Below are positions 1 through 64,000 of a stretch of DNA of 64,000 bases, in pieces (the first letter of the stretch is position 1; every line of letters begins with the position of its first letter). The position numbers and the translations under genes were made by a program. The notes beneath the pieces were generated by a model. That model was not told where the DNA came from. It did not search any database and saw only the letters and a list, made by a program, of their open reading frames with translations. The stretch covers positions 113,486 to 177,485 of the forward strand of contig JAVEYB010000003.1 in assembly GCA_034003725.1 (NCBI GenBank). Reading direction: 5' to 3'. This stretch comes from Candidatus Zixiibacteriota bacterium (lineage in GTDB: Bacteria > Zixibacteria > MSB-5A5 > GN15 > FEB-12).

Positions 1-610
1 AGCCCATTTTGACCTCGTTTTTCCCGACCGAAAAACCCGGCCGGTCCGTCTCGATCACAAACGCCACAATCCCTTTGGTTCGGTGCTCTTTGCCGATCGT
101 GGCGAAAACGATGATGTAATCGGCGATCGAGCCCTGCGTCACCCACAACTTGGTTCCGTTGAGTACATAATCGTCGCCGTCCTCGGTGGCCAGAAGCGAC
201 AACGACGCCGCGTCGGAACCCGAACCCGCTTCGGATAACGAATACGCGGCCATTTTTTCTCCCGCGCACACGGGCGGCAGGTACTTCTTCTTCTGATCCT
301 CGGTACCGAATTCGAGCAGCGGCATGGCGAACAGCGAACCATGGACAGCGGCCACCAGCGCGTGCGAGGCGCAGCCGCGCGCCAGTTCTTCAATGGAAAT
401 CGTATACGCGAGGTTGCTCAAGCCCGTGCCGCCGTACGCTTCGGGCACCTTCACGCCCATCAGCCCCAGCTCGGCCATCTCGCGGATCACGTCGCGGTCA
501 AGCTCGGCGTTTTTGTCGAACTCCCCGGCTCTCGGAAACAACCGCTCGTCGGAGAATTTGCGTGCGACATCACGTACGTATTGTTCTTCTTCGGATAAAT
601 TGAAGTCCAT
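1..610 (-). CDS. Acyl-CoA dehydrogenase, N-terminal part (gene runs off the window)
   Basis: The reverse strand read from 610 encodes about 203 residues starting MDFNLSEEEQYVRDVARKF, the standard N-terminal helical domain of FAD-dependent acyl-CoA dehydrogenases. It continues into the middle beta domain with the flavin-contacting stretch AYSLSEAGSGSDAASL and KLWVTQGSIADY. These enzymes make the 2,3-enoyl-CoA in fatty-acid or branched-chain acyl-CoA oxidation and pass electrons to ETF. The ATG is preceded by GGGAGAG at suitable spacing. The C-terminal domain with the catalytic Glu lies outside the window, so substrate class cannot be assigned. Family call is firm. Confidence 0.93.
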   Translation of the reverse strand, partial: MDFNLSEEEQYVRDVARKFSDERLFPRAGEFDKNAELDRDVIREMAELGLMGVKVPEAYGGTGLSNLAYTISIEELARGCASHALVAAVHGSLFAMPLLEFGTEDQKKKYLPPVCAGEKMAAYSLSEAGSGSDAASLSLLATEDGDDYVLNGTKLWVTQGSIADYIIVFATIGKEHRTKGIVAFVIETDRPGFSVGKNEVKMG

Positions 611-848
611 ACGGCTCTCCCTGATTGGTGACGATTATGCTCATACGCTATATACGCAACCGAACCCGCACGCACCAGTCTTTTGCGCGCCGGTGAATCG
701 TGGAGGCAAGGCGCGGTCCCGGCCGAAATCGGTTGGACAACCTTCGTCCATTTGTGCATATTCCCTGCGACCGGAGACTCTGCCAATCACTACCGCTCAT
801 TCATTCGTGTCGTCGGAACGTGAAAACAAGCCGCGGAAGGAGACGTTT

Positions 849-1460
849 ATGCACAGGTCGAGAATCACACTCTGGCTTTTTGCCGTTCTCGTGATCATGG
901 TGGCGCCGGGAAGCGCACAGGAATCGACGAGCGAACAGGAGATGCAGGCGATGTACGAGCGGGCGATGATGCTCGCGCAGCCGGGACCGGAACACGAGAA
1001 GCTCGCCCGCTATGTCGGGACCTGGAACATGGAAACCAGATACTGGGCGTCCCCGGGAGCCGAGCCCATTGTCAGCGCCGGCGTTTCCGAATCGAAGATG
1101 ATCCTCGGCGGCCGATTCCTCGAGTCCGTCTGGACCAGCGGGGAAGGCGAGACGGCGGCGGAGGGCAGGTCTATCATGGGGTTCGACCGCCGTCACGAGG
1201 AGTACACCGTCGTCGGATTTGATACCTGGGGAACCTACTGGGTGTCCGCTCAGGGGCCGTACGACGACGAGACGAAGACGATCACGATGTACGGCGAAGA
1301 CAACGACCCGGTCTTCAAGAGCGTCCAGCAGTACGATTTCCGCATGACCGAGATTGACGACGATACCTTCACGTGGGAGGTGATCTTCTACAACCCGGAG
1401 ATTACGCAGGGCAGAGACGAATTCAAAATGGCAGAGATTCTCTATACGCGAAAGAAGTAG
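849..1460 (+). CDS. DUF1579-family secreted protein
   Basis: 203 residues. An N-terminal signal peptide (residues 1 to about 23, basic MHRSR then a hydrophobic core, cleavage near GSAQ) is followed by a DUF1579-like body: HEKLARYVGTWNMETRYW, a GGRFLESVW segment and IMGFDRRHEEYTVVGFD. DUF1579 proteins are predicted beta-barrel/lipocalin-like proteins of unknown function. The frame is open upstream to 324, but the start at 849 has a GGAAGGAG ribosome site 7 nt away and begins exactly with the signal peptide, so the upstream part is rejected. Divergent from the acyl-CoA dehydrogenase; a strong hairpin follows the stop. Confidence 0.85.
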   Translation: MHRSRITLWLFAVLVIMVAPGSAQESTSEQEMQAMYERAMMLAQPGPEHEKLARYVGTWNMETRYWASPGAEPIVSAGVSESKMILGGRFLESVWTSGEGETAAEGRSIMGFDRRHEEYTVVGFDTWGTYWVSAQGPYDDETKTITMYGEDNDPVFKSVQQYDFRMTEIDDDTFTWEVIFYNPEITQGRDEFKMAEILYTRKK

Positions 1461-1485
1461 CCGTCGCCCGCGGCGCGCCGCGTGT

Positions 1486-1518
1486 GCCGCCCCGGCGAGT
1501 CCGGGGCGGCCGGTCTTC
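1486..1518. terminator. GC-rich hairpin terminator between convergent genes
   Basis: GCCGCCCCGG (1486-1495) and CCGGGGCGGC (1501-1510) form a perfect 10-bp stem with a 5-nt loop, followed on the plus strand by the pyrimidine-rich CGGTCTTCTTAT. It sits between the stop of the plus-strand DUF1579 gene and the stop of the minus-strand methyltransferase, so it could end both transcripts. Confidence 0.7.
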
Positions 1519-2256
1519 TTATACGGATCCCGCCGCGTTCCCTTTGCGCAGCACTATCGTGTAGCCGGTCTTCTCGTAGGGATAGACGCCGAGCGCGTCG
1601 AGCACGCGCTTGGGTACCTGAATCAGAAGATCGAGCCACCGGTACCGCGAGCCCCAGCCGTCGTTCATATCCCGCCTGGACAGATAGCGGAAGACCAGGT
1701 CGGCGACCGTGTACCCGGTGGAGATTGACTCCGACGAACGGTTGCGCCCCGGATCGCAAAGATAATGGATGAAGACTCCCGGATTGTACGGCCGGACATG
1801 GCTCAGGTCGCTGTAAAAGCCCGCCCACAACATCGGTGTCGATATTACCATCACGCCTCCCGGCAGCAATACCCGATCGATTTCCCGGAGCAGGGCGAGC
1901 AGCTGGTCGGGACCGAGGTGCTCGACCATATGGCTGCTGTGTACCAGGCTTACCGATCGGTCGTCAAACGGGAGCCGATCGGGCGCCCGGTACAGGAGTA
2001 CACGCTCAAAACGCGATGACAGCGCGCGAACCGTTTCCGGGTTAGCGTCCAGCAGATATGTCCGGTCGTTTCGTGCCGTCAGCTTCAGATGATCGACAAA
2101 GCCGCCGTCGCCGGAACCGATATCCACGATGATCGCCTCCGCCGACGCCGGCACATACCTCGCCGCGATCTCGTAGTACCGCCGCCGATCCATCGTGCTG
2201 TACGTCGCGCGCTGGCTGTACCCGGCGCTCCAGGATTTGACCTTGTCGGATAACAT
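1519..2256 (-). CDS. Class I SAM-dependent methyltransferase
   Basis: 245 residues. The Rossmann motif I AIIVDIGSGDGGFVDHL, a motif II acid region (YLLDANPE), and the later SSHMVEHLGPDQLL and LLPGGVMVISTP segments are typical of Methyltransf_11/25 enzymes that move a methyl group from SAM. The C-terminal third has no recognisable substrate domain. The frame begins 18 nt earlier, but only the ATG at 2256 has a good ribosome site (GGGAGAAG, 5 nt spacer), so I start there. It lies 89 nt downstream of the tandem DsrC gene on the same strand and may be co-transcribed. Substrate unknown. Confidence 0.82.
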   Translation of the reverse strand: MLSDKVKSWSAGYSQRATYSTMDRRRYYEIAARYVPASAEAIIVDIGSGDGGFVDHLKLTARNDRTYLLDANPETVRALSSRFERVLLYRAPDRLPFDDRSVSLVHSSHMVEHLGPDQLLALLREIDRVLLPGGVMVISTPMLWAGFYSDLSHVRPYNPGVFIHYLCDPGRNRSSESISTGYTVADLVFRYLSRRDMNDGWGSRYRWLDLLIQVPKRVLDALGVYPYEKTGYTIVLRKGNAAGSV

Positions 2257-2345
2257 CGATCTTCTCCCACGCATTGAAATGGTAAATCAGCGCCGCAGAT
2301 GATCTTTTCCCGTTGCCCGGTAACTAATGATTCAGATACTAGTAT

Positions 2346-3002
2346 TTATCGGACGTGAAGCCCGGCGATCTTCACCGCTCCCCGGTGGTACCCGTCGGGA
2401 AACAACCGCTGAAATCTCTCCAGGTTGAGTCCGTTGTCCGCGCAGGTTTCATAGATCGTCGGTACCGTGCCGGTTGCGGTGAACCTGTCCCGAAGATAGT
2501 AGATGATCTGCCAGTGATATTGTGTCAGGTACTCCGGCATCTTCAATTCGTACGCCTTCAGCAGGGCGAAGCGCTCGTCCCACTGGCTCGGGTCCGTGAG
2601 AAACCCCTGGTAGTCCACGTTGTACGTCTTTTTCTCGTAGACGTACTCGTGATGTTTCAGGTTTTCCTCGATCCAGTAATGCTGGAACATACCTTCGCGG
2701 TAGGTGATACCGGCCAGTTTGCAGGCGCCCCGCAGGTAGCCGGTGGGGAAGAGCTTTTCGAGATCGCCCAGCCCGAGGTCGTTGTTTTTGCAGGCCACAT
2801 ACACCAGCGGGCAGATATTCATGCGGTCGAATTCCTGCCTGATGAACCGTATCACGCGCCAGTGCGCCTCGGTCAGGCCGCCGGTGATCTTGACGGACTC
2901 CGCCATCCCCTCGGCAAAGCCCTCATCCCAATCTTCCGGATTCAGCAGAAATCCGTGAGAGTCCACCTTATATTGCTTTCCGGAATGTTCGAATATGGCC
3001 AT
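2346..3002 (-). CDS. Tandem DsrC/TusE-family protein (two DsrC domains in one chain)
   Basis: 218 residues containing two consecutive DsrC/TusE folds. Domain 1 (about 1-105) has GFLLNPEDWDE, LTEAHWRVIRFIRQEF and LFPTGYLRGACKLAGI. Domain 2 (about 118-218) has GFLTDPSQWDE, LTQYHWQIIYYLRDRF and LFPDGYHRGAVKIAGL. DsrC/TusE proteins carry sulfur on C-terminal cysteines in dissimilatory sulfur metabolism or tRNA thiolation. Domain 1 keeps the inner cysteine (Cys94), domain 2 has Val210 there, and neither domain has the usual penultimate cysteine of the flexible arm. The frame is open to a TTG at 3032; the ATG at 3002 behind GGTAGGTG matches the usual family start. Classical sulfur relay is therefore doubtful; a regulatory or divergent role is possible. 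Confidence 0.82.
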   Translation of the reverse strand: MAIFEHSGKQYKVDSHGFLLNPEDWDEGFAEGMAESVKITGGLTEAHWRVIRFIRQEFDRMNICPLVYVACKNNDLGLGDLEKLFPTGYLRGACKLAGITYREGMFQHYWIEENLKHHEYVYEKKTYNVDYQGFLTDPSQWDERFALLKAYELKMPEYLTQYHWQIIYYLRDRFTATGTVPTIYETCADNGLNLERFQRLFPDGYHRGAVKIAGLHVR

Positions 3003-3039
3003 CGGTACACCTACCCAGTTGTGTTGTCGCAACCATGGC

Positions 3040-3079
3040 GGCGTCGCGACCGGCCAAAGCCGGCCTCCGTCGCGTCGCC
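3040..3079. repeat. Long imperfect inverted repeat (hairpin)
   Basis: GGCGTCGCGAC (3040-3050) is complementary to GTCGCGTCGCC (3069-3079) with one mismatch, and an inner CGGC/GCCG adds four more pairs. It fills the 80-nt gap between the outer-membrane protein stop and the DsrC start, so in the minus-strand transcript it could stabilise the upstream mRNA or attenuate. There is no T-run. Confidence 0.5.
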
Positions 3080-3082
3080 GCT

Positions 3083-3781
3083 CTAGAACGTATATCCCAG
3101 CATAATCAGAAACGACTCGTTTGTCACCTCAACCGCGCCGCCCGAGGCGGCGTCACTGAAATCAAACTGGTAAACAAACTCGGCGACTATCGCGCCGACC
3201 GGTCCGTAGCCGTACTCGAGTCCGATGCCCGCCGATCCGCCGTACACAAACGTCTCGTACATCCGGGCAAGTATCGACGAGGACTCGGAATCGTCGTTGA
3301 TCTTCCAGTCGATCCGTGGACCCGCGAGCACATACGGCCGATACTTCGCCGCCGGCAGAATTGCTTTAACATGCACGGGAAACACGATATAGTCGACGCG
3401 GTCGTCGAGCTTCAGTGATCCGATCGGCTCTGGCGATGTCTCCGACGTCCGTATCAGCTCGACAGAGCTGCCCCGCTGGACGAACCCCAGTTCGGGCTGA
3501 AGCGAGAGCACCGGTGTGAGATTGAATTCCGCCAGGACCATCACGGCCAGACCGGTTCGCGGATCACGCTCGAATGCAAGTGTGCCGTTGTCGTACTCGT
3601 AATCCTGGTTTGAGATTGACAACCCCGCCTTGGCGCCGAAAATGACGGGCCCGGCGCCGGCCGGCACGGCCGCAGCGCCACAGGCCAGTGCGACGAAAAC
3701 CAGTGCCCTGGTCATTCGACGAGTACGACTCGAGCGGCTGCCGCTCCGGCCGCGCGGATTGGAATCGTTGGCGTTTTCCAT
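3083..3781 (-). CDS. PorT-like outer-membrane beta-barrel protein
   Basis: 232 residues. A basic N-terminus is followed by a hydrophobic signal segment (about 23-43, ALVFVALACGAAAVPAGAG). Then come alternating amphipathic strands typical of an eight-stranded outer-membrane barrel: FGAKAGLSIS, LSLQPELGFVQRG, IVFPVHVKAIL, YVLAGPRIDW, GGSAGIGLEYGYG, and a C-terminal LIMLGYTF ending in phenylalanine, as in BAM-inserted proteins. The pattern matches porin-like/PorT-family barrels of the FCB group. The ATG has GGGAGGTG upstream and a near-consensus promoter lies about 25 nt further back. Ligand unknown. Confidence 0.78.
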   Translation of the reverse strand: MENANDSNPRGRSGSRSSRTRRMTRALVFVALACGAAAVPAGAGPVIFGAKAGLSISNQDYEYDNGTLAFERDPRTGLAVMVLAEFNLTPVLSLQPELGFVQRGSSVELIRTSETSPEPIGSLKLDDRVDYIVFPVHVKAILPAAKYRPYVLAGPRIDWKINDDSESSSILARMYETFVYGGSAGIGLEYGYGPVGAIVAEFVYQFDFSDAASGGAVEVTNESFLIMLGYTF

Positions 3782-3805
3782 TGTGCACCTCCCGGCGACA
3801 GTGTA

Positions 3806-3833
3806 AGAATACCCCGTCTGGTTCCGTTGTCAA
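3806..3833 (-). promoter_or_regulatory. Sigma70-type promoter for the outer-membrane protein gene
   Basis: On the minus strand TTGACA (3828-3833), a 16-nt spacer and TATTCT (3806-3811) precede the ATG at 3781. This is a perfect -35 and a good -10. Confidence 0.6.
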
Positions 3834-3965
3834 CAAGTTATAGACGAATCGACTCTCGTCTCGACTTATCCTTGTTACGCGCGTGATATTTTTGTTTTAC
3901 GCGGTACACGCAGCGATTATCTTCGTTCCGGTTATCGCGGCGTCCTGACTCCATTTTAGCGAGCT

Positions 3966-4946
3966 ATGGGACAAGCGCATATGAGTGAACAAGTGCCTCA
4001 CAGCGGGTCGACCGCGCAGGCGGACATGCCGCAGGATTCAACTGTCCGCCCCGCCATCCCGTACGGATGGCTTCGCGCGTTGATCTATTTCGTGGTCTAC
4101 CTGGTTGCCACCATCGCGATGTCCATCGTTGCGGTTATCGCCACCGGAGCAACCTCCAACGAGGAATTCGTGGCCCTCCTGGACAAGCCCGTGATGATCG
4201 GGCTCGAACTCATGCAGATAGTGGCGGCGCTGGTTCTCACATGGCTGTTTCGGCGGTTTCTCGACCGCCGGAGCTTCGTGTCACTCGGGTTCTCTCTGCC
4301 GCGCTGGGCGAGAATCGATCTGATTGCCGGTCTGCTCTGGGGCGTCGGTTTGGTGACGACAATCTTTCTGATTCAATGGATTCTTGGATGGGTGCGTGTG
4401 GTCGGGGTGTCGTGGCCGGTGGGTTCGCTTGCGATCATGGCGCTGGTCATCGCGATGGCCGCGTCACGCGAGGAAATCATCATGCGCGGCTACATGCTGC
4501 ACAACGTCATGCAATCCGCCAACAAGTACGTCGCGCTGATGCTGATAGCGGCGCTTTTCGCGCTCTCTCACGGTTTGAATCCGAACATATCATTCATCGG
4601 GCTGGCCAATATCGTAATCGCCGGGTTGCTGCTGGGAGTCTACTATATTCACCGCGGCAACCTGTGGTTCCCGATCGGCCTGCACGTCGGCTGGAACTAC
4701 TTCCAGGGGGCGGTCTGGGGCTCGCCGGTGAGCGGTATCACCCTGCCGGGTATCGTGCAGATCGAGTTCACCGGGCCCGAACTGTGGACCGGCGGCTTGT
4801 TTGGTTTCGAAGCGTCGCCGATCACGACAATCGTCACCGTGCTGGCGACCATCATGATTCACGTTCGATACCGGGCGGAGGCCGGTGTCGGCGCGATTGC
4901 ACCGTCGCGACAAGACACTGACACCCCTCCGCCGATGCCTCGTTGA
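3966..4946 (+). CDS. CPBP-family intramembrane metalloprotease (CAAX-type)
   Basis: 326 residues with about eight hydrophobic segments. The ABI/CPBP signature is present: REEIIMRGYML (EExxxR motif, about residues 168-178), the second motif LFALSHGLNPN with its histidine, and the third HVGWNYFQG (HxxxN). Members cleave prenylated proteins or bacteriocin-type peptides in the membrane, or act as membrane chaperones; the bacterial substrate is usually unknown. The soluble N-terminus (about 35 residues) is extended. An alternative ATG lies 15 nt downstream and neither start has a strong ribosome site. The gene ends 3 nt before the convergent acetyl-CoA synthetase stop. Confidence 0.87.
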   Translation: MGQAHMSEQVPHSGSTAQADMPQDSTVRPAIPYGWLRALIYFVVYLVATIAMSIVAVIATGATSNEEFVALLDKPVMIGLELMQIVAALVLTWLFRRFLDRRSFVSLGFSLPRWARIDLIAGLLWGVGLVTTIFLIQWILGWVRVVGVSWPVGSLAIMALVIAMAASREEIIMRGYMLHNVMQSANKYVALMLIAALFALSHGLNPNISFIGLANIVIAGLLLGVYYIHRGNLWFPIGLHVGWNYFQGAVWGSPVSGITLPGIVQIEFTGPELWTGGLFGFEASPITTIVTVLATIMIHVRYRAEAGVGAIAPSRQDTDTPPPMPR

Positions 4947-4949
4947 TCG

Positions 4950-6917
<1,968 letters not shown>

Positions 6918-6950
6918 AGCGATCTCCTGTAACTCGGGTTTAGCGAACAA

Positions 6951-6978
6951 TATGTATATATCTTGTCCATATTGTCAA
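6951..6978 (-). promoter_or_regulatory. Promoter for acs
   Basis: Minus-strand TTGACA (6973-6978), a 16-nt spacer and TACATA (6951-6956) lie 34 nt before the acs ATG. Alternative -10 hexamers overlap in the AT-rich TATATACATATT. Confidence 0.6.
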
Positions 6979-7415
6979 GTCCCTCGGGGAGACGCGATAC
7001 GGGCTGGCGAATCATCCGAGATCGGGCCCCGGCAGCCCGCCGTCACCACCCGGTTAGGCAACGGTTAGCACATTTTAGAACGGCAACTTCATAATCCGTC
7101 CGTCCCGGACGCGGAATCGTTCTGAACTTGTTTGACGGCAGACAGATAAGGGACAGGTACGGGTTGGCCCGGTTCTTGCAGTGAAGGGGGCGAACTCAAG
7201 GCTCTTTCGCCTTGACTAAGATGGTCTTTATGATATATTACCAGCGACTTAGGAGAGCTCGTTTACCACAACGAATTACTGCATTTTTTCAAAGTCTTCG
7301 GTTAACAGATCAGACACCATGCCGCAGTTATTGCGGAAGTGGGGGCCGCACCCGCTATCAGTCTGTCCCGAAGGCCATTAGTGCGAGTTAGACATTGATC
7401 TCATCTGGAGGAAAG
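6979..7415. other. Long non-coding leader between acs and the giant surface-protein gene
   Basis: About 440 nt without a credible ORF. It contains the promoter described at 7212-7239 and thus a 5' untranslated leader of roughly 170 nt for the giant gene. I see no tRNA, riboswitch or terminator with confidence. Confidence 0.5.
7212..7239 (+). promoter_or_regulatory. Candidate promoter of the giant surface-protein gene
   Basis: TTGACT (7212-7217), a 16-nt spacer and TATATT (7234-7239) match the sigma70 pattern in an otherwise non-coding stretch. The ATG is about 175 nt downstream, leaving a long leader. Confidence 0.45.
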
Positions 7416-10400
7416 ATGAAGAGGTTAGGGTCATATCTTGCCATCCTCACCATTGTATTTTTTGCCTCTGCCGGCATTGCCAGCGCCGATCCCGAGTGGG
7501 TTCCGAACCTGACCGTTCCGAACGACAGCTCGGTTGTTTTTTGCCTGCCCGATTCCATCTGTTTTGAAATCGCCGGCTACGACGAGGATGTCGAGGATAC
7601 ACTGCGCCTGACGATCATTCAGCCCGACGGCACGCGGCTGTATGAAAAGTACAACACAAACGCCTTTACGCGCCAGATCTGCTTCGAGCCGGATACCGCC
7701 GGCGTCTACATGTGGCGTTTCAGACTTCGCGACCGTTATGATCGCTGGGTGGAAGACACCGTTTCGTATACGGTGTCGTTCAACGAACCGCCGACTATTG
7801 TCTGTCCGCAACCGCAGACGTTTTATACCTGTACCGTCGATACGTTCTGCTTTACGGTTGACGCGATGGACCCGGAATTCGGCCTGCTGACGTTTAACGT
7901 CCTGTCCGGTAACGCGACGATCGATGGCAAGACGGTCTGCGTGATCGGCGGCGAGGACGCGCAGTTTGATGTCGTGGTTGAGGTGGTTGATGAGTGCGCT
8001 CACGCCGACACATGCGTCGTGCCCGTGACCATCCAGGGCAACCGCCCGCCCGTAGTCAGCCTGCCCGCCGACTTCGAAGTTGCACTCTGTACGGGCGAGG
8101 AGATATGTATCCCCAACGCCTACGCCGATGACCCTGACTTCGATCTCGAGTCCGTGTTTACCAACGTCGGGTACTACGACGATCAGTCGAACCGTGTCTG
8201 CTTTACCGCCGACACCACCGGCCTGTACACCATCACGCTGACCGCCGTGGATTCCTGCGGCGCTCAGGATGAAGACACTATCCTCGTAACCGTTACCGTT
8301 GCCCCTTCACCGGTGATCGACCTCGGGCCCGACCGCTCCATCACGTTGTGCGAGTCGGGTGAGATCTGCCTCGATGGAATCGTCATTGACGGCGACTTCT
8401 CAACGCTGTCGATCGGCTACGGTGAATATGATCCCGAAGCCGGTACGATCTGTTTCGCGCCGGACACGTCGGGCGTGTATACGATTTTCGTGTTCGGCCG
8501 CGATCAATGCGAACGCGAGGTGGCCGACACGGTATACGTCACGGTCGAGCTCAATGCCCCGCCGACTATAAGCGATTTCGACGATATCGCGATTCACCTG
8601 TGTTCTCCGCAGCAAGTCTGTCTTGAGCCGACGATATTCGATCCCGACGGCGACATCGTGTCGGTCGTCCCGAGTGTCGGACAGTATTCCGACGGAAAAG
8701 TCTGTTTCTACCCGTACAGCAAGGGCCTGTATACGGTCGTCCTGACCGTTACCGATTCCTGCGGCCACGTCACAACCGACACCGCGCTCGTCACCGTGAC
8801 CACCGATCAGGACATAAACCTCGTATGCCCCGGCGACACGACCGTCTTTTTGTGCAGCCCGGACACGCTTCGGTTCCCTGTCGGCGGCATCCCTGACAAC
8901 GCTACAGTGACGGTCGGCGGCACCAACGCCAACTGGGACCCCGAAACCAACGAAATCTGGTTCTACTCCGACTGCTGCCTTGAAAACGAGTTGACGGTCA
9001 CGGCGACCACCGAGTGCGGCTCCTACTCGTGCAGTTTCGTCGTGTATGTCCAGACAAACTCCGCGCCGCTCGTGACGCTGCCGCAGGATACGTCGATCGT
9101 CGCCTGCGACCCGCTTGACGTTTGCCTGCCGGTCGGTATCGGCGATATCGATAACAACATCGAGTCGGTCGTCGTCTCGGGCGTCGAAGGCGCCTATTAC
9201 GATGACTATCGCGGAACGATTTGCTTCAGCGCTCCGGAATCCGGCGTTTACTCCTTGACGGTGGAAGTCACCGATGCATGCGGCGAAGCGCGCTCCCGGT
9301 CCATCGACGTTACGGTCGCCCTGAACGGAGCGCCGTCCATCAGCGTCGAGAATACGCAGGTGACTGTCGTCCAGTGCGAACCCGCCGAAGTTTGCGTGCC
9401 GTTTTCGTACACCGACGACGGCTCGTTCGAAATCACCACCTCGTTCGGTGAACTCCAGCTCACCGGACCGGGGATGGGCCAGATCTGTTTTACGCCGGAA
9501 TCAATTCCCGGTACGTTTCCCATTGGCCTCGTCATTACCGATGACTGCGGATCCGCGGACTCGGTCACCGTTACTGTCACTATCGACCAGGCGCCGTCCA
9601 CCGAGATTACGTGCCCCGTCGTAGAGCCTGTCTATCTTTGCGATACCGCCACCCTCACTGTCCCGGTCGAGATCACCGGCTACACCGGAGATGTCACCGC
9701 CACATACGGCCAGTGGGCCGACGGCGTCCTCAGTTTCCTCGCGGATACCAGCGGCACCTATGAAATCACCATCGTTGCCAATGCCGACTGCAACACCGAC
9801 ACGTGTCTGCTCGTGGTGACGGTCGATATCACCGACCCCGTGGAGATCGTCTGCCCTGAGAACCGGAATTTCTTCTTCTGCGAGTCGCCGCAGACAATCG
9901 AAATCCCGCTCACGATTAACGGCGTCGCCGATGACATCACTATCCTGCCCGAAACGGCTGAGTATGTCGACGGCATGATTCGTTTGAACGTGACGGAAAG
10001 CGGCGAGTATGGATTTACGGTCATCGCCTCGAATACGTGCAATACGGATACCTGCGAGTTCACGGCGACCGTCGACTTCAATGTCGCTCCGCAGATCGTG
10101 CTGGCCGATGACACGACAATCGTCCTGTGTGAACTGCCCGCCGAGATCCAGTTTCCGTATCACGTGATCAACCCCGACGACGGCCTGATCGAAGTGCGTA
10201 CCACCCTGGGGATCGTCAATGACAGCATCATCCGGTTCAACGCCAACGAAGCAGGCGTGTATGAGATGATCGTCTCGGCCATTGACGACTGCGGCCTCGT
10301 CGCCAAGGATACCGCGTATATTACGATTGAGCTGGGCGAGACGGTTGTGCTCGACTGCCCGCAGTCCCCGATCAATATCGATGTAGTCGTCCCGGAAACC

Positions 10401-13400
10401 ATTCGCGTGCCCCTCCTTGGACTGTCGCCCGCTGATGCCGTCGTGACAGTATCCAACGGCGGAACGTACGACCCCCAGACGGGCGAGCTCGTGTTGCGCA
10501 TTGAAGAGTATGGCACAACCGTGTTCGCAGTCTCCGCGACATCACCCTGCGGCGAAGCGAGCTGCGAGATTGTCGTCAATGCGGGCCAGTATATGCCGCC
10601 GATGGTCTTTTGCCCGGACGACGTCGACACCGCTCTGTGCTTCTCCGAAACGACCCAGGATGTCTGTCTGCCGATTACTATCAGCGGAATGTATACCGAT
10701 ATCGTGATCGATCCGATCGGGACTTACGTCGACGGCGCCATCTGCATCCCGGTCGACACGCTCGGCACGTATCTGATTTCCGTGAAAGTGCTCAACGACC
10801 GTGACACCGCCTCCTGCAGTTTCACGCTGACCAACCGCGAGGGAATCCTGCCGGCTATCGAACTGGTCGCTGAGTATACGGCCGAATTGTGCGGACCGGA
10901 TACTATCTGTCTGCCCTATTCGATTACGGCCGGAGATTTCCCGATAGAGTCCGTAACCCCGACCGGCGGATACCTCAGCGACGGCAACCTGTGCGTCGTG
11001 ATAGGAGAGACCGGCACCTACAACGCGAGCATTGCGGTCGTCGACTCCTGCGGTAATCGGGTCACCGCCAGTGTTACCATTACCGCCGAGGTAAACCAGC
11101 CTCCGGTCGTACAGCTTCCCGACGACTTTGAGACCCTGATCTGCGCCGGTGACAACCAGATTTGTATTGATGCGGTTGTTACCGACGGCAATCTGACCGA
11201 TGTCACAACCAGCCTCGGTACGTACGACGCTCAAACCGGACAGGTGTGCTTCATGACCGAAGGTCCCGGGCAGTACACTGTATTAGTGACGGCCACCGAC
11301 GCCTGTGGGGCTACGGCTTCCGACGAAGTAGTCGTTACGGTCAGCACCAATACCGCTCCGACCGTCAGTATCGACCCGTCCGATACCACCATCTTCGTGT
11401 GCAGCCCGTCGCAGATTTGTCTCGACGTCGCGGTAGACGACGCGGAAGGGAATATCGCCTCGGTCACGACTAATCGCGGTAAGTACGCCAATGGCCAGGT
11501 CTGTTTCTTCCCGTATTCAATGGGTACCTACCAGATCATCGTGACGGTAACCGATGAGTGCGGCGAACAGGCCGTGGACACGGCCACCGTGCAGGTCCAG
11601 ACCGAGCAGAACGTCAACCTGAGCTGCCCCGGCGACACGAGTGTCTTCCTCTGCGAACCTGATACGATTCGCTTCCCGATCGGTGGAGTCCCGGCCGGCG
11701 CTCAGATCACCCTCCAGGGAACCAACGTCCACTGGGATGCCTCGACCAGCTCGGTATGGTTCTATTCCGACTGCTGTATCGAGAACACCATCCGCGTCAC
11801 TGCCACGACGGATTGCGGCAGCTACCAGTGCGAATTCACCGTGTACGTGCAGACCAACAGCGCGCCGCTCGTGACGTTGCCGCAGGACACCACCATCGTC
11901 CAGTGCGAACCGGAGCCGATCTGTATCCCGGTCGGCATCAGCGATATCGATGACAACATCGTCTCCGTGTCGGTGAACAACCCGGCCTTCACCTACGACA
12001 GCTACAACGGCGCCATCTGCTTCACCCCCGACACGGCCGGCATGTACCTGCTGGCGGTGACGGCTGTCGATGATTGTGAAGTGTCGCGCACCGCCACCAT
12101 GAGTATCTCCGTAGCGGGCAACCGTCCTCCGACCGTGGTTTTTGACGGCCAGACGACCCAGTTTAAACTGTGCGATCTCGAGCAGATCTGCCTGCCCGTC
12201 GTGGTTGACGACCTGGATCTCAACATCGTCAGCCTGACTGTATCGCCGTCCGGGTTCTACAACGGTGAGAGCGGAGAAATCTGCTTCACGCCGGCCCAGT
12301 ACGGTAATGTCTGTGTCTCCGTGACGGTCACCGACGCCTGCGGCCTCAGGGCGACTGATACCCTCTGCATCGAGGTTATCCCCGGCGACTCCGTGCATTT
12401 GGCCTGCCCCGAGCAGCCGTACCCGACTGTCTCCCTCTGCAGCGCCCGCGATGCCTGCGTGCCTCTCGAGATCGTTGGAGAGAACTTCGCGGTGGAGACG
12501 TCGTTCGGAAGCTGGGTGGAGGGCATGCTGTGCTTCCCGGCCGACACGAGCGGAGTCTACACCATTACGATTTCGGCCGACGCGCAGTGCAACAGCGAGC
12601 AGTGTCTCGTGACCGTTCCCGTTGAGATCGTGGAGCCGCTCACCCTGACCTGTCCCGACAACGCGGCCGAGTTCCTGTGCGGTCCGGATACACTCTGCTA
12701 TGAATTCGAGGTTTCCTCGTCCGCAACGGCGGTATGGGCTGACGGCGGGGCGTTTATCGAAGGCAACACCGTCTGCGTCCCCGTACTGGAGCCGGGCGCA
12801 AGGACAATCAGCATTACTGCCGCGAACGACTGCGATACCATCACCTGCTCGTTCACCCTGCAGTCGACCTTCAACAGCGCGCCGGTTGTCGTTGATCAGC
12901 AGGACATCACGATGGTCGAGTGCAGCCTGTTCACGGTTTGTCTGCCGTACGATGTCGAGGATGTCGACAACAACATCGCGACCGTCACCGGCCCGGCATT
13001 CGGCCAGTTGACCGACTCCGGATTCTGCTTCACGCCCTCCGCGTTCGGCAGCTACGAAATCACTATTGTCGCGACCGATGAGTGCGGCGCCGCCGATATC
13101 GGCAGCTACACGTTCACCATCACCGAAGGCGAGTATGCCGCGATCGGTTGTCCCGATGATCCTTACGTATCCATTTGCGGCGCCACCACCGTGTGCATTC
13201 CGGTCATGATCGAGCCGGCCGACGCCGAGGTCACCATTCTTCCGGCCTCCTACGACGGCTACTACGACGCGGAAGACCAGACCGTCTGTCTGAATATCAA
13301 TCAGGGCGGCGCGCATCCGATCACCGTGATTGCCGCAGCCCAGTGCTATACCGATACCTGCAGGTTTACGGTCAATGTCGATCTGCAGCAGCCGCCGGTC

Positions 13401-15413
13401 CTGACCTGTCCGGGAACGATCGATACCCTGCTCTGCCTTGCCGATCCGACCCAGGTGTGCTTCCCGGTAGGCGTGCAGGGGACCGGGGTGCAGGTTACGG
13501 TAAAACCGATCGGCCAGTTCTCCGCCGGTCAGGTCTGCCTGCCGGTAGACACGGCCGGAACCTACAACCTGACGATCATCGGAACCGGACCCTGCGGCGT
13601 AGACACCTGTCTTACGACCGTCGTTGTCACGGCGGACCAGGAGCCGGTCATAACGCTGCCTGAATTCATGACCTTTGAACGGTGCCCTGAAGATGAGGAC
13701 GCCATCTGTATCTCCGGTTTCTCGGCCGCTGACGCCGAGTCGGACGTGCAGTTGAGCCTTACCTGCGGTACCGCCGACTTCAATCCTTCGACCGGTATTC
13801 TGTGCTTCGTGCCCGACTCACTGGGCATCCACGAGTTCTGTCTCACCGCCGATGACGGCTGCCACACGGTCACCGCGACCTATCAGGTGGACATCACGCT
13901 TCGGCCCGACTGCGACGTCTGCGTGCGGTTCTCGATCGACGGCGGTCAGTGTACCCCGGTCGGCATGCGCAAGCGCGTGGCCATGAACGTCGAGACCAAT
14001 GACGAAATCGGCGGTTACGACCTGCTCGTGAGCTACGATGCGTCGGTCCTGACATTCTCCGGAGCCACGATAGCCGGCACCGAAACGGAAGACTGGGAGT
14101 ATTTCCGCTATTCGCTCAACAATGCGGCGTGCGGCGGCGCCTGTCCGTCGGGTCTGGTCCGGTTTGTCGCTATTGCCGATCAGAACGACGGGCCGAACCA
14201 CCCGCCGTCCGGCGCTTACACGCCCCAGGGTGTGCTCTTCTTCATGGAATTCCTGGTGGCCAATGATCAGAATCTCGGCAACAACTTCATACCGATCCGA
14301 TTCGTGTGGTATGATTGCGGTGACAACGCCGTATCCAGCCGCACCGGGCAGATCCTCTTTATCGACATCAGGATGTACAACTCGGAAAACATCCTGATCT
14401 GGGATGAAACCGACGACGTCGCGTATCCGGAATCATCGCGGCCGTTCGGAATGGGCGCCGAAGACGCCTGCCTCGACCTGAGCGATAAGGCGGAGCCCCT
14501 GCGGTGTATCGAGTTCTTCAACGGCGGCATCTGTATCATCGATCCGGAAGAAATCGACGATCGCGGCGATGTGAACCTGAACGCTATCGCCTATGAAATC
14601 GGCGACGTGGTGACCTTCACCAACTACTTCATCTACGGTCTGTCGGCTTTCAAGATCAGCATCCCCGGACAGACGGCGGCGACCGACGTGAATGCCGACG
14701 GCCTCACGTTGACCGTGGCCGACCTGACCTACCTGATCCGTGTGGTTGTCGGTGACGCCTTCCCGATCCCGAAGACGAATCCGTACGATGACGCGCTTGA
14801 AATCGTCACCACGCAAAACGGCGGCGTCGCGACCGTCAGTACCGACGCGGTGTCGACGATCGGCGCGCTGCATCTCGTCTATGAGATTCCCGACGGCGTG
14901 GCTGTTGATGCTCCGGCGCTGGCGGCGGCAGCAGCGGGAATGACGCTGGACTACACCGTCACCGACGATGAAGTTCGATTGCTCATTTACGACGTCGGTC
15001 ACGATAGGATCGAATCGGGCCACCATACCATTCTGACTATTCCATATTCGGGCGCCGGTGAACTCGTGCTGACGACGGCCGAAGCCGCCGACTATAACGG
15101 ACAGCCGTACGTCACGCAGAAAGGCTCGGCGCTGCCCGATGGATTCATGCTCAATCAGAACTACCCCAACCCGTTCAACCCGACCACGACCATCAGTTTC
15201 GATCTCCCGGCTGCGATGGCGTGGAGACTGGAAATCTACAACATCACCGGGGCGGCGGTCCGGTCCTATGAAGGATCGGGAGTCACCGGTCAGGTCCAGG
15301 TCGTCTGGGATGGCTGTACGGAACGCGGGGAACAGGTGGCCTCGGGCGTGTACCTGTACCGTCTGCAGGCGGGAGAGTTCTCCGAAACGAAGAAGATGAT
15401 GCTTCTGAAGTAA
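7416..15413 (+). CDS. Giant secreted Cys-rich Ig-like repeat protein with cohesin-like, dockerin-like and type-IX-like sorting domains
   Basis: 2665 residues. A signal peptide (1 to about 25) is followed by about 25 Ig/cadherin-like beta repeats of 75-95 residues (about 26-2165). Their consensus is: C..eeiCiP....D.d.nI.sv...G.Y.dg.iCF.P...G.Ytitv.atD.CG....dt..VtV..n.pP. Conserved Cys in each repeat suggest disulfides in an extracellular rod. A cohesin-like domain follows (about 2169-2330, RVAMNVETNDEIGGYDLLVS). Next is a dockerin-like segment with calcium-loop-like GDVNLN (2384-2389) and TDVNADGLTLTVADLTYLI (from 2423). The end is a FlgD-like sorting tail with LNQNYPNPFNPTTTISF (about 2580-2596). 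Start chosen at ATG 7416 behind GGAGGAAAG. Probably a cell-surface adhesin or scaffold; function unproven. Confidence 0.85.
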   Translation: MKRLGSYLAILTIVFFASAGIASADPEWVPNLTVPNDSSVVFCLPDSICFEIAGYDEDVEDTLRLTIIQPDGTRLYEKYNTNAFTRQICFEPDTAGVYMWRFRLRDRYDRWVEDTVSYTVSFNEPPTIVCPQPQTFYTCTVDTFCFTVDAMDPEFGLLTFNVLSGNATIDGKTVCVIGGEDAQFDVVVEVVDECAHADTCVVPVTIQGNRPPVVSLPADFEVALCTGEEICIPNAYADDPDFDLESVFTNVGYYDDQSNRVCFTADTTGLYTITLTAVDSCGAQDEDTILVTVTVAPSPVIDLGPDRSITLCESGEICLDGIVIDGDFSTLSIGYGEYDPEAGTICFAPDTSGVYTIFVFGRDQCEREVADTVYVTVELNAPPTISDFDDIAIHLCSPQQVCLEPTIFDPDGDIVSVVPSVGQYSDGKVCFYPYSKGLYTVVLTVTDSCGHVTTDTALVTVTTDQDINLVCPGDTTVFLCSPDTLRFPVGGIPDNATVTVGGTNANWDPETNEIWFYSDCCLENELTVTATTECGSYSCSFVVYVQTNSAPLVTLPQDTSIVACDPLDVCLPVGIGDIDNNIESVVVSGVEGAYYDDYRGTICFSAPESGVYSLTVEVTDACGEARSRSIDVTVALNGAPSISVENTQVTVVQCEPAEVCVPFSYTDDGSFEITTSFGELQLTGPGMGQICFTPESIPGTFPIGLVITDDCGSADSVTVTVTIDQAPSTEITCPVVEPVYLCDTATLTVPVEITGYTGDVTATYGQWADGVLSFLADTSGTYEITIVANADCNTDTCLLVVTVDITDPVEIVCPENRNFFFCESPQTIEIPLTINGVADDITILPETAEYVDGMIRLNVTESGEYGFTVIASNTCNTDTCEFTATVDFNVAPQIVLADDTTIVLCELPAEIQFPYHVINPDDGLIEVRTTLGIVNDSIIRFNANEAGVYEMIVSAIDDCGLVAKDTAYITIELGETVVLDCPQSPINIDVVVPETIRVPLLGLSPADAVVTVSNGGTYDPQTGELVLRIEEYGTTVFAVSATSPCGEASCEIVVNAGQYMPPMVFCPDDVDTALCFSETTQDVCLPITISGMYTDIVIDPIGTYVDGAICIPVDTLGTYLISVKVLNDRDTASCSFTLTNREGILPAIELVAEYTAELCGPDTICLPYSITAGDFPIESVTPTGGYLSDGNLCVVIGETGTYNASIAVVDSCGNRVTASVTITAEVNQPPVVQLPDDFETLICAGDNQICIDAVVTDGNLTDVTTSLGTYDAQTGQVCFMTEGPGQYTVLVTATDACGATASDEVVVTVSTNTAPTVSIDPSDTTIFVCSPSQICLDVAVDDAEGNIASVTTNRGKYANGQVCFFPYSMGTYQIIVTVTDECGEQAVDTATVQVQTEQNVNLSCPGDTSVFLCEPDTIRFPIGGVPAGAQITLQGTNVHWDASTSSVWFYSDCCIENTIRVTATTDCGSYQCEFTVYVQTNSAPLVTLPQDTTIVQCEPEPICIPVGISDIDDNIVSVSVNNPAFTYDSYNGAICFTPDTAGMYLLAVTAVDDCEVSRTATMSISVAGNRPPTVVFDGQTTQFKLCDLEQICLPVVVDDLDLNIVSLTVSPSGFYNGESGEICFTPAQYGNVCVSVTVTDACGLRATDTLCIEVIPGDSVHLACPEQPYPTVSLCSARDACVPLEIVGENFAVETSFGSWVEGMLCFPADTSGVYTITISADAQCNSEQCLVTVPVEIVEPLTLTCPDNAAEFLCGPDTLCYEFEVSSSATAVWADGGAFIEGNTVCVPVLEPGARTISITAANDCDTITCSFTLQSTFNSAPVVVDQQDITMVECSLFTVCLPYDVEDVDNNIATVTGPAFGQLTDSGFCFTPSAFGSYEITIVATDECGAADIGSYTFTITEGEYAAIGCPDDPYVSICGATTVCIPVMIEPADAEVTILPASYDGYYDAEDQTVCLNINQGGAHPITVIAAAQCYTDTCRFTVNVDLQQPPVLTCPGTIDTLLCLADPTQVCFPVGVQGTGVQVTVKPIGQFSAGQVCLPVDTAGTYNLTIIGTGPCGVDTCLTTVVVTADQEPVITLPEFMTFERCPEDEDAICISGFSAADAESDVQLSLTCGTADFNPSTGILCFVPDSLGIHEFCLTADDGCHTVTATYQVDITLRPDCDVCVRFSIDGGQCTPVGMRKRVAMNVETNDEIGGYDLLVSYDASVLTFSGATIAGTETEDWEYFRYSLNNAACGGACPSGLVRFVAIADQNDGPNHPPSGAYTPQGVLFFMEFLVANDQNLGNNFIPIRFVWYDCGDNAVSSRTGQILFIDIRMYNSENILIWDETDDVAYPESSRPFGMGAEDACLDLSDKAEPLRCIEFFNGGICIIDPEEIDDRGDVNLNAIAYEIGDVVTFTNYFIYGLSAFKISIPGQTAATDVNADGLTLTVADLTYLIRVVVGDAFPIPKTNPYDDALEIVTTQNGGVATVSTDAVSTIGALHLVYEIPDGVAVDAPALAAAAAGMTLDYTVTDDEVRLLIYDVGHDRIESGHHTILTIPYSGAGELVLTTAEAADYNGQPYVTQKGSALPDGFMLNQNYPNPFNPTTTISFDLPAAMAWRLEIYNITGAAVRSYEGSGVTGQVQVVWDGCTERGEQVASGVYLYRLQAGEFSETKKMMLLK
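8307..11099 (+). repeat. Block A of an 11-repeat internal duplication
   Basis: Residues about 298-1228 hold 11 Ig-like repeats whose subtypes recur in the same order in the next block. The shift is 2793 nt (931 residues) when measured at both ends. The clearest pair are the repeats starting NLVCPGDTTVFLC here and NLSCPGDTSVFLC in block B. Within the block that pair is offset by 2799 nt, so small compensating indels exist. Confidence 0.8.
11100..13892 (+). repeat. Block B of the 11-repeat internal duplication
   Basis: Residues about 1229-2159. Repeat for repeat it is the partner of block A. For example the WFYSDCCIENTIRVTATTDC segment matches WFYSDCCLENELTVTATTEC, and both are followed by YVQTNSAPLVTLPQDT. 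The paralogues have diverged at the protein level, so the duplication is old. Confidence 0.8.
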
Positions 15414-15440
15414 AAGTCCCTCCTTTCTTTCCTCCTCCAG

Positions 15441-15474
15441 GAAAGGCGCCTCGATCCGGGGCGCCTTTCTTATT
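15441..15474 (+). terminator. Rho-independent terminator after the giant gene
   Basis: GAAAGGCGCC (15441-15450) and GGCGCCTTTC (15460-15469) make a perfect 10-bp stem with a 9-nt loop, followed by TTATT. The convergent rlmH stop is 9 nt further on, so it may act in both directions. Confidence 0.85.
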
Positions 15475-15482
15475 GACGGCTC

Positions 15483-15950
15483 TTACTTGTGGTAGTCGGT
15501 TCCGTGAAGGATACTGAACCCGCGATAGAGCTGTTCCAGAAGAACGAGCCGAACCAACTGATGGGAGAAAGTGAGGGGAGATAGCGAAAGAACTTCGGTC
15601 GCCCCCGAAAGAATTGACTCGTCAAGCCCGTAAGCTCCGCCGATCAAGAAGGTCACCCGCCCGCCGCCGGTTATAGAATACCGCTCGACCGTCTTCGCAA
15701 ATAGAGGCGAGTCACAAATCTTACCGGTGTCTGCAAGGGCGATACAGACGCCGTCACCGAGGTGCGGCCGAAGCGCGTCGGCCTCGAGTCTTTTGACTTC
15801 GACGGGGGAGAGGGAAGCGGCCGTTTTTACGACAGGCGTCAGTATTCTGACCGAGGCCCATCGCGAGAGCAGCTTCGTGTAGTGTGCGACGCCGTCGCTG
15901 ACCCACCGGTCCTTGTCTTTGCCGACGGCTACAATCGTTATCTTAACCAC
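15483..15950 (-). CDS. rlmH: 23S rRNA (pseudouridine-1915-N3)-methyltransferase RlmH
   Basis: 155 residues, full length for the RlmH/YbeA SPOUT methyltransferase that methylates pseudouridine 1915 in helix 69 of 23S rRNA. Diagnostic are MVKITIVAVGKDKDRWV at the start, the knot region FLIGGAYGLDESI, and the C-terminal SPLTFSHQLVRLVLLEQLYRG followed by a TDYHK end. The start codon is GTG, overlapping the yjbQ stop by 8 nt, so it is translationally coupled as the last gene of the eight-gene minus-strand operon. Confidence 0.95.
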   Translation of the reverse strand: MVKITIVAVGKDKDRWVSDGVAHYTKLLSRWASVRILTPVVKTAASLSPVEVKRLEADALRPHLGDGVCIALADTGKICDSPLFAKTVERYSITGGGRVTFLIGGAYGLDESILSGATEVLSLSPLTFSHQLVRLVLLEQLYRGFSILHGTDYHK

Positions 15951-16338
15951 CGCTGATCTGAACGTACGCCGTCCGGCGGCGCGGACCGTCGAATTCGCAG
16001 AAGTAGATCCCCTGCCACGTACCGAGCCGGAGATGTCCGCCTTCTATGATGACTGTTACGGAACTCCCTATCAGAGACGCCTTGACGTGGGCGTCGGAAT
16101 TGCCTTCGCTGTGCAGGTAGCCGTCCTGCCGGGGGAACTCCGTGCCCAGCTTGTGCAGGATGTCACGCGTGACGTCGGGATCGGCATTCTCGTTGATGGT
16201 GATACCCGCCGTCGTGTGAGGTACGAAACAGACGGCCAGCCCTTCGCTTACACCGCTCGACATCACGACATCATGTACCGCGCGCGTGATATCGAGCATC
16301 TCCTCCCGCCGTGAACTTGTCACTGCCAGTGTGGTCAT
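15943..16338 (-). CDS. YjbQ/UPF0047 family protein (secondary thiamine-phosphate synthase enzyme)
   Basis: 131 residues. The family pattern is complete: FVPHTTAGITINENADPDV with the conserved His and Asn/Glu, the SEGNSDAHVKASLIGSS segment, and GTWQGIYFCEFDGPRRR near the C-terminus. Family members form trimers and have weak thiamine-phosphate synthase activity, but the physiological role is unsettled. The ATG overlaps the ftsY stop (TGATG), which fixes the start; the longer open frame upstream lies inside ftsY and is discarded. Confidence 0.93.
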   Translation of the reverse strand: MTTLAVTSSRREEMLDITRAVHDVVMSSGVSEGLAVCFVPHTTAGITINENADPDVTRDILHKLGTEFPRQDGYLHSEGNSDAHVKASLIGSSVTVIIEGGHLRLGTWQGIYFCEFDGPRRRTAYVQISGG

Positions 16339-17261
16339 CAGGAAAACAGGGCGTCGGCGAACCGCTGCGGGTCGAACGGCTGCAAATCGTCGATTCCCTC
16401 GCCGAGCCCGATAAAATCCACCGGGACGCCGAGTTCCTCGGCAACGGCGATCATAACACCGCCCTTCGCCGTGCCGTCCAGCTTCGTAACGATCAACCCG
16501 TCGCAACCCACAGCGTCGGTAAATACTTTGACCTGCGACAACGCGTTCTGACCGGTGGTGCCGTCGATAATGAGCTTGCTGAGCACCGGCGCGCCCGGCG
16601 CCGCCTTTTCAACTACCCGGCGGATCTTCTTCAACTCTTCCATCAGATTCGCCTTGGTATGCAGCCGCCCGGCCGTATCCACCAGAAGAATATCCACACC
16701 TCGCGCTCGTGCGGCGCTCGCCGCGTCGAACGCGACCGAGGCCGGATCGGCGCCGTGCTGCGAGCGAATCATCTCGACGCCCGACCGCTCCGCCCAGATG
16801 CCGACCTGTTCGATCGCAGCCGCCCGGAACGTGTCGCAGGCGGCTATCATGACCTTTTTGCCTTCCGTGGAAAACCGGGTGGCGACCTTGCCGATCGTGG
16901 TCGTCTTGCCGACCCCGTTAACGCCGACAATCAGCCAGATCACCGGTTTCGAACCCTCGGCGGACGCCGGCAAGCGCCCGTCACGCGCCAGAATCGCCGT
17001 GATCTCTTCCTTCAGCAGTCCGATCACGTCGTCTCCCTCCGTCAACCGACGTTCCCGGGCCTTTTCCTTGACGGCCTCGATCAGCCGCATGGTCGCCTTG
17101 ACGCCGACATCGGCCTCAATGAGAATCGCTTCGAGTTCGTCCAGCAGGTCGTCGTCGATTTTTCTCCGCTTCACGACCTGCGTGATCTTGCCGACGAGCG
17201 TATCCTTGGTGCGGGAGAGCGACTGCCGAAGCTTTTCGAACGGATTGAAGGCAGCGGTCAC
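16338..17261 (-). CDS. ftsY: Signal recognition particle receptor FtsY
   Basis: 307 residues. This is the NG-domain form of the SRP receptor without the long acidic N-terminal domain of E. coli. The four-helix N domain (about 1-85) is followed by the GTPase domain with G1 GVNGVGKTTTIGKVA, the insertion-box motif DTFRAAAIEQ, G3 DTAGRLHTK, G4 TKLDGTAKGG and the closing GLGEGIDDLQPF. It docks SRP-ribosome complexes to the SecYEG translocon. GTG start overlaps the smc stop by 4 nt (GTGA). The smc-ftsY pairing is common in bacteria. Confidence 0.97.
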   Translation of the reverse strand: MTAAFNPFEKLRQSLSRTKDTLVGKITQVVKRRKIDDDLLDELEAILIEADVGVKATMRLIEAVKEKARERRLTEGDDVIGLLKEEITAILARDGRLPASAEGSKPVIWLIVGVNGVGKTTTIGKVATRFSTEGKKVMIAACDTFRAAAIEQVGIWAERSGVEMIRSQHGADPASVAFDAASAARARGVDILLVDTAGRLHTKANLMEELKKIRRVVEKAAPGAPVLSKLIIDGTTGQNALSQVKVFTDAVGCDGLIVTKLDGTAKGGVMIAVAEELGVPVDFIGLGEGIDDLQPFDPQRFADALFS

Positions 17262-20200
17262 TCGCGCGGCTCCTCGTTGGGCTGAAGCGTAACGTTCGAC
17301 GTCATGCGATTTCTGATCGACTCGGGGATCTCGTCGCCGTCCGCCCCTTCCGCCGTGTCTGTTGATGACGCGTCAGCCTGATCGACCAGGTCACCGCCTT
17401 CGTTGAATCGCACCGCAACGAGCTTCGACACGCCCGGCAACTCCATCGTTATGCCGTACAGATTGTCGGCCGCTTCCATCGTGATTTTGTTGTGAGTGAT
17501 CGTGACGAACTGTGTCTGCCCCGAAAATGCCCGGATCATCTTGAGGAACCGGTGGCAGTTGGCGTCGTCGAGCGGTGCATCGATCTCGTCCAGAATGCAG
17601 AAGGGCGACGGTTTCACCAGGTACAGCGAAAACAGCAGCGAGATCGCCGTCAGGGCGCGCTCGCCGCCCGACATCTGCGCGATCGACAAAAGCTTCTTGC
17701 CGCGCGGCCGCGCGACGATGTCGATCTCGGATTCCAGCGGGTCGGAAGGATCCACCAGCGTGATATCCGCTTCACCGCCCGAGAACAGTTCCACGAACAG
17801 ATTCTTGAAATGTCCCCGCGCGACATCGAACGTCTTGAGGAACAGCTCCTTCGCGGTGACGTTGATCTTTGAGATCGTTGCCTGCAGATCCGACTTCGCC
17901 GCCTGCAGATCGTTTATCTGCTCGGACAGGAACTTCTCACGCTCCGCCGACGTGCGGTACTCTTCGAGCGCCAGCAGGTTGACCGCGCCGAAATTCCGCA
18001 GCCGGTCCTTCTGCTCGTGCAGGTACTCGGCGGCCTCATCCACCGTCATCGCGTCGTTTGGCCGCGTGACGTCGACCGTCAGGATATCGAGCTGATACTC
18101 CTCCAGGAGCCGGTCGCGGATCGTCTTGATCTCGTTGTTGATCGTGTTGATGCGGATCTCGAGCTCGTGCACCTGCTCCGCGAGCGACTCCCGCGCGTCG
18201 CGCACCCGCTTGATCTCGCGCTCGCGCGAAGTGACCTGTTCCATGATCTCGGCCTGCACGCCGCGCAAGCTGTTCTGCCGCTCGGCGAGTTTCTCCCGAT
18301 GGTCGAACAGCTCTTTCAGCCGGACTTCGCCCTCGGCCACGCGCTGGTCGCACAGGCCGATCTCCTCGGTCGCCGTCTCGATTTCCTCGGACTTCACCGC
18401 GATCGAGTTGGTGATTTCCGAAAGCAGCTCGCCGGTGTGTTTAATCTGACTCTCGATTTGTTCTGCACGGCTGCGCGCTTCGATCACCGCAACCTGAAGG
18501 TGCGACACCCGTTCGGCCGTGGTGGCGGCGGCCGCTTCAAAATCGCCCAGACGGCTGCCGACTTCGTTCATGCTGCTGACCAGCTCGTCCTTGAGAGACT
18601 TCAGTTGCCCGAAATCGAGCCCCAGCGACGTCTGGCGACTGCGAATAGTCTCCAGCTTGCCCATCAGCGTCCGCCGCTCTCGCTCGAGCCGCTCGAACTC
18701 GCTGACCAGACTGCGGCGCTCGAAATCGAACTCGCCCACCCGCTTCTGCGTCTCCTCGATCTGCTCGGCAAGCTCTTCCTGGCGCGTGACGAGCTCCGAC
18801 GACTCCGCACGCAACGACGCCATATTCGCGATTACGTGGTTTCGGTCGTCGCGCACGCCGCCGAGCCGCACCGTGAACTCATCGATCATCTGCTGCTGCT
18901 GCTGAACCTTCTCGCGACGGCGGAACAGCGGGAAGCTCTCTTCCGAGCCGCCCGTGATGAGATTGCCGTGGTACAGCATTCCGTCGGTCGTTACCGCTGA
19001 GAAGCCGAAGGGGAGATGCGGGAGGATCTCGTCGGCATTCAACCCCGGCTTGAACACCGCGGTTCGGGACAATATCGCGCCCTTGAGCGTCTCGAGCCGT
19101 GGCTCCGCCGACACCAGGCTGTCGAGCCAGCCGACGAACAAATCGTGCTTGATCTCGGGCCGTTTTACCGCCGCGTTCAGCGTTCCCGGATCGGGCACGA
19201 GTATGCCGATCTTGCCTTTGTTTTCGCTTCTCACGTATGCGATAATCGAGGCCGCCGTCGACCGGTCGACACAGATCAGGCACCGGGCCAGATCGCCGAG
19301 CGACCGCTCCAGCGCCGTTTCCAGCCCCTCCTGCGGAACGAACGAATCGGCAACCGTCCCCACAATTCCGTTCCAGCGTTCGCGCTGCTCCATGACCGTC
19401 ACCAGGCCCGCGCCGTGTCCCTCGAAATGCAGGATCATGTCCTCGAGCAGCTTGCGCCGCGCCTCGCAGGCTTCGATCGACGCCGTCAGCGTCGCGGTTT
19501 CTTCCGCCAGTTCGTCGCTGCGCGTCCCCAGCGTTTCCATCTCCTGCTTCAGCGCGGTCTGGCGTCTGACTATAGCGCTTCGTTCCGCCGTCAGCCGGTC
19601 GAGCTCCTGCTGGTGACGCTCCAGTTCGCCGAGAAGCATCGTTTGCTGCGGAGAGTTGGACGTAATCTGTCCCTCGATCTTCTCAATCTGGGTCGACAAC
19701 TCCGTCTGCTGCTCCTGGAGATTACTCACCTCGGTCCGGCCCGATGAAAGCCTGCCCTCGAGTTCTATCAGGCGCTGGTTCTCCTGCTCACGGGCACGAC
19801 GCACCGCCAGCAACTGCCGGTCGGCCTCGTCCTGCGCGGACTCCGCGTCGTGAAGCTGTGCTGTCAGGCTCTCCAGCTTCGACCGCACTTCCGCAAGTTC
19901 GCCCGTGAAACGAGTCGACTGCTCGCCCAGAACTTTCGAGCGCTCTTCCAGCGCGGCGATATCACTCCGGTTCTTGTCGATCAGATGGGTCGCATTCGAA
20001 CGTCGCTCCCGGTCAACCGAGATCTGCCGCTCGATAGCGTGCACGTCCTCGGTCACCTTGTACACGGCCTCGCCGACCTCGCTCAGGTTGCGCTCGATAT
20101 CGAGCTGCTCCTTGCGCGCCGCCTCCAGCTCCGCGCCGTACTGGGTAAGCCCGGTATCGCTCTCCTGGCGTCGCGTGGTCAATTCATCCAGCCGCGCTTT

Positions 20201-20932
20201 GTGCTCGCGGCGATCCTGGTCGAGTTCCCCGATCCGCTCCTTGCCCAGGAACAGCTCCCACTCCTTGATCTCGTCGCGGATGCGCTGGTATCGCTCGGCC
20301 TTCTTGTGCTGACGATACAACGAATTGACCTGCGTCCGCACCTCGGCGTGAATGTCCTTGAGCCGCAGAAAATCCTGCTCGGTCGCCTCGAGCTTCCGGA
20401 GCGCCGCCTTCTTCCGCTGCTTGTACTTCGTGATGCCGGCGGCTTCCTCGAACAGGAAACGCCGCTCCTCGGCCTTGCTGGACAATATCGCCTCGACCAT
20501 GTCCTGCTGGATCACGGAATAGGAGTGCGCTCCCATCCCCGTGTCCACGAACAGGTCGATGATATCCTTGAGACGGCACGGAACCTTGTTGAGAAGATAC
20601 TCCGAATCCCCGGAACGGAAGAGCCGCCGGGTCACCTGCACCTCGCTGTATTCGGTCGGAAGCACGCCGCGGTTGTTCACCACGGTGAGTGTGACCTCGG
20701 CCATGCCGAGCGGCTTGAGATCGCGGCTGCCGTTGAAGATCACTTCTTCCATTTTGCCGCCGCGCAGCAGAGAAACTTTCTGCTCGCCCAGCACCCAGCG
20801 CAGGGAGTCGAGTACGTTGGTTTTGCCGCACCCGTTGGGGCCGACAATGGCGGTCACGCCGCTGGAAAACGCAATCGTCGTCTTCTGGGCAAATGATTTG
20901 AATCCCAGTATATCGAGCCGCTTGAGATACAC
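17258..20932 (-). CDS. smc: Chromosome segregation protein SMC
   Basis: 1224 residues, normal for bacterial SMC. The N-terminal ATPase half has Walker A GPNGCGKTNVLDSLRWVLGE. Long coiled coils (about 165-500 and 680-1010) flank a hinge (about 510-670, with GTVADSFVPQEG and LPFGFSAVTTDGMLYHG). The C-terminal half has the signature IAQMSGGERALTAISLLF and Walker B/D-loop PFCILDEIDAPLDDAN. It works with ScpAB to load on and organise DNA. A GGAGG site precedes the ATG. The acidic C-terminal tail (VDQADASSTDTAEGADGDE) extends past the usual end. Confidence 0.97.
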   Translation of the reverse strand: MYLKRLDILGFKSFAQKTTIAFSSGVTAIVGPNGCGKTNVLDSLRWVLGEQKVSLLRGGKMEEVIFNGSRDLKPLGMAEVTLTVVNNRGVLPTEYSEVQVTRRLFRSGDSEYLLNKVPCRLKDIIDLFVDTGMGAHSYSVIQQDMVEAILSSKAEERRFLFEEAAGITKYKQRKKAALRKLEATEQDFLRLKDIHAEVRTQVNSLYRQHKKAERYQRIRDEIKEWELFLGKERIGELDQDRREHKARLDELTTRRQESDTGLTQYGAELEAARKEQLDIERNLSEVGEAVYKVTEDVHAIERQISVDRERRSNATHLIDKNRSDIAALEERSKVLGEQSTRFTGELAEVRSKLESLTAQLHDAESAQDEADRQLLAVRRAREQENQRLIELEGRLSSGRTEVSNLQEQQTELSTQIEKIEGQITSNSPQQTMLLGELERHQQELDRLTAERSAIVRRQTALKQEMETLGTRSDELAEETATLTASIEACEARRKLLEDMILHFEGHGAGLVTVMEQRERWNGIVGTVADSFVPQEGLETALERSLGDLARCLICVDRSTAASIIAYVRSENKGKIGILVPDPGTLNAAVKRPEIKHDLFVGWLDSLVSAEPRLETLKGAILSRTAVFKPGLNADEILPHLPFGFSAVTTDGMLYHGNLITGGSEESFPLFRRREKVQQQQQMIDEFTVRLGGVRDDRNHVIANMASLRAESSELVTRQEELAEQIEETQKRVGEFDFERRSLVSEFERLERERRTLMGKLETIRSRQTSLGLDFGQLKSLKDELVSSMNEVGSRLGDFEAAAATTAERVSHLQVAVIEARSRAEQIESQIKHTGELLSEITNSIAVKSEEIETATEEIGLCDQRVAEGEVRLKELFDHREKLAERQNSLRGVQAEIMEQVTSREREIKRVRDARESLAEQVHELEIRINTINNEIKTIRDRLLEEYQLDILTVDVTRPNDAMTVDEAAEYLHEQKDRLRNFGAVNLLALEEYRTSAEREKFLSEQINDLQAAKSDLQATISKINVTAKELFLKTFDVARGHFKNLFVELFSGGEADITLVDPSDPLESEIDIVARPRGKKLLSIAQMSGGERALTAISLLFSLYLVKPSPFCILDEIDAPLDDANCHRFLKMIRAFSGQTQFVTITHNKITMEAADNLYGITMELPGVSKLVAVRFNEGGDLVDQADASSTDTAEGADGDEIPESIRNRMTSNVTLQPNEEPRE

Positions 20933-20950
20933 GTTGCCTCCGTTTTCGGT

Positions 20951-21538
20951 CTAGTGCCGTACCTGGCTGGCGCCGGCAGTGTCAACCGGGCGCTTCATGA
21001 TCGATCCGAGCGTCTCCAGAAGCGAGCGGTAAATGTTGCGCTCGTCGCGAAGATACCGGGTCTTGATTTCGAGATTGTAATACGGGATACCGAGATGATT
21101 GCCGCGACCGACCCTGACCGCCGACGGGAAATTGAGCAATATCGCGGAAGTGAAAAACGATCGATCCAGATTCAGATCGAGTATCATGTCGTACTTGTAG
21201 TCGATCAGGCTCGTAAGAAAACTCTTCTTCGGCAGACCCGACCAGGTCAACTGGTCGGCCGTCGGCATGAGGATTTGCACCCCCTTGCGCGGAAACATGT
21301 CCGCGACCTTGACCCCCGGCACCGACAGCAGCGTCAAATCCGCCGACTTGAACAACGTGTTGACCGCCGGAAGCAGCGACTTGACCAGCGTCAACTCGCG
21401 AAGGTTGCCCGGCAGACACACCAGCACATGCTTGGGTGAGAGCAAATCAGCCGGAAAACTGAACTGCGCCGGCTGCATCCGCTTGCGCATGCCGCTGATC
21501 TGCCATCGCGCCACCATATCGCGAATCTTGTTCATCAT
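20951..21538 (-). CDS. Conserved protein resembling half of a GT9 (heptosyltransferase-like) fold
   Basis: 195 residues. The pattern LLSPKHVLVCLPGNLRELTLVKSLL, an ADLTLLSVPGV strand, YDMILDLNLDRSFFTSAILL and SAVRVGRGNHLGIPYYNLEI recalls the N-terminal Rossmann half of family 9 glycosyltransferases. Small Bacteroidota proteins of similar size (the DUF6913 type) look alike. The nucleotide-sugar-binding C-terminal half is absent, so catalysis is unlikely. The start overlaps the rodZ stop by 4 nt, which suggests a tie to the cell envelope. No named function; the fold comparison is from memory of the families and is tentative. Confidence 0.6.
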   Translation of the reverse strand: MMNKIRDMVARWQISGMRKRMQPAQFSFPADLLSPKHVLVCLPGNLRELTLVKSLLPAVNTLFKSADLTLLSVPGVKVADMFPRKGVQILMPTADQLTWSGLPKKSFLTSLIDYKYDMILDLNLDRSFFTSAILLNFPSAVRVGRGNHLGIPYYNLEIKTRYLRDERNIYRSLLETLGSIMKRPVDTAGASQVRH

Positions 21539-22503
21539 TGCTGCCCGCCCCCTCCGGCGTCCTCTCCGCCGGTCCCGCCCGCTGACGGCGTTGTCGTCGC
21601 CGTCGTATCACGGCCCGGGCCGGGTCGCGGCGACTGCTGCTGCACAGGGGTTGCCGGGCGGCTCTCGCGCGGCTCAGATGAGGGCTGCGTCACCTCGCTC
21701 TCGTCGAGCGTACGCTGAAGCAACGACGCCAGGTTCACCTGGTCGATCTCGACACGCGAAATCCGTCGCGACACCGGGTCGCGGAGATCAACAGCCTGCC
21801 CGTTCAGCGAAATGTCTACCACGTCGGGATGCGCTACCGACGCCATGATCCGATACCGCGCCTCGACTTCGTACTCTCGCCACGGCACCAGCGATCGAAA
21901 CACCACCGTATCGCCGTCCGCCAGTACCGTCGCCCAGCTCTCTCCGCGAGCCCGCATGACCATTTTGATCGGTTCCGGTTCGCCGGACGGCGGTTCGTCG
22001 AAATCATACTCGGCCAACGCGACCTTCACCTGTTCTTCCTCCGGAGCCGTCGCATTGGAACCCGGGGCGCCGGGCAACGAAGATCCCGTGACGAATAGCT
22101 TGTAGAGCGCTATAAACAGCGCCAGCGCCGCGATAATGCCGACAAAAAGCCAGATCAGCTTTTTGCGAAAACCATACTTGGCTTCCTGCAAACGGCGCGC
22201 CTCCTCGGCCGCTCGGCGAGCCTTCTCCTTTTCGGGAGCCGCCGTGGCCGCCTTCTGCTCCGCGATATCATCGGTAATCGCCTGAACGGTCGCTTCGAAG
22301 TCTATTCCCAGAGCTTCCGCATACGACTTCGAAAACATCTTGAAATACAGCTCCGCCGGAAGCTTCTGACTCTCGCCGTTTTCGATAAACTGGAGGTTTT
22401 CCTCGGAGATCTTGAGGCTTTCGGACAGATCGGGAAGTCTGAGACCCTTGCGTTCGCGCTCAAGTCGGAGCAGCTTGCCGAGCTTAACGTATATTTCATT
22501 CAT
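21535..22503 (-). CDS. rodZ: RodZ-like HTH/transmembrane cell-shape protein
   Basis: 322 residues in RodZ order. A cytoplasmic Xre-type HTH (about 5-70: GKLLRLERERKGLRLPDLSESLKISEENLQFIEN in full frame) is followed by a basic juxtamembrane stretch, one transmembrane helix (about 115-138, KLIWLFVGIIAALALFIALY) and a periplasmic DUF4115-like beta domain (about 165-250: WATVLADGDTVVFRSLVPW). The Pro/Ser/Gly-rich tail is low complexity. RodZ links MreB to the elongasome. The HTH in this family usually binds MreB rather than DNA. Ten nt separate it from maf. Confidence 0.82.
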   Translation of the reverse strand: MNEIYVKLGKLLRLERERKGLRLPDLSESLKISEENLQFIENGESQKLPAELYFKMFSKSYAEALGIDFEATVQAITDDIAEQKAATAAPEKEKARRAAEEARRLQEAKYGFRKKLIWLFVGIIAALALFIALYKLFVTGSSLPGAPGSNATAPEEEQVKVALAEYDFDEPPSGEPEPIKMVMRARGESWATVLADGDTVVFRSLVPWREYEVEARYRIMASVAHPDVVDISLNGQAVDLRDPVSRRISRVEIDQVNLASLLQRTLDESEVTQPSSEPRESRPATPVQQQSPRPGPGRDTTATTTPSAGGTGGEDAGGGGQQ

Positions 22504-22513
22504 GGACAGAGGG

Positions 22514-23128
22514 TTACCTCTTTCTCAATTTTATCAGGACGTCCCTCGCCAAGCTGTCCAATAAGTTACGGGGGAGACCGATCACAGTATCGAGATTTCC
22601 GTCGATTCTGTCAACCAAAAAGGAGCCCATTCCCTGTATCCCATAAGCCCCGGCTTTGTCCATCGGCTCGCCGGTCCCTATGTATTCCTCTATCTGCCGG
22701 TCGGTGATCTCGTTAAAGAAGACCTTTGTCGTATCGTATGCCGACACCAGCAGCCGCTCCTCTTGTACAAACGCAAGCGCCGTACAGACGACATGCTGTT
22801 TTCCCGAGAGCGTGCGAAGGCACCCAAACGCTTCGTTTGCGTTCGCGGGTTTCTCCAGAATGCTGTCACCCAGCACGACCACCGTGTCGCAGCCCAGCGC
22901 TATCGCACTGGGAAGCAGGCCCCGACCCACCATCAACGCCTTGTCCTCGGCCAGCCGCACCGCGTAATCAAACGGCGGCTCCCCCGGATCGCGGACTTCC
23001 TCGAGGTCGGGCACAATGCGCTGGAACGGAATGCCCAGTTCGGTCAACAGGTCGAACCGGCGCGGCGAACCCGACGCCAGCACGAGTGGATGCGAATGAG
23101 CCAGTTCCCGCAGGTGTCTATACGTCAT
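22514..23128 (-). CDS. maf: Maf-family nucleotide pyrophosphatase
   Basis: 204 residues. The substrate-binding LASGSPRRFDLL lies near the N-terminus, with a DTVVVLGDSILEKP core, the TTKVFFNEIT strand, and GEPMDKAGAYGIQGMGSFLVDRIDGNLDTVIGLP in full frame, which holds the catalytic Asp and Lys. Maf enzymes hydrolyse dTTP/UTP or modified nucleotides to monophosphates and can inhibit septation. Position next to rodZ and dtd fits a housekeeping role. The gene starts 11 nt inside the end of dtd. Confidence 0.95.
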   Translation of the reverse strand: MTYRHLRELAHSHPLVLASGSPRRFDLLTELGIPFQRIVPDLEEVRDPGEPPFDYAVRLAEDKALMVGRGLLPSAIALGCDTVVVLGDSILEKPANANEAFGCLRTLSGKQHVVCTALAFVQEERLLVSAYDTTKVFFNEITDRQIEEYIGTGEPMDKAGAYGIQGMGSFLVDRIDGNLDTVIGLPRNLLDSLARDVLIKLRKR

Positions 23129-23561
23129 GTTCGAGAATGATTGTCACCGGGCCGTGGTTGTTGAATCGTATATCCATCCGGGCCCCAAATACACCGGCGC
23201 CGGTCCTGAGTCCCGATGCCGCCACCAGCTCGACGAACCGATCGTACAGCTTCTGCGCCTCGACCGGATCCTGTGCCTGGTCGAACGATGGCCGCCGTCC
23301 TTTCCGGCAGTCAGCGTACAGCGTGAACTGACTGACGACCATGATTTCTCCGCCGACATCGAGCACCGAGCGATTCATCTTGCCGTCGTCATCCTCGAAT
23401 ATCCGTAGATTGACGGTCTTGTCCGCCAGCCACCCGCACGAACCTTCGATGTCACCGGCCTTCGTGCCGAACAACACAAGCAGACCGGGCCCGGTTTTAC
23501 TGTGGCAGGCGCCGTCGATCCAGACCTCGACTCCCGATGTCCGCTGAATGACAAGTCGCAT
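23118..23561 (-). CDS. dtd: D-aminoacyl-tRNA deacylase
   Basis: 147 residues, the full length of DTD. The chirality-proofreading motifs are both present: SQFTLYAD (-SQxxLx-) around residues 78-85 and the C-terminal NHGPVTIIL (-NxxPxxxx-). DTD removes D-amino acids and glycine mischarged on tRNA. It is the first gene of the minus-strand operon dtd-maf-rodZ-orf-smc-ftsY-yjbQ-rlmH, in which all gaps are under 20 nt or overlap. The 217-nt region upstream is shared with the divergent ior operon. Confidence 0.96.
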   Translation of the reverse strand: MRLVIQRTSGVEVWIDGACHSKTGPGLLVLFGTKAGDIEGSCGWLADKTVNLRIFEDDDGKMNRSVLDVGGEIMVVSQFTLYADCRKGRRPSFDQAQDPVEAQKLYDRFVELVAASGLRTGAGVFGARMDIRFNNHGPVTIILEHDV

Positions 23562-23673
23562 AGTTTGTCAGTACCGTTCTCGCAATCCCGCGGAATATAC
23601 GGGGGAGAGGAGCAAATACAACGGTTTTGTACGGAGTGCAACCAGCCCCCGCGCCCTGCCGACCAAAAATCGG

Positions 23674-23702
23674 TTGCCCGGCAAGCCGATGAGCCGTATT
23701 AT
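23674..23702 (+). promoter_or_regulatory. Candidate promoter of the ior-buk-ptb operon
   Basis: TTGCCC (23674-23679), a 17-nt spacer and TATTAT (23697-23702) lie about 75 nt before the iorA ATG. A small GGCC-TTCG-GGCC hairpin sits in the leader. Confidence 0.5.
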
Positions 23703-23778
23703 TCGTGAAAATATTCACAGGCCTTCGGGCCGGATCCGCGCAGGAACGAATGCTGCAGCTACCAATAGAGGGTCACAC

Positions 23779-25560
23779 ATGAGAGAACTGATGTCCGGCA
23801 ACGAGGCGGTCGCCCGAGGCGCGTTTGAAGCCGGGGTCAAACTGGCCGCCGCTTACCCCGGGACCCCCTCCACCGAAATCCTGGAAACCCTGAGCGCCAA
23901 ATACCGCTCGATCTACTCGCAGTGGTCGCCCAATGAGAAAGTGGCGTTTGAAGTCGGTATCGGCGCCTCCATCGGTGGAGCCCGGGCGCTGGTCACTATG
24001 AAACATGTCGGCCTCAACGTCGCCGCCGACCCCCTCATGACGTTCGCCTATACCGGCGTCAATGGCGGGTTTGTGCTGGTGTCGGCTGACGATCCCGAAA
24101 TGCACTCATCGCAGAACGAGCAGGACAATCGCTATTTCGCCAGGTTCGCGCAGATTCCCATGCTCGAACCGTCCGACTCGCAGGAGTCGAAAGACATGGT
24201 GGTCACCGCGTTCGAGATGTCGGAGATTTTTGACACGCCGGTCATGCTCCGCATGACCACGCGTATCTCGCACTCCAAAGGAATCGTGGCTCTCAACGAG
24301 CCCGTCGCCGGGCCCGACAAACGCTTCGTCAAGGATCCGGCCAAGTACGTCATGATCCCGTCGAACGCCCGCATCCGCCACGTCGTGGTCACCGAACGCC
24401 TTGAACGGCTGCGTCACTTCACCGAGGAAACGCCGTACAATTCGATCGAGGACAACGGGTCACGCGTCGGTATCATCACCGGCGGCGTCTCCTACCAGTA
24501 CGCCAAGGAAGTTGCCCCCCATTTTGACTATCTCAAACTGGGATTGAGTTACCCGCTGCCTCTGAAAAAAATCGAGCAGTTCGTCAAAAGCCACGACAAG
24601 GTGATCGTGGTCGAAGAACTCGAACCGTTCTATGAAGAGCAGATAAAAGCCGCCGGGATCAAAGTCGAGGGAAAGAAGTTTATGGGACAGCTCGGCGAGC
24701 TGTCTCCCAAACGGGTAGCCGAAGGCTTCCTCAAGGCGGGTGTGATCGACCACGTCAATGTCGCTTCCATCTCGCCCGAGCAGGACATGTTTCCCAGGCC
24801 GCCCGTCCTGTGCCCCGGCTGTCCTCACCGAGGCGCTTTCACGGCCTTGAAAAAACTCAAGGTCACCGTCACCGGCGATATCGGATGCTACACCCTCGGC
24901 GTGATGAAACCGCTGAACGCGCTGGACACCTGCATCTGCATGGGCGCCTCCATCGGCAACGCCATCGGCATGGAACGGGTCCAGGGCTCCCAGAAGGGAA
25001 CGGTTGCCGTCATCGGCGACTCTACCTTCTTCCACTCCGGCCTGACCGGCATTCTCGACGCCGTCTATAACCAGAGCAACGTCACGACTATCATCCTCGA
25101 CAATCGCGCCACCGCCATGACCGGCGGTCAACAGCATCCCGGCACCGGTCTCACCCTGATGGGTGAGCACCCCGGGCGCGTCGAGATCGATGAGGTTGTT
25201 CGCGCGCTTGGCGTCAAGAATGTACGCAAGCTCGATGCGTACAACCTTGATGAAGCGCTCGATGTTATCAAAGAGGAAATGGCCAAGCCCGGACCGTCCG
25301 TCATCATTACGACCCGGCCGTGCGTGCTGATGCCGAAACGCATCATGGATGAACCCTACGTGGTCGACCAAGACGCCTGCACCGGGTGCGGCGCGTGCTT
25401 CCAGATTTCCTGCCCCGCCATTTCCGCATCGGAACGAACCAACAAGCACGGTCATCCCCTTGCGGTGATCGACGACACCACCTGCACCGGATGTACTCTC
25501 TGCGCACAGGTCTGCCCCGAAGAGTGCATTATCCTCAAGAGCCACTTCGTGGAGGCATGA
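23779..25560 (+). CDS. iorA: Indolepyruvate ferredoxin oxidoreductase, alpha subunit
   Basis: 593 residues in the usual IorA order. The N-terminal pyrimidine-binding domain opens with SGNEAVARGAFEAGVKLAAAYPGTPSTE. A middle transketolase-C-like domain follows, then a TPP-binding domain with PRPPVLCPGCPHRGAF, GDIGCYTLG and VAVIGDSTFFHSG. The end is a ferredoxin domain with two [4Fe-4S] motifs, CTGCGACFQISCP and CTGCTLCAQVCPEEC. The enzyme decarboxylates aryl 2-oxoacids (from Trp, Phe, Tyr) to aryl-acetyl-CoA and reduces ferredoxin. The frame is open upstream to 23548 but the ATG at 23779 has GAGGG and the true family start. First gene of the operon. Confidence 0.96.
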   Translation: MRELMSGNEAVARGAFEAGVKLAAAYPGTPSTEILETLSAKYRSIYSQWSPNEKVAFEVGIGASIGGARALVTMKHVGLNVAADPLMTFAYTGVNGGFVLVSADDPEMHSSQNEQDNRYFARFAQIPMLEPSDSQESKDMVVTAFEMSEIFDTPVMLRMTTRISHSKGIVALNEPVAGPDKRFVKDPAKYVMIPSNARIRHVVVTERLERLRHFTEETPYNSIEDNGSRVGIITGGVSYQYAKEVAPHFDYLKLGLSYPLPLKKIEQFVKSHDKVIVVEELEPFYEEQIKAAGIKVEGKKFMGQLGELSPKRVAEGFLKAGVIDHVNVASISPEQDMFPRPPVLCPGCPHRGAFTALKKLKVTVTGDIGCYTLGVMKPLNALDTCICMGASIGNAIGMERVQGSQKGTVAVIGDSTFFHSGLTGILDAVYNQSNVTTIILDNRATAMTGGQQHPGTGLTLMGEHPGRVEIDEVVRALGVKNVRKLDAYNLDEALDVIKEEMAKPGPSVIITTRPCVLMPKRIMDEPYVVDQDACTGCGACFQISCPAISASERTNKHGHPLAVIDDTTCTGCTLCAQVCPEECIILKSHFVEA

Positions 25561-25563
25561 GAG

Positions 25564-26169
25564 ATGACAAACGAAACCACACAGAATATCCTCATCGTCG
25601 GGGTCGGCGGACAGGGCGTGCTGCTGGCCAGCGAAATCATCTCCGCCGCGGCCATGAACGGTGGACTCGATGTCAAAAAGTCCGAGGTGCACGGCATGTC
25701 GCAGCGCGGCGGAGTCGTCTCCTCGCACGTGCGGCTCGGCCCCCGCGTCTACTCCCCGGTGATCGAATACGGCCAGGCCGACATACTCATGGCGTTCGAG
25801 CAGGCCGAAGGGCTCCGCGCAATCGACTGGATGCGCTCCGACGGTGTTGCGGTGATCTCTCTGACACGACTGGTACCCGCGATCGTCACCTCGAGCAAGG
25901 CGTTCCATTACCCCGAAGACCCGATCGCGGACATGCGACGCAAAGCCAAGCACGTCATCGCGGTATCGGCGGACAAGATCGCGGCCGAACTCGGCAACCC
26001 GCGCCTCGTCAACACCATCCTGCTCGGCGTGTGCTCCAACTACATGCCGTTTCCGACCGAACTCTGGCAGGACATGATCCGGATGAAAGTCAAGGACAGG
26101 TTCGTCGACATAAACCTCCAGGCATTCGCCCGAGGTCGCGAGGTGAAACTGGCGGCAGCCGGCGCGTGA
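25564..26169 (+). CDS. iorB: Indolepyruvate ferredoxin oxidoreductase, beta subunit
   Basis: 201 residues, the gamma-type (POR_N-like) catalytic partner of IorA. It begins ILIVGVGGQGVLLASEIIS, continues VKKSEVHGMSQRGGVVSSHVR and carries the PFPTELWQDMIR region, all typical. It starts 3 nt after iorA with GGAGG upstream, so the two are made together as the heteromeric oxidoreductase. Confidence 0.96.
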   Translation: MTNETTQNILIVGVGGQGVLLASEIISAAAMNGGLDVKKSEVHGMSQRGGVVSSHVRLGPRVYSPVIEYGQADILMAFEQAEGLRAIDWMRSDGVAVISLTRLVPAIVTSSKAFHYPEDPIADMRRKAKHVIAVSADKIAAELGNPRLVNTILLGVCSNYMPFPTELWQDMIRMKVKDRFVDINLQAFARGREVKLAAAGA

Positions 26170-26177
26170 GGGCGGAC

Positions 26178-27245
26178 GTGACCAAGTACATGCTCATCAT
26201 CAATCCGGGATCGACATCGACCAAGATGGCGCTCTTCGACGGCTTCCTCGAAGTGTCGTCGGAAACCATCAGGCACAACCCCGAAGAACTGACCGGATTC
26301 GACAACGTCGCCGATCAGTTCGAGTATCGCATGAAGGCGATCGACCCCTGGATAGAGTCGCTCGCGACCCCGATGACTGAACTGAGCGCGGTCGTCGGGC
26401 GCGGGGCGCCGGTAAAACCGCTCGAAGGCGGCTCGTATGCGATATCTGATCGGATGATCGACGATCTCAAGACCATGCGCTATTCCAACCACGCCTCGAA
26501 TCTCGGCGCCATCATCGCCCGCCGTCTCGGCGAGCGCTACGGCGTCCCGTCGCTCATCTCCGATCCGATCACCGTCGACAACTTCACCGACATAGCCCGT
26601 ATCTCCGGCGTCCCCGAAATCGAACGCAAGTGCCGCGTGCACGCCCTCAACATCAAGGAAGTGTCCCGGCGCGAAGCCGCAAAAATCGGGCGACGCCTCG
26701 ACGAGGTCAACTACGTCACCGTCCACATGGGCGGCGGCGTCTCGGTCGCCTCCCTCGAGAAAGGACGCGTGGTCGACGTCAACGACGCCCTGCTCGGCAT
26801 GGGACCGTTTTCTCCCGATCGCGCCGGCGCCCTGCCGATCGGCGGACTCGTCAAGCTCTGCTACAGCGGCAAGTTCACGGAAAAGGAACTCACCGCCAGG
26901 CTGTCCAAACAGTCCGGCCTGGTCGCTTATCTCGGCAAGGCGGACCTTCGCGAGGTGGAGCAGATGATTGACTCAGGCGACCAGCGCGCCCTGCTTTACT
27001 TCCGCGCGATGGCCTACCAGATCGCCAAGGAAATCGGCTCCGCCGCGACCGTGCTCAAAGGCGATTTCGAAGCTATCATCCTCACCGGCGGCATGGCCCA
27101 CTCCGGACGGCTGGTCGCGGAGATCCGCTCGTATATCGATTACCTCGGCGCCGTCATCGTTGTGCCGGGAGAGTTCGAGATGGAAGCTCTCGCTGCGGCC
27201 GGCGTCCGATTCCTCAACGGCGAGGAGCACCTGAAGGAGTATTGA
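26178..27245 (+). CDS. buk: Butyrate kinase-family acyl kinase
   Basis: 355 residues of the acetate/butyrate kinase (ASKHA) fold. It has LIINPGSTSTKMALFDG at the start, VTVHMGGGVSVASLEKG and LPIGGLVKL in the middle, and IILTGGMAHSGRLV near the end. Butyrate and branched-chain fatty-acid kinases convert acyl phosphate plus ADP to acid plus ATP. I use the GTG at 26178 (behind GAGGGCGG, 8 nt after iorB), which gives the usual 4-residue lead before the first strand; an ATG at 26190 is the alternative. The long open frame back to 25386 runs through ior in another frame and is discarded. Next to ior and ptb, it should harvest ATP from acyl-CoA. Confidence 0.93.
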   Translation: MTKYMLIINPGSTSTKMALFDGFLEVSSETIRHNPEELTGFDNVADQFEYRMKAIDPWIESLATPMTELSAVVGRGAPVKPLEGGSYAISDRMIDDLKTMRYSNHASNLGAIIARRLGERYGVPSLISDPITVDNFTDIARISGVPEIERKCRVHALNIKEVSRREAAKIGRRLDEVNYVTVHMGGGVSVASLEKGRVVDVNDALLGMGPFSPDRAGALPIGGLVKLCYSGKFTEKELTARLSKQSGLVAYLGKADLREVEQMIDSGDQRALLYFRAMAYQIAKEIGSAATVLKGDFEAIILTGGMAHSGRLVAEIRSYIDYLGAVIVVPGEFEMEALAAAGVRFLNGEEHLKEY

Positions 27246-27301
27246 CGGCGCGGGCACGGGCCGCGCGGCTCGACAACCACACTCTGTTTATCGAGGACTA
27301 C

Positions 27302-28261
27302 ATGGCGTTCAAACCCATTCACACGGCCCGGCAGCTGATCGACCACGCGATCCTCATCGCCGAACAACACCGCCGCACCCGGGTTGCGGTCGCCGCGGCA
27401 CAGGACGCCGATGTCATCAGCGCCGTGGCCCAGGCGCAGCGCGACGGTTTCCTGAGCGCCGTACTGGTCGGCGACGCCGACCGGATCAAGAGCATCGCCG
27501 CCTCCGAATCGGTCGACATCTCCAACCTCGAAGTGGTCAACTGCGTCGACGTCTCCGAGGCCGCGCACGAGGCCGTGCGGATCGCCGCCAACGGCGACGC
27601 CGACGCCATCATGAAGGGCTTTCTACCCACCTCGGCGCTGTTGAAAACCGTCCTCGACAAGGACTACCACCTGCGCGCCGCGAACACCCTGTCGCACTGC
27701 GCGGTGCTGGAAATCCCCGGATACCACAAGCTGTTGAACTTCACCGACGGCGGCATGGTGGTCAAACCCGATATCGAGCAGAAAGTGCAGATTCTCGAAA
27801 ACGCCGTCCTCGTGGCCCGCGCGCTCGGCCTCTCGCCGGTTAAAGTCGCTCTCTCCGGCGCCAGCGAACGGATATCCGACGCCTTTCCGCACACCTTCTC
27901 CGATGCCGAGTCGGTGAAACCGGAGGCCGGTCGCCGACTCAAAGACGTCGTCATCCAGGGGCCGCTCCCGTTTGATCTGGCCACCTCCAGAACCGCCGCC
28001 GAGTATCGCGCCTATGAAGGCCCGGTGCTGGGCGACGCCGATATCTATCTGGTCGACTCGATCGAGGAGGGCAATATCGTCGCCAAGAGCCTGATCCAGT
28101 TCGCCGGCGCGATTTTCGCCGGCGTCATCGTCGGCGCCAAAGTCCCCGTCTCGCTGGTCTCGCGCACCGACACCGTCATGAACAAGAAAGCCTCGCTGGC
28201 GCTCGCCTGTGTTGTCGCCGACTACTACAAACGCGAAAACGTGTGGGGAGGCAAACGATGA
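27302..28261 (+). CDS. ptb: Phosphate butyryltransferase-family protein, copy 1
   Basis: 319 residues. Phosphotransacylase fold (PTA_PTB) with TRVAVAAAQDADVISAV, the substrate segment DAIMKGFLPTSALLKTVL, TDGGMVVKPDIEQKVQIL and the closing GAIFAGVIVGAKVPVSLVSR. It would exchange CoA for phosphate on butyryl-, isobutyryl- or aryl-acetyl-CoA, feeding the kinase upstream. The ATG at 27302 follows GAGG. Its last 4 nt overlap the start of a paralogue. Confidence 0.92.
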   Translation: MAFKPIHTARQLIDHAILIAEQHRRTRVAVAAAQDADVISAVAQAQRDGFLSAVLVGDADRIKSIAASESVDISNLEVVNCVDVSEAAHEAVRIAANGDADAIMKGFLPTSALLKTVLDKDYHLRAANTLSHCAVLEIPGYHKLLNFTDGGMVVKPDIEQKVQILENAVLVARALGLSPVKVALSGASERISDAFPHTFSDAESVKPEAGRRLKDVVIQGPLPFDLATSRTAAEYRAYEGPVLGDADIYLVDSIEEGNIVAKSLIQFAGAIFAGVIVGAKVPVSLVSRTDTVMNKKASLALACVVADYYKRENVWGGKR

Positions 28262-29193
28262 ATCCCGGTTTCCATATCCCCGAGGTCCACACCTTCGCGC
28301 AGATTCTCGAGCGCGCCAAAGCCAAAACCGCCGAACGCCGCGTGCGCGCCGCATTGGTCGATATCAACGATATCACCATCCTCAAAGCGTTCGCACGCGC
28401 AGAAGCCGAAGGGCTGATCGACGCCGTCATCTTCGGTGACAAAGGCCTGCTCGAAAGCACCTGCGAACAACAGCAGATCGCTTTCCGCAACGTCCGTATC
28501 GAACACGCTTTCCAGCGCGATCTCGCCGTCATCAACGCCGCCAAGATGGCCTTTGACCACCATATCGACCTCATCGTCAAGGGCCGAGTCCTCACCGCCG
28601 ATATGCTCACCGTGCTGTTCGACCTCGGCTCCTACTTCCTCTCGCGCGAGAGGTGCGTTTCCCATGTCGCCGTGCTCGCGCCCGAAAAATACGCCAAGCT
28701 GCTGCTGCTGTCCGACAGCGCCGTGATCGTCCAGCCCGATATGAAAACCAAGGTGCAGATGATCGGCAATATCGTCTCGGTCGCACGGATGATCGGTATC
28801 GACATGCCGCGCGTCTCGCTTCTGGCCGCGGTCGAATCCGTCTATCCGCAGATGCCGGTCACGACCGACGCCGCCATTCTCTCCAAGATGGCCGAGCGCG
28901 GCCAGATCAAGGGATGCTATGTCGACGGTCCGCTGTCCTTTGACATGTCGGTCGACATGGCCGCCGCGCACGCCAAGGGTGTGACGACCTCGATGGTCGC
29001 CGGACAGGCCGATGCCATGCTGGCGCCGAATATCGAAGTTGCTAACGGCGTGTACAAAGCGATGTCGCTGTTCGGCAAGTGTGCGATCGGGGGGGTGGTG
29101 GTCGGCGGACGCGTGCCGATCGCGCTCGGCTCCCGGGTCGACTCGGTCGATGCAAAGTTCAACTCCATCGTCCTCGGCGTCCTTGCGGCGTAG
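28258..29193 (+). CDS. Phosphate butyryltransferase-family protein, copy 2
   Basis: 311 residues, a diverged paralogue of the preceding gene. The alignable pieces are RVRAALVDINDITILKAFARAEAEG, HIDLIVKGRVLTADMLTVLF, DSAVIVQPDMKTKVQMIGNIV and GGVVVGGRVPIALGSRVDS in full frame. ATGA overlap with copy 1 indicates translational coupling. The two copies could form a hetero-oligomer or differ in acyl-chain preference. Conserved catalytic residues cannot be checked here. Last gene of the operon. Confidence 0.88.
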   Translation: MNPGFHIPEVHTFAQILERAKAKTAERRVRAALVDINDITILKAFARAEAEGLIDAVIFGDKGLLESTCEQQQIAFRNVRIEHAFQRDLAVINAAKMAFDHHIDLIVKGRVLTADMLTVLFDLGSYFLSRERCVSHVAVLAPEKYAKLLLLSDSAVIVQPDMKTKVQMIGNIVSVARMIGIDMPRVSLLAAVESVYPQMPVTTDAAILSKMAERGQIKGCYVDGPLSFDMSVDMAAAHAKGVTTSMVAGQADAMLAPNIEVANGVYKAMSLFGKCAIGGVVVGGRVPIALGSRVDSVDAKFNSIVLGVLAA

Positions 29194-29351
29194 TGGGCGG
29201 ATGTGGGGGACAAGCTTCGGGGTTCTGAGAATCGGCGGCCCGAACTGAAGGGGTCTGGGCCAGCCGAATCCAAAACTAAAAAGTCATTGTACAAGGCTGA
29301 TTACCTTGTGATTACGGGGAAATGGCTTTGTTTTGTCATTTTAGGGGTTCC

Positions 29352-29945
29352 CTAGCCTTTCTTTTCTTTCCGTTCTCTTTCCTCGACAGCTTGCTGCCGT
29401 CGGCGACGGTATTGAATCTGGTTCAGAAGCCGATGGGCACGAGTGAGTTGGCGATCGAGACGGAGTTCGTACCGGAGGAGCCTGACGGACTCTGAGTCGG
29501 CGGGGAGCTGGCTGGAGTTGATGAAGTTCGTGCGACGGCGGGCCAGCTCGGCGCGGTATGTTTCGCGGCCCTGTTCAGAATCGAGGTCAGGGCGGTCGGC
29601 AAGGCGGGCGAAGTCCCGGTTGTCCAGACGGGAGAGATTGGATTCAAGCGAGCCGGTTTCAGCGCGGATGACACGTCTGTACCGCCACATGGCGTTGGCG
29701 ATTTTGTGGACGAGGTGGTGTTCGAAAACGCCATCGGGTTCAAGTTCCCAGATGAGGGAGGCGAGCAGGGTCTGGTACTCTTTGGGGTCTTCGGAGTAAT
29801 GGGGAGATTCGATGACGATGCGGGTGGAGTGGAGGCCGTGGGTGACGGCGTTTTGTGCGACCATGGCTTTGCCCTGGTCGGTAATGGGCCCGGTGGACTT
29901 CTGGGCGTTTTTGCGGTTGGCAATAGTCTGTTTTGAGAGAGGCAT
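29352..29945 (-). CDS. Conserved protein of the NAQKSTGP...NAVTHGL family, function unknown
   Basis: 197 residues, highly charged and mostly helical. The N-terminus carries RKNAQKSTGPITDQGKAMVAQNAVTHGLHS in full frame. I know this motif from multi-copy hypothetical proteins in Planctomycetes, Acidobacteria and Zixibacteria-like genomes. The middle has FEHHLVHKIANAMWRYRRV, and the C-terminus LRYELRLDRQLTRAH. GGAGG lies 8 nt before the ATG. The gene is isolated, ends about 160 nt after the ptb operon on the opposite strand and has a striking inverted repeat just upstream of its ribosome site. The phage- or mobile-like spread of the family is inferred from memory; no function is assigned. Confidence 0.65.
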   Translation of the reverse strand: MPLSKQTIANRKNAQKSTGPITDQGKAMVAQNAVTHGLHSTRIVIESPHYSEDPKEYQTLLASLIWELEPDGVFEHHLVHKIANAMWRYRRVIRAETGSLESNLSRLDNRDFARLADRPDLDSEQGRETYRAELARRRTNFINSSQLPADSESVRLLRYELRLDRQLTRAHRLLNQIQYRRRRQQAVEERERKEKKG

Positions 29946-29961
29946 AATGATTTCCTCCGAT

Positions 29962-29984
29962 GAAACGCCACTGTGTGACGTTTC
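29962..29984. repeat. Inverted repeat upstream of the NAQKSTGP gene
   Basis: GAAACGCCAC (29962-29971) and GTGACGTTTC (29975-29984) are complementary except for one pair, around a 3-nt loop. It lies 17 nt before the minus-strand ATG, where it could be an operator or a hairpin that controls translation. Confidence 0.5.
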
Positions 29985-30069
29985 GGTTTTAAGGGGCTCT
30001 TTATATAGGGGGAGGAAAAGTTTTTACCTGCGGAGTGGTAGGGAAAGTGGAGGGGGGTAGGAATCACTC

Positions 30070-30097
30070 TGGACAGATTCGCGCATTTGTGTATCTT
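30070..30097 (+). promoter_or_regulatory. Possible promoter of the ImmA/DUF4411 pair
   Basis: TGGACA (30070-30075), a 16-nt spacer and TATCTT (30092-30097) lie about 35 nt before the chosen start. Confidence 0.35.
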
Positions 30098-30132
30098 GGG
30101 AAGGGGCCGCCATGGGCAAGGGGAGGAGATTA

Positions 30133-31299
30133 ATGAGGCAGCTGAAATTGAGTAGAATAGCAGTCAAGGAACTAGTATTACGCTGGGCGATTGACCGAAG
30201 TGGTCGGACTGTCGAGGATTTGAGAGAGAAGTTTCCAAGAATCGAAGACTGGGTTATAGGTGAAAGTCAACCTACTCTTCGGCAACTAGAATCTTTGGCA
30301 AAGGCAACGCTGACTCCACTCGGTTATTTCTTTCTAGCGAGGCCACCGGAAGAAAGACTGCCTATTCCTCACTATCGAACTATCCGCGAAGATACTCCCA
30401 CCAGACCCAGTCCGGATTTGATTGAAACCGTACAGATAATGCAGCGAAGACAGTCCTGGATGAGAGACTTCCTAATGGACCAAGGTGCGGATGAGTTGAC
30501 AATAGTACGGGCAGTAAACTCACGTGCGCGAGCAACGGCAGTTGCGGACAGAATGCGCCTTGCGTTGGGACTTGATAACAACTGGGCATCCAAGCATCGC
30601 ACCTGGACCGAGGCTCTTTCTGCCTTGCGTGAAGCTATTGAAGCAAGTGGCGTTCTCGTAGTAGTCAACGGAATTGTTGGTAACAACACACATCGGAAGC
30701 TGGATGTTGAGGAATTCCGAGGGTTTGTACTCGTAGACGAGTTTGCACCGCTCATCTTCGTCAACGGGGCCGATGGAAAAGCCGCTCAGATGTTTACTCT
30801 CGCGCATGAGCTAGCTCATGTCCTCTTCGGCCGCAGTGCGGCTTTTGATCTCAGGAGATTGCAGCCTGCTGATGATGCTATCGAAAGAGCATGCAACGAA
30901 GCTGCAGCTGAGTTTCTCGTACCTGCTGACTCTTTGCGAGAGATTTGGGCTACTCTCGATCAATCTCATGTTCTATTTCAAGACGTTGCAAGACATTTCA
31001 AGGTTAGTCAAATTGTTGCTGCTCGCAGGCTACTGGACCTCGATTTGATAGACAGGGTTCGCTTTTTCACTTTTTATCAGGAGTACACGGACAGGATCCG
31101 AGAGACTTCTCAGAAGAGTGACGGAGGCGATTTCTACGCAACCCAGAATCTACGGCTCGGTCGTCGCTTTTCGCGAGCCGTTGTCCAAGCCACGCGCGAA
31201 GGTAAGCTGCTGTTTAGTGACGCATACAAATTGACTGGGTTACACGGAAGCACTTTCGAGCAGTATGCGGATCGCCTCGGGTTTGGGGTGTCACGTTGA
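30133..31299 (+). CDS. ImmA/IrrE-family metallopeptidase with N-terminal HTH-like region (antitoxin/regulator)
   Basis: 388 residues. The N-terminal helical part (about 1-75: VKELVLRWAIDRSGRTVEDL, SQPTLRQLESLAKATLTPLGYFF) resembles the HTH region fused to ImmA/IrrE peptidases of the COG2856 type. The peptidase domain has the zinc motif AHELAHVLFGR (HExxH) and a downstream ACNEAAAEFLVPADSL supplying the third ligand. Such proteins cleave repressors or act as antitoxin-like partners. I start at 30133, behind GGGGAGGAG, not at the upstream ATG (30112). Base composition is clearly more AT-rich than the flanks. Its stop overlaps the next gene. Confidence 0.85.
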   Translation: MRQLKLSRIAVKELVLRWAIDRSGRTVEDLREKFPRIEDWVIGESQPTLRQLESLAKATLTPLGYFFLARPPEERLPIPHYRTIREDTPTRPSPDLIETVQIMQRRQSWMRDFLMDQGADELTIVRAVNSRARATAVADRMRLALGLDNNWASKHRTWTEALSALREAIEASGVLVVVNGIVGNNTHRKLDVEEFRGFVLVDEFAPLIFVNGADGKAAQMFTLAHELAHVLFGRSAAFDLRRLQPADDAIERACNEAAAEFLVPADSLREIWATLDQSHVLFQDVARHFKVSQIVAARRLLDLDLIDRVRFFTFYQEYTDRIRETSQKSDGGDFYATQNLRLGRRFSRAVVQATREGKLLFSDAYKLTGLHGSTFEQYADRLGFGVSR

Positions 31300-31796
31300 A
31301 TGACACGGTTTCATATGTGCTCGACGCTAACGTGTTTATAGAGGCTGCCCGACGGTACTATGCCTTTGATTTGGCACCCCGTTTCTGGCAGAGTTTGATC
31401 GACTGTGCGGCCGCTGATCAAATAATGAGCATTGACAGAGTGGCCGATGAATTGGCAAAGGGCAAGGACGAACTGGCCGACTGGGCAGAAAGCAGATTCG
31501 CGAGTGCATTCGCATCCACTGACAGCACTGACGTGACTCAGGCCTATGCTGATATTATCACTTGGGTCACCGGACAGGCTCAATTCTCAGACGCTGCCAG
31601 GGCTGAATTTGCACAAGCCGCAGATGGTTGGCTTATAGCCTTTGCCAGAGCCAATGGGTACACAGTGGTTACGCATGAGGAACTTGCCCCTGACGTAAAG
31701 AGAAAAGTGCCGATACCGAATGTGTGCAACGCGTTCGGTGTCCCGTATATCAACACTTTCCAGATGCTGAGGGCCCTCGGTGTTCAGTTTAGATGA
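31296..31796 (+). CDS. DUF4411 PIN-like protein (likely toxin partner)
   Basis: 166 residues. It begins YVLDANVFIEAARRYY, followed by a central acid (SIDRVADELAKGKDELADW), then ADGWLIAFARANGYTVVTHE and the closing VPYINTFQMLRALGV. This is the DUF4411 variant of the PIN ribonuclease fold with acidic metal-binding residues Asp/Asp/Asp spread along the chain. It starts at a TTG that overlaps the stop of the ImmA-like gene (TTGA). DUF4411-COG2856 pairs are commonly found together as toxin-antitoxin-like modules; RNase activity here is inferred. Confidence 0.83.
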   Translation: MNDTVSYVLDANVFIEAARRYYAFDLAPRFWQSLIDCAAADQIMSIDRVADELAKGKDELADWAESRFASAFASTDSTDVTQAYADIITWVTGQAQFSDAARAEFAQAADGWLIAFARANGYTVVTHEELAPDVKRKVPIPNVCNAFGVPYINTFQMLRALGVQFR

Positions 31797-32210
31797 CGTT
31801 GACAGTCAAAGCGCCATTCAGTAGTGAGTTGTGCGGCATGCAATAGTACCATAAAGTCCGCCGGGTTTTCCTTCTGCGGACACGCAATGACATTGCGAGA
31901 AATCGCGCTTGCACAGCGAGACACGTGTACTTATTCCTCTCGGCAGGGCCGTTTCGTTCGCCGTAGGCGAACTCGGGTGATGCCCCAAGTTCCAAAGTAG
32001 TGACCGGCCTGACAGGTCTTCGGATCGGTACTTCCTGCCGAGCCGTAGGCCAAAGCAGTCTCACACCATCGACATACACGCCAGGTTCTGTTTGCACAAA
32101 GACTCACGCCACGCACGAGCGGTGCATGGTGATGTCAGCGCCGTTTGCGGGGGAGGTTTGCCTGGATTGTCGGGTGGGTGGATGTGCAAACGGAGCGGAC
32201 CTACCAATCA

Positions 32211-32236
32211 ATGGACACCCGCTTTCGCGGGTATGG
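32211..32236. repeat. REP-like palindromic sequence (WTPAFAGM-type)
   Basis: The stretch contains ACCCGC-TTTC-GCGGGT with TGG before and ATGG after. One frame reads NQWTPAFAGMA, very like the widespread proteobacterial intergenic repeats that read W(I/T)PAFAGMT. Only one copy is visible here, so repeat status is a guess. Confidence 0.35.
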
Positions 32237-32275
32237 CCCGCCAGGGCTGCCAGGTTCACCCAGGTTTGCAGGTTA

Positions 32276-32301
32276 GCTGTCAGGCGGGGTCGCCTGACAG
32301 C
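32276..32301. repeat. Perfect 11-bp palindrome just past the pyrE stop
   Basis: GCTGTCAGGCG (32276-32286), loop GGGT, CGCCTGACAGC (32291-32301). It starts 6 nt beyond the pyrE stop on the minus strand. There is no U-tract, so it would be a 3'-end stabiliser or a factor-dependent stop rather than a classic terminator. Confidence 0.6.
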
Positions 32302-32307
32302 ACGAAC

Positions 32308-32994
32308 TCACACCAGCTTCAGCGGCTGGACGCCGTACTCGGCAAACTCGGCTTCGATCGCCTGTGCGATATGCGCGCCCGGCTTCAGGGATGCATAGAC
32401 GCGGGGGAGAAGATCAACCGAACTCGACATGTTGTAAAACGGGATGTCGATCTTCGCAAACGCCTCCGCCACGCTCAGACCGTCGTCGCGGCGCTCCATC
32501 CGGTTGGTCAGGCTGATGACGGCGCTGATCGCGATACCGGCGTCCTTGAGCGCACTCACCGTAGTCATCGTCGAGCCGCCGGTCGTGGTGACGTCCTCGA
32601 GTACGACCACATTGCCTTTCGGCATGCCGACGAAGTACCTGTCTTTCGGCGCGCCGTGGTCTTTCGGTTTGGCGCGACCCATCGCCAGCACGTGTGACCC
32701 CCGGCCGTAGCCGCGCTGCTGTTTCGCCCAGTGAAACTGGGTCAGCACGCCGAGTTTGGTCGCGCCTTCGGGGACGCCATAAAAGGTGTCCACCGCGATA
32801 CGGTTGGCGCGGACGAAGTCGATCACGAAGCCGACGAGGCGCTCGGTGCGCCAGACGTCTTCGACCACTGTCCGCCAGTTGGCATAGAAGTGTGACTTCC
32901 GACCGGACTTGAGCGTAATTGCCTGGTCGAAAAACCCGTACACGCCGTTGTCGATGACAAACGAATCGAAAGCCTGTTGATCGAAACCCGCCAT
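32308..32994 (-). CDS. pyrE: Orotate phosphoribosyltransferase
   Basis: 228 residues. It transfers ribose-5-phosphate from PRPP to orotate in pyrimidine synthesis. Visible are the GVYGFFDQAITLKSGRKSHFYANWR N-terminal hood (in full frame), IAVDTFYGVPEGATKLGV, and the PRPP-binding loop VVVLEDVTTTGGSTMTTVSAL. The frame is open to 33120, but family length and the motif position favour the ATG at 32994. A GC palindrome GCGCCGC-AG-GCGGCGC (33012-33027) lies 17 nt upstream in the leader and could form an attenuating hairpin. Divergent from manC. Confidence 0.92.
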   Translation of the reverse strand: MAGFDQQAFDSFVIDNGVYGFFDQAITLKSGRKSHFYANWRTVVEDVWRTERLVGFVIDFVRANRIAVDTFYGVPEGATKLGVLTQFHWAKQQRGYGRGSHVLAMGRAKPKDHGAPKDRYFVGMPKGNVVVLEDVTTTGGSTMTTVSALKDAGIAISAVISLTNRMERRDDGLSVAEAFAKIDIPFYNMSSSVDLLPRVYASLKPGAHIAQAIEAEFAEYGVQPLKLV

Positions 32995-33107
32995 ACCACC
33001 ACTCACTTCCGGCGCCGCAGGCGGCGCGTTGCGGACGATTTTTCGCTTCAAAGTACACGGCGAATGTTCTTGCGCAAGACCGAAATGCGCCAGCGGGCAA
33101 TCTTCCC

Positions 33108-33136
33108 TTGACGACCCCATTTAACTCGCGTATTAT
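33108..33136 (+). promoter_or_regulatory. Strong promoter of manC and the downstream array
   Basis: TTGACG (33108-33113), a 17-nt spacer and TATTAT (33131-33136), with the start codon 33 nt downstream. Confidence 0.65.
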
Positions 33137-33169
33137 CAGCTAATTACAGCAAATTCGGGAGTACTGCAC

Positions 33170-34249
33170 GTGAACTATGCCATCATCATGGCCGGCGGCC
33201 GGGGGGAGCGTTTTTGGCCTCTGTCGCGCGGCTCACGCCCAAAGCAGTTTTTGAAACTGACATCGGACAAGACCATGCTCGAAGAGACCATCGAGCGGGT
33301 CGAGCCGCTGATCCAGGTTGAGAACCTGCGGATTGTCACCACCGAAGCGATGACCCGCCAGGTTCAGTCCGAGATGCCCCATATCCCCAAAGAGAGCATT
33401 CTGGTCGAGCCGATCGGTCGCAACACCTGTCTGGCGATCGGCCTGGCGGCGGTCCACCTTCGTCACGACAACAACCATGCGGTGATGGTGGTGCTGTCGG
33501 CGGACCACCTGATCCGGCCCGCCGCCAAGCTCCTGCAGATCCTTCGCGACGGTATGGCGATCGCGGCGATGGAGGAGGTGCTGATCACGATCGGAATCGT
33601 GCCGACCCGTCCGGACACCGGGTACGGGTATATCAAGTTCGGCAAGCTGTACCGCGAAGAGGGACAGAGCACGGTGTACGACGTGTCGGCGTTTGCGGAG
33701 AAACCGAAAGCCTCGCTCGCGCAGGAATACTACTTCACCAAGCAGTATTTCTGGAACTCGGGCATGTTCATCTGGTCGGCGAAAGCGATCATGAACGCGA
33801 TCCACCGCTGTGTGCCGGAGATGGGCGAGCAGCTCGAGACGTACGCGAAGACGATCGGCACAAGCCGGGAGCTGGAGGCGCGAGCCGAGTTGTACCGGGT
33901 TGCGACCAGCATCTCGATCGACTACGCGGTACTCGAACACGCCGACAACGTGAAGGTGATCAAGGGCGACTTTATCTGGGACGACGTGGGAAGCTGGAAC
34001 GCGCTCGAACGGTATAAGGACAGGGACAGCGATAATAACGTCCTGATCGGCGAGACGGTGCAGTTGAATACGTACGAGACGACGGTTTACAACGATGCCG
34101 AGGGGCTGGTGGCGTGTATCGGCGTCTCGGATATCGTGGTGGTGCGCTCCGGTGAGACGACGCTGGTGGTGCATAAGACAAAGACGGCCAGCGTGAAGGA
34201 GCTGCTGGCGAAACTGGCGGAAGATGAGAAGTACAAGAAGTATTTGTAG
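33170..34249 (+). CDS. manC: Mannose-1-phosphate guanylyltransferase
   Basis: 359 residues, the nucleotidyltransferase part only (no C-terminal isomerase). The start AIIMAGGRGERFWPLSRGSRPKQFL is the GTP/Mg-binding signature. VEPIGRNTCLAIGLAAVHL, VLSADHLI and FAEKPKASLAQEYYFTKQYFWNSGMFIW follow in order. It makes GDP-mannose for exopolysaccharide or O-antigen. GTG start behind GGGAG. The next gene overlaps its end by 26 nt. Confidence 0.95.
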   Translation: MNYAIIMAGGRGERFWPLSRGSRPKQFLKLTSDKTMLEETIERVEPLIQVENLRIVTTEAMTRQVQSEMPHIPKESILVEPIGRNTCLAIGLAAVHLRHDNNHAVMVVLSADHLIRPAAKLLQILRDGMAIAAMEEVLITIGIVPTRPDTGYGYIKFGKLYREEGQSTVYDVSAFAEKPKASLAQEYYFTKQYFWNSGMFIWSAKAIMNAIHRCVPEMGEQLETYAKTIGTSRELEARAELYRVATSISIDYAVLEHADNVKVIKGDFIWDDVGSWNALERYKDRDSDNNVLIGETVQLNTYETTVYNDAEGLVACIGVSDIVVVRSGETTLVVHKTKTASVKELLAKLAEDEKYKKYL

Positions 34250-34862
34250 TGCGCTGTTGATCGGCGCCGTTGTTGCAGCTCTGGTGGGATGCGGCCTGCC
34301 CGGCGGGGAACCTGCGGAAGAGCGGCCGGACAGTTCGCCGGGCGTGGTGGATCCGCGCGGCGTGGATCCGCTGGAACTGCCGTCCGATCGGGAGGTGGTG
34401 CCGGCGGTGCAGCCGCACGCGGGTGATATCACCGGCCAGGATGCGCTGGTCGTGCGCGATGACGATCTTACCGATTCGACGGCGGTCGATGAGTCCGAGA
34501 CGGCGGCGGGGGCGGATTCGCTCAATGCGCAGGCGTACCGGGTGCAGTTGTTCACGGGCAAGTTGTTCAGTGAGGCGCGTACGGAGGTGGCGGTCGCCGA
34601 GGAGATTTTCGACCAGCCGGTGTATCTCGATTATGAGGTGCCCTACTTCAAAGTGCGGGTAGGCGATTTTGCCGGTCGTGACGACGCCGAGCGGTACCGG
34701 CAGCGGGCCAAAGGCGCGGGTTATGCCAATGCCTGGGTGGTGTTGGTGAATATCAACGTGCGGCAGGCTGCGCCGCTGTATGAGGGGGCGCCGTCTCGAC
34801 CGATTGACAGCACAGCCGCGAGACCCGCGGTTGAGCCGGAAGCAGGCCCCCCGGAGGAGTAG
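34224..34862 (+). CDS. SPOR-domain lipoprotein
   Basis: 212 residues. A lipoprotein signal peptide with lipobox LVGC (Cys about 23) is followed by an acidic, low-complexity linker (about 24-100) and a SPOR domain (about 103-170: AYRVQLFTGKLFSEARTEV, YFKVRVGDFAGRDDAERYR). SPOR domains bind denuded septal peptidoglycan, so the protein likely sits at the division site, anchored in the membrane. The tail is Pro/Ala-rich. The ATG lies inside manC. Confidence 0.85.
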   Translation: MRSTRSICSALLIGAVVAALVGCGLPGGEPAEERPDSSPGVVDPRGVDPLELPSDREVVPAVQPHAGDITGQDALVVRDDDLTDSTAVDESETAAGADSLNAQAYRVQLFTGKLFSEARTEVAVAEEIFDQPVYLDYEVPYFKVRVGDFAGRDDAERYRQRAKGAGYANAWVVLVNINVRQAAPLYEGAPSRPIDSTAARPAVEPEAGPPEE

Positions 34863-34863
34863 G

Positions 34864-35994
34864 CTGGAAGTTCGACGGATCACCTACGGCAGTCCGCAGG
34901 CCGATGTTATCGCGAAGGCCGTCAACGTGTTGCGGGGGGACGGTCTGGTAGTGGCCCCGACCGAGACTCGATATGGGCTGCTGTGCCGGGCACAATCTTC
35001 CAACGCCGTAGCCGGTTTGGTACGCGCCAAGGGTCGAGATCCCCATCAAGCCATGGCTGTGTTTGTAGAGTCGATTGGCGATTTGTGGCGGCTCGGAGAG
35101 CGGACAGTTGCTGCAGAGAGACTGGCGGAGTCGTTCCTGCCGGGACCGCTGACGCTGGTGCTTCGAGCGCGAGTGGACTGGCCGGCGCCGGTGGTCGTGG
35201 ACGGAAGGATCGGTTTGCGCCTGACGGACGCACCGGTTATATTAAAGATTCTGCGCGAGATCGGCGAGGAGCTGACCGCAACCTCGGCCAACCGGTCCGG
35301 TTCGGCGGACCTTGTTTCGATCAATGAAATCGCGGCCGAGCTGGGGAACGCAGTCGATCTGTATCTCGATGCAGGGACGCTCGACAAGCCGCTGTCGACC
35401 GTGGTCGACGGGTCGGTGAACCCGCCGGTGGTTCTGCGCGAAGGGGCGATTGCCCGCGCGCGGATTGAGACAGCTTTAGAGACAGGACCGCAGCTGATGT
35501 CAGACAAGTACGTAATCCTGTTCGTGTGCACCGGCAACACGTGCCGATCGCCCATGGCGCACGGCGCGCTGCGAGTGCTTTTGGAGAAGGAACGGCCCGG
35601 GAAGTTCGAGATCGAATCGTCGGGCATCGCGGCGGCGGCCGGATTTCCGGCGACCATGTACGCCATTGAAGCGGCGCGGATGTGGGACGCCGACCTCCGT
35701 ACGCACTCCTCGCAGCCGTTGTCGCGCGCGCAGATCGACCGCGCCGACCTGATACTCGGGATGTCGCCGGAACACGTGCGCGAGATTATCCGCCAGGTGC
35801 CCGGCGCGGCCGACAAGACATACTTGTTCAAAAACTTCCCGGATCACGCGAAAAACGGCGAACCGGTCGATGATCCGATCGGCCAGTCGCTCGACCGATA
35901 CAACGAGACTTTCCTGGAGATCGGCGAATATATGGGCAAATACCTGCCCGAGATTGTAAAAAGGATTGATGCGAAGACCAATGCCGAAAAGTAG
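34864..35994 (+). CDS. Fusion: Sua5/YrdC threonylcarbamoyl-AMP synthase and low-molecular-weight protein phosphatase
   Basis: One frame of 376 residues. Residues about 1-205 are a YrdC/Sua5 domain (VVAPTETRYGLL, RAKGRDPHQAMAVF as the KxR-type motif, FLPGPLTLVLRA, TATSANRSGS) that makes threonylcarbamoyl-AMP for tRNA t6A. Residues about 212-376 are a LMW phosphatase with the P-loop FVCTGNTCRSPMAHG and the DDPIG acid loop. The best start is a CTG at 34864, since GGAGGAG overlapping the previous stop lies 4 nt before it and the protein then begins LEVRRIT. In-frame ATG (34780) or TTG (34831) starts lack ribosome sites. A second ATG at 35497 could release the phosphatase alone. The phosphatase could act on Tyr-P or Arg-P. 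Confidence 0.85.
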   Translation: MEVRRITYGSPQADVIAKAVNVLRGDGLVVAPTETRYGLLCRAQSSNAVAGLVRAKGRDPHQAMAVFVESIGDLWRLGERTVAAERLAESFLPGPLTLVLRARVDWPAPVVVDGRIGLRLTDAPVILKILREIGEELTATSANRSGSADLVSINEIAAELGNAVDLYLDAGTLDKPLSTVVDGSVNPPVVLREGAIARARIETALETGPQLMSDKYVILFVCTGNTCRSPMAHGALRVLLEKERPGKFEIESSGIAAAAGFPATMYAIEAARMWDADLRTHSSQPLSRAQIDRADLILGMSPEHVREIIRQVPGAADKTYLFKNFPDHAKNGEPVDDPIGQSLDRYNETFLEIGEYMGKYLPEIVKRIDAKTNAEK

Positions 35995-36817
35995 CCTGCT
36001 GCAGAAGATCATGGTGGTGATGGTGGTGCTGGCCGGTATGATGCCGGTCGTGTTCTTCGCATCGATCGAGATGGGGATCGCCGAGCCTACGACGCCCGCC
36101 CCGACTCCCGGCGCCGCGACCGGGGTCGATCGGTTTGTCGACAATATCGCGTTCGGGGTGGGCGAGAAGCTGTCGTTCGACGTCAACTACGGATTCATCA
36201 ACGCCGGGACCGCGTCGCTCGAGGTGCTTCGATTGATCGAATACGAGGGGCGCCCCAGTTACCAGATCGTCTCCCGCGCCCAGTCCAACAGTTTCTTCTC
36301 CACTTTTTTCAAGGTGGACGACCGGATCGAGTCGATCATCGATGCGGTCGGTCTTTTCAGCTGGCGGTTCGAGAAAAGCCTTCGCGAAGGAAACTACCGG
36401 GCGGACCGGCAGTACGCATTCGACCAGCGTAACAATTTTACCGTGTACAAAGACGATACGATTGCGGTGGAACCGTGCGTGCAGGACGCGCTGTCGTCGC
36501 TGTATTTCGTCCGGACGCAGCCGCTGGAAGTGGGGAAGTCCGTGTTCGTGCCGGTGTTTGTCGACGGCCGCAAAATGGACATGGAAGTGAAGGTCCATCG
36601 CACGGAGCAGATCACGGTCGGCGCCGGGACGTTTGACTGCCTGGTCGTGGAGCCCATGACATCGTCGGTGGGCGTCTTCAAGAACGAAGGCAAGCTGACC
36701 GTGTGGTTGACGAACGACCGGCTTCGCATGCCGGTGCTGATGAAATCAAAGGTGCTGGTCGGCTCGATCAGCGCCGAACTGACTGATTTTACGCTGGGAG
36801 AGATCGGCAATTTCTAA
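35969..36817 (+). CDS. DUF3108 protein, secreted or membrane-anchored
   Basis: 282 residues. One N-terminal hydrophobic segment (about 15-37, IMVVMVVLAGMMPVVFFAS) is followed by a DUF3108 beta-rich body. This includes GVGEKLSFDVNYGFINAGTA, RPSYQIVSRAQSNSFFSTFF, a WRFEKSLREGNYRADR strand and GAGTFDCLVVEP. DUF3108 proteins are periplasmic and uncharacterised. The start overlaps the phosphatase gene end by 26 nt; the frame also opens with a TTG one codon earlier and another ATG at 35981. Confidence 0.83.
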   Translation: MRRPMPKSSLLQKIMVVMVVLAGMMPVVFFASIEMGIAEPTTPAPTPGAATGVDRFVDNIAFGVGEKLSFDVNYGFINAGTASLEVLRLIEYEGRPSYQIVSRAQSNSFFSTFFKVDDRIESIIDAVGLFSWRFEKSLREGNYRADRQYAFDQRNNFTVYKDDTIAVEPCVQDALSSLYFVRTQPLEVGKSVFVPVFVDGRKMDMEVKVHRTEQITVGAGTFDCLVVEPMTSSVGVFKNEGKLTVWLTNDRLRMPVLMKSKVLVGSISAELTDFTLGEIGNF

Positions 36818-36898
36818 CCGCCGCGCCGCCGTGGCTCCGCTGAATAACACCGTGTTTGCCGCTGGAGACGGACGGGATGGAAGGACGGAGATTCTTGT

Positions 36899-38401
36899 AT
36901 GGCCAAGTTAGTCGAGTGTGTTCCCAATTTTTCCGAAGGGCGTCGGCCCGAAGTCATTGACGCAATCTGTGCCGCCATCACGGCCGACGACGGCGTGATT
37001 TTGCTCGACCGGGAGATGGACGCCGATCACAACCGCGCGGTCGTGACGTTCGTCTGCAGCCCCGACCGCGCTGTGGATGCGGCCTTTCGGGGGTATCAGA
37101 AAGCCGCCGAGCTTATCGACATGACCACGCACAAGGGCGAGCATCCCCGCATGGGCGCCTGCGATGTCTGCCCGTTTATTCCCATATCGGAGATGGCGGT
37201 CGAGGATGCGGTCGAACTGGCGCACCGTCTCGGGAAACGGGTCGGCGAGGAATTGAATATACCGGTTTACCTGTACGAAGACGCCGCCACGTCGAAGAAG
37301 CGCAAGAATCTCGCGCAGGTTCGCCAGGGGCAGTACGAAGGCATTCGCGACTCAATCGAAACCGATCCGTCGCGCAAACCCGACTACGGGCCGGCCCGGA
37401 TGAATCTCAAAGCGGGGGCCACCGCGATCGGCGTTCGGTTCCCGCTCGTCGCCTTCAATGTCTATCTCGGCACCAACAACAAAGTGATCGCCGACAAGAT
37501 CGCCGACGCCGTTCGGTCGCTGAAGGGCGGCTACCGGTTCGTGAAGGCGCTGGGCTTTGAGATCAAGGAACGCAACCAGGTGCAGATTTCGATGAACCTG
37601 GTCAACTATACCAGGACCCCGATTTTCCGCGTGTTTGAAACGATCAAGAGCGAAGCGGCCCGCTACGGCGTGGCCGTGACCTCCTCGGAAGTCATCGGCC
37701 TGCTGCCCAACGACGCAATCGTCGATGTCGCCGATTTCTACCTGCGGCTGGAGAATTTCTCGAAGAACCAGATTCTGGAAGAGAAGCTCCGGCAGGCGGG
37801 AGGGGGCTCTTCGGGCGGCGGCGGGCAGCAGTCGTTTGTGGACGACGTGGCGTCATCCTCGCCCGCGCCCGGCGGCGGGTCGGTCTCGGCGTTCGCCGGG
37901 TCACTGGCGGCGGCCCTGGCGGCGATGGTGTGTCGCCTGACGGTCGGCAAAAAAGCTTATGCCGCGGTCAAAGAGGAGCTTTCCGACGTACGAGACCGTG
38001 CCGACGCGCTGCGGTCGGAGTTGACCGCGCTGGTGGTGAAAGACAAGGAAGCTTTCGAGGCGGTGATGGCCTCGTTCAAGGTCGGCGGCGAACAACTGGA
38101 GAAAGCGACCAAACACGCCGCGGAAGTCCCGCTGACGGTGATGAAGAAGTCGGTCGCGGCCATGGAACTCGCCCTGCTGGTCGCACAAAAGGGAAACAAG
38201 AACTCTATCTCCGACGCCGGCGTGGCGGGTCTTATGGGTCATGCGGCGATCGAGGGTGCGGGGTACAACGTCCGGATCAATCTGGGCTCGCTGAAGGATA
38301 CGGCGATCGTCGAGGCAATGAAGGCCGAGGTGACGCAGCTTCGCGCCCGAGGCGAACAACTGGCGCGCGAGATCCGGGCGACGGTCGAAGCGGCGTTGTA
38401 A
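36899..38401 (+). CDS. ftcD: Bifunctional glutamate formimidoyltransferase / formimidoyltetrahydrofolate cyclodeaminase
   Basis: 500 residues. The transferase part (about 1-300) starts LVECVPNFSEGRRPEVIDAI and has HKGEHPRMGACDVCPFIP and LVAFNVYLGT. The cyclodeaminase part (about 315-500) has SSSPAPGGGSVSAFAGSLAAAL and GNKNSISDAGVAGLM. A flexible linker AGGGSSGGGGQQ joins them. The enzyme moves the formimino group of formiminoglutamate to folate and then releases ammonia, the final part of histidine breakdown, as in the animal FTCD fusion. No hut genes are nearby. An 81-nt gap precedes it. Confidence 0.94.
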   Translation: MAKLVECVPNFSEGRRPEVIDAICAAITADDGVILLDREMDADHNRAVVTFVCSPDRAVDAAFRGYQKAAELIDMTTHKGEHPRMGACDVCPFIPISEMAVEDAVELAHRLGKRVGEELNIPVYLYEDAATSKKRKNLAQVRQGQYEGIRDSIETDPSRKPDYGPARMNLKAGATAIGVRFPLVAFNVYLGTNNKVIADKIADAVRSLKGGYRFVKALGFEIKERNQVQISMNLVNYTRTPIFRVFETIKSEAARYGVAVTSSEVIGLLPNDAIVDVADFYLRLENFSKNQILEEKLRQAGGGSSGGGGQQSFVDDVASSSPAPGGGSVSAFAGSLAAALAAMVCRLTVGKKAYAAVKEELSDVRDRADALRSELTALVVKDKEAFEAVMASFKVGGEQLEKATKHAAEVPLTVMKKSVAAMELALLVAQKGNKNSISDAGVAGLMGHAAIEGAGYNVRINLGSLKDTAIVEAMKAEVTQLRARGEQLAREIRATVEAAL

Positions 38402-38404
38402 CGT

Positions 38405-39241
38405 ATGGCGGATACAATCGACCTCCACATGCACACCACGATGTCGGACGGCAAGAAGTCGCCGGCCGAGCTTCTGGAGTTGGTGCGTCGTTCGGGGGTC
38501 GTCGCGTTCTCGGTCACCGATCACGACACGCTGGAAGGATACCGGGAGACGCGCGCGCTTCTTCAGGCAGACGATCCTGAACTGGTACCGGGGATCGAGT
38601 TGTCGGCAAAAATCGGCGAGCGTGACGTTCACCTGCTGGCCTACCTGTTTGATCCCGATCACGCCGCTCTGAACAGCGCGCTGGGCGATTTTCGCGCCAA
38701 GCGGGAGCGCCGGGGCCGTATGATCGTGGAGAAGCTCGAAGCGCTGGGAGTCACGGTGCCGTTCGAAGCGGTGGAACTGGCGGCGGGCGACGGCGTGATC
38801 GGTCGGCCGCATATCGCCGACGCCATGCTGGCCAGCGGGGCCGTCCGAACGTACGAAGAGGCTTTTCGCAAATACATCAGCAACGGCGGCCCGGCGTACA
38901 TTCCCAAGGCCAAACTGACGCCGCAGGAGGCGATCGACTTGGCGCACGATGCAGGTGGCGTAGCGGTGCTGGCTCATCCGTTTATCGACGACATGTACGA
39001 GCATTTGTCCATGCTGGTGGATCTCGGACTTGACGGTATAGAGGTGTACCATTATTCGCACAAGGCAGCCGATGTAGACCGGGCGCGCGAACTGGCGCGT
39101 CGCTACAACCTGCTGCCGTCGGGCGGATCCGACTTTCATGGGAGAGAGAGCAGGAATTCCATCATCGGCACCTGGCCGGTTCCGACGGCGTTCCTTGACG
39201 GTCTGAAAACACGGGCACAAGCGATTCGAGGCAATACGTGA
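38405..39241 (+). CDS. PHP-family phosphoesterase (YciV/RNase AM type)
   Basis: 278 residues. The four PHP metal motifs are visible: DLHMHTTMSDG, VTDHDTLEG, a VLAHPFIDD segment and GGSDFHGRE. The YciV-like insertion (about 95-160) suggests a nucleoside 3',5'-bisphosphate phosphatase or 5'-3' exonuclease (RNase AM) rather than a polymerase PHP domain. It starts 3 nt after ftcD and its stop overlaps the next gene (GTGA). Confidence 0.88.
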   Translation: MADTIDLHMHTTMSDGKKSPAELLELVRRSGVVAFSVTDHDTLEGYRETRALLQADDPELVPGIELSAKIGERDVHLLAYLFDPDHAALNSALGDFRAKRERRGRMIVEKLEALGVTVPFEAVELAAGDGVIGRPHIADAMLASGAVRTYEEAFRKYISNGGPAYIPKAKLTPQEAIDLAHDAGGVAVLAHPFIDDMYEHLSMLVDLGLDGIEVYHYSHKAADVDRARELARRYNLLPSGGSDFHGRESRNSIIGTWPVPTAFLDGLKTRAQAIRGNT

Positions 39242-41346
39242 AGCATGTCATGATTACTTTGCTGGTGTGCGCGATTGCGGGGTACGCATCGGCCGCCGAT
39301 CGACTGTTTACCGAGAAGCAAACCGAAGACATCATCGCCAACGGCCTCTGGCTGCTCGGCCGCAGCGAACAACCCTCCGATACGCTCGCAGCGTACCTGC
39401 ACGAACACGAAGACAGCGACTACCCGCTGTTGAAATGCGGAACGCCGATGCTGATGGATTTGAAGCTTGTGGCCACGCAGGAGCGCCGCGCCGAGCTTGC
39501 CTCGATGCTGGCCAATCCTCGTCCCGACGGCCTCGAGTTCACCTATGATTCCCCCGGCGGCGCGTTCAAAATCCACTACACCAAAACCGGCCTCAGCGCG
39601 TGTTATCAGCCAACGGTGGACAGCGACGGCGACGGCGTGCCGAACTATATCGAGAGCATGGCGGCGATCGCGGATTCGGTGCACAATCGCATCGTAAGCG
39701 TGATGGGCTACCCGGCCCCGCCCGACGATTCGTTTTATCCGGAGGGGGGAGACAGCCGGTACGATATTTACGTCCGCAACCTGCCGTCATCGATCTACGG
39801 CCAGACCGTTCCTGATTCTATCAGTCTTGCGCCCGGACCGGACGCCCAGCGGGCGACGTCATTCATGGAACTGGACAACGACTACTCACACGTGGCCGCC
39901 TACAGGCTCCGGCCGCTCGACGCGGTTCGCGTGACTATGGCGCACGAGTATTTTCATTCCGTTCAATTCAGCATTGATTATTTCGAAGCCGAGTTCATCC
40001 CGATCGGCGGCGGGCAGGTGTTTGTCTCCCGCTACTGGATGGAGATGTCGTCCGTCTGGATGGAAGAGCACATATACGACGCGATCAATGATTACTACGC
40101 CTATCTGCCGGTGTTTTTCAATAACCCGCTCACGTCGATTCAGAGTTTCCGGACGGCGTTCGACCTTCACCCGTACGCATCGGGTATATTCGGCGTGTTT
40201 CTCGAGGAGCGGTACGGGGCGAGTCTCATCCGCAACATCTGGCTGCGCTGCGGCGAACTTGGCCCGGGACCGGACCTCACGGTGGCCTCGCAGCAGATCA
40301 TCGATTCCGCCACAACGGGCGCGCAATCGTGGGTGAGTACGATGCGTGAATTCGCGCTGTGGAACTATTTTACGGGCAGCCGCGCGTCATCGGCTCCGGC
40401 CGGGATCGGTTACTCCGAGCGGAGCGCGTACCCGGCTATTCCCGATACGAGGATTGCGCGGCATTTTGATTACCCTCTGAGCATCCTCAATTCAGACAAT
40501 GATTATCGTCCGGAACACAACGCCGCGGCCTATGTCCGGTTTGAGGAGGTAGCGGGAACGCTTACACGATTCTGGACCTGCAACTCCGGACCGTTCAGCG
40601 GCGGGTGTACCGACTCGACCGAAGTATTCGACACGACCGGGTGGGACCCGCTGTCTGAATTCAATCGGATCGATACCGGTTTTTCGGTGCGACTTCGCTA
40701 CGACACGAACGGATTCTCGCGACCGTGGGGATTCACGGTCGTGACGCAGCTCGACGCCGATCCCGCGGTGTACGAAGCCGAGCAGTTTGTTTTGCCGGTC
40801 ACCGATACGTTGAATTTTGCGACCGTCGAAACCGCCGGTTCGGCGCGCTACCGGTCGATCCTGTATATCCTGTCGTGGGCGTCGGAAGACATTACCATGT
40901 ACACAGCCGGCTCCGATACGGTGTTTTTGAGTTACGCAGTGCGTGAAAACAGCGCCATCGATTCCAACCTGATCAACGTCCCCTCGGCCGTGCTCACGCC
41001 GTATCCGAATCCCGCCGTGATAGCGGAGATGTCGCTGCCCGAGGTGCGGTTTCGATTCATCGTGCAGACCGACAGCACCAGCGCGCCGATCTATGACTTC
41101 CCGTTGATGGTCGTCGATTTATTCACTATTGCGGGCGAGTATGTCGCGACCGTCGAGCGTGCGGTGACCGATCCGCAGATCGATCGTAACAACCGGGGCG
41201 AGTACACGATCAACTGGGACATGAAAAACAGTTCCGGCGCCGACGTGGCCTCAGGCGCGTATATCGCGTTTGCACGGCTGTACAACGACAGCCGGAAGTC
41301 CGAGCTGCTGGCCGAGGACAAGGTGAAGGTGGCGATTATCCGATGA
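39238..41346 (+). CDS. Secreted zinc-metalloprotease-like protein with FlgD-like C-terminal domain
   Basis: 702 residues. A signal peptide (about 1-19) is followed by a calcium-binding-like DSDGDGVPNYIE segment (about 127-138) and a metalloprotease motif AHEYFHSVQF (H236-E-Y-F-H240), with Glu276 in WMEEH as the likely third ligand. The long middle is beta-rich. The C-terminus (about 580-702) has TPYPNPAV, an Ig-like fold and WDMKNSSGADVASGAYIAFARL, the FlgD/type-IX-like sorting domain of this phylum. It resembles the MXAN_6640-type putative proteases. GTG start overlaps the PHP stop. Confidence 0.78.
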   Translation: MKHVMITLLVCAIAGYASAADRLFTEKQTEDIIANGLWLLGRSEQPSDTLAAYLHEHEDSDYPLLKCGTPMLMDLKLVATQERRAELASMLANPRPDGLEFTYDSPGGAFKIHYTKTGLSACYQPTVDSDGDGVPNYIESMAAIADSVHNRIVSVMGYPAPPDDSFYPEGGDSRYDIYVRNLPSSIYGQTVPDSISLAPGPDAQRATSFMELDNDYSHVAAYRLRPLDAVRVTMAHEYFHSVQFSIDYFEAEFIPIGGGQVFVSRYWMEMSSVWMEEHIYDAINDYYAYLPVFFNNPLTSIQSFRTAFDLHPYASGIFGVFLEERYGASLIRNIWLRCGELGPGPDLTVASQQIIDSATTGAQSWVSTMREFALWNYFTGSRASSAPAGIGYSERSAYPAIPDTRIARHFDYPLSILNSDNDYRPEHNAAAYVRFEEVAGTLTRFWTCNSGPFSGGCTDSTEVFDTTGWDPLSEFNRIDTGFSVRLRYDTNGFSRPWGFTVVTQLDADPAVYEAEQFVLPVTDTLNFATVETAGSARYRSILYILSWASEDITMYTAGSDTVFLSYAVRENSAIDSNLINVPSAVLTPYPNPAVIAEMSLPEVRFRFIVQTDSTSAPIYDFPLMVVDLFTIAGEYVATVERAVTDPQIDRNNRGEYTINWDMKNSSGADVASGAYIAFARLYNDSRKSELLAEDKVKVAIIR

Positions 41347-41879
41347 TATCCGCGCCCCGGTTGCTTGCCCGGATTGCGCTGTTTTCGGCCCTGGCATACG
41401 TGGTCGGCTGGGCCTGCTACTACATACCCAACGTCAATCTGATCTTTTTCGTGGCATTCTCCGCGGGCTTTTTGTGGGGCGTGCTGCCGGGGGTGGCGGT
41501 GGCGATTGTCGGCGAAGCGTTGTTCAGCGCGTTTAATCCCGGCGGGCCGGCCGACCCGGTGGTGTTTGCGGCGCAGGTTGTCGGCATGGGGTTCAGCGGC
41601 CTGATCGGCGGGCTGTTCCGTGCGGGCCGTTGGCATGAACGGCTGCGACCGGTCCGTATCGGGGCGCTGGCGGTCGCGGCGGCAGTTGTCACGATCCTGT
41701 TTTATCTGCCGGTCAACAGCGCGGACGCGTGGGTGTATCAGCCGTTCTGGCCCCGGTTCACGGTCGGCCTGGTGGCGGCCATTCCGACACTGGTATCCAA
41801 CATGCTCGCTTTCCCGTTGCTTTTCGGTATCACCCGGCACTTATATGACCGAGAGCGGGTCAACGCATGGTCAAGATAG
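41343..41879 (+). CDS. ECF transporter S-component-like membrane protein
   Basis: 178 residues and about five or six hydrophobic helices, e.g. LIFFVAFSAGFLWGVLPGV and AAVVTILFYLP. The short length, the GVLPGVAVAIVGEALFSAFNPGGPADP loop (read in full frame) and the helix layout fit substrate-specific S-components of energy-coupling-factor vitamin importers. ATGA overlap with the upstream metalloprotease and a 13-nt overlap with the TonB receptor point to co-translation. Vitamin substrate cannot be read from sequence. Confidence 0.68.
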   Translation: MISAPRLLARIALFSALAYVVGWACYYIPNVNLIFFVAFSAGFLWGVLPGVAVAIVGEALFSAFNPGGPADPVVFAAQVVGMGFSGLIGGLFRAGRWHERLRPVRIGALAVAAAVVTILFYLPVNSADAWVYQPFWPRFTVGLVAAIPTLVSNMLAFPLLFGITRHLYDRERVNAWSR

Positions 41880-43906
41880 TTATCACATGTCTGGCGTTTT
41901 TCGCGTGTGCCGCGCCACTCTCCGCACAGGTTACTGCCGATTCCAGCCGCGTGCCGGTTGATACGGCGGCGGTCCCGACGGACACGGCGCGCGACGCCGT
42001 CCCCCCGCGGCCCGACACGACCCGGTCGGATACGCTGACGGATGTCGAGAAAGCGCAGCAGCGGTTCGAAGAACGCTATCGGCAGGCCCAGCAGGAGCGC
42101 GAGCAGGAACGACCGTACGTGCTGCCGGTCAGCTATTTCGATTCGCTGGCCGGATATTTCGCGCCGCGACGGCTCGACATGCGCGAGGTGATCGACCGCT
42201 CGTTTTACCATGACGCCGGCGACTACTTCCGGTTTTCGCCGGGTTTCTTCCTCGTGGACCGGCAGGTGACCCCGATGCGCAAGACGGTGCAGCCGTATAC
42301 GCTGGCGGGGAACCGTTTGAATGTGCTGCACGACGGCACGCAGTTGCACCCGTTCGAACACACGATCGAACCCGACGGGCTTGTCGATATGAATGATATC
42401 CCCACGGCGCTCGATGGGCACGTGTTCGTGTTGCACGGACCATCGGGTGCGTTGTTCGGTGGACGCCAGGGCGTCGCCTCGCTGCTGACGCTTCCGCAGC
42501 GATACGACGATTACGACGCGCACAGCGCGTTCCTGGTGGACAAGGGGAGTTACGGATATTCGTATGCGCGCGCGCGCTATCAACGGCGGTTCGAAGACGG
42601 ACGAGATCTGGGATTCTCGATCGGGTACCGTCTTGCCGATGGTCCGTACTTTCAGACGTCGGACGACGTCTACCATTACACGGGTGATTTCTATATTCCG
42701 CTCAGCGGCAAAGTCGCGCTGCTGGCGCAGGGCAGGCTGTACAATCGCGACGGGCCTCTTCGGATCGAGCCCGACATTTCCGGCGCCGTCGTTCAGCGCG
42801 ACCGGTTCGATCGGAGTGGGGAGGCGGGCGTGCAGATCAACGATGGCGACGGCAACGGCAACTGGCAGGCGCGGTTCCGGTACCAGCGAGGCAGTTCCGA
42901 CGTCAGTGGCGTCTACCTCGGGCGGTTCAACCAGACCGGGCACGGTGCAGCGCTCGTGCGGGAATGGGCCGACAGTACACGGGCGGTCCGGCTCGAAGCA
43001 ACAGTTGATCGGCTGACGTACGACGAAGGGAGCAGTGCGTACGAGCGAACCGAAGCGGGAGCGTTCGGGAATATCGCGGATCTGTCCGACGGGTGGCGGT
43101 ACGCCGTTCGCGCCGGCGCGCTCTGGGACGACGAGTACGATCTGCTGCCGTCGGCGTCGGCGACACTGATCCGCGAGTCACGCGCTCTTCTGGTTATGCT
43201 GTCCGCCGGGTATATCGTGCGACAGCCGTCACTTCATGAACTTCACCTGCCGTTTCGCCGTGCGACCATCTACCCGCTCGGTACGCTCAACTATGCGGAC
43301 CGGGGAACCGACAGCCTGTCGGAAGAGACACAGATTACCGGGTCGGCGACGGTTCGGTGGGGGACTGATCGGATCTCCATGACGCTGACCGGAACGGGCG
43401 GAAAGATACTCGACGGGATCGACTGGAAGCAGACCAGCGAGGTGATCGACGGCAACCTTACCCGGGTGTTCAGCCCGATCAACGGCGATATCGATTTCGC
43501 GAGTGTGTCGGTTGAACCGTCGCTGAAGATCTGGGATCTGATTCGTTTTTCCGCGGGTGGCGCGTATCATTACACCAGCTATGCGGCGTACGAAGGCGAG
43601 ACGCGCCCGTACGCGCCCGACTATCAGTTCTGGGCGGGCGGGGAGTTGCACGTGTACTGGCCCCAGAAACTGATTCACCTGTTCGCGTACGGCGAGATCG
43701 TCTATACGTCGTCTTACGACGGGTACTACGAGTTGAATCTGGGTCAGGACCCGGTGTTCAATGCGCGGCTGAGTCTGCAGATGGGGCGGTTCCGGTTCCA
43801 CTTCATATTCCAGAACGTTCTCAATCGCGTGTACCAGTCGCGCGAGAACAGCAGTTTTCTCGGCCGCTTCAATTCCTACGGTTTCACGTGGAATTTTCTT
43901 AACTGA
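41867..43906 (+). CDS. TonB-dependent receptor-like outer-membrane protein
   Basis: 679 residues. A signal peptide (about 1-20) is followed by a Thr/Pro/Asp-rich linker and a short coiled-coil (EKAQQRFEERYRQAQQEREQE). A plug-like domain comes next (about 110-210: VDMNDIPTALDGHVFVLHGPSGALFGGR), then about 22 aromatic-rich beta strands, and the protein ends FTWNFLN, a BAM-type end. I see no clear TonB box. Coupled to an S-component upstream, it probably takes a vitamin or cobalamin-like ligand across the outer membrane. Confidence 0.75.
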   Translation: MVKIVITCLAFFACAAPLSAQVTADSSRVPVDTAAVPTDTARDAVPPRPDTTRSDTLTDVEKAQQRFEERYRQAQQEREQERPYVLPVSYFDSLAGYFAPRRLDMREVIDRSFYHDAGDYFRFSPGFFLVDRQVTPMRKTVQPYTLAGNRLNVLHDGTQLHPFEHTIEPDGLVDMNDIPTALDGHVFVLHGPSGALFGGRQGVASLLTLPQRYDDYDAHSAFLVDKGSYGYSYARARYQRRFEDGRDLGFSIGYRLADGPYFQTSDDVYHYTGDFYIPLSGKVALLAQGRLYNRDGPLRIEPDISGAVVQRDRFDRSGEAGVQINDGDGNGNWQARFRYQRGSSDVSGVYLGRFNQTGHGAALVREWADSTRAVRLEATVDRLTYDEGSSAYERTEAGAFGNIADLSDGWRYAVRAGALWDDEYDLLPSASATLIRESRALLVMLSAGYIVRQPSLHELHLPFRRATIYPLGTLNYADRGTDSLSEETQITGSATVRWGTDRISMTLTGTGGKILDGIDWKQTSEVIDGNLTRVFSPINGDIDFASVSVEPSLKIWDLIRFSAGGAYHYTSYAAYEGETRPYAPDYQFWAGGELHVYWPQKLIHLFAYGEIVYTSSYDGYYELNLGQDPVFNARLSLQMGRFRFHFIFQNVLNRVYQSRENSSFLGRFNSYGFTWNFLN

Positions 43907-43989
43907 CGCGGCAGCAGCAGCAGGACCGCATGGTGGAGCGGAAAGCTCTACTTGACAGCCCGGCGTTCCTTCGGCAGATTGGTATCCTG

Positions 43990-44547
43990 ATGGAAACGAC
44001 ACTAACGCGCGAAGCGGCTCATCGGATGGTGCTCGACAAGATCGGCCGCAACAACCTGCTCAAGCACGTCCTTGCGGTCGAGGCAGGCATGCGGGCGGTG
44101 GCCGATCGCCTCGGCGAGGACGTGGAATACTGGGGGCTGGTCGGACTCATTCACGATCTCGATTATCACGAGACAATGGACGATCATCCGAGACACACCT
44201 ACCTCACGCACGAGTGGCTGGATTCCTACGGGCTTCCCGACGAGGCCTGGCACGCGATTCACGCGCACCCGGGACACATCCCCTGTCAGACGCGGCTCGA
44301 CTGGGCGTTGTATGCGGTGGATCCGTCCACGGGTTTTATCGTGGCCTGCGCCCTGATGCATCCCGACAAGAAGCTAGCCCCGATCGACGAGGAGTTTATG
44401 CTTCGCCGCTTCAGGGAGAAGCGCTTCGCGGCCGGGGCCACGCGTGAAAACATGGCGGCCTGCAGCAATCTCGGGCTGGAACTGGGCGAGTTCCTGCTCG
44501 TGGTCAGAAGCGGCATGATGACTATCGCCGACGAACTGGGGCTATAG
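43990..44547 (+). CDS. HD-domain phosphohydrolase-like protein
   Basis: 185 residues. HD motifs are KHVLAVEAG (His), LIHDLDYHE (His-Asp) and HAIHAHPGH, followed by LDWALYAVDPSTGF, the layout of small HDIG-type hydrolases. The frame is open to 43930 with a weak AGGA; METTLTREAA fits the family start better. Its last nt is shared with the start of the MFS gene. Confidence 0.78.
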   Translation: METTLTREAAHRMVLDKIGRNNLLKHVLAVEAGMRAVADRLGEDVEYWGLVGLIHDLDYHETMDDHPRHTYLTHEWLDSYGLPDEAWHAIHAHPGHIPCQTRLDWALYAVDPSTGFIVACALMHPDKKLAPIDEEFMLRRFREKRFAAGATRENMAACSNLGLELGEFLLVVRSGMMTIADELGL

Positions 44548-45884
44548 TGTCGCCGACCACCGGCTCGCTCTGGCGGCGCGACATTGTCGGCTGGTCCCTG
44601 TACGACTTCGCCAACACCATCTATTCGATGAACATCGTGTCGCTGTACCTGAAAAGGTACATCGTCGAAGACCTCGGATACGGCGACCGGTACTACGACA
44701 TCCCGTTTTCGATTTCGATGGCGTTCGCCGCGCTGGTGTTGCCCGCGCTCGGCGCCATGTCCGACCACGCGACGCGCAAGAAGCTGTTCCTGCTGCTGTT
44801 TACGATCAGTTGCTGCGTGGCATCGGGACTGCTCTCAATCGTCCCGAGCGGGATGATTGTGCTGACGCTGGCTCTGTTTATGATCGCGAATTTCTCCTAC
44901 GAGGCGGGGCAGCCGTTCTATAACGCGCTCCTGTACTCCGTAGCGGAGGGACGTCAGGCGCGGCTGGTCTCGGGAATCGGCGTTTCGCTCGGCTATGTGG
45001 GGTCGATACTCGGCATGATTCTCGTCCTCCCCTTTGTCACCGGCGAGTTATTCGGCTGGGATGTTCCGTTCCTCGACGCCGGCGGAAAAGTCGCCGCCTT
45101 TTTGCCGACCGCCGTTCTGTTCTTTCTGTTCGCGCTGCCGGTCTTTCTGTGGGTGCGCGAACGGCCCCTGGAACTGCCCGGCCCCATGACCATTCGCGCC
45201 GGGTACCGTGACGTGTGGGAAGGCATCCGGGAAACGAAGAAGTACCCCGGCGTGTTACGCTTTTTGATAGCGGACTACTTTTTTGAGGACGCCGTGGCGA
45301 CCGTGATTATCAATATCGGCCTGTATTGCTCGCTGGTGATCGGGATGACCGATGAGGAAATCACACTGTTCCTCATCGTCTCGACCGCGTCGGCAGTGAT
45401 CGGGTCCTACGTGATCGGCCTTATCAGTCGTGCGGTTTCGCTGAAGCGCCTGGTCCGTGCGATCGTGGTGGGGTGGATCGCGGCGCTGCTGTTGTTTGTG
45501 GCGGTGGAGAATCGGACGGTGATCTGGCTGCTCGGCTCCGTGGTCGGTGTGCTGCTGGGGGGATTGTGGACGACGACGCGCCCGATGCTGGGCGAACTGG
45601 TGCCGCACGATCGACTGGGACGCTTTTTCGGGCTGTTTTCACTCTCCGGGCGCGCCGCCGCCGTCGTGGGACCGCTGATCTGGACGGCTGTCGTGTACTT
45701 GTTTCATCCGGCGCAGCCGCTGGGGGCGAAAGTCAGCGATGTGCTTAACCTTCCACCCGATTCCCTGTGGCTGCCGTACAAAACGGCCGTACTCGCGCTC
45801 GCGTTGCTGATGGCAATCGGGCTGTTCATTTTCCGCAAAGTACCCGACACGCATCGAGGACCGCATGCCCAGACAGCACGGTGA
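44547..45884 (+). CDS. MFS transporter of the UMF1/Atg22 type
   Basis: 445 residues with 12 predicted membrane helices. It has the N-terminal WSLYDFANTIYSMNIVS, GAMSDHATRKKLFLL between helices 2 and 3, and the long RETKKYPGVLRFL loop of UMF1-family (Atg22-like) permeases. These move amino acids or unknown solutes. GTG start overlaps the HD gene by 1 nt; the PHP gene begins 20 nt before its stop. Confidence 0.87.
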   Translation: MSPTTGSLWRRDIVGWSLYDFANTIYSMNIVSLYLKRYIVEDLGYGDRYYDIPFSISMAFAALVLPALGAMSDHATRKKLFLLLFTISCCVASGLLSIVPSGMIVLTLALFMIANFSYEAGQPFYNALLYSVAEGRQARLVSGIGVSLGYVGSILGMILVLPFVTGELFGWDVPFLDAGGKVAAFLPTAVLFFLFALPVFLWVRERPLELPGPMTIRAGYRDVWEGIRETKKYPGVLRFLIADYFFEDAVATVIINIGLYCSLVIGMTDEEITLFLIVSTASAVIGSYVIGLISRAVSLKRLVRAIVVGWIAALLLFVAVENRTVIWLLGSVVGVLLGGLWTTTRPMLGELVPHDRLGRFFGLFSLSGRAAAVVGPLIWTAVVYLFHPAQPLGAKVSDVLNLPPDSLWLPYKTAVLALALLMAIGLFIFRKVPDTHRGPHAQTAR

Positions 45885-46950
45885 CTGGCACTACTATTCA
45901 GGCGCAATCCACGTCCATACCACCGAGTCGGATGGGACGAAGACGCTCGAGGAAGTGGCCAAAATCGGCAGTGACGCCGGCTGCGACTTCATTTTGTTTG
46001 CCGATCATATGACGCTCAGCAACCGGGACGCCGGGCGCGAAGGCTGGTACCATGACTGCCTCGTGCTGGTCGGATACGAACACAATGACGCCGAGGACAA
46101 GAATCACTTCCTGATTTTCGGCTCCGCCGGGGTGTACCCCAACGAGTTGTCGGCGCGGGAGTATGTCGCGGCCGCACGGGCCGACGGCGCCCTGGGTATC
46201 ATGGCGCATCCCGATGAGGTCCGGGCAGTCATGGCGCAGTACCCGCCGTACGAGTGGACGGACTGGTCGGTGGACGACGTGGACGGTATGGAACTATGGA
46301 ACCAGATGTCCGAGTGGATGGAGCGCCTCACGCCGGCCAATCGACTGGTGATGATCTGGTCGCCGCGCAAGTCGATGATCGGACCGACCGACCGAGTCTT
46401 TCGCAAGTGGGACGAACTCAACCGCCGGCGCAAATGCGTCGGGATCGCATCGGTGGACGCCCACGGTTTCCCGGTCGGTCTCGGACCGTTTACGTTCCGC
46501 ATCTTTCCTTATAAGGTGCATTTCCGTACGCTCCGGACGCATCTCATTTTGCCCGAACCGATGTCGCACGATCTCGACACCGCCCGCAAACAGGTGTACG
46601 ACGCCCTGCGCGACTGTCGCGCATTCGGATCAAATATCCGCTGGGGTGACGCCGACGCGTTCGAGTTTTATGCCACGGCCGGCGCAGAAAAAGCTATAAT
46701 AGGTGGGAGTCTTTCAACCCTGAAAGATGCACAACTGCACGTTCGGCTGCCCGACCGGGCCGATCTCAAATTGGTCGGAAACGGAGTCACGATACTGGAG
46801 ACGACCGCCGAGCGTTTCGATTACCACGTGGACCATCCCGGCACCTACCGGGTTGAGGCGTGGAAACGGGGTCGGTGCTGGATCTTCTCGAACCACATCC
46901 GGGTCGGCACGCGCGGCATGACACAATTGGATACGGACCAGATCGGATGA
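45865..46950 (+). CDS. PHP-domain metal-dependent phosphoesterase, second type
   Basis: 361 residues. Metal-ligand motifs are GAIHVHTTESDGTKTLEEVA, FADHMTLSN, GYEHND, IMAHPDEVR and GIASVDAHG. The C-terminal third (about 265-350) is a beta domain (AEKAIIGGSLSTLKDAQLHV, HPGTYRVEAWKRG) found in CehA/McbA-like PHP proteins. Substrate unknown. It overlaps the gene after it by ATGA. Confidence 0.85.
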   Translation: MPRQHGDWHYYSGAIHVHTTESDGTKTLEEVAKIGSDAGCDFILFADHMTLSNRDAGREGWYHDCLVLVGYEHNDAEDKNHFLIFGSAGVYPNELSAREYVAAARADGALGIMAHPDEVRAVMAQYPPYEWTDWSVDDVDGMELWNQMSEWMERLTPANRLVMIWSPRKSMIGPTDRVFRKWDELNRRRKCVGIASVDAHGFPVGLGPFTFRIFPYKVHFRTLRTHLILPEPMSHDLDTARKQVYDALRDCRAFGSNIRWGDADAFEFYATAGAEKAIIGGSLSTLKDAQLHVRLPDRADLKLVGNGVTILETTAERFDYHVDHPGTYRVEAWKRGRCWIFSNHIRVGTRGMTQLDTDQIG

Positions 46951-47348
46951 ATATGGCCATTGTCGATTATGCCGGTCTGACCGCCGGTCAGACCGATTCG
47001 GATATCGGTAAGATGATCTGCAAGTTCGTGATCCTCGAGAAGTCCGGAAGTCTTTCGCTGGTCATGGGTCCGGTGACCCGGTTCCGGTACCATGCCGGTC
47101 TGCTGGACCATTACTGCCGGGACCACGGTATCCCCGCTTCGTGGGCGAAAAAGCCCGATCTGGTCGAAATCCACGATTCGTCGGTGGTCCTGCACGGCGG
47201 CGGCTGGATGGAGGTCGACATGGATAGCTCGAAGGCCCGGCTGTACGGAACATCGACTGCTTACGGTCCGTACCGGAGCGATCTGGCGCGCCGAATCATA
47301 GCAGATCATCCCCATTTTGCCCGCTTTCGGGTGACGTACTCACGGTAG
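46947..47348 (+). CDS. Janus/Ocnus (PHPT1-like) protein, probable phosphohistidine phosphatase relative
   Basis: 133 residues. FRYHAGLLDHYCRDHGIP matches the region around catalytic His53 of human PHPT1 (YHADIYD). The later GGGWMEV, KARLYGTSTAYGP and IIADHPHFARFRVTY match the PHPT1 glycine-rich turn and its YGYSMAYGP strand. This is the 14-kDa phosphohistidine phosphatase fold. I chose the ATG at 46947 because its ATGA overlaps the PHP stop. The comparison is from memory of the human protein, and activity is not shown. A second ATG lies two codons on. Confidence 0.68.
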   Translation: MNMAIVDYAGLTAGQTDSDIGKMICKFVILEKSGSLSLVMGPVTRFRYHAGLLDHYCRDHGIPASWAKKPDLVEIHDSSVVLHGGGWMEVDMDSSKARLYGTSTAYGPYRSDLARRIIADHPHFARFRVTYSR

Positions 47349-47470
47349 CTTCTCGGCAACCGCTACGCTCCCCGACTATCTTGCCTGCCAATCTCTTAGG
47401 GGCGAGTCTCGAAATGCGCGGGCGCGTGGGACGAGGGCCTCGGCGGTCGGCCGAAAAGACCAAAAAGGTG

Positions 47471-47499
47471 TTGACTTTGATACGTAGTAAGGTTAGAGT
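47471..47499 (+). promoter_or_regulatory. Candidate promoter of the nuo operon
   Basis: TTGACT (47471-47476), a 17-nt spacer and TAGAGT (47494-47499) lie 46 nt before the nuoA ATG. Confidence 0.5.
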
Positions 47500-47545
47500 T
47501 GAGGCAAAATTCTGTAACCCCGGCTGGGCAACGAGGCGGTAAGGT

Positions 47546-47902
47546 ATGTTTGATCAGTTGTATCCGATCCTGTTTCTGCTGGTGGTCGCCGCGGTTCTGG
47601 CGGTGGTCATGGCCGGCGCCTCGATCTATCTGGGGAAACGGACGCGGCTTGGGCGGAAGGCACAGGCCTATGAGTGCGGTATTGAACCGGTCGGTACGAC
47701 CAAGGACCCGATCCCGGTAAAGTTCTTCCTGGTAGCGATCTCGTTTATACTCTTTGACCTGGAAATCATCTTCCTTCTGCCGTACGCGATGGTTGCGCGC
47801 GACCTGGGCGTGTACGGTCTGCTGGCGATCTCGTTCTTTGTGCTCATCATTTTGATCGGTTACATCTATGAACTCGGTCGCGGAGCGCTCAAATGGGGTT
47901 AG
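47546..47902 (+). CDS. nuoA: NADH-quinone oxidoreductase subunit A
   Basis: 118 residues with three membrane helices. [38 protein letters not shown] in full frame is the hallmark loop and helix of subunit A at the quinone-module junction. It opens the nuo operon; nuoB starts 10 nt before its end. Confidence 0.95.
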
Positions 47903-48396
47903 AAGAGAAGATCCCTGATTCCATAATCCTGACAAGCCTCGATAAGATGGTCAACTGGGCGCGGAAGCGCTCCATGTGGCCGCTGGGATTTGGCTTGGCC
48001 TGTTGCGCAATCGAGATGATTTCGACCTTTTCGGCGCACTTCGATCTTTCCCGGTTCGGGATGGAGGTCATGCGGCCGTCGCCGCGCCAGGCTGACCTGA
48101 TGATCGTCGCGGGTCGGGTGTCGATGAAGATGGCGCCGGTCGTCAAGACGCTCTACGAGCAGATGCCCAATCCCAAGTGGGTCATCGCGATGGGTGCGTG
48201 CGCGTCGTGCGGAGGCGTCTTCAACAACTACGCGATCCTCCAGGGAGTCGATCGGATTATCCCGGTCGATATCTATGTCCCCGGCTGTCCGCCTCGCCCC
48301 GAGCAGTTGATGGACGGAATCATAAAGCTTCATGAAAAGCTCCAAAGCGAATCGGTCAAAGATGCGCGTGAGGAGTGGGGGCGCAAGATCGGCTGA
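47893..48396 (+). CDS. nuoB: NADH-quinone oxidoreductase subunit B
   Basis: 167 residues. The N2 [4Fe-4S] cluster ligands are all present: [19 protein letters not shown] and [12 protein letters not shown]2 passes electrons to quinone. A short amphipathic N-terminus precedes the fold. It overlaps nuoA by 10 nt. Confidence 0.97.
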
Positions 48397-48461
48397 GCGA
48401 ATTCGCTCCCACCGGACAGCCTCAGATGCATAAGCCGTTATTGTGAAATTTGGAACAAGCA

Positions 48462-48986
48462 ATGGCGTTTGAAGATCAAGTCAGAGAGTTCATGAAGAGC
48501 ACGCTGGGCGACGCTCTGTTGAAAGAAGATACGTTTCGAGATCAGCTCTCGTTTTATATCAGGCCCGAAGCGATTTTCGACCTGTGCCAGGCGTTCCTCG
48601 AGGACTCTTCGCTCGATATCCGCTATCTCAAAGACATCTGTTCGGTCGACTGGTACGGGCATGCCGATGAAGAGGCGGTCGGCCGCTTTGAGGTCGTATA
48701 CAACTTCTATTCGCTCAAGTACAAGGGCCGGTTCTTCGTGAAAGTCCGCCTCCCCGGCGACAACCCCGAACTTCCATCGATTTCCGCCCTGTTCAACGGC
48801 GCCAACTGGCTTGAGCGCGAAGTGTGGGACTTGATGGGGATCGCGTTCACCGGGCACCCGGACCTCACCAAAATCCTCACGCCCGACGATCTCGAAGGGC
48901 ACCCGCTCCGCAGGGACTTTCCGCTGACCTGGGAGCAACCGAAGTTCTCCTGGAACATGGATGATCCGCCGGAGGTGATCAGGTAA
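48462..48986 (+). CDS. nuoC: NADH-quinone oxidoreductase subunit C
   Basis: 174 residues, the 30-kDa subunit, separate from NuoD. The C-terminal signature WLEREVWDLMGIAFTGHPDL and the HPLRRDFPL end are clear. The frame opens with TTG at 48450 but the ATG at 48462 has GGAAC upstream. The last A is shared with the nuoD start (TAATG). Confidence 0.95.
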   Translation: MAFEDQVREFMKSTLGDALLKEDTFRDQLSFYIRPEAIFDLCQAFLEDSSLDIRYLKDICSVDWYGHADEEAVGRFEVVYNFYSLKYKGRFFVKVRLPGDNPELPSISALFNGANWLEREVWDLMGIAFTGHPDLTKILTPDDLEGHPLRRDFPLTWEQPKFSWNMDDPPEVIR

Positions 48987-50161
48987 TGGCTCTCGAAGAG
49001 AGAACCCTCCACATCAACATGGGTCCACAGCACCCGTCGACCCACGGCGTACTGCGGGTGGAACTCGAGGTTGACGGCGAGACCGTGATCCGCGCGAAGC
49101 CGGTGATCGGCTATCTGCACACCGGCATCGAAAAGACCATGGAATCGAAATTGTACTACAAGGCGATTCCGTGTACCGACCGGATGGATTATCTCGCGCC
49201 GATGTCCAACAACCTGGGGTTCTGTCTGTCCGTCGAAAAGCTGATGGACATCGAAGTGCCCGACAAAGTCAAGTGGGCGAGGGTCTGTCTTACCGAACTG
49301 ACGAGGCTGAATTCCCACCTCGTGTGGGTCGGCACGCACGCGCTGGACTTGGGGGCGATGTCGATGCTTTTGTACGCCTTCCGGGAGCGCGAGTCGATCC
49401 TCGACGTATACGAGGCCTGTTCGGGGCAGCGTATGATGTCCACCTATTTCCGGATCGGCGGGCTCGCCAAAGACCTTCCGCCCGATTTCGACAAGAAGAT
49501 CCGCGCGATAATAAAGGACTTTCCGGCTCGCATCAACGACTACGAGACGCTGCTGACCAACAACCAGATCTGGATCAACCGCACCAGAAACGTCGCGGTG
49601 ATTTCGGCGGAGGACGCCATCAACTGGTCGTTGTCCGGGCCGATGCTGCGCGGCAGCGGCGTCAAACACGATCTCCGCAAGGACAACCCGTACAGCGGCT
49701 ACGAGAATTTTGACTTTGAAGTGCCGATCGGACGAAACGGCGATGCGTACGATAGATACCTGGTCCGGCTGGAAGAGATGCGGCAGTCGCTGCGGATTAT
49801 CCAGCAGTGCCTGGACGGCATGCCGGAGGGTCCGTTCCGCGCTCACGTTCCCGGCGTTGTATTGCCGCCGAAGGAAGACGTACTGCACAAGATGGAGTCG
49901 ATGATCTTTCACTTCAAGATCATCACCGAGGGGTTCCGAGCGCCCAAGGGCGCCGCGTATGTGGGGATCGAGTCCCCGAAGGGCGAGCTGGGGTTCTACA
50001 TCCAGGGTGACGGCTCCAACAGGCCGGTCCGCATAAGGGTGCGCCCGCCGTCGTTCGTCAACCTCGCGGTCCTGCCTGCGCTGGTGGAGGGGCATCTGTT
50101 TTCCGACGTCGTGTGTGCGATCGGTTCGATTGACATTGTATTGGGAGAAGTGGATCGATGA
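48986..50161 (+). CDS. nuoD: NADH-quinone oxidoreductase subunit D
   Basis: 391 residues, the 49-kDa quinone-site subunit. It begins LHINMGPQHPSTHGVLRVELE and has GYLHTGIEKTMESK, TDRMDYLAPMSNN and the C-terminal DIVLGEVDR. Together with NuoB and NuoH it forms the quinone pocket. Overlaps nuoE by ATGA. Confidence 0.97.
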   Translation: MALEERTLHINMGPQHPSTHGVLRVELEVDGETVIRAKPVIGYLHTGIEKTMESKLYYKAIPCTDRMDYLAPMSNNLGFCLSVEKLMDIEVPDKVKWARVCLTELTRLNSHLVWVGTHALDLGAMSMLLYAFRERESILDVYEACSGQRMMSTYFRIGGLAKDLPPDFDKKIRAIIKDFPARINDYETLLTNNQIWINRTRNVAVISAEDAINWSLSGPMLRGSGVKHDLRKDNPYSGYENFDFEVPIGRNGDAYDRYLVRLEEMRQSLRIIQQCLDGMPEGPFRAHVPGVVLPPKEDVLHKMESMIFHFKIITEGFRAPKGAAYVGIESPKGELGFYIQGDGSNRPVRIRVRPPSFVNLAVLPALVEGHLFSDVVCAIGSIDIVLGEVDR

Positions 50162-50634
50162 TCCTGACCGACGAGTCAGTCAAAGCCATCAAGGAGCGGG
50201 TGACGATGTATCCGCAGCGCAGGTCGGCGATTTTGCCGGCGCTGACGATCGCCTACCGCCAGGTGGGCCATTTGAGCGACGAAATATACCGGGAGATTTC
50301 GAAGGTTACCAGGATACCGTACGTGGAAATCGCCGAGGCGGCGACATTTTACACGATGTTCCCCAAGGCGCCGCGCGGCAAGTACCTGATCCAGGTCTGC
50401 CACAATATCTCGTGTGCGCTGCTGGGCGCCGACAGCCTGATCGGCTATCTCGAAAGTAAGCTCGGCATCAAAAAAGGGGAGACCACGCCGGACAACAAGT
50501 TTACGCTGATATCGGTGGAGTGTCTGGGATCGTGCGCCACGGCGCCGATGATGCAGATCAATCACGATTTTTACGAGAACCTGACGCGGGAAAAAGTCGA
50601 CGCGATACTTGAAGAGTTGAAGGCCAGGGCATGA
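50158..50634 (+). CDS. nuoE: NADH-quinone oxidoreductase subunit E
   Basis: 158 residues, the thioredoxin-like 24-kDa subunit. Its [2Fe-2S] N1a ligands are in CHNISCALLGA and VECLGSCATAPMM. It sits beside NuoF in the NADH-oxidising tip. Overlaps both neighbours by 4 nt. Confidence 0.96.
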   Translation: MILTDESVKAIKERVTMYPQRRSAILPALTIAYRQVGHLSDEIYREISKVTRIPYVEIAEAATFYTMFPKAPRGKYLIQVCHNISCALLGADSLIGYLESKLGIKKGETTPDNKFTLISVECLGSCATAPMMQINHDFYENLTREKVDAILEELKARA

Positions 50635-51968
50635 GTTTCTACTCCCCCGTCATAACCAACGCCGCCGAAGTCGCGACCAGCGACTCGCTGCACCTGTTCA
50701 AGTATGTCGAGGATCCGGAACAGTACCGGATCGAGACGTTCGAAAAGCACGGCGGCTACCGGGCCTGGAAGAAAGTGTTGACGTCGATGAAGGCCGAGGA
50801 CGTGATCGGCGAGGTGAAAAACTCCGGCCTCCGCGGCCGCGGAGGCGCCGGCTTCCCGACCGGTATGAAATGGGGGTTTGTCCCCAAAGACTCGCCCAGG
50901 GCGCGCTATCTGATCTGCAACGCCGACGAGTCCGAACCCGGAACCTGCAAGGACCGGGTGATCATGGAGCGAGACCCGCACGCCATGATCGAGGGAATGG
51001 CGATTGCCGCATATGCGATCGGGTGCCACCTGATGTTTGTCTATATACGCGGCGAGTTCGGCCACTGTATCGAGCGGGTCGAAGCCGCCGTGAAGGAAGC
51101 ATACGCGCGGGGCCATCTGGGGAAAAACGTGTACGGCTCCGGTTACGACCTCGACATGGTCGTCCATTCCGGAGGCGGCGCGTATATCTGCGGCGAAGAG
51201 ACCGCGCTGTTGAATTCACTCGAGGGAGAGAAAGGCCTCGCGCGCATCCGGCCGCCGTTTCCGGCGATCGCGGGGCTCTATGCGTCGCCCACGATCGTGA
51301 ACAACGTCGAAACGCTGACGGCAGTCCCGCACATCATCAATCGGGGAGCCGCCTGGTATAAATCGATGGGTACCGAAAAATCGGCCGGCAGCAAGATTTT
51401 CTCGCTGTCCGGGCATGTCAATCGTCCCGGCAACTACGAAGTTCCCCTCGGTTTCAATCTGAAGACGCTCATTTACGACGGAAAATACGGCGCCGGGATC
51501 CGGGGCGGCAAAAAACTCAAAGCGGTGATTCCGGGCGGCGCGTCCACACCGTTTTTGACTCCCGACATGATCGATATCGGTCTCGACTATGAATCGCTGG
51601 CATCGGTCGGTTCCATGCTCGGTTCGGGCGCGATCATCGTGCTCGACGAGAATACCTGCGTCGTCTGGTCCATCATGAAGCTGATCCACTTCTTCCGCCA
51701 CGAGTCGTGCGGCAAATGCACGCCGTGCCGGGAGGGCACGGGCTGGCTCGAACAGCTGATCACGCGGATCGAGCGCGGCGAAGGGCGCCCGGGCGATATC
51801 GAAAAAATCGATGATTTGTGCGGCAATATTCTCGGCCGGACCATCTGTCCGCTCGGCGACGCCGCGGTGATGCCGATACAGTCGACGCTGAAGCTGTTCC
51901 GCGACGAGTGGCAGTACCATATCGATCACAAAAAGTGCCCGTGTCCCAACAACCATGAGTTCAAGTGA
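50631..51968 (+). CDS. nuoF: NADH-quinone oxidoreductase subunit F
   Basis: 445 residues, the 51-kDa subunit. NADH/FMN sites are GLRGRGGAGFPTGMKW and GAYICGEETALLNS, and the N3 [4Fe-4S] ligands are ESCGKCTPCREGTG plus a later Cys near ILGRTICPLGD. It takes hydride from NADH. The GTG of nuoG overlaps its stop. Confidence 0.97.
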   Translation: MSFYSPVITNAAEVATSDSLHLFKYVEDPEQYRIETFEKHGGYRAWKKVLTSMKAEDVIGEVKNSGLRGRGGAGFPTGMKWGFVPKDSPRARYLICNADESEPGTCKDRVIMERDPHAMIEGMAIAAYAIGCHLMFVYIRGEFGHCIERVEAAVKEAYARGHLGKNVYGSGYDLDMVVHSGGGAYICGEETALLNSLEGEKGLARIRPPFPAIAGLYASPTIVNNVETLTAVPHIINRGAAWYKSMGTEKSAGSKIFSLSGHVNRPGNYEVPLGFNLKTLIYDGKYGAGIRGGKKLKAVIPGGASTPFLTPDMIDIGLDYESLASVGSMLGSGAIIVLDENTCVVWSIMKLIHFFRHESCGKCTPCREGTGWLEQLITRIERGEGRPGDIEKIDDLCGNILGRTICPLGDAAVMPIQSTLKLFRDEWQYHIDHKKCPCPNNHEFK

Positions 51969-54526
51969 GAGAATCGGTGGCTACTGAGACACAAAAAGTG
52001 ACTTCGACGGTGACGCTGACGATCGACGGTCGGCAGGTGACGGTGCCGAAGGGGACGACCGTGCTGGAAGCCGCGCTGGGCATGGGCATCCATATCCCGA
52101 CTTTCTGCTGGCACCCGAAATTGAAGTCGGTCGGCGCCTGCCGCATGTGCTATGTCGAAATAGAGAAGATGCCCAAGCTGGCAGTATCGTGCGCGACCGA
52201 GGCGATGGACGGTATGGTCGTGCACACCGATTCCGACCTGGTCAAGCGCGGCCGAAAGGCCATCATCGAGTTTATCCTCGCCAACCATCCGCTCGATTGC
52301 CCGACGTGCGACAAGGGCGGCGAATGCGACCTGCAAAACCTGACCTACAAGCACGGCTACGACGACAGCCGATTCGACTTCATGAAAATGCGCTTCACGG
52401 AGGGCGCCGAACACACGACCTTCGACGACAAGCGCATCGGCCCGGAAATCATTCTCAATCGAAACCGCTGCATCCTGTGTTACAAGTGCGTCCGGGCCAA
52501 CAAAGAAGCGTTCGGCGAATACGACCTCGGCGCGTTCGAGCGCGGCAATATCACCGAGATCAACGCCGCGCCGGGCCGCGAAGTCACCAATCCCTTCTCA
52601 GGCAACCTCGTCGAGATCTGCCCGGTCGGCGCTCTCACCAACACCGACTGGCGATACAAGATACGCGTCTGGCTCACCGGGCAGGCCAAATCGATCTGTC
52701 CGTTCACGTCGTCCGGCACCAACACCCTCCTGTGGAAAGAAGACCACCAGCAGAAGATCTTCCGCTGCACCGCGAGGCGCGACGACTCGATCGACGACGG
52801 GTGGATCGCCGACCTCACCCGCTACGGCTATCAGTTCGTCATGGCCGACGATCGGCTGCAGACGCCGCTCATCAAAAAGGACGGCAAACAGGTCAAGGCC
52901 ACCTGGGACGAGGCGCTGGCGCTCGTAGCGAAGCGTCTGAAGGAGATAGACGACACCAAGGGCAACGTCTGTATCGGCGGATTGATCGCCTCTCATCTGG
53001 ACAACGAGTCGCTGTATGCGTTCAACAAATTCATGCGCGTGACGATAGGCGCCAACAACATCGATCACCGCCTGGATTACCCGATGCTGCCCCCGGAAGG
53101 CGGCTCGGCCTATCCGGTGCTGTCCTCGCGGCCGTTTTCGATCGCCGACATCGACACTTCCGACGTCATCGTCTCGTTCGCGTCCGACATGCTCAAGGAG
53201 CATCCCAACGAATACCTTCGGATGCGCAAAGCCTGGTTCTTCCGTCAGGCGAAAGTAATCACGATCAATCCGTACGGGGTCAACAACTCGGATATCGCCG
53301 CGGTTGACGTCGTCTATACGCCCGGCACCGAAGAGAGTGTCATCAGCGCGCTGTGCCTGGCCGCGATCGAGGCGAAGATGGTCGACGCTTCCCGGGCGCA
53401 GGGATTGGCCGCGAAACTCCCGTACAAGACCGCATCGGACGCCGCACGGGCGGCCGGAGTCGACATCAAAGATATCACGTTGATTGCGCGTTTTCTCGCC
53501 GGCGGCAAAAAAGTCACCTTCATGGTCGGCGAACTGCTTGCGCGGTGTGCGCACCGGGAGGCGGCCGCCGCGGCGCTGGCCAACCTGAACCGCCTTTTTG
53601 ATCTCGATGCCAGAGGACAGATGGCCCGGCTGGCTCGATTCGCCAATTCCAAGGGCGCGGAGAAGCTCGGTGTGACGCCGTTCCCGGCCCCGGCCGTCCG
53701 GACCCGGCTCGAGTCCGCGTTCGGTTCCTGGCCGTCCAGCGAGCCGCTCACCGCCGACAAGATGCTCGTTCAGATGAACAAAGAAGCGATCAACGCCGCT
53801 CTCGTAGTCGGCGCCAATCCGGTCATGTTGTATCCGGACCGCGAGTTCGCAACCGAATGCCTCGAAAAACTGGACTTCCTGGTCGTATGCGATCTGTTTG
53901 AGACCGCGACGACCGCCCTTGCGGACGTTGTGTTGCCGCTGGCGAGTTTCGCCGAGTATGCCGGCGATTATGTGAATCTGGAAGGTCGCGTTCAGTCGAC
54001 CGAGGCGGCCATCAAGCCTCGTTTCCAGTCCAAACCCGCCCGCGAAGTGATCCGGCTTATCGCCGATGAGCTCGGCAAACCGCTGGCAACCTCGCCCGAT
54101 CAGCTTCGCACCGAGGCGGCGTCGATCCTCGAAGCCGATCATGTGCTGACCTGGCCTGCGGCGTATGTCGATGTACCGGCCGAGCCGGTGTCCGCAAAAG
54201 AAGGCTTCGACATTCCGCTCTTCGTCGGTGATGATCCGCACCACTGCGGCCATCTGACCGAGAAGTCGGTGTCCCTTTCGAATTTCTGTGCCGAAGCGTA
54301 CGTGGAGATGTCCGCCGACCTCGCGGCGTCGCTCGACGTCAAAGCCGGAGACTCCGTCCGGGTCGAGTCGCCGGTGGGCAAGATAATCGTGCCGGTGAAA
54401 GTTTCCGATTGGATCGACACGCCGGTGGTGTTTATTCCGAGGAACTTCTCCTCGACGCCGGTCACGTCGCTGCTCATGCGCAAGGAGCGCGTCAACCGGG
54501 TCAAGATAACCAAGGTGGCGGATTAA
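51965..54526 (+). CDS. nuoG: NADH-quinone oxidoreductase subunit G
   Basis: 853 residues. [2Fe-2S] ligands are FCWHPKLKSVGACRMCYVE, the His/Cys cluster is HPLDCPTCDKGGECDLQ, and the CxxCxxC motif is NRCILCYKCVRA with CPVGALT. A molybdopterin-oxidoreductase-like domain follows (about 230-830) without visible cofactor residues. The extra N7 cluster of E. coli/Thermus looks absent: SICPFTSSGTN keeps one Cys and WIADLTRYGY has Asp where the last Cys would be. GTG start overlaps nuoF. Confidence 0.94.
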   Translation: MRESVATETQKVTSTVTLTIDGRQVTVPKGTTVLEAALGMGIHIPTFCWHPKLKSVGACRMCYVEIEKMPKLAVSCATEAMDGMVVHTDSDLVKRGRKAIIEFILANHPLDCPTCDKGGECDLQNLTYKHGYDDSRFDFMKMRFTEGAEHTTFDDKRIGPEIILNRNRCILCYKCVRANKEAFGEYDLGAFERGNITEINAAPGREVTNPFSGNLVEICPVGALTNTDWRYKIRVWLTGQAKSICPFTSSGTNTLLWKEDHQQKIFRCTARRDDSIDDGWIADLTRYGYQFVMADDRLQTPLIKKDGKQVKATWDEALALVAKRLKEIDDTKGNVCIGGLIASHLDNESLYAFNKFMRVTIGANNIDHRLDYPMLPPEGGSAYPVLSSRPFSIADIDTSDVIVSFASDMLKEHPNEYLRMRKAWFFRQAKVITINPYGVNNSDIAAVDVVYTPGTEESVISALCLAAIEAKMVDASRAQGLAAKLPYKTASDAARAAGVDIKDITLIARFLAGGKKVTFMVGELLARCAHREAAAAALANLNRLFDLDARGQMARLARFANSKGAEKLGVTPFPAPAVRTRLESAFGSWPSSEPLTADKMLVQMNKEAINAALVVGANPVMLYPDREFATECLEKLDFLVVCDLFETATTALADVVLPLASFAEYAGDYVNLEGRVQSTEAAIKPRFQSKPAREVIRLIADELGKPLATSPDQLRTEAASILEADHVLTWPAAYVDVPAEPVSAKEGFDIPLFVGDDPHHCGHLTEKSVSLSNFCAEAYVEMSADLAASLDVKAGDSVRVESPVGKIIVPVKVSDWIDTPVVFIPRNFSSTPVTSLLMRKERVNRVKITKVAD

Positions 54527-54530
54527 GAAT

Positions 54531-55535
54531 ATGCTCGAAATGATCCTGATATCATCGGCGAAAGTCATCGCGGTTATCATCGCGGTCCTCACGGGCTGCG
54601 CCTACATGACGTACATGGAGCGCAAGGTGGTGGCGCACATGCAGCACCGGATCGGCCCCAGCTACGCCGGCCCGTACGGGTTGCTGCAGCCGATCGCCGA
54701 TGCCATCAAGCTGGCCTTCAAGGAGGACATCGTCCCCGACGGCGTCGAGCGAATCACCTATGCCATCGCGCCGATCGCCAGTTTCGTTCCAGCCATGCTC
54801 ATATTCGCCGTGATCCCGTTCTCCAACGGTTTTACCGTGTTCGGCTACGACATCCCCGGTGTCATTTCCGATTTGAACGTGGGCGTGCTGTATATCTTCG
54901 CGATGACCTCGCTCGGAGTATACGGCATCGTCCTTGCAGGCTGGTCGTCTCCTTCGAAATACTCCCTCATGGGCGCGATCCGATCCTCCGCACAAATGAT
55001 CTCGTATGAGATCAGCTACGGGCTGTCCATTGTCGGCATCCTGATAATCAGCAACTCACTTTCGCTGACGCAGATCGTGGCCGACCAGGCCGCCGAGTCG
55101 TGGTTGTTTTTCGGCAACTGGTACATCGTCAAACAGCCGCTGGGATTTCTGCTGTATCTCACCTGCGCGATCGCCGAAACGAACCGCGCTCCCTTTGATC
55201 TGCCCGAGGCTGAGTCGGAACTTGTGGGCGGGTACCACACGGAATACTCATCGATGCGTTTTTCGATGTTCTTCATCGCAGAGTACGCTTACATGATCGG
55301 GGTGGGCGCCGTCGGCACGACGCTCTTTCTCGGCGGCTGGAACGGGCCGTTTCTGCCCCCGGTCGTGTGGTTTTTGATAAAAATGTTTTTGTTCATGTTC
55401 TTTTACGTCTGGCTCCGCGCCACATTCCCGCGCTTCCGGTACGATCAGCTCATGCAGTTCGGCTGGAAAGTGCTGTTTCCGCTGGCGGTGCTCAATACCA
55501 TGGGTACGGCGGTATGGGTGGTGCTGTTCGGATAG
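54531..55535 (+). CDS. nuoH: NADH-quinone oxidoreductase subunit H
   Basis: 334 residues and eight helices. YMERKVVAHMQHRIGPSYAGP and AETNRAPFDLPEAESELVGGYHTEYS in full frame form the conserved cytoplasmic loops near the quinone channel, and RATFPRFRYDQLM closes it. It couples the redox arm to the membrane arm. Confidence 0.97.
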   Translation: MLEMILISSAKVIAVIIAVLTGCAYMTYMERKVVAHMQHRIGPSYAGPYGLLQPIADAIKLAFKEDIVPDGVERITYAIAPIASFVPAMLIFAVIPFSNGFTVFGYDIPGVISDLNVGVLYIFAMTSLGVYGIVLAGWSSPSKYSLMGAIRSSAQMISYEISYGLSIVGILIISNSLSLTQIVADQAAESWLFFGNWYIVKQPLGFLLYLTCAIAETNRAPFDLPEAESELVGGYHTEYSSMRFSMFFIAEYAYMIGVGAVGTTLFLGGWNGPFLPPVVWFLIKMFLFMFFYVWLRATFPRFRYDQLMQFGWKVLFPLAVLNTMGTAVWVVLFG

Positions 55536-55557
55536 AAACGGCAGAGTGTAGGACGGT

Positions 55558-56064
55558 ATGAAAGATATCATCAAAGCGATCGGCAACGTCTTCGTCAAAA
55601 TGCCGCAGGGATTCTGGGTCACGTTCAAACACCTGTTCAAGAAGCCCGTGACGCTGGATTACCCGCGCAAGAAGAAACCGATGGCCCCTCGGTATCGCGG
55701 CAAGCACTACCTCGAGCGCTACGACGACGGTACCGAACGCTGCGTATGTTGCGGTCTGTGCGCGGCCGCGTGCCCGGCCGACGCTATCTACATGGAGCCC
55801 GAAGAGACCGAGAAGGGCGAGCGAAAGGCGAAAGTCTACGAGATTAATCTGCTCCGATGCATCTTCTGCGGTTTCTGCGAGGAAGCCTGCCCGGAGGAAG
55901 CGATCTTCCTGGGGCAGGAGTACGAGTTCTCGGCCGACGCCCGTAACAAGTTTCTCTGGACCAAGCAGGACATGCTGGTCCCGCATCCGCGCAAGGACAA
56001 TCCGTTCAAGCGCATCCTTCGACGGGTGCGCAAGGTCTATGGAGTTCCCGAGGCGACGCGATGA
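55558..56064 (+). CDS. nuoI: NADH-quinone oxidoreductase subunit I
   Basis: 168 residues. Two [4Fe-4S] motifs, CVCCGLCAAACPADAI and CIFCGFCEEACPEEAI, hold clusters N6a and N6b, preceded by PRYRGKHYLERYDDG. It links NuoG to NuoB. nuoJ starts 4 nt before its end. Confidence 0.97.
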   Translation: MKDIIKAIGNVFVKMPQGFWVTFKHLFKKPVTLDYPRKKKPMAPRYRGKHYLERYDDGTERCVCCGLCAAACPADAIYMEPEETEKGERKAKVYEINLLRCIFCGFCEEACPEEAIFLGQEYEFSADARNKFLWTKQDMLVPHPRKDNPFKRILRRVRKVYGVPEATR

Positions 56065-56648
56065 CGCCTGATTATGCCATCTTTTTGATTTCGGCCGCGG
56101 TAGCCGTGTTCGGCGCGACCATGATGATCATGCAGCGCAACCCGGTTGCATCGGTATTGTACCTGATCGTCTCGCTGGTCGCTCAGGCGGTGGTTTACGT
56201 GCAGCTCGGCGCCATCTTCATAGGCGCTATCCTGATCATCGTCTATGCCGGCGCTATCCTGGTGCTGTTTTTGTTCGTGATCATGCTGCTCAACCTGCGG
56301 GCCGACCCCGAACTGTCCGCCGGTATGCCGCCGCTGAGCTGGTTTACGAAAACGGCGGTCCCGGTACTGCTCATTGTCGAGCTCTATTTCGTCATCGATC
56401 GCGTTCTGCTGCCGGAAGCGCCGACCGGGATTGTCGGTGAGGTCGCCGGCGACTTTGGATCCGTCCATAGTATCGCAACCAAGATGTTCACCGATTACCT
56501 GTTTCCCGTTCAGTTGACGGGCGTGCTGTTGCTGGTGGCGGTGGTCGGAGCGGTCGTGATCGCCCGGCGTGAATCCGCCGAACCGCGCAAGGACGTCGGG
56601 GCAACGGACAACAGAAGCGAACAACGATCAGGTTCGATCGCGGGGTGA
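56061..56648 (+). CDS. nuoJ: NADH-quinone oxidoreductase subunit J
   Basis: 195 residues with five helices. ASVLYLIVSLVAQAVVYVQL and the conserved helix-3 IVYAGAILVLFLFVIMLLNL are plain. The C-terminal tail is long and polar. Overlaps nuoK by ATGA. Confidence 0.94.
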   Translation: MTPDYAIFLISAAVAVFGATMMIMQRNPVASVLYLIVSLVAQAVVYVQLGAIFIGAILIIVYAGAILVLFLFVIMLLNLRADPELSAGMPPLSWFTKTAVPVLLIVELYFVIDRVLLPEAPTGIVGEVAGDFGSVHSIATKMFTDYLFPVQLTGVLLLVAVVGAVVIARRESAEPRKDVGATDNRSEQRSGSIAG

Positions 56649-56953
56649 TGATGGTACCGATTCATGCATACTTGCTTCTGGCGGTCATCCTGTTCGGGAT
56701 CGGCGCCTTCGGCGTTCTGGTCTCGCGCAATATAATCGTCATGTTCATGTCGATCGAACTGATGCTGAATGCCGCCAACCTGGTGCTGATTGCCTTTTCG
56801 CGGGCCCTGGGTGTGGTCGACGGCCACGTGTTCGTGTTCCTCGTGCTCAGCGTGGCGGCGGCCGAAGCGGCGGTCGGACTGGCTATGATCATAACCATTT
56901 ATCGAAACCGGGAATCGATCAACATCGACCGGTTCAACCTGCTGAAGTGGTAG
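56645..56953 (+). CDS. nuoK: NADH-quinone oxidoreductase subunit K
   Basis: 102 residues with three helices, including the proton-channel glutamates in MSIELMLNAANL and LSVAAAEAAVGLAMI. MrpC-like fold. It lies 13 nt before nuoL. Confidence 0.96.
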   Translation: MMMVPIHAYLLLAVILFGIGAFGVLVSRNIIVMFMSIELMLNAANLVLIAFSRALGVVDGHVFVFLVLSVAAAEAAVGLAMIITIYRNRESINIDRFNLLKW

Positions 56954-56966
56954 GGTAGACGGGCTC

Positions 56967-58904
56967 ATGGCGGATTACTTATTCTGGATTCCACTGCTGC
57001 CGTTGATCGGCTTCCTCATCAATGGACTGCTGCTGGGCAAACTTCCCCGCCCGGTCGTTTCAGCCGTCGCCTGTACCTCGGTGGGCATGTCGCTGGCCCT
57101 GTCGATTGCGGCGTTTTTCGAGCTGAAGGCGCTCGAACCGGCCGCCCGGCAGATCGAGCAGACGCTCTTCACGTGGATTGCCGCCGGCTCGTTTCATGTC
57201 AATGTCGCGTTCCTGCTCGATCCGTTGTCGGCGGTGATGATCCTGGTGGTGACCGGTGTCGGCTTTTTGATCCATGTGTATTCGACCGGCTACATGCACC
57301 ACGACCACGATTTCGGGCGGTATTTCGCCTATCTCAATCTGTTTACATTCTCCATGCTGACGCTGGTGCTGGCTGACAACTTCCTGTTGATGTTTGTCGG
57401 CTGGGAAGGCGTGGGGCTGTGCTCATACCTGCTGATCGGTTTTTGGTATCACAAGCAGTCGGCGTCGGACGCCGGCAAAAAAGCGTTTATCGTCAATCGA
57501 ATCGGCGACTTCGGTTTTCTGCTCGGGATGTTCATCATATTCTGGCAGGTCGGCTCGCTCAATTTCACGGAGGTGTCGGCCAGGGCGCCGATAGTGTTTG
57601 CGGCGGGCGGCGGGCTGATAACGGCGGCGTGCCTGCTCATGTTTGTCGGCGCCACCGGCAAGTCGGCGCAGATTCCGCTGTACGTGTGGCTGCCCGACGC
57701 CATGGAAGGTCCGACACCGGTGTCGGCGCTGATCCATGCGGCGACCATGGTGACGGCGGGCGTCTACATGATCGCGCGGACCAACGTCCTGTACGTCATG
57801 GCGCCCGACGCGCTGATGGTGGTTGCCATCGTCGGCGCGGCGACGGCGTTTTTCGCCGCGACGATCGGGCTCGCCCAGAACGATATCAAGCGCGTGCTGG
57901 CGTATTCGACCGTCAGCCAGCTCGGGTACATGTTCCTCGCGTGCGGCGTGGCGGCGTTTACGGCGGGTATGTTTCACCTTATGACGCACGCCTTTTTCAA
58001 GGCTCTGCTGTTTCTTGCCTCGGGGTCGGTCATCCACGCCATGTCCAGCGAGCAGGATATGCGGCGCATGGGGGGCTTGAAGAAATACCTGCCGGTGACC
58101 TACTGGACCATGCTGATCGCGACCCTGACTATCTCCGGTATTCCCGGGCTGTCGGGTTTCTTCTCGAAGGACGAGATTTTGTGGAAGTCGTTTTCGTCGC
58201 AGTACGGCCATTGGGCGCTGTGGCTGATCGGCTTTGCGACCGCCGGGCTGACCGCGTTCTACATGTTCCGCCTGATCTACATGACGTTCCACGGCAAGGA
58301 GCGGATGGACGACAAAGTCCGGTCGCACATTCATGAGTCTCCTCGGTCGATGACGGTGCCGCTGATGGCGCTGGCCGTGCTGTCGGTGATCGGCGGGTTT
58401 GTCGGCATGCCGCACATTTTCGGCGTTACCAACTACTTCGAGCAGTGGCTGGCGCCGGTCATGCACGGGGCCGGGCACGAGGCCGCCGCGCACGCACTGG
58501 CGGCCGCGGGCGGCAGCGCCGCGATGGAGTGGGGGCTGATAGCGGCATCGGTCGCGCTCGTGCTGGTCGCGATTTTCGCGGCCCGCCACTTCTATAATCA
58601 GCGCCCGGAGGCGGCCACGGCGCTTGCCGGTCGGCTCTCAGGCCTGAAGACTACGCTCGCGAACAAATATTACGTCGACGAAATCTACGGCGCCACGGTC
58701 GTCCGTCCGCTCGTCAACGGCTCCCTGTTTTTGTGGAAGGTCGTGGATGTCGTCATTATCGACGGCCTGATCAACGGGCTGGCGGTGGTCGGGCGCGACG
58801 CCTCGGAACTGCTGCGATTCACACAGGGCGGACGGGTGCGCAGTTACGCCACCATTTTCGTTGTCGGCGTCGTGGCCCTGGTAGCCTACTTTATATTCGG
58901 ATAA
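56967..58904 (+). CDS. nuoL: NADH-quinone oxidoreductase subunit L
   Basis: 645 residues, antiporter-like proton pump with the long lateral helix. Markers are FLLMFVGWEGVGLCSYLLIGFW, GKSAQIPLYVWLPDAMEGPTPVSALIHAATMV in full frame, and HAFFKALLFLASGSVIH. The C-terminal amphipathic helix and terminal membrane helix are present (about 560-645). An Ala/His-rich insertion lies near residues 500-520. Confidence 0.97.
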   Translation: MADYLFWIPLLPLIGFLINGLLLGKLPRPVVSAVACTSVGMSLALSIAAFFELKALEPAARQIEQTLFTWIAAGSFHVNVAFLLDPLSAVMILVVTGVGFLIHVYSTGYMHHDHDFGRYFAYLNLFTFSMLTLVLADNFLLMFVGWEGVGLCSYLLIGFWYHKQSASDAGKKAFIVNRIGDFGFLLGMFIIFWQVGSLNFTEVSARAPIVFAAGGGLITAACLLMFVGATGKSAQIPLYVWLPDAMEGPTPVSALIHAATMVTAGVYMIARTNVLYVMAPDALMVVAIVGAATAFFAATIGLAQNDIKRVLAYSTVSQLGYMFLACGVAAFTAGMFHLMTHAFFKALLFLASGSVIHAMSSEQDMRRMGGLKKYLPVTYWTMLIATLTISGIPGLSGFFSKDEILWKSFSSQYGHWALWLIGFATAGLTAFYMFRLIYMTFHGKERMDDKVRSHIHESPRSMTVPLMALAVLSVIGGFVGMPHIFGVTNYFEQWLAPVMHGAGHEAAAHALAAAGGSAAMEWGLIAASVALVLVAIFAARHFYNQRPEAATALAGRLSGLKTTLANKYYVDEIYGATVVRPLVNGSLFLWKVVDVVIIDGLINGLAVVGRDASELLRFTQGGRVRSYATIFVVGVVALVAYFIFG

Positions 58905-58907
58905 CCT

Positions 58908-60488
58908 ATGGACTGGTTGACACCGCTCATATTCGCTCCGATCGTCGGCTCGATCATCCTCGCCTTCGTGCCGTCAAAGCACACCGAGACCATCAAGGGC
59001 GTCGCGCTGATCGTCGCGCTCATCACGCTCATCCTGTCGCTGTTCGTGTACGCGCAGTTCGACAAGCTCGGCGCCGGCATGCAGCTGACGGTGAACGTCC
59101 CGTGGGTCACCTCGCTCGGCATACACTACTACCTCGGTATCGACGGCATTTCGCTGCTGCTGATCGTGCTGACGACGGTGCTCACGGTGCTGTGTATCCT
59201 GTCGTCGTGGCGCTCGATCACGCACGGCGTCAAAGGGTATTTCATATCGATGCTCGTGCTGACCAGCGGCATGATCGGCGTGTTCTGCGCTCTCGATCTG
59301 TTCCTGTTTTACATCTTCTGGGAAGTGATGCTGGTCCCGATGTATTTCCTTATCGGGATATGGGGCGGCCCGCGGCGGGTCTACGCCGCAATCAAGTTCG
59401 TGTTGTTTACGATGTTCGGATCGCTGCTCATGCTGGTGGCGATTCTCTACCTGTATTTGCAGTACCACGCGTATTCCGGTGAATACACGTTTGACATGCT
59501 CAAGTTGATGCAGTTGCCGCTGGCGGTGAGTCCGCAGCACTGGCTTTTCGCGGCATTCGCGCTCGCGTTCGCGATCAAGGTTCCACTCTGGCCGCTGCAC
59601 ACGTGGCTGCCGGACGCGCACGTGCAGGCGCCCACCGCCGGTTCCGTCATCCTTGCCGGCGTGCTGCTGAAAATGGGAACCTACGGTTTCATTCGCATCT
59701 GCATGCCGATGTTCCCCGATGCGACGCAGACGTTTGTGCCGTACATCTCGGTGCTGGCCATTATCGCCATCATCTACGGCGCGCTGGTTTCGATGGTCCA
59801 GAAGGATATCAAGTCGCTGGTCGCGTTCTCATCGGTCTCCCACATGGGCTTCGTCATGCTCGGGTTGTTCGCGCTTAACCAGGAAGGCATGCAGGGAGCG
59901 GTGATCCAGATGATCAACCACGGCGTGTCCACCGGTGCGCTGTTCCTTCTGGTGGGCATGATTTACGAACGGCGCCACACTCGGCTGATTTCCGAGTTCG
60001 GCGGCCTCGCCAAAGTCATGCCGGTCTTCTCGGCGTTTTTCATGATCGTCATGCTGTCGTCGATCGGCCTGCCGTTCACCAACGGGTTCGTGGGCGAGTT
60101 TCTGATCCTGCTCGGTACGTTCAAGGCGAACATGGTCTACGGCATCGTGGCCGCGACCGGCGTCGTGCTGGCCGCCTGCTACATGCTGTGGATGTACCAG
60201 CGGGTCGTATTCGGCAAAGTTACGAAACCGGAAAACGAGAAACTGAAAGATATCAACTGGCGGGAGCGCATAATTCTGATCCCGCTGGTGGTCCTGATTT
60301 TCTTCATCGGCATCTTCCCGTCGCCGTTATTCGAGCGCACCGAGCCGGCCGTCCGTCAGGTGATCGCGCATATCGAAAAGTCGCGACCGGTGAAGGCCGA
60401 CTACCTGCCGGCCGATGAAGAAACGCTGGCATTGCGTGAGGGTGATGGTCTCGAAACGAAACCCGCAAGCGAGGGAACCACGCAGTGA
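58908..60488 (+). CDS. nuoM: NADH-quinone oxidoreductase subunit M
   Basis: 526 residues, antiporter-like pump. Markers are YYLGIDGISLLLIVLTT, FYIFWEVMLVPMYFLIGIWGG, KVPLWPLHTWLPDAHVQAPTAGSV in full frame, and SSVSHMGFVMLG. The C-terminal tail is charged. Its stop is overlapped by the GTG of the glutaredoxin-like selenoprotein gene. Confidence 0.97.
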   Translation: MDWLTPLIFAPIVGSIILAFVPSKHTETIKGVALIVALITLILSLFVYAQFDKLGAGMQLTVNVPWVTSLGIHYYLGIDGISLLLIVLTTVLTVLCILSSWRSITHGVKGYFISMLVLTSGMIGVFCALDLFLFYIFWEVMLVPMYFLIGIWGGPRRVYAAIKFVLFTMFGSLLMLVAILYLYLQYHAYSGEYTFDMLKLMQLPLAVSPQHWLFAAFALAFAIKVPLWPLHTWLPDAHVQAPTAGSVILAGVLLKMGTYGFIRICMPMFPDATQTFVPYISVLAIIAIIYGALVSMVQKDIKSLVAFSSVSHMGFVMLGLFALNQEGMQGAVIQMINHGVSTGALFLLVGMIYERRHTRLISEFGGLAKVMPVFSAFFMIVMLSSIGLPFTNGFVGEFLILLGTFKANMVYGIVAATGVVLAACYMLWMYQRVVFGKVTKPENEKLKDINWRERIILIPLVVLIFFIGIFPSPLFERTEPAVRQVIAHIEKSRPVKADYLPADEETLALREGDGLETKPASEGTTQ

Positions 60489-60706
60489 GTGATGTCGTCA
60501 TATATACCAAGACCGGTTGTCCGTATTGTGCCGCGGCAAAGAAGCACTACGCCGACCAGGGAATCGGGTTTACGGAATTCAACGTGACCGACCGCCCGGA
60601 ATTCAAGAAGAAGGTGCTGGAGCTGACGGGCGGCCAGTCGATCGTCCCGGTCATCGTCGAAGGAAGCAACGTCACCGTCGGTTTTGGAGGCGGTTGAGGT
60701 TTTTAA
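60485..60706 (+). CDS. Glutaredoxin-like selenoprotein ending U-x-x-stop (in-frame TGA read as selenocysteine)
   Basis: 73 residues with the TGA at 60695-60697 read as Sec71, followed by Gly, Phe and TAA. The N-terminal part is a small glutaredoxin fold: VVIYTKTGCPYCAAAKKHY with Cys12-Pro-Tyr-Cys15, the cis-Pro strand SIVPVIVEG and VGFGGG just before the Sec. Read as a normal gene it would end abruptly at GFGGG. The downstream SECIS-like hairpin and the match to the known U-x-x-stop selenoprotein design make Sec much more likely. GTG start overlaps the nuoM stop by 4 nt, and nuoN starts 29 nt after TAA, so it is made with complex I. A thiol/selenol redox role (peroxide or disulfide handling) is inferred. 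Confidence 0.85.
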
Positions 60707-60727
60707 CGGACGCGGCGGTCGTCGCGT
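60695..60727 (+). promoter_or_regulatory. Bacterial SECIS element of the glutaredoxin-like selenoprotein
   Basis: After the UGA (60695-60697) come 19 nt, then loop GGUC (60717-60720). The loop closes a stem ACGCGGC (60710-60716) / GTCGCGT (60721-60727) with six Watson-Crick pairs and one G-U. The E. coli fdhF SECIS also has a GGUC loop at 18 nt from its UGA. SelB would bind the loop. The TAA stop lies between UGA and hairpin, so the element is in the 3' untranslated stretch before nuoN. Confidence 0.8.
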
Positions 60728-60735
60728 AAATACCT

Positions 60736-62187
60736 ATGGTTGATTACGTTTCTGCAGTTAATCCCGACTTCGGCATGGTCGCGCCGGAACTGACGCTGTT
60801 GATTGCGGCGTCGCTTATCATGCTCTTCATCGGCTGGCGCCGCATGCCCATGCTGGCCCCGGCCATCACCCTGCTCGGCATCGTCGTCGCGTTCGGTTAC
60901 GCCGTCGGCCAGTGGGGTAACCAGGTCTCGGGGTTTGCAGGCATGGTGACCTGCGATAATTTCGGCGTTATCTTCAAACTGATCTTTCTCACCGCCGCCG
61001 GTCTGTCCGTCCTGCTCGTCGGCCAGTACCTCAAGTCGAGGGGTATCGACAAACCGGAGTACTACGCCCTGATCGCGATCTCCACGGTCGGCATGATGGC
61101 GATGGCCAACACGACCGATCTCGTGGTGATGTTTATCGGCCTTGAAGTCATGTCGGTACCGCTGTACGTGATGGCCGGTTTCAACCGCCGGTCGCTCGAA
61201 TCAAACGAGGCCGGCATCAAGTATTTCATCATGGGCGCGTTCGCCACGGCGTTTCTGCTGATGGGAATCGCCTTCGTCTACGGCGCCGCCGGAACCACCA
61301 ACCTGCGGCAGGTCGTCACCGATTTCAACTACATCGCCGCGGGTCGCGGCCTGTACCTCTACGCCGGAGTCGCGCTCATCCTGATCGGATTCGGGTTCAA
61401 GGTCGGCGCGGTGCCGTTCCATTCGTGGATACCCGACGTCTATCACGGCGCTCCGACACCCGTCACCGCTTTCTTCTCGGTCGCTCCCAAGGCGGCTGCG
61501 GTGGCCGTGTTGCTGCGTATCTTCCTGTACGGATTCGCCGATGTCGGCCTGGTTTCCCAGGCCTTCTGGGTGCTCTCGGTGCTGACAATGACGCTCGGCA
61601 ACATCCTGGCGCTGCGGCAGGACAACGTCAAGCGGATGCTCGCGTACTCGTCGATCGCCCACGCCGGCTATATCCTCGTCGCGCTTACCGTCGGGACCGA
61701 CGAGGCGATCTCATCTGCCATCTTTTATGTCATCGCGTATACGTTTTTCAACCTCGGCGCCTTCACGATCGTAGCGCTGCTCGAAACACGCATGGGGGCG
61801 GAGTCGGAGTTCAGCGAGCTGTCCGGTCTGGCGAAAAGCGCACCCGTGCTGTCGCTGCTGCTGGCGGTGTTCATGTTCGCCCTGTCCGGATTTCCGCCGA
61901 CCGTCGGGTTCTTCGGCAAATTCTATATCTTCCGGGCCGCGATAGAGGCGAACTTCATCAGTCTGGCCGTAATCGGCGTGCTGAATTCGTTTGTGTCCGT
62001 GTACTACTACCTGCGGGTGGTGAAGACGTGTTATTTCGACGATGCCGAGCACGCGCCGCAGGCCGTGTTCGTGCCGGCGACGGTCGGCCTCGTGCTGTTC
62101 GTGACTACGGTCGGCACGCTTGGATTCGGTCTGTTCCCCCAGCAATTGCTCCAGTTCACCAGACAGGCGATATTCGCCTTCCTCTGA
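60736..62187 (+). CDS. nuoN: NADH-quinone oxidoreductase subunit N
   Basis: 483 residues, the third antiporter-like subunit. Markers are VVMFIGLEVMSVPLYVMAGFNRRS, FKVGAVPFHSWIPDVYHGAPTPVTAFFSV in full frame, KRMLAYSSIAHAGYILVAL and SGFPPTVGFFGKFYIF. No clear ribosome site precedes the ATG, which sits right after the SECIS hairpin, so its initiation may depend on events upstream. Last gene of the operon. Confidence 0.96.
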   Translation: MVDYVSAVNPDFGMVAPELTLLIAASLIMLFIGWRRMPMLAPAITLLGIVVAFGYAVGQWGNQVSGFAGMVTCDNFGVIFKLIFLTAAGLSVLLVGQYLKSRGIDKPEYYALIAISTVGMMAMANTTDLVVMFIGLEVMSVPLYVMAGFNRRSLESNEAGIKYFIMGAFATAFLLMGIAFVYGAAGTTNLRQVVTDFNYIAAGRGLYLYAGVALILIGFGFKVGAVPFHSWIPDVYHGAPTPVTAFFSVAPKAAAVAVLLRIFLYGFADVGLVSQAFWVLSVLTMTLGNILALRQDNVKRMLAYSSIAHAGYILVALTVGTDEAISSAIFYVIAYTFFNLGAFTIVALLETRMGAESEFSELSGLAKSAPVLSLLLAVFMFALSGFPPTVGFFGKFYIFRAAIEANFISLAVIGVLNSFVSVYYYLRVVKTCYFDDAEHAPQAVFVPATVGLVLFVTTVGTLGFGLFPQQLLQFTRQAIFAFL

Positions 62188-62210
62188 TGCAACGGTGTTC
62201 CTGATAAAAG

Positions 62211-62240
62211 AAGGGCCGCCTTCAGCAGCGGCCCTTTTTC
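62211..62240. terminator. Bidirectional rho-independent terminator
   Basis: AAGGGCCGC (62211-62219) and GCGGCCCTT (62228-62236) form a 9-bp stem with an 8-nt loop, followed by a T-run (62235-62239). It sits between the convergent nuoN and purF stops; the A-rich 5' flank gives a U-run on the minus strand too. Confidence 0.85.
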
Positions 62241-62257
62241 GTTTTGAATAAATCGGT

Positions 62258-63655
62258 TCAGGATCCCAGCCGGAATTTGCCGTTGATGTCCGGCACGGCA
62301 ATGGGGTACTTGCCGGAGAAGCATCCGTCGCAGAATCCAATCGATGGCAGCGACTTCATCGACAGCATACCTTCGAGCGACAGATACCGCAGGGAGTCGA
62401 CTTCGAGATACTTCTCGATCTCCTCGACCGTCATATTCGCCCCGATCAGCTCTTTGCGGGTCGGCATGTCGATCCCGAAAAAGCACGGCGAGATGATCGG
62501 GGGAGAGGAGATGCGCAGGTGTATTTCTTTGGCCCCGGCGTCGCGAAGCATTTTCACCAGTTTTTTCGAGGTAGTCCCGCGCACGATCGAATCGTCGACC
62601 ACGACTACCCGCCGGCCCTCGAGGACGCCCCGCACCGGGTTGAATTTCACTTTCACGTCGAGATCGCGGATGTGCTGTTCGGGGTCGATAAACGAGCGGC
62701 CCACGTAGTGATTGCGGATCAGGCCGATCTCGAAACGGATTCCCGACTCCTCCGCAAAACCGAGCGTCGCCGTATTGGCCGAGTCCGGGATACCGATCAC
62801 GATGTCGGCGTCGACCGGATGCTCGCGGGCAAGGCGGCGGCCGAGCCGACGCCTTATCTTGTCGACATTCTCCCCGAACACCTTCGAGTCCGGACGGGCG
62901 AAGTAGACGTATTCGAATATGCACGCCGCGTGGCTTTTCCGCCGGCGCACGAATGTCGATTCAAGCCCCCGCTCGGAGATTTCCAGAACCTCGCCCGGCT
63001 CGATATCGCGGACGTACTCGGCGCCGATGATATCAAACGCGCAGGTTTCAGACGCGATTGCCCAGGCGTCGCCGAATTTCCCCAGCGCCAGCGGTCGAAA
63101 ACCGAGCGGATCGCGGGCGGCGATAAGCGAGTTGTCCGTCAGCATCGCCAGTGAAAACGCGCCCCGTACCTTGCTCAGGGCGTCACGGATACGTTCAATC
63201 CGCGTCTCCCGCTTGGACGTCGCCACCAGGTGCAGGATGATCTCGGTGTCCGATGTCGTCTGGAAAATCGAGCCGCGAGCGTCCAGCTTCTGACGCATCT
63301 CCAGCGAGTTCGTGAGGTTGCCGTTGTGCGCGATCGCCAGGTTCCGCGATCGATTGGTGATAATGAACGGCTGGATATTCACCAGCGAGGACGCCCCGGT
63401 GGTGCTGTATCGGGTATGACCTATGGCTTTGCCGCCGGGCAGTCGCTGAATGATCTCCGGGTCGGAAAAGACCTCCGATACCTCGCCCATCCCCTTGTAA
63501 AGATGAATGTGCTCGCCATCCGAGGTGACGATTCCGGCCGATTCCTGTCCGCGATGCTGAAGGGCGTACAAACCCAGGTAGGTAAGTTCGGCGGCCCGGT
63601 CGCTTCCATAGATGCCGAATACGCCGCACTGATCGTGAATAACGTTCTCAAGCAT
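62258..63655 (-). CDS. purF: Amidophosphoribosyltransferase
   Basis: 465 residues. It commits PRPP and glutamine to purine synthesis. Glutaminase Cys10 follows a short propeptide (MLENVIHDQ-CGVFGIYG), and HRGQESAGI and GHTRYSTTGASS follow. The phosphoribosyl half has the PRPP loop RRVVVVDDSIVRGTTSKKLV. Cys residues in SHAACIFEYVYFARP, ISPCFFGIDMPT and IGFCDGCFSGKYP fit the [4Fe-4S] form known from Bacillus, in which oxygen can destroy activity. A near-consensus promoter lies upstream. Confidence 0.97.
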   Translation of the reverse strand: MLENVIHDQCGVFGIYGSDRAAELTYLGLYALQHRGQESAGIVTSDGEHIHLYKGMGEVSEVFSDPEIIQRLPGGKAIGHTRYSTTGASSLVNIQPFIITNRSRNLAIAHNGNLTNSLEMRQKLDARGSIFQTTSDTEIILHLVATSKRETRIERIRDALSKVRGAFSLAMLTDNSLIAARDPLGFRPLALGKFGDAWAIASETCAFDIIGAEYVRDIEPGEVLEISERGLESTFVRRRKSHAACIFEYVYFARPDSKVFGENVDKIRRRLGRRLAREHPVDADIVIGIPDSANTATLGFAEESGIRFEIGLIRNHYVGRSFIDPEQHIRDLDVKVKFNPVRGVLEGRRVVVVDDSIVRGTTSKKLVKMLRDAGAKEIHLRISSPPIISPCFFGIDMPTRKELIGANMTVEEIEKYLEVDSLRYLSLEGMLSMKSLPSIGFCDGCFSGKYPIAVPDINGKFRLGS

Positions 63656-63690
63656 GGCCAGTCGTCCTCGGCTGCTGGTGCAAAAAGCCT

Positions 63691-63718
63691 ATAATAGGCC
63701 GTCGTCCGGCAATGTCAA
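63691..63718 (-). promoter_or_regulatory. Consensus-type promoter of purF
   Basis: Minus-strand TTGACA (63713-63718), 16-nt spacer, TATTAT (63691-63696), 36 nt before the ATG. This is one of the best matches in the window. I see no PurR-like box I would trust. Confidence 0.7.
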
Positions 63719-63930
63719 CAGGTTTCATCGGCGGGCATGACTGTGAACGCCGCTGCAGGGTGACCGGTTCCGGCAAGTCCGCCGCCCCCTGGGGGGACAC
63801 AAAAGTGGTAGCAAAACAGAATGCCGGACAGTATCTTACGGCGTACTTATCGGAATTACACCACCGGCGCTTTTTGTCGCCGTAATGCACCCGGTTTGCT
63901 CTGAGGTCTACTGATCGAATCAGAGCTTGT

Positions 63931-64000
63931 ATGGACAACACAGAATTCAACAAGTATGAGATTCTGCAGTCGCTGGCCCGGGCCGGCGCCGACGGGGAGG
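63931..64000 (+). CDS. Start of an unidentified gene (cut by the window end)
   Basis: An ATG opens a frame of at least 23 residues, MDNTEFNKYEILQSLARAGAD and onward, with helix-forming character. There is no strong ribosome site. A 7-bp inverted repeat GCTCTGA/TCAGAGC (63898-63926) sits just before it and could be an operator. Too short to name; the 275 nt between it and purF hold only the purF promoter and this repeat. Confidence 0.4.
   Translation, partial: MDNTEFNKYEILQSLARAGADGE

Follow-up and report, generated by a model that had tools for sequence, protein, structure and literature searches.

If a whole run of domains in a giant surface protein is copied at once, does their order matter, and what becomes of the two copies afterwards? 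The question is raised by a gene of a Candidatus Zixiibacteriota bacterium that lies in a 64,000-nucleotide stretch of DNA (hereafter the window). The original prediction, made from the letters of the window, was that an 11-repeat super-unit had been duplicated in order within the encoded protein, and that this order may matter for spacing.

The gene, its locus and its C-terminal module

The gene occupies positions 7416-15413 on the + strand, as do all features of the protein described below, and encodes a giant secreted repeat protein of 2665 aa in a single unbroken frame with an ATG start. A signal-peptide-like N terminus (residues 1-24, 7416-7487), recognized by eye from an initial MKR, a hydrophobic run and a SAD-type site, is followed by an array of 25 Cys-rich Ig/PKD-like repeats of 81-99 aa each, from R1 (7488-7784) to R25 (13638-13904), and by a C-terminal region of 502 aa. 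Full-length orthologues with the same 25 repeats in the same order are present in two congeners (74% and 68% identity), where the place of the gene before rlmH-yjbQ-ftsY is conserved. A search of 60 relatives, which are metagenome assemblies, gave a match in all 60. The genes compared here are mostly one and the same locus, since rlmH-yjbQ-ftsY follow the gene at more than 35 loci of the taxonomic order. In one relative (G020) the gene is split by a frame change between R24 and R25 (L049, G020:C42, about 116196-116199), which may be an assembly error. An antisense open frame of 599 codons (- strand, 11517-13316) lies under R14-R24 of the window gene; it is probably a composition effect, as other long antisense frames occur in the window.

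Single repeats of the array exceed the Pfam cut-offs of PKD/Ig-like families (K319L-like_PKD 39.3, Big_13 35.8 and PKD_4 32.6, with a cut-off of 27 each, as well as Big_9). However, no one Pfam model spans the whole array, and neither the paired-cysteine pattern nor the WFYSDCC module described below has a Pfam family.

The C-terminal region comprises a cohesin-like beta-sandwich (13905-14543), a dockerin-like stretch with two DxNxxxxxxxxxD motifs seen by eye (14556-14774), a second cohesin-like beta-sandwich (14796-15122) and a FlgD-Ig-like type IX secretion C-terminal sorting domain (15162-15401). Foldseek comparison over the whole structure model of the region returned cellulosomal cohesins (e.g. 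1aoh, TMt 0.75), and the second sandwich gave a profile match to the cohesin 2xdh (E 0.003). Among 33 orthologues, Pfam Cohesin (PF00963) was detected in 14 at E values up to 0.05 and Dockerin_1 (PF00404) in one (E 0.0018); model confidence is under 50 in the dockerin-like stretch. The combination of cohesin folds with a dockerin-like motif pair recalls the non-cellulosomal cohesin/dockerin proteins, but the window protein does not match PF00963 at E values up to 0.05 and falls below the Pfam cut-offs for both domains.

The sorting domain lies above the curated cut-offs (TIGR04183, 38.7 bits vs 23; PF18962, 28.1 vs 27; PF13860 also over its cut-off). The same genome encodes SprA (SprA_N 67.7 bits, over cut-off) and PorU (673 bits vs 420), and the host thus has a type IX system. 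The protein would be exported by this route and anchored at the surface by its sorting domain. A literature search gave no relevant paper on giant surface proteins of Zixibacteria or on type IX secretion in this group, and we know of no characterised surface protein in the phylum. The C-terminal region (13905-15410) recurs at about 15 other places in the same genome (16 matches), and its recurrence in many proteins suggests a shared surface-assembly module.

An ordered block of eleven repeats

Scoring was done per repeat, self-BLASTP of the whole protein having given no usable off-diagonal matches. Repeats eleven apart have a mean BLOSUM62 score of 128, compared with 49-78 at all other shifts between 1 and 19. 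In the phase originally assumed (R4-R14 against R15-R25), the ordered pairing of copies A and B has a score of 1650, which 0 of 200,000 shuffles reached (mean 818, sd 142); with R5-R7 left out, the score of 852 (shuffled mean 533, sd 88) was reached in 108 of 200,000. The landmarks named in the original prediction were likewise recovered: NLxCPGDT recurs at an offset of exactly 2799 nt, and the WFYSDCC module and the (T/P)TQ(D)VC(L/F)P module (TxQDVCLP and TQVCFP) each occur once per block. At the protein level the offset is not uniform and varies along the block between about 930 and 933 aa.

By the window sequence alone, the partner is the best match only for R4, R5, R6, R7, R9, R12 and R13, so that 7 of the 11 pairs of the earlier phase hold; R8, R10, R11 and R14 each resemble some other repeat more closely. 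We then divided 37 homologues into repeats and matched these, in their order, to the 25 repeats of the window, an order-respecting assignment of orthology that assumes conserved order, and the classes R1-R25 were compared as profiles, each built from up to 15 genomes, with orthologues spanning about 12 genera. Reciprocal best matches were obtained for R3-R14, R4-R15, R5-R16, R6-R17, R7-R18, R8-R19, R9-R20, R11-R22, R12-R23 and R13-R24, that is, for 10 of 11 pairs; R10-R21 ranked 3rd/2nd, and this pairing is not clean. By contrast, R14-R25 was rejected (rank 22/8, score 55 vs 180 for R3-R14), and R25 (13638-13904) forms a separate repeat class that is not the partner of R14. R1 and R2 (7488-8042) are not part of the block, as the profiles gave no pairing of R1 with R12 (ranks 24/24) or of R2 with R13 (23/21). 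R3, which in the window sequence alone is the reciprocal best match of R15 (45%), is instead assigned to R14 by the profiles, and R15 to R4. All three species of the genus independently have their best ungapped self-match at repeats 3-13 with shift 11.

Because the profiles pair R3 with R14 and reject R14-R25, the block is shifted upstream by one repeat relative to the earlier boundaries and consists of copy A, R3-R13 (8043-10850), and copy B, R14-R24 (10851-13637), each of 11 repeats; the phase R4-R14/R15-R25 is rejected. Thus, the period of eleven in the original prediction stood, its limits lay one repeat too far downstream, and its one-to-one pairing was borne out apart from R10/R21 and the discarded pair R14/R25. 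A tree grouping neighbours rather than partners had been named as the outcome that would speak against an ordered duplication; tested with family profiles, the claim survived for R3-R13/R14-R24.

An AlphaFold model of one super-unit had also been proposed as a check. The model of copy B contains 11 beta-sandwich domains (mean pLDDT 83) and gives the domains, not their arrangement (pTM 0.29); we infer that they form a rod. Structural comparison of block B placed grappling hook protein A (GhpA) of Aureispira (PDB 9flp, 9fly, 9flw), a giant bacterial filament that likewise has tandem Ig-like domains, among the best bacterial matches. However, the match is one of generic Ig-like fold only, with 11-14% identity and a low whole-chain TM, and no sequence comparison supports membership.

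Age of the copies and homogenisation of one cassette

Trees were obtained from quick searches. In the tree of R9-R13 and R20-R24, the A-type (14 genomes) and B-type (24 genomes) sequences each fall on one side of a branch with a support of 100; a further 11 distant genomes gave this split as well. Since the A and B types of R9-R13 form distinct orthologous groups in the genera of the window's clade, the duplication is ancient, and both copies existed before these genera separated. A second clade within the family (G005, G033, G032, G014, G036 and G022) lacks the A-type R9-R13; its repeated unit comprises 13-19 repeats, and R2-class repeats apparently lie within that unit. The missing A-type repeats and the longer unit indicate that the 11-repeat event may not be the common ancestral state of the family, and a separate duplication in the second clade is likely.

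The three repeats R5-R7 of copy A (cassette A, 8556-9326) and their partners R16-R18 in copy B (cassette B, 11352-12122) have a different history. They contain the WFYSDCC(L)EN module in R6 (8811-9059) and the WFYSDCC(I)EN module in R17 (11610-11858), respectively. In the cassette tree the A and B labels are as mixed as when shuffled (14 changes vs 14.6), with genome- or genus-mates pairing, and monophyly of the A copies is rejected, at a cost of 147 log-likelihood units (p-AU 6e-9). Within a genome, R6 and R17 have a mean score of 345, compared with 266-268 for pairs from different genomes, whereas R10/R21, R12/R23 and R13/R24 show the opposite, orthologues being closer than partners. The excess extends to silent positions, where 0.50 of fourfold sites are identical between R6 and R17 of the same genome (n=545) compared with 0.33-0.34 between genomes and with 0.40 for control repeats within genomes (0.50 vs 0.40, Fisher p 4e-5). 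In G034, R6 and R17 are 93% identical in DNA, and the neighbouring R9-R13 only 47%. A likeness within the genome that exceeds likeness to orthologues, silent sites included, was found for R5-R7/R16-R18 only; these repeats are under concerted evolution between the copies, in separate lineages. The mixing in the tree and the within-genome excess at silent sites make gene conversion, confined to the cassette, the most likely agent.

The cassette could also be read as the work of selection only, if both copies bind the same lineage-specific partner and their proteins converge or stay alike without any exchange of DNA. In favour of such a reading, no repeat class is better conserved across the order than the WFYSDCC module, and R6 and R17 of G014 and of G036 are 85-89% identical in protein although silent identity is only about 0.41 (0.40-0.42), near the background. 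In these two genomes the likeness is a matter of protein-level constraint rather than recent conversion, and conversion and protein-level selection probably both act on the cassette. As the whole explanation, however, we consider selection distinctly unlikely: constraint alone does not bring a copy nearer to its own partner than to its orthologue over dozens of neutral positions, and silent identity between R6 and R17, besides exceeding the control overall, rises to 0.76 in G034, 0.69 in G011 and 0.63 in G028.

The cassette tree taken alone would also look as if the duplication had arisen separately in several lineages, recently and repeatedly rather than once in an ancestor, and super-units of other lengths do occur in relatives (13, about 14 and 5) and in a paralogue (10), so that events of this kind recur. 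This origin we hold to be very improbable for the 11-repeat block, because the separation of A- and B-type R9-R13 over some 12 genera calls for one old event, at least in that clade; for the clade of the window, separate recent duplications are refuted by the R9-R13/R20-R24 tree. It is harder still to credit that no block was duplicated and that a few repeat types were placed twice in the same order by selection. Two obvious types do exist, with CGxxxxD and CxxxxC ends, and the type string 11121122122 is equal in R3-R13 and R14-R24, a match that for the string alone would arise by chance once in 462. However, shuffling partners within types reached the true pairing only once in 200,000 (334 times in 200,000 without R5-R7), and the partners are reciprocal best matches in 10 of 11 cases. 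The within-type shuffles reject a chance recurrence of the type order, and the reading is largely refuted.

Spacing, known super-repeats and the proposed rod

Eight repeats follow R17 in the window protein, and exactly eight separate the last cassette from the C-terminal module in 23 of 23 comparable genomes of the family, one-block forms included (of its 25 genomes, G020, with R25 in another frame, and G030b, cut by the contig, were set aside). In another family of the order this distance is 8 or 11 repeats, and in a third 13. Cassettes of the family lie 11, 13, 14, 15, 18 or 19 repeats apart and those of the order 2-19; among relatives the distance is 9-19 where two cassettes are well separated and 3-4 in two further genomes. 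Most relatives have two cassettes; G039 and G060, from another family of the order, have three, and G012, G009, G019 and G003 have one. One-block homologues, which the original prediction had proposed to look for, are thus present in related genomes, at the same locus in G012 and elsewhere in G009 and G019. In the latter two (L046 and L067, respectively) rlmH is on another contig and the gene has probably moved, which is clear for G009; in G019 the contig ends soon after the gene.

Super-units of other sizes are repeated as well, with 13 repeats in G005, G033, G032 and G014 and about 14 in G060. Local arrays of smaller super-units have period 5 in G055 (L053) and period 3 in G016 (L037). A paralogue in the genome of the window (L113, G000:C11:44500-54500), a frame of 2971 aa, has its own ordered super-unit duplication of period 10, with a mean score of 189 at shift 10 compared with 101-139 at other shifts.

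Because one-block relatives exist and others repeat other units, the A-to-B spacing is not constrained, and the variable spacing rules out a strict ruler between the two copies. A constant unit length acting as a ruler, as in nebulin (7) and titin (7 and 11), is found neither in the family nor in the order. The C-proximal arm is architecturally fixed and the distal arm plastic, so ruler-like behaviour is seen in part, confined to the C-terminal arm. The idea that order may matter for spacing accordingly fails for the distance between the copies and holds for the C-proximal order, with its cassette exactly eight repeats from the C-terminal module throughout the family.

The duplication by itself is not surprising, because multi-domain expansion is common and super-repeats of 7 and 11 domains are classical in nebulin and titin. 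Domain repeats most often expand by several domains at once, often in the middle of the array, as described mostly in eukaryotes and exemplified by the seven-repeat super-repeats of nebulin (PMC1553488). The premise of the original prediction that ordinary tandem expansion copies single repeats was therefore mistaken, and the relatives and the paralogue, which repeat units of other sizes, speak against it too. In the A-band of titin, 11-domain super-repeats occur whose order is linked to a spacing role (PMC3859903). Like titin, the window protein is a giant chain of Ig-type domains that contains a repeated, ordered unit of 11 domains (PMC3859903). However, titin is a eukaryotic muscle protein of unrelated sequence, and here relatives differ in unit length and in the distance between copies (9-19 repeats, or 3-4 in two genomes), which leaves a strict ruler between them unsupported. 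With nebulin and domain expansion in general it has in common that several domains were duplicated at once; a single cassette homogenised while its neighbours remain old orthologous series is, by contrast, absent from that description (PMC1553488). What is new is this contrast between old series and homogenised cassette within one duplicated block, together with the invariant eight-repeat arm.

We consider it probable that the protein is a rod with one ancestral 11-domain duplication, a cassette converted between the copies and a frozen C-proximal arm. Built of about 25 Ig/PKD-like domains, the gene product would form a long rod rich in disulphides, with a function that can be proposed from its anatomy. 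In an ancestor of a large part of this Zixibacteria family, R3-R13 would have been duplicated in tandem and in frame, yielding R14-R24 in a single event that is most simply explained by unequal exchange between repeats of similar sequence. Most domains of both copies then diverged as two fixed orthologous series, as the tree shows, while tree and silent sites show that R5-R7/R16-R18 were homogenised between copies in separate lineages. Gene conversion may have been favoured because the cassette bears a binding or assembly face of the rod. Comparison among relatives shows that the arm of eight domains from the last cassette to the cohesin-like module is frozen and that the arm beyond it grows and shrinks through block duplications; the C-proximal cassette may need a set distance from the cell surface, with the distal copy only adding reach or avidity. 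Since it alone is homogenised, conserved across the order and fixed in place, the cassette would be the likeliest working part of the protein. A more specific proposal, tentative and on balance doubtful, is that the cassette is the functional head of the rod, made a bivalent binder by conversion in every lineage, with the proximal copy held eight domains from the surface anchor and the reach of the distal copy evolvable.

Giant repeat proteins of the cell surface can seldom be traced, being too repetitive. In this one gene, followed over about 20 genera, the old orthologous series can be distinguished from the homogenised cassette and from the arm of invariant length, and this distinction points to the few domains likeliest to do the work. 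The locus also provides a clear bacterial super-unit duplication in which the spacing from copy to copy is free and the distance to the anchor is not. If the cassette does act as a functional head, these bacteria would carry a surface rod whose proximal reach is fixed and whose distal reach can evolve, readable directly from sequence.
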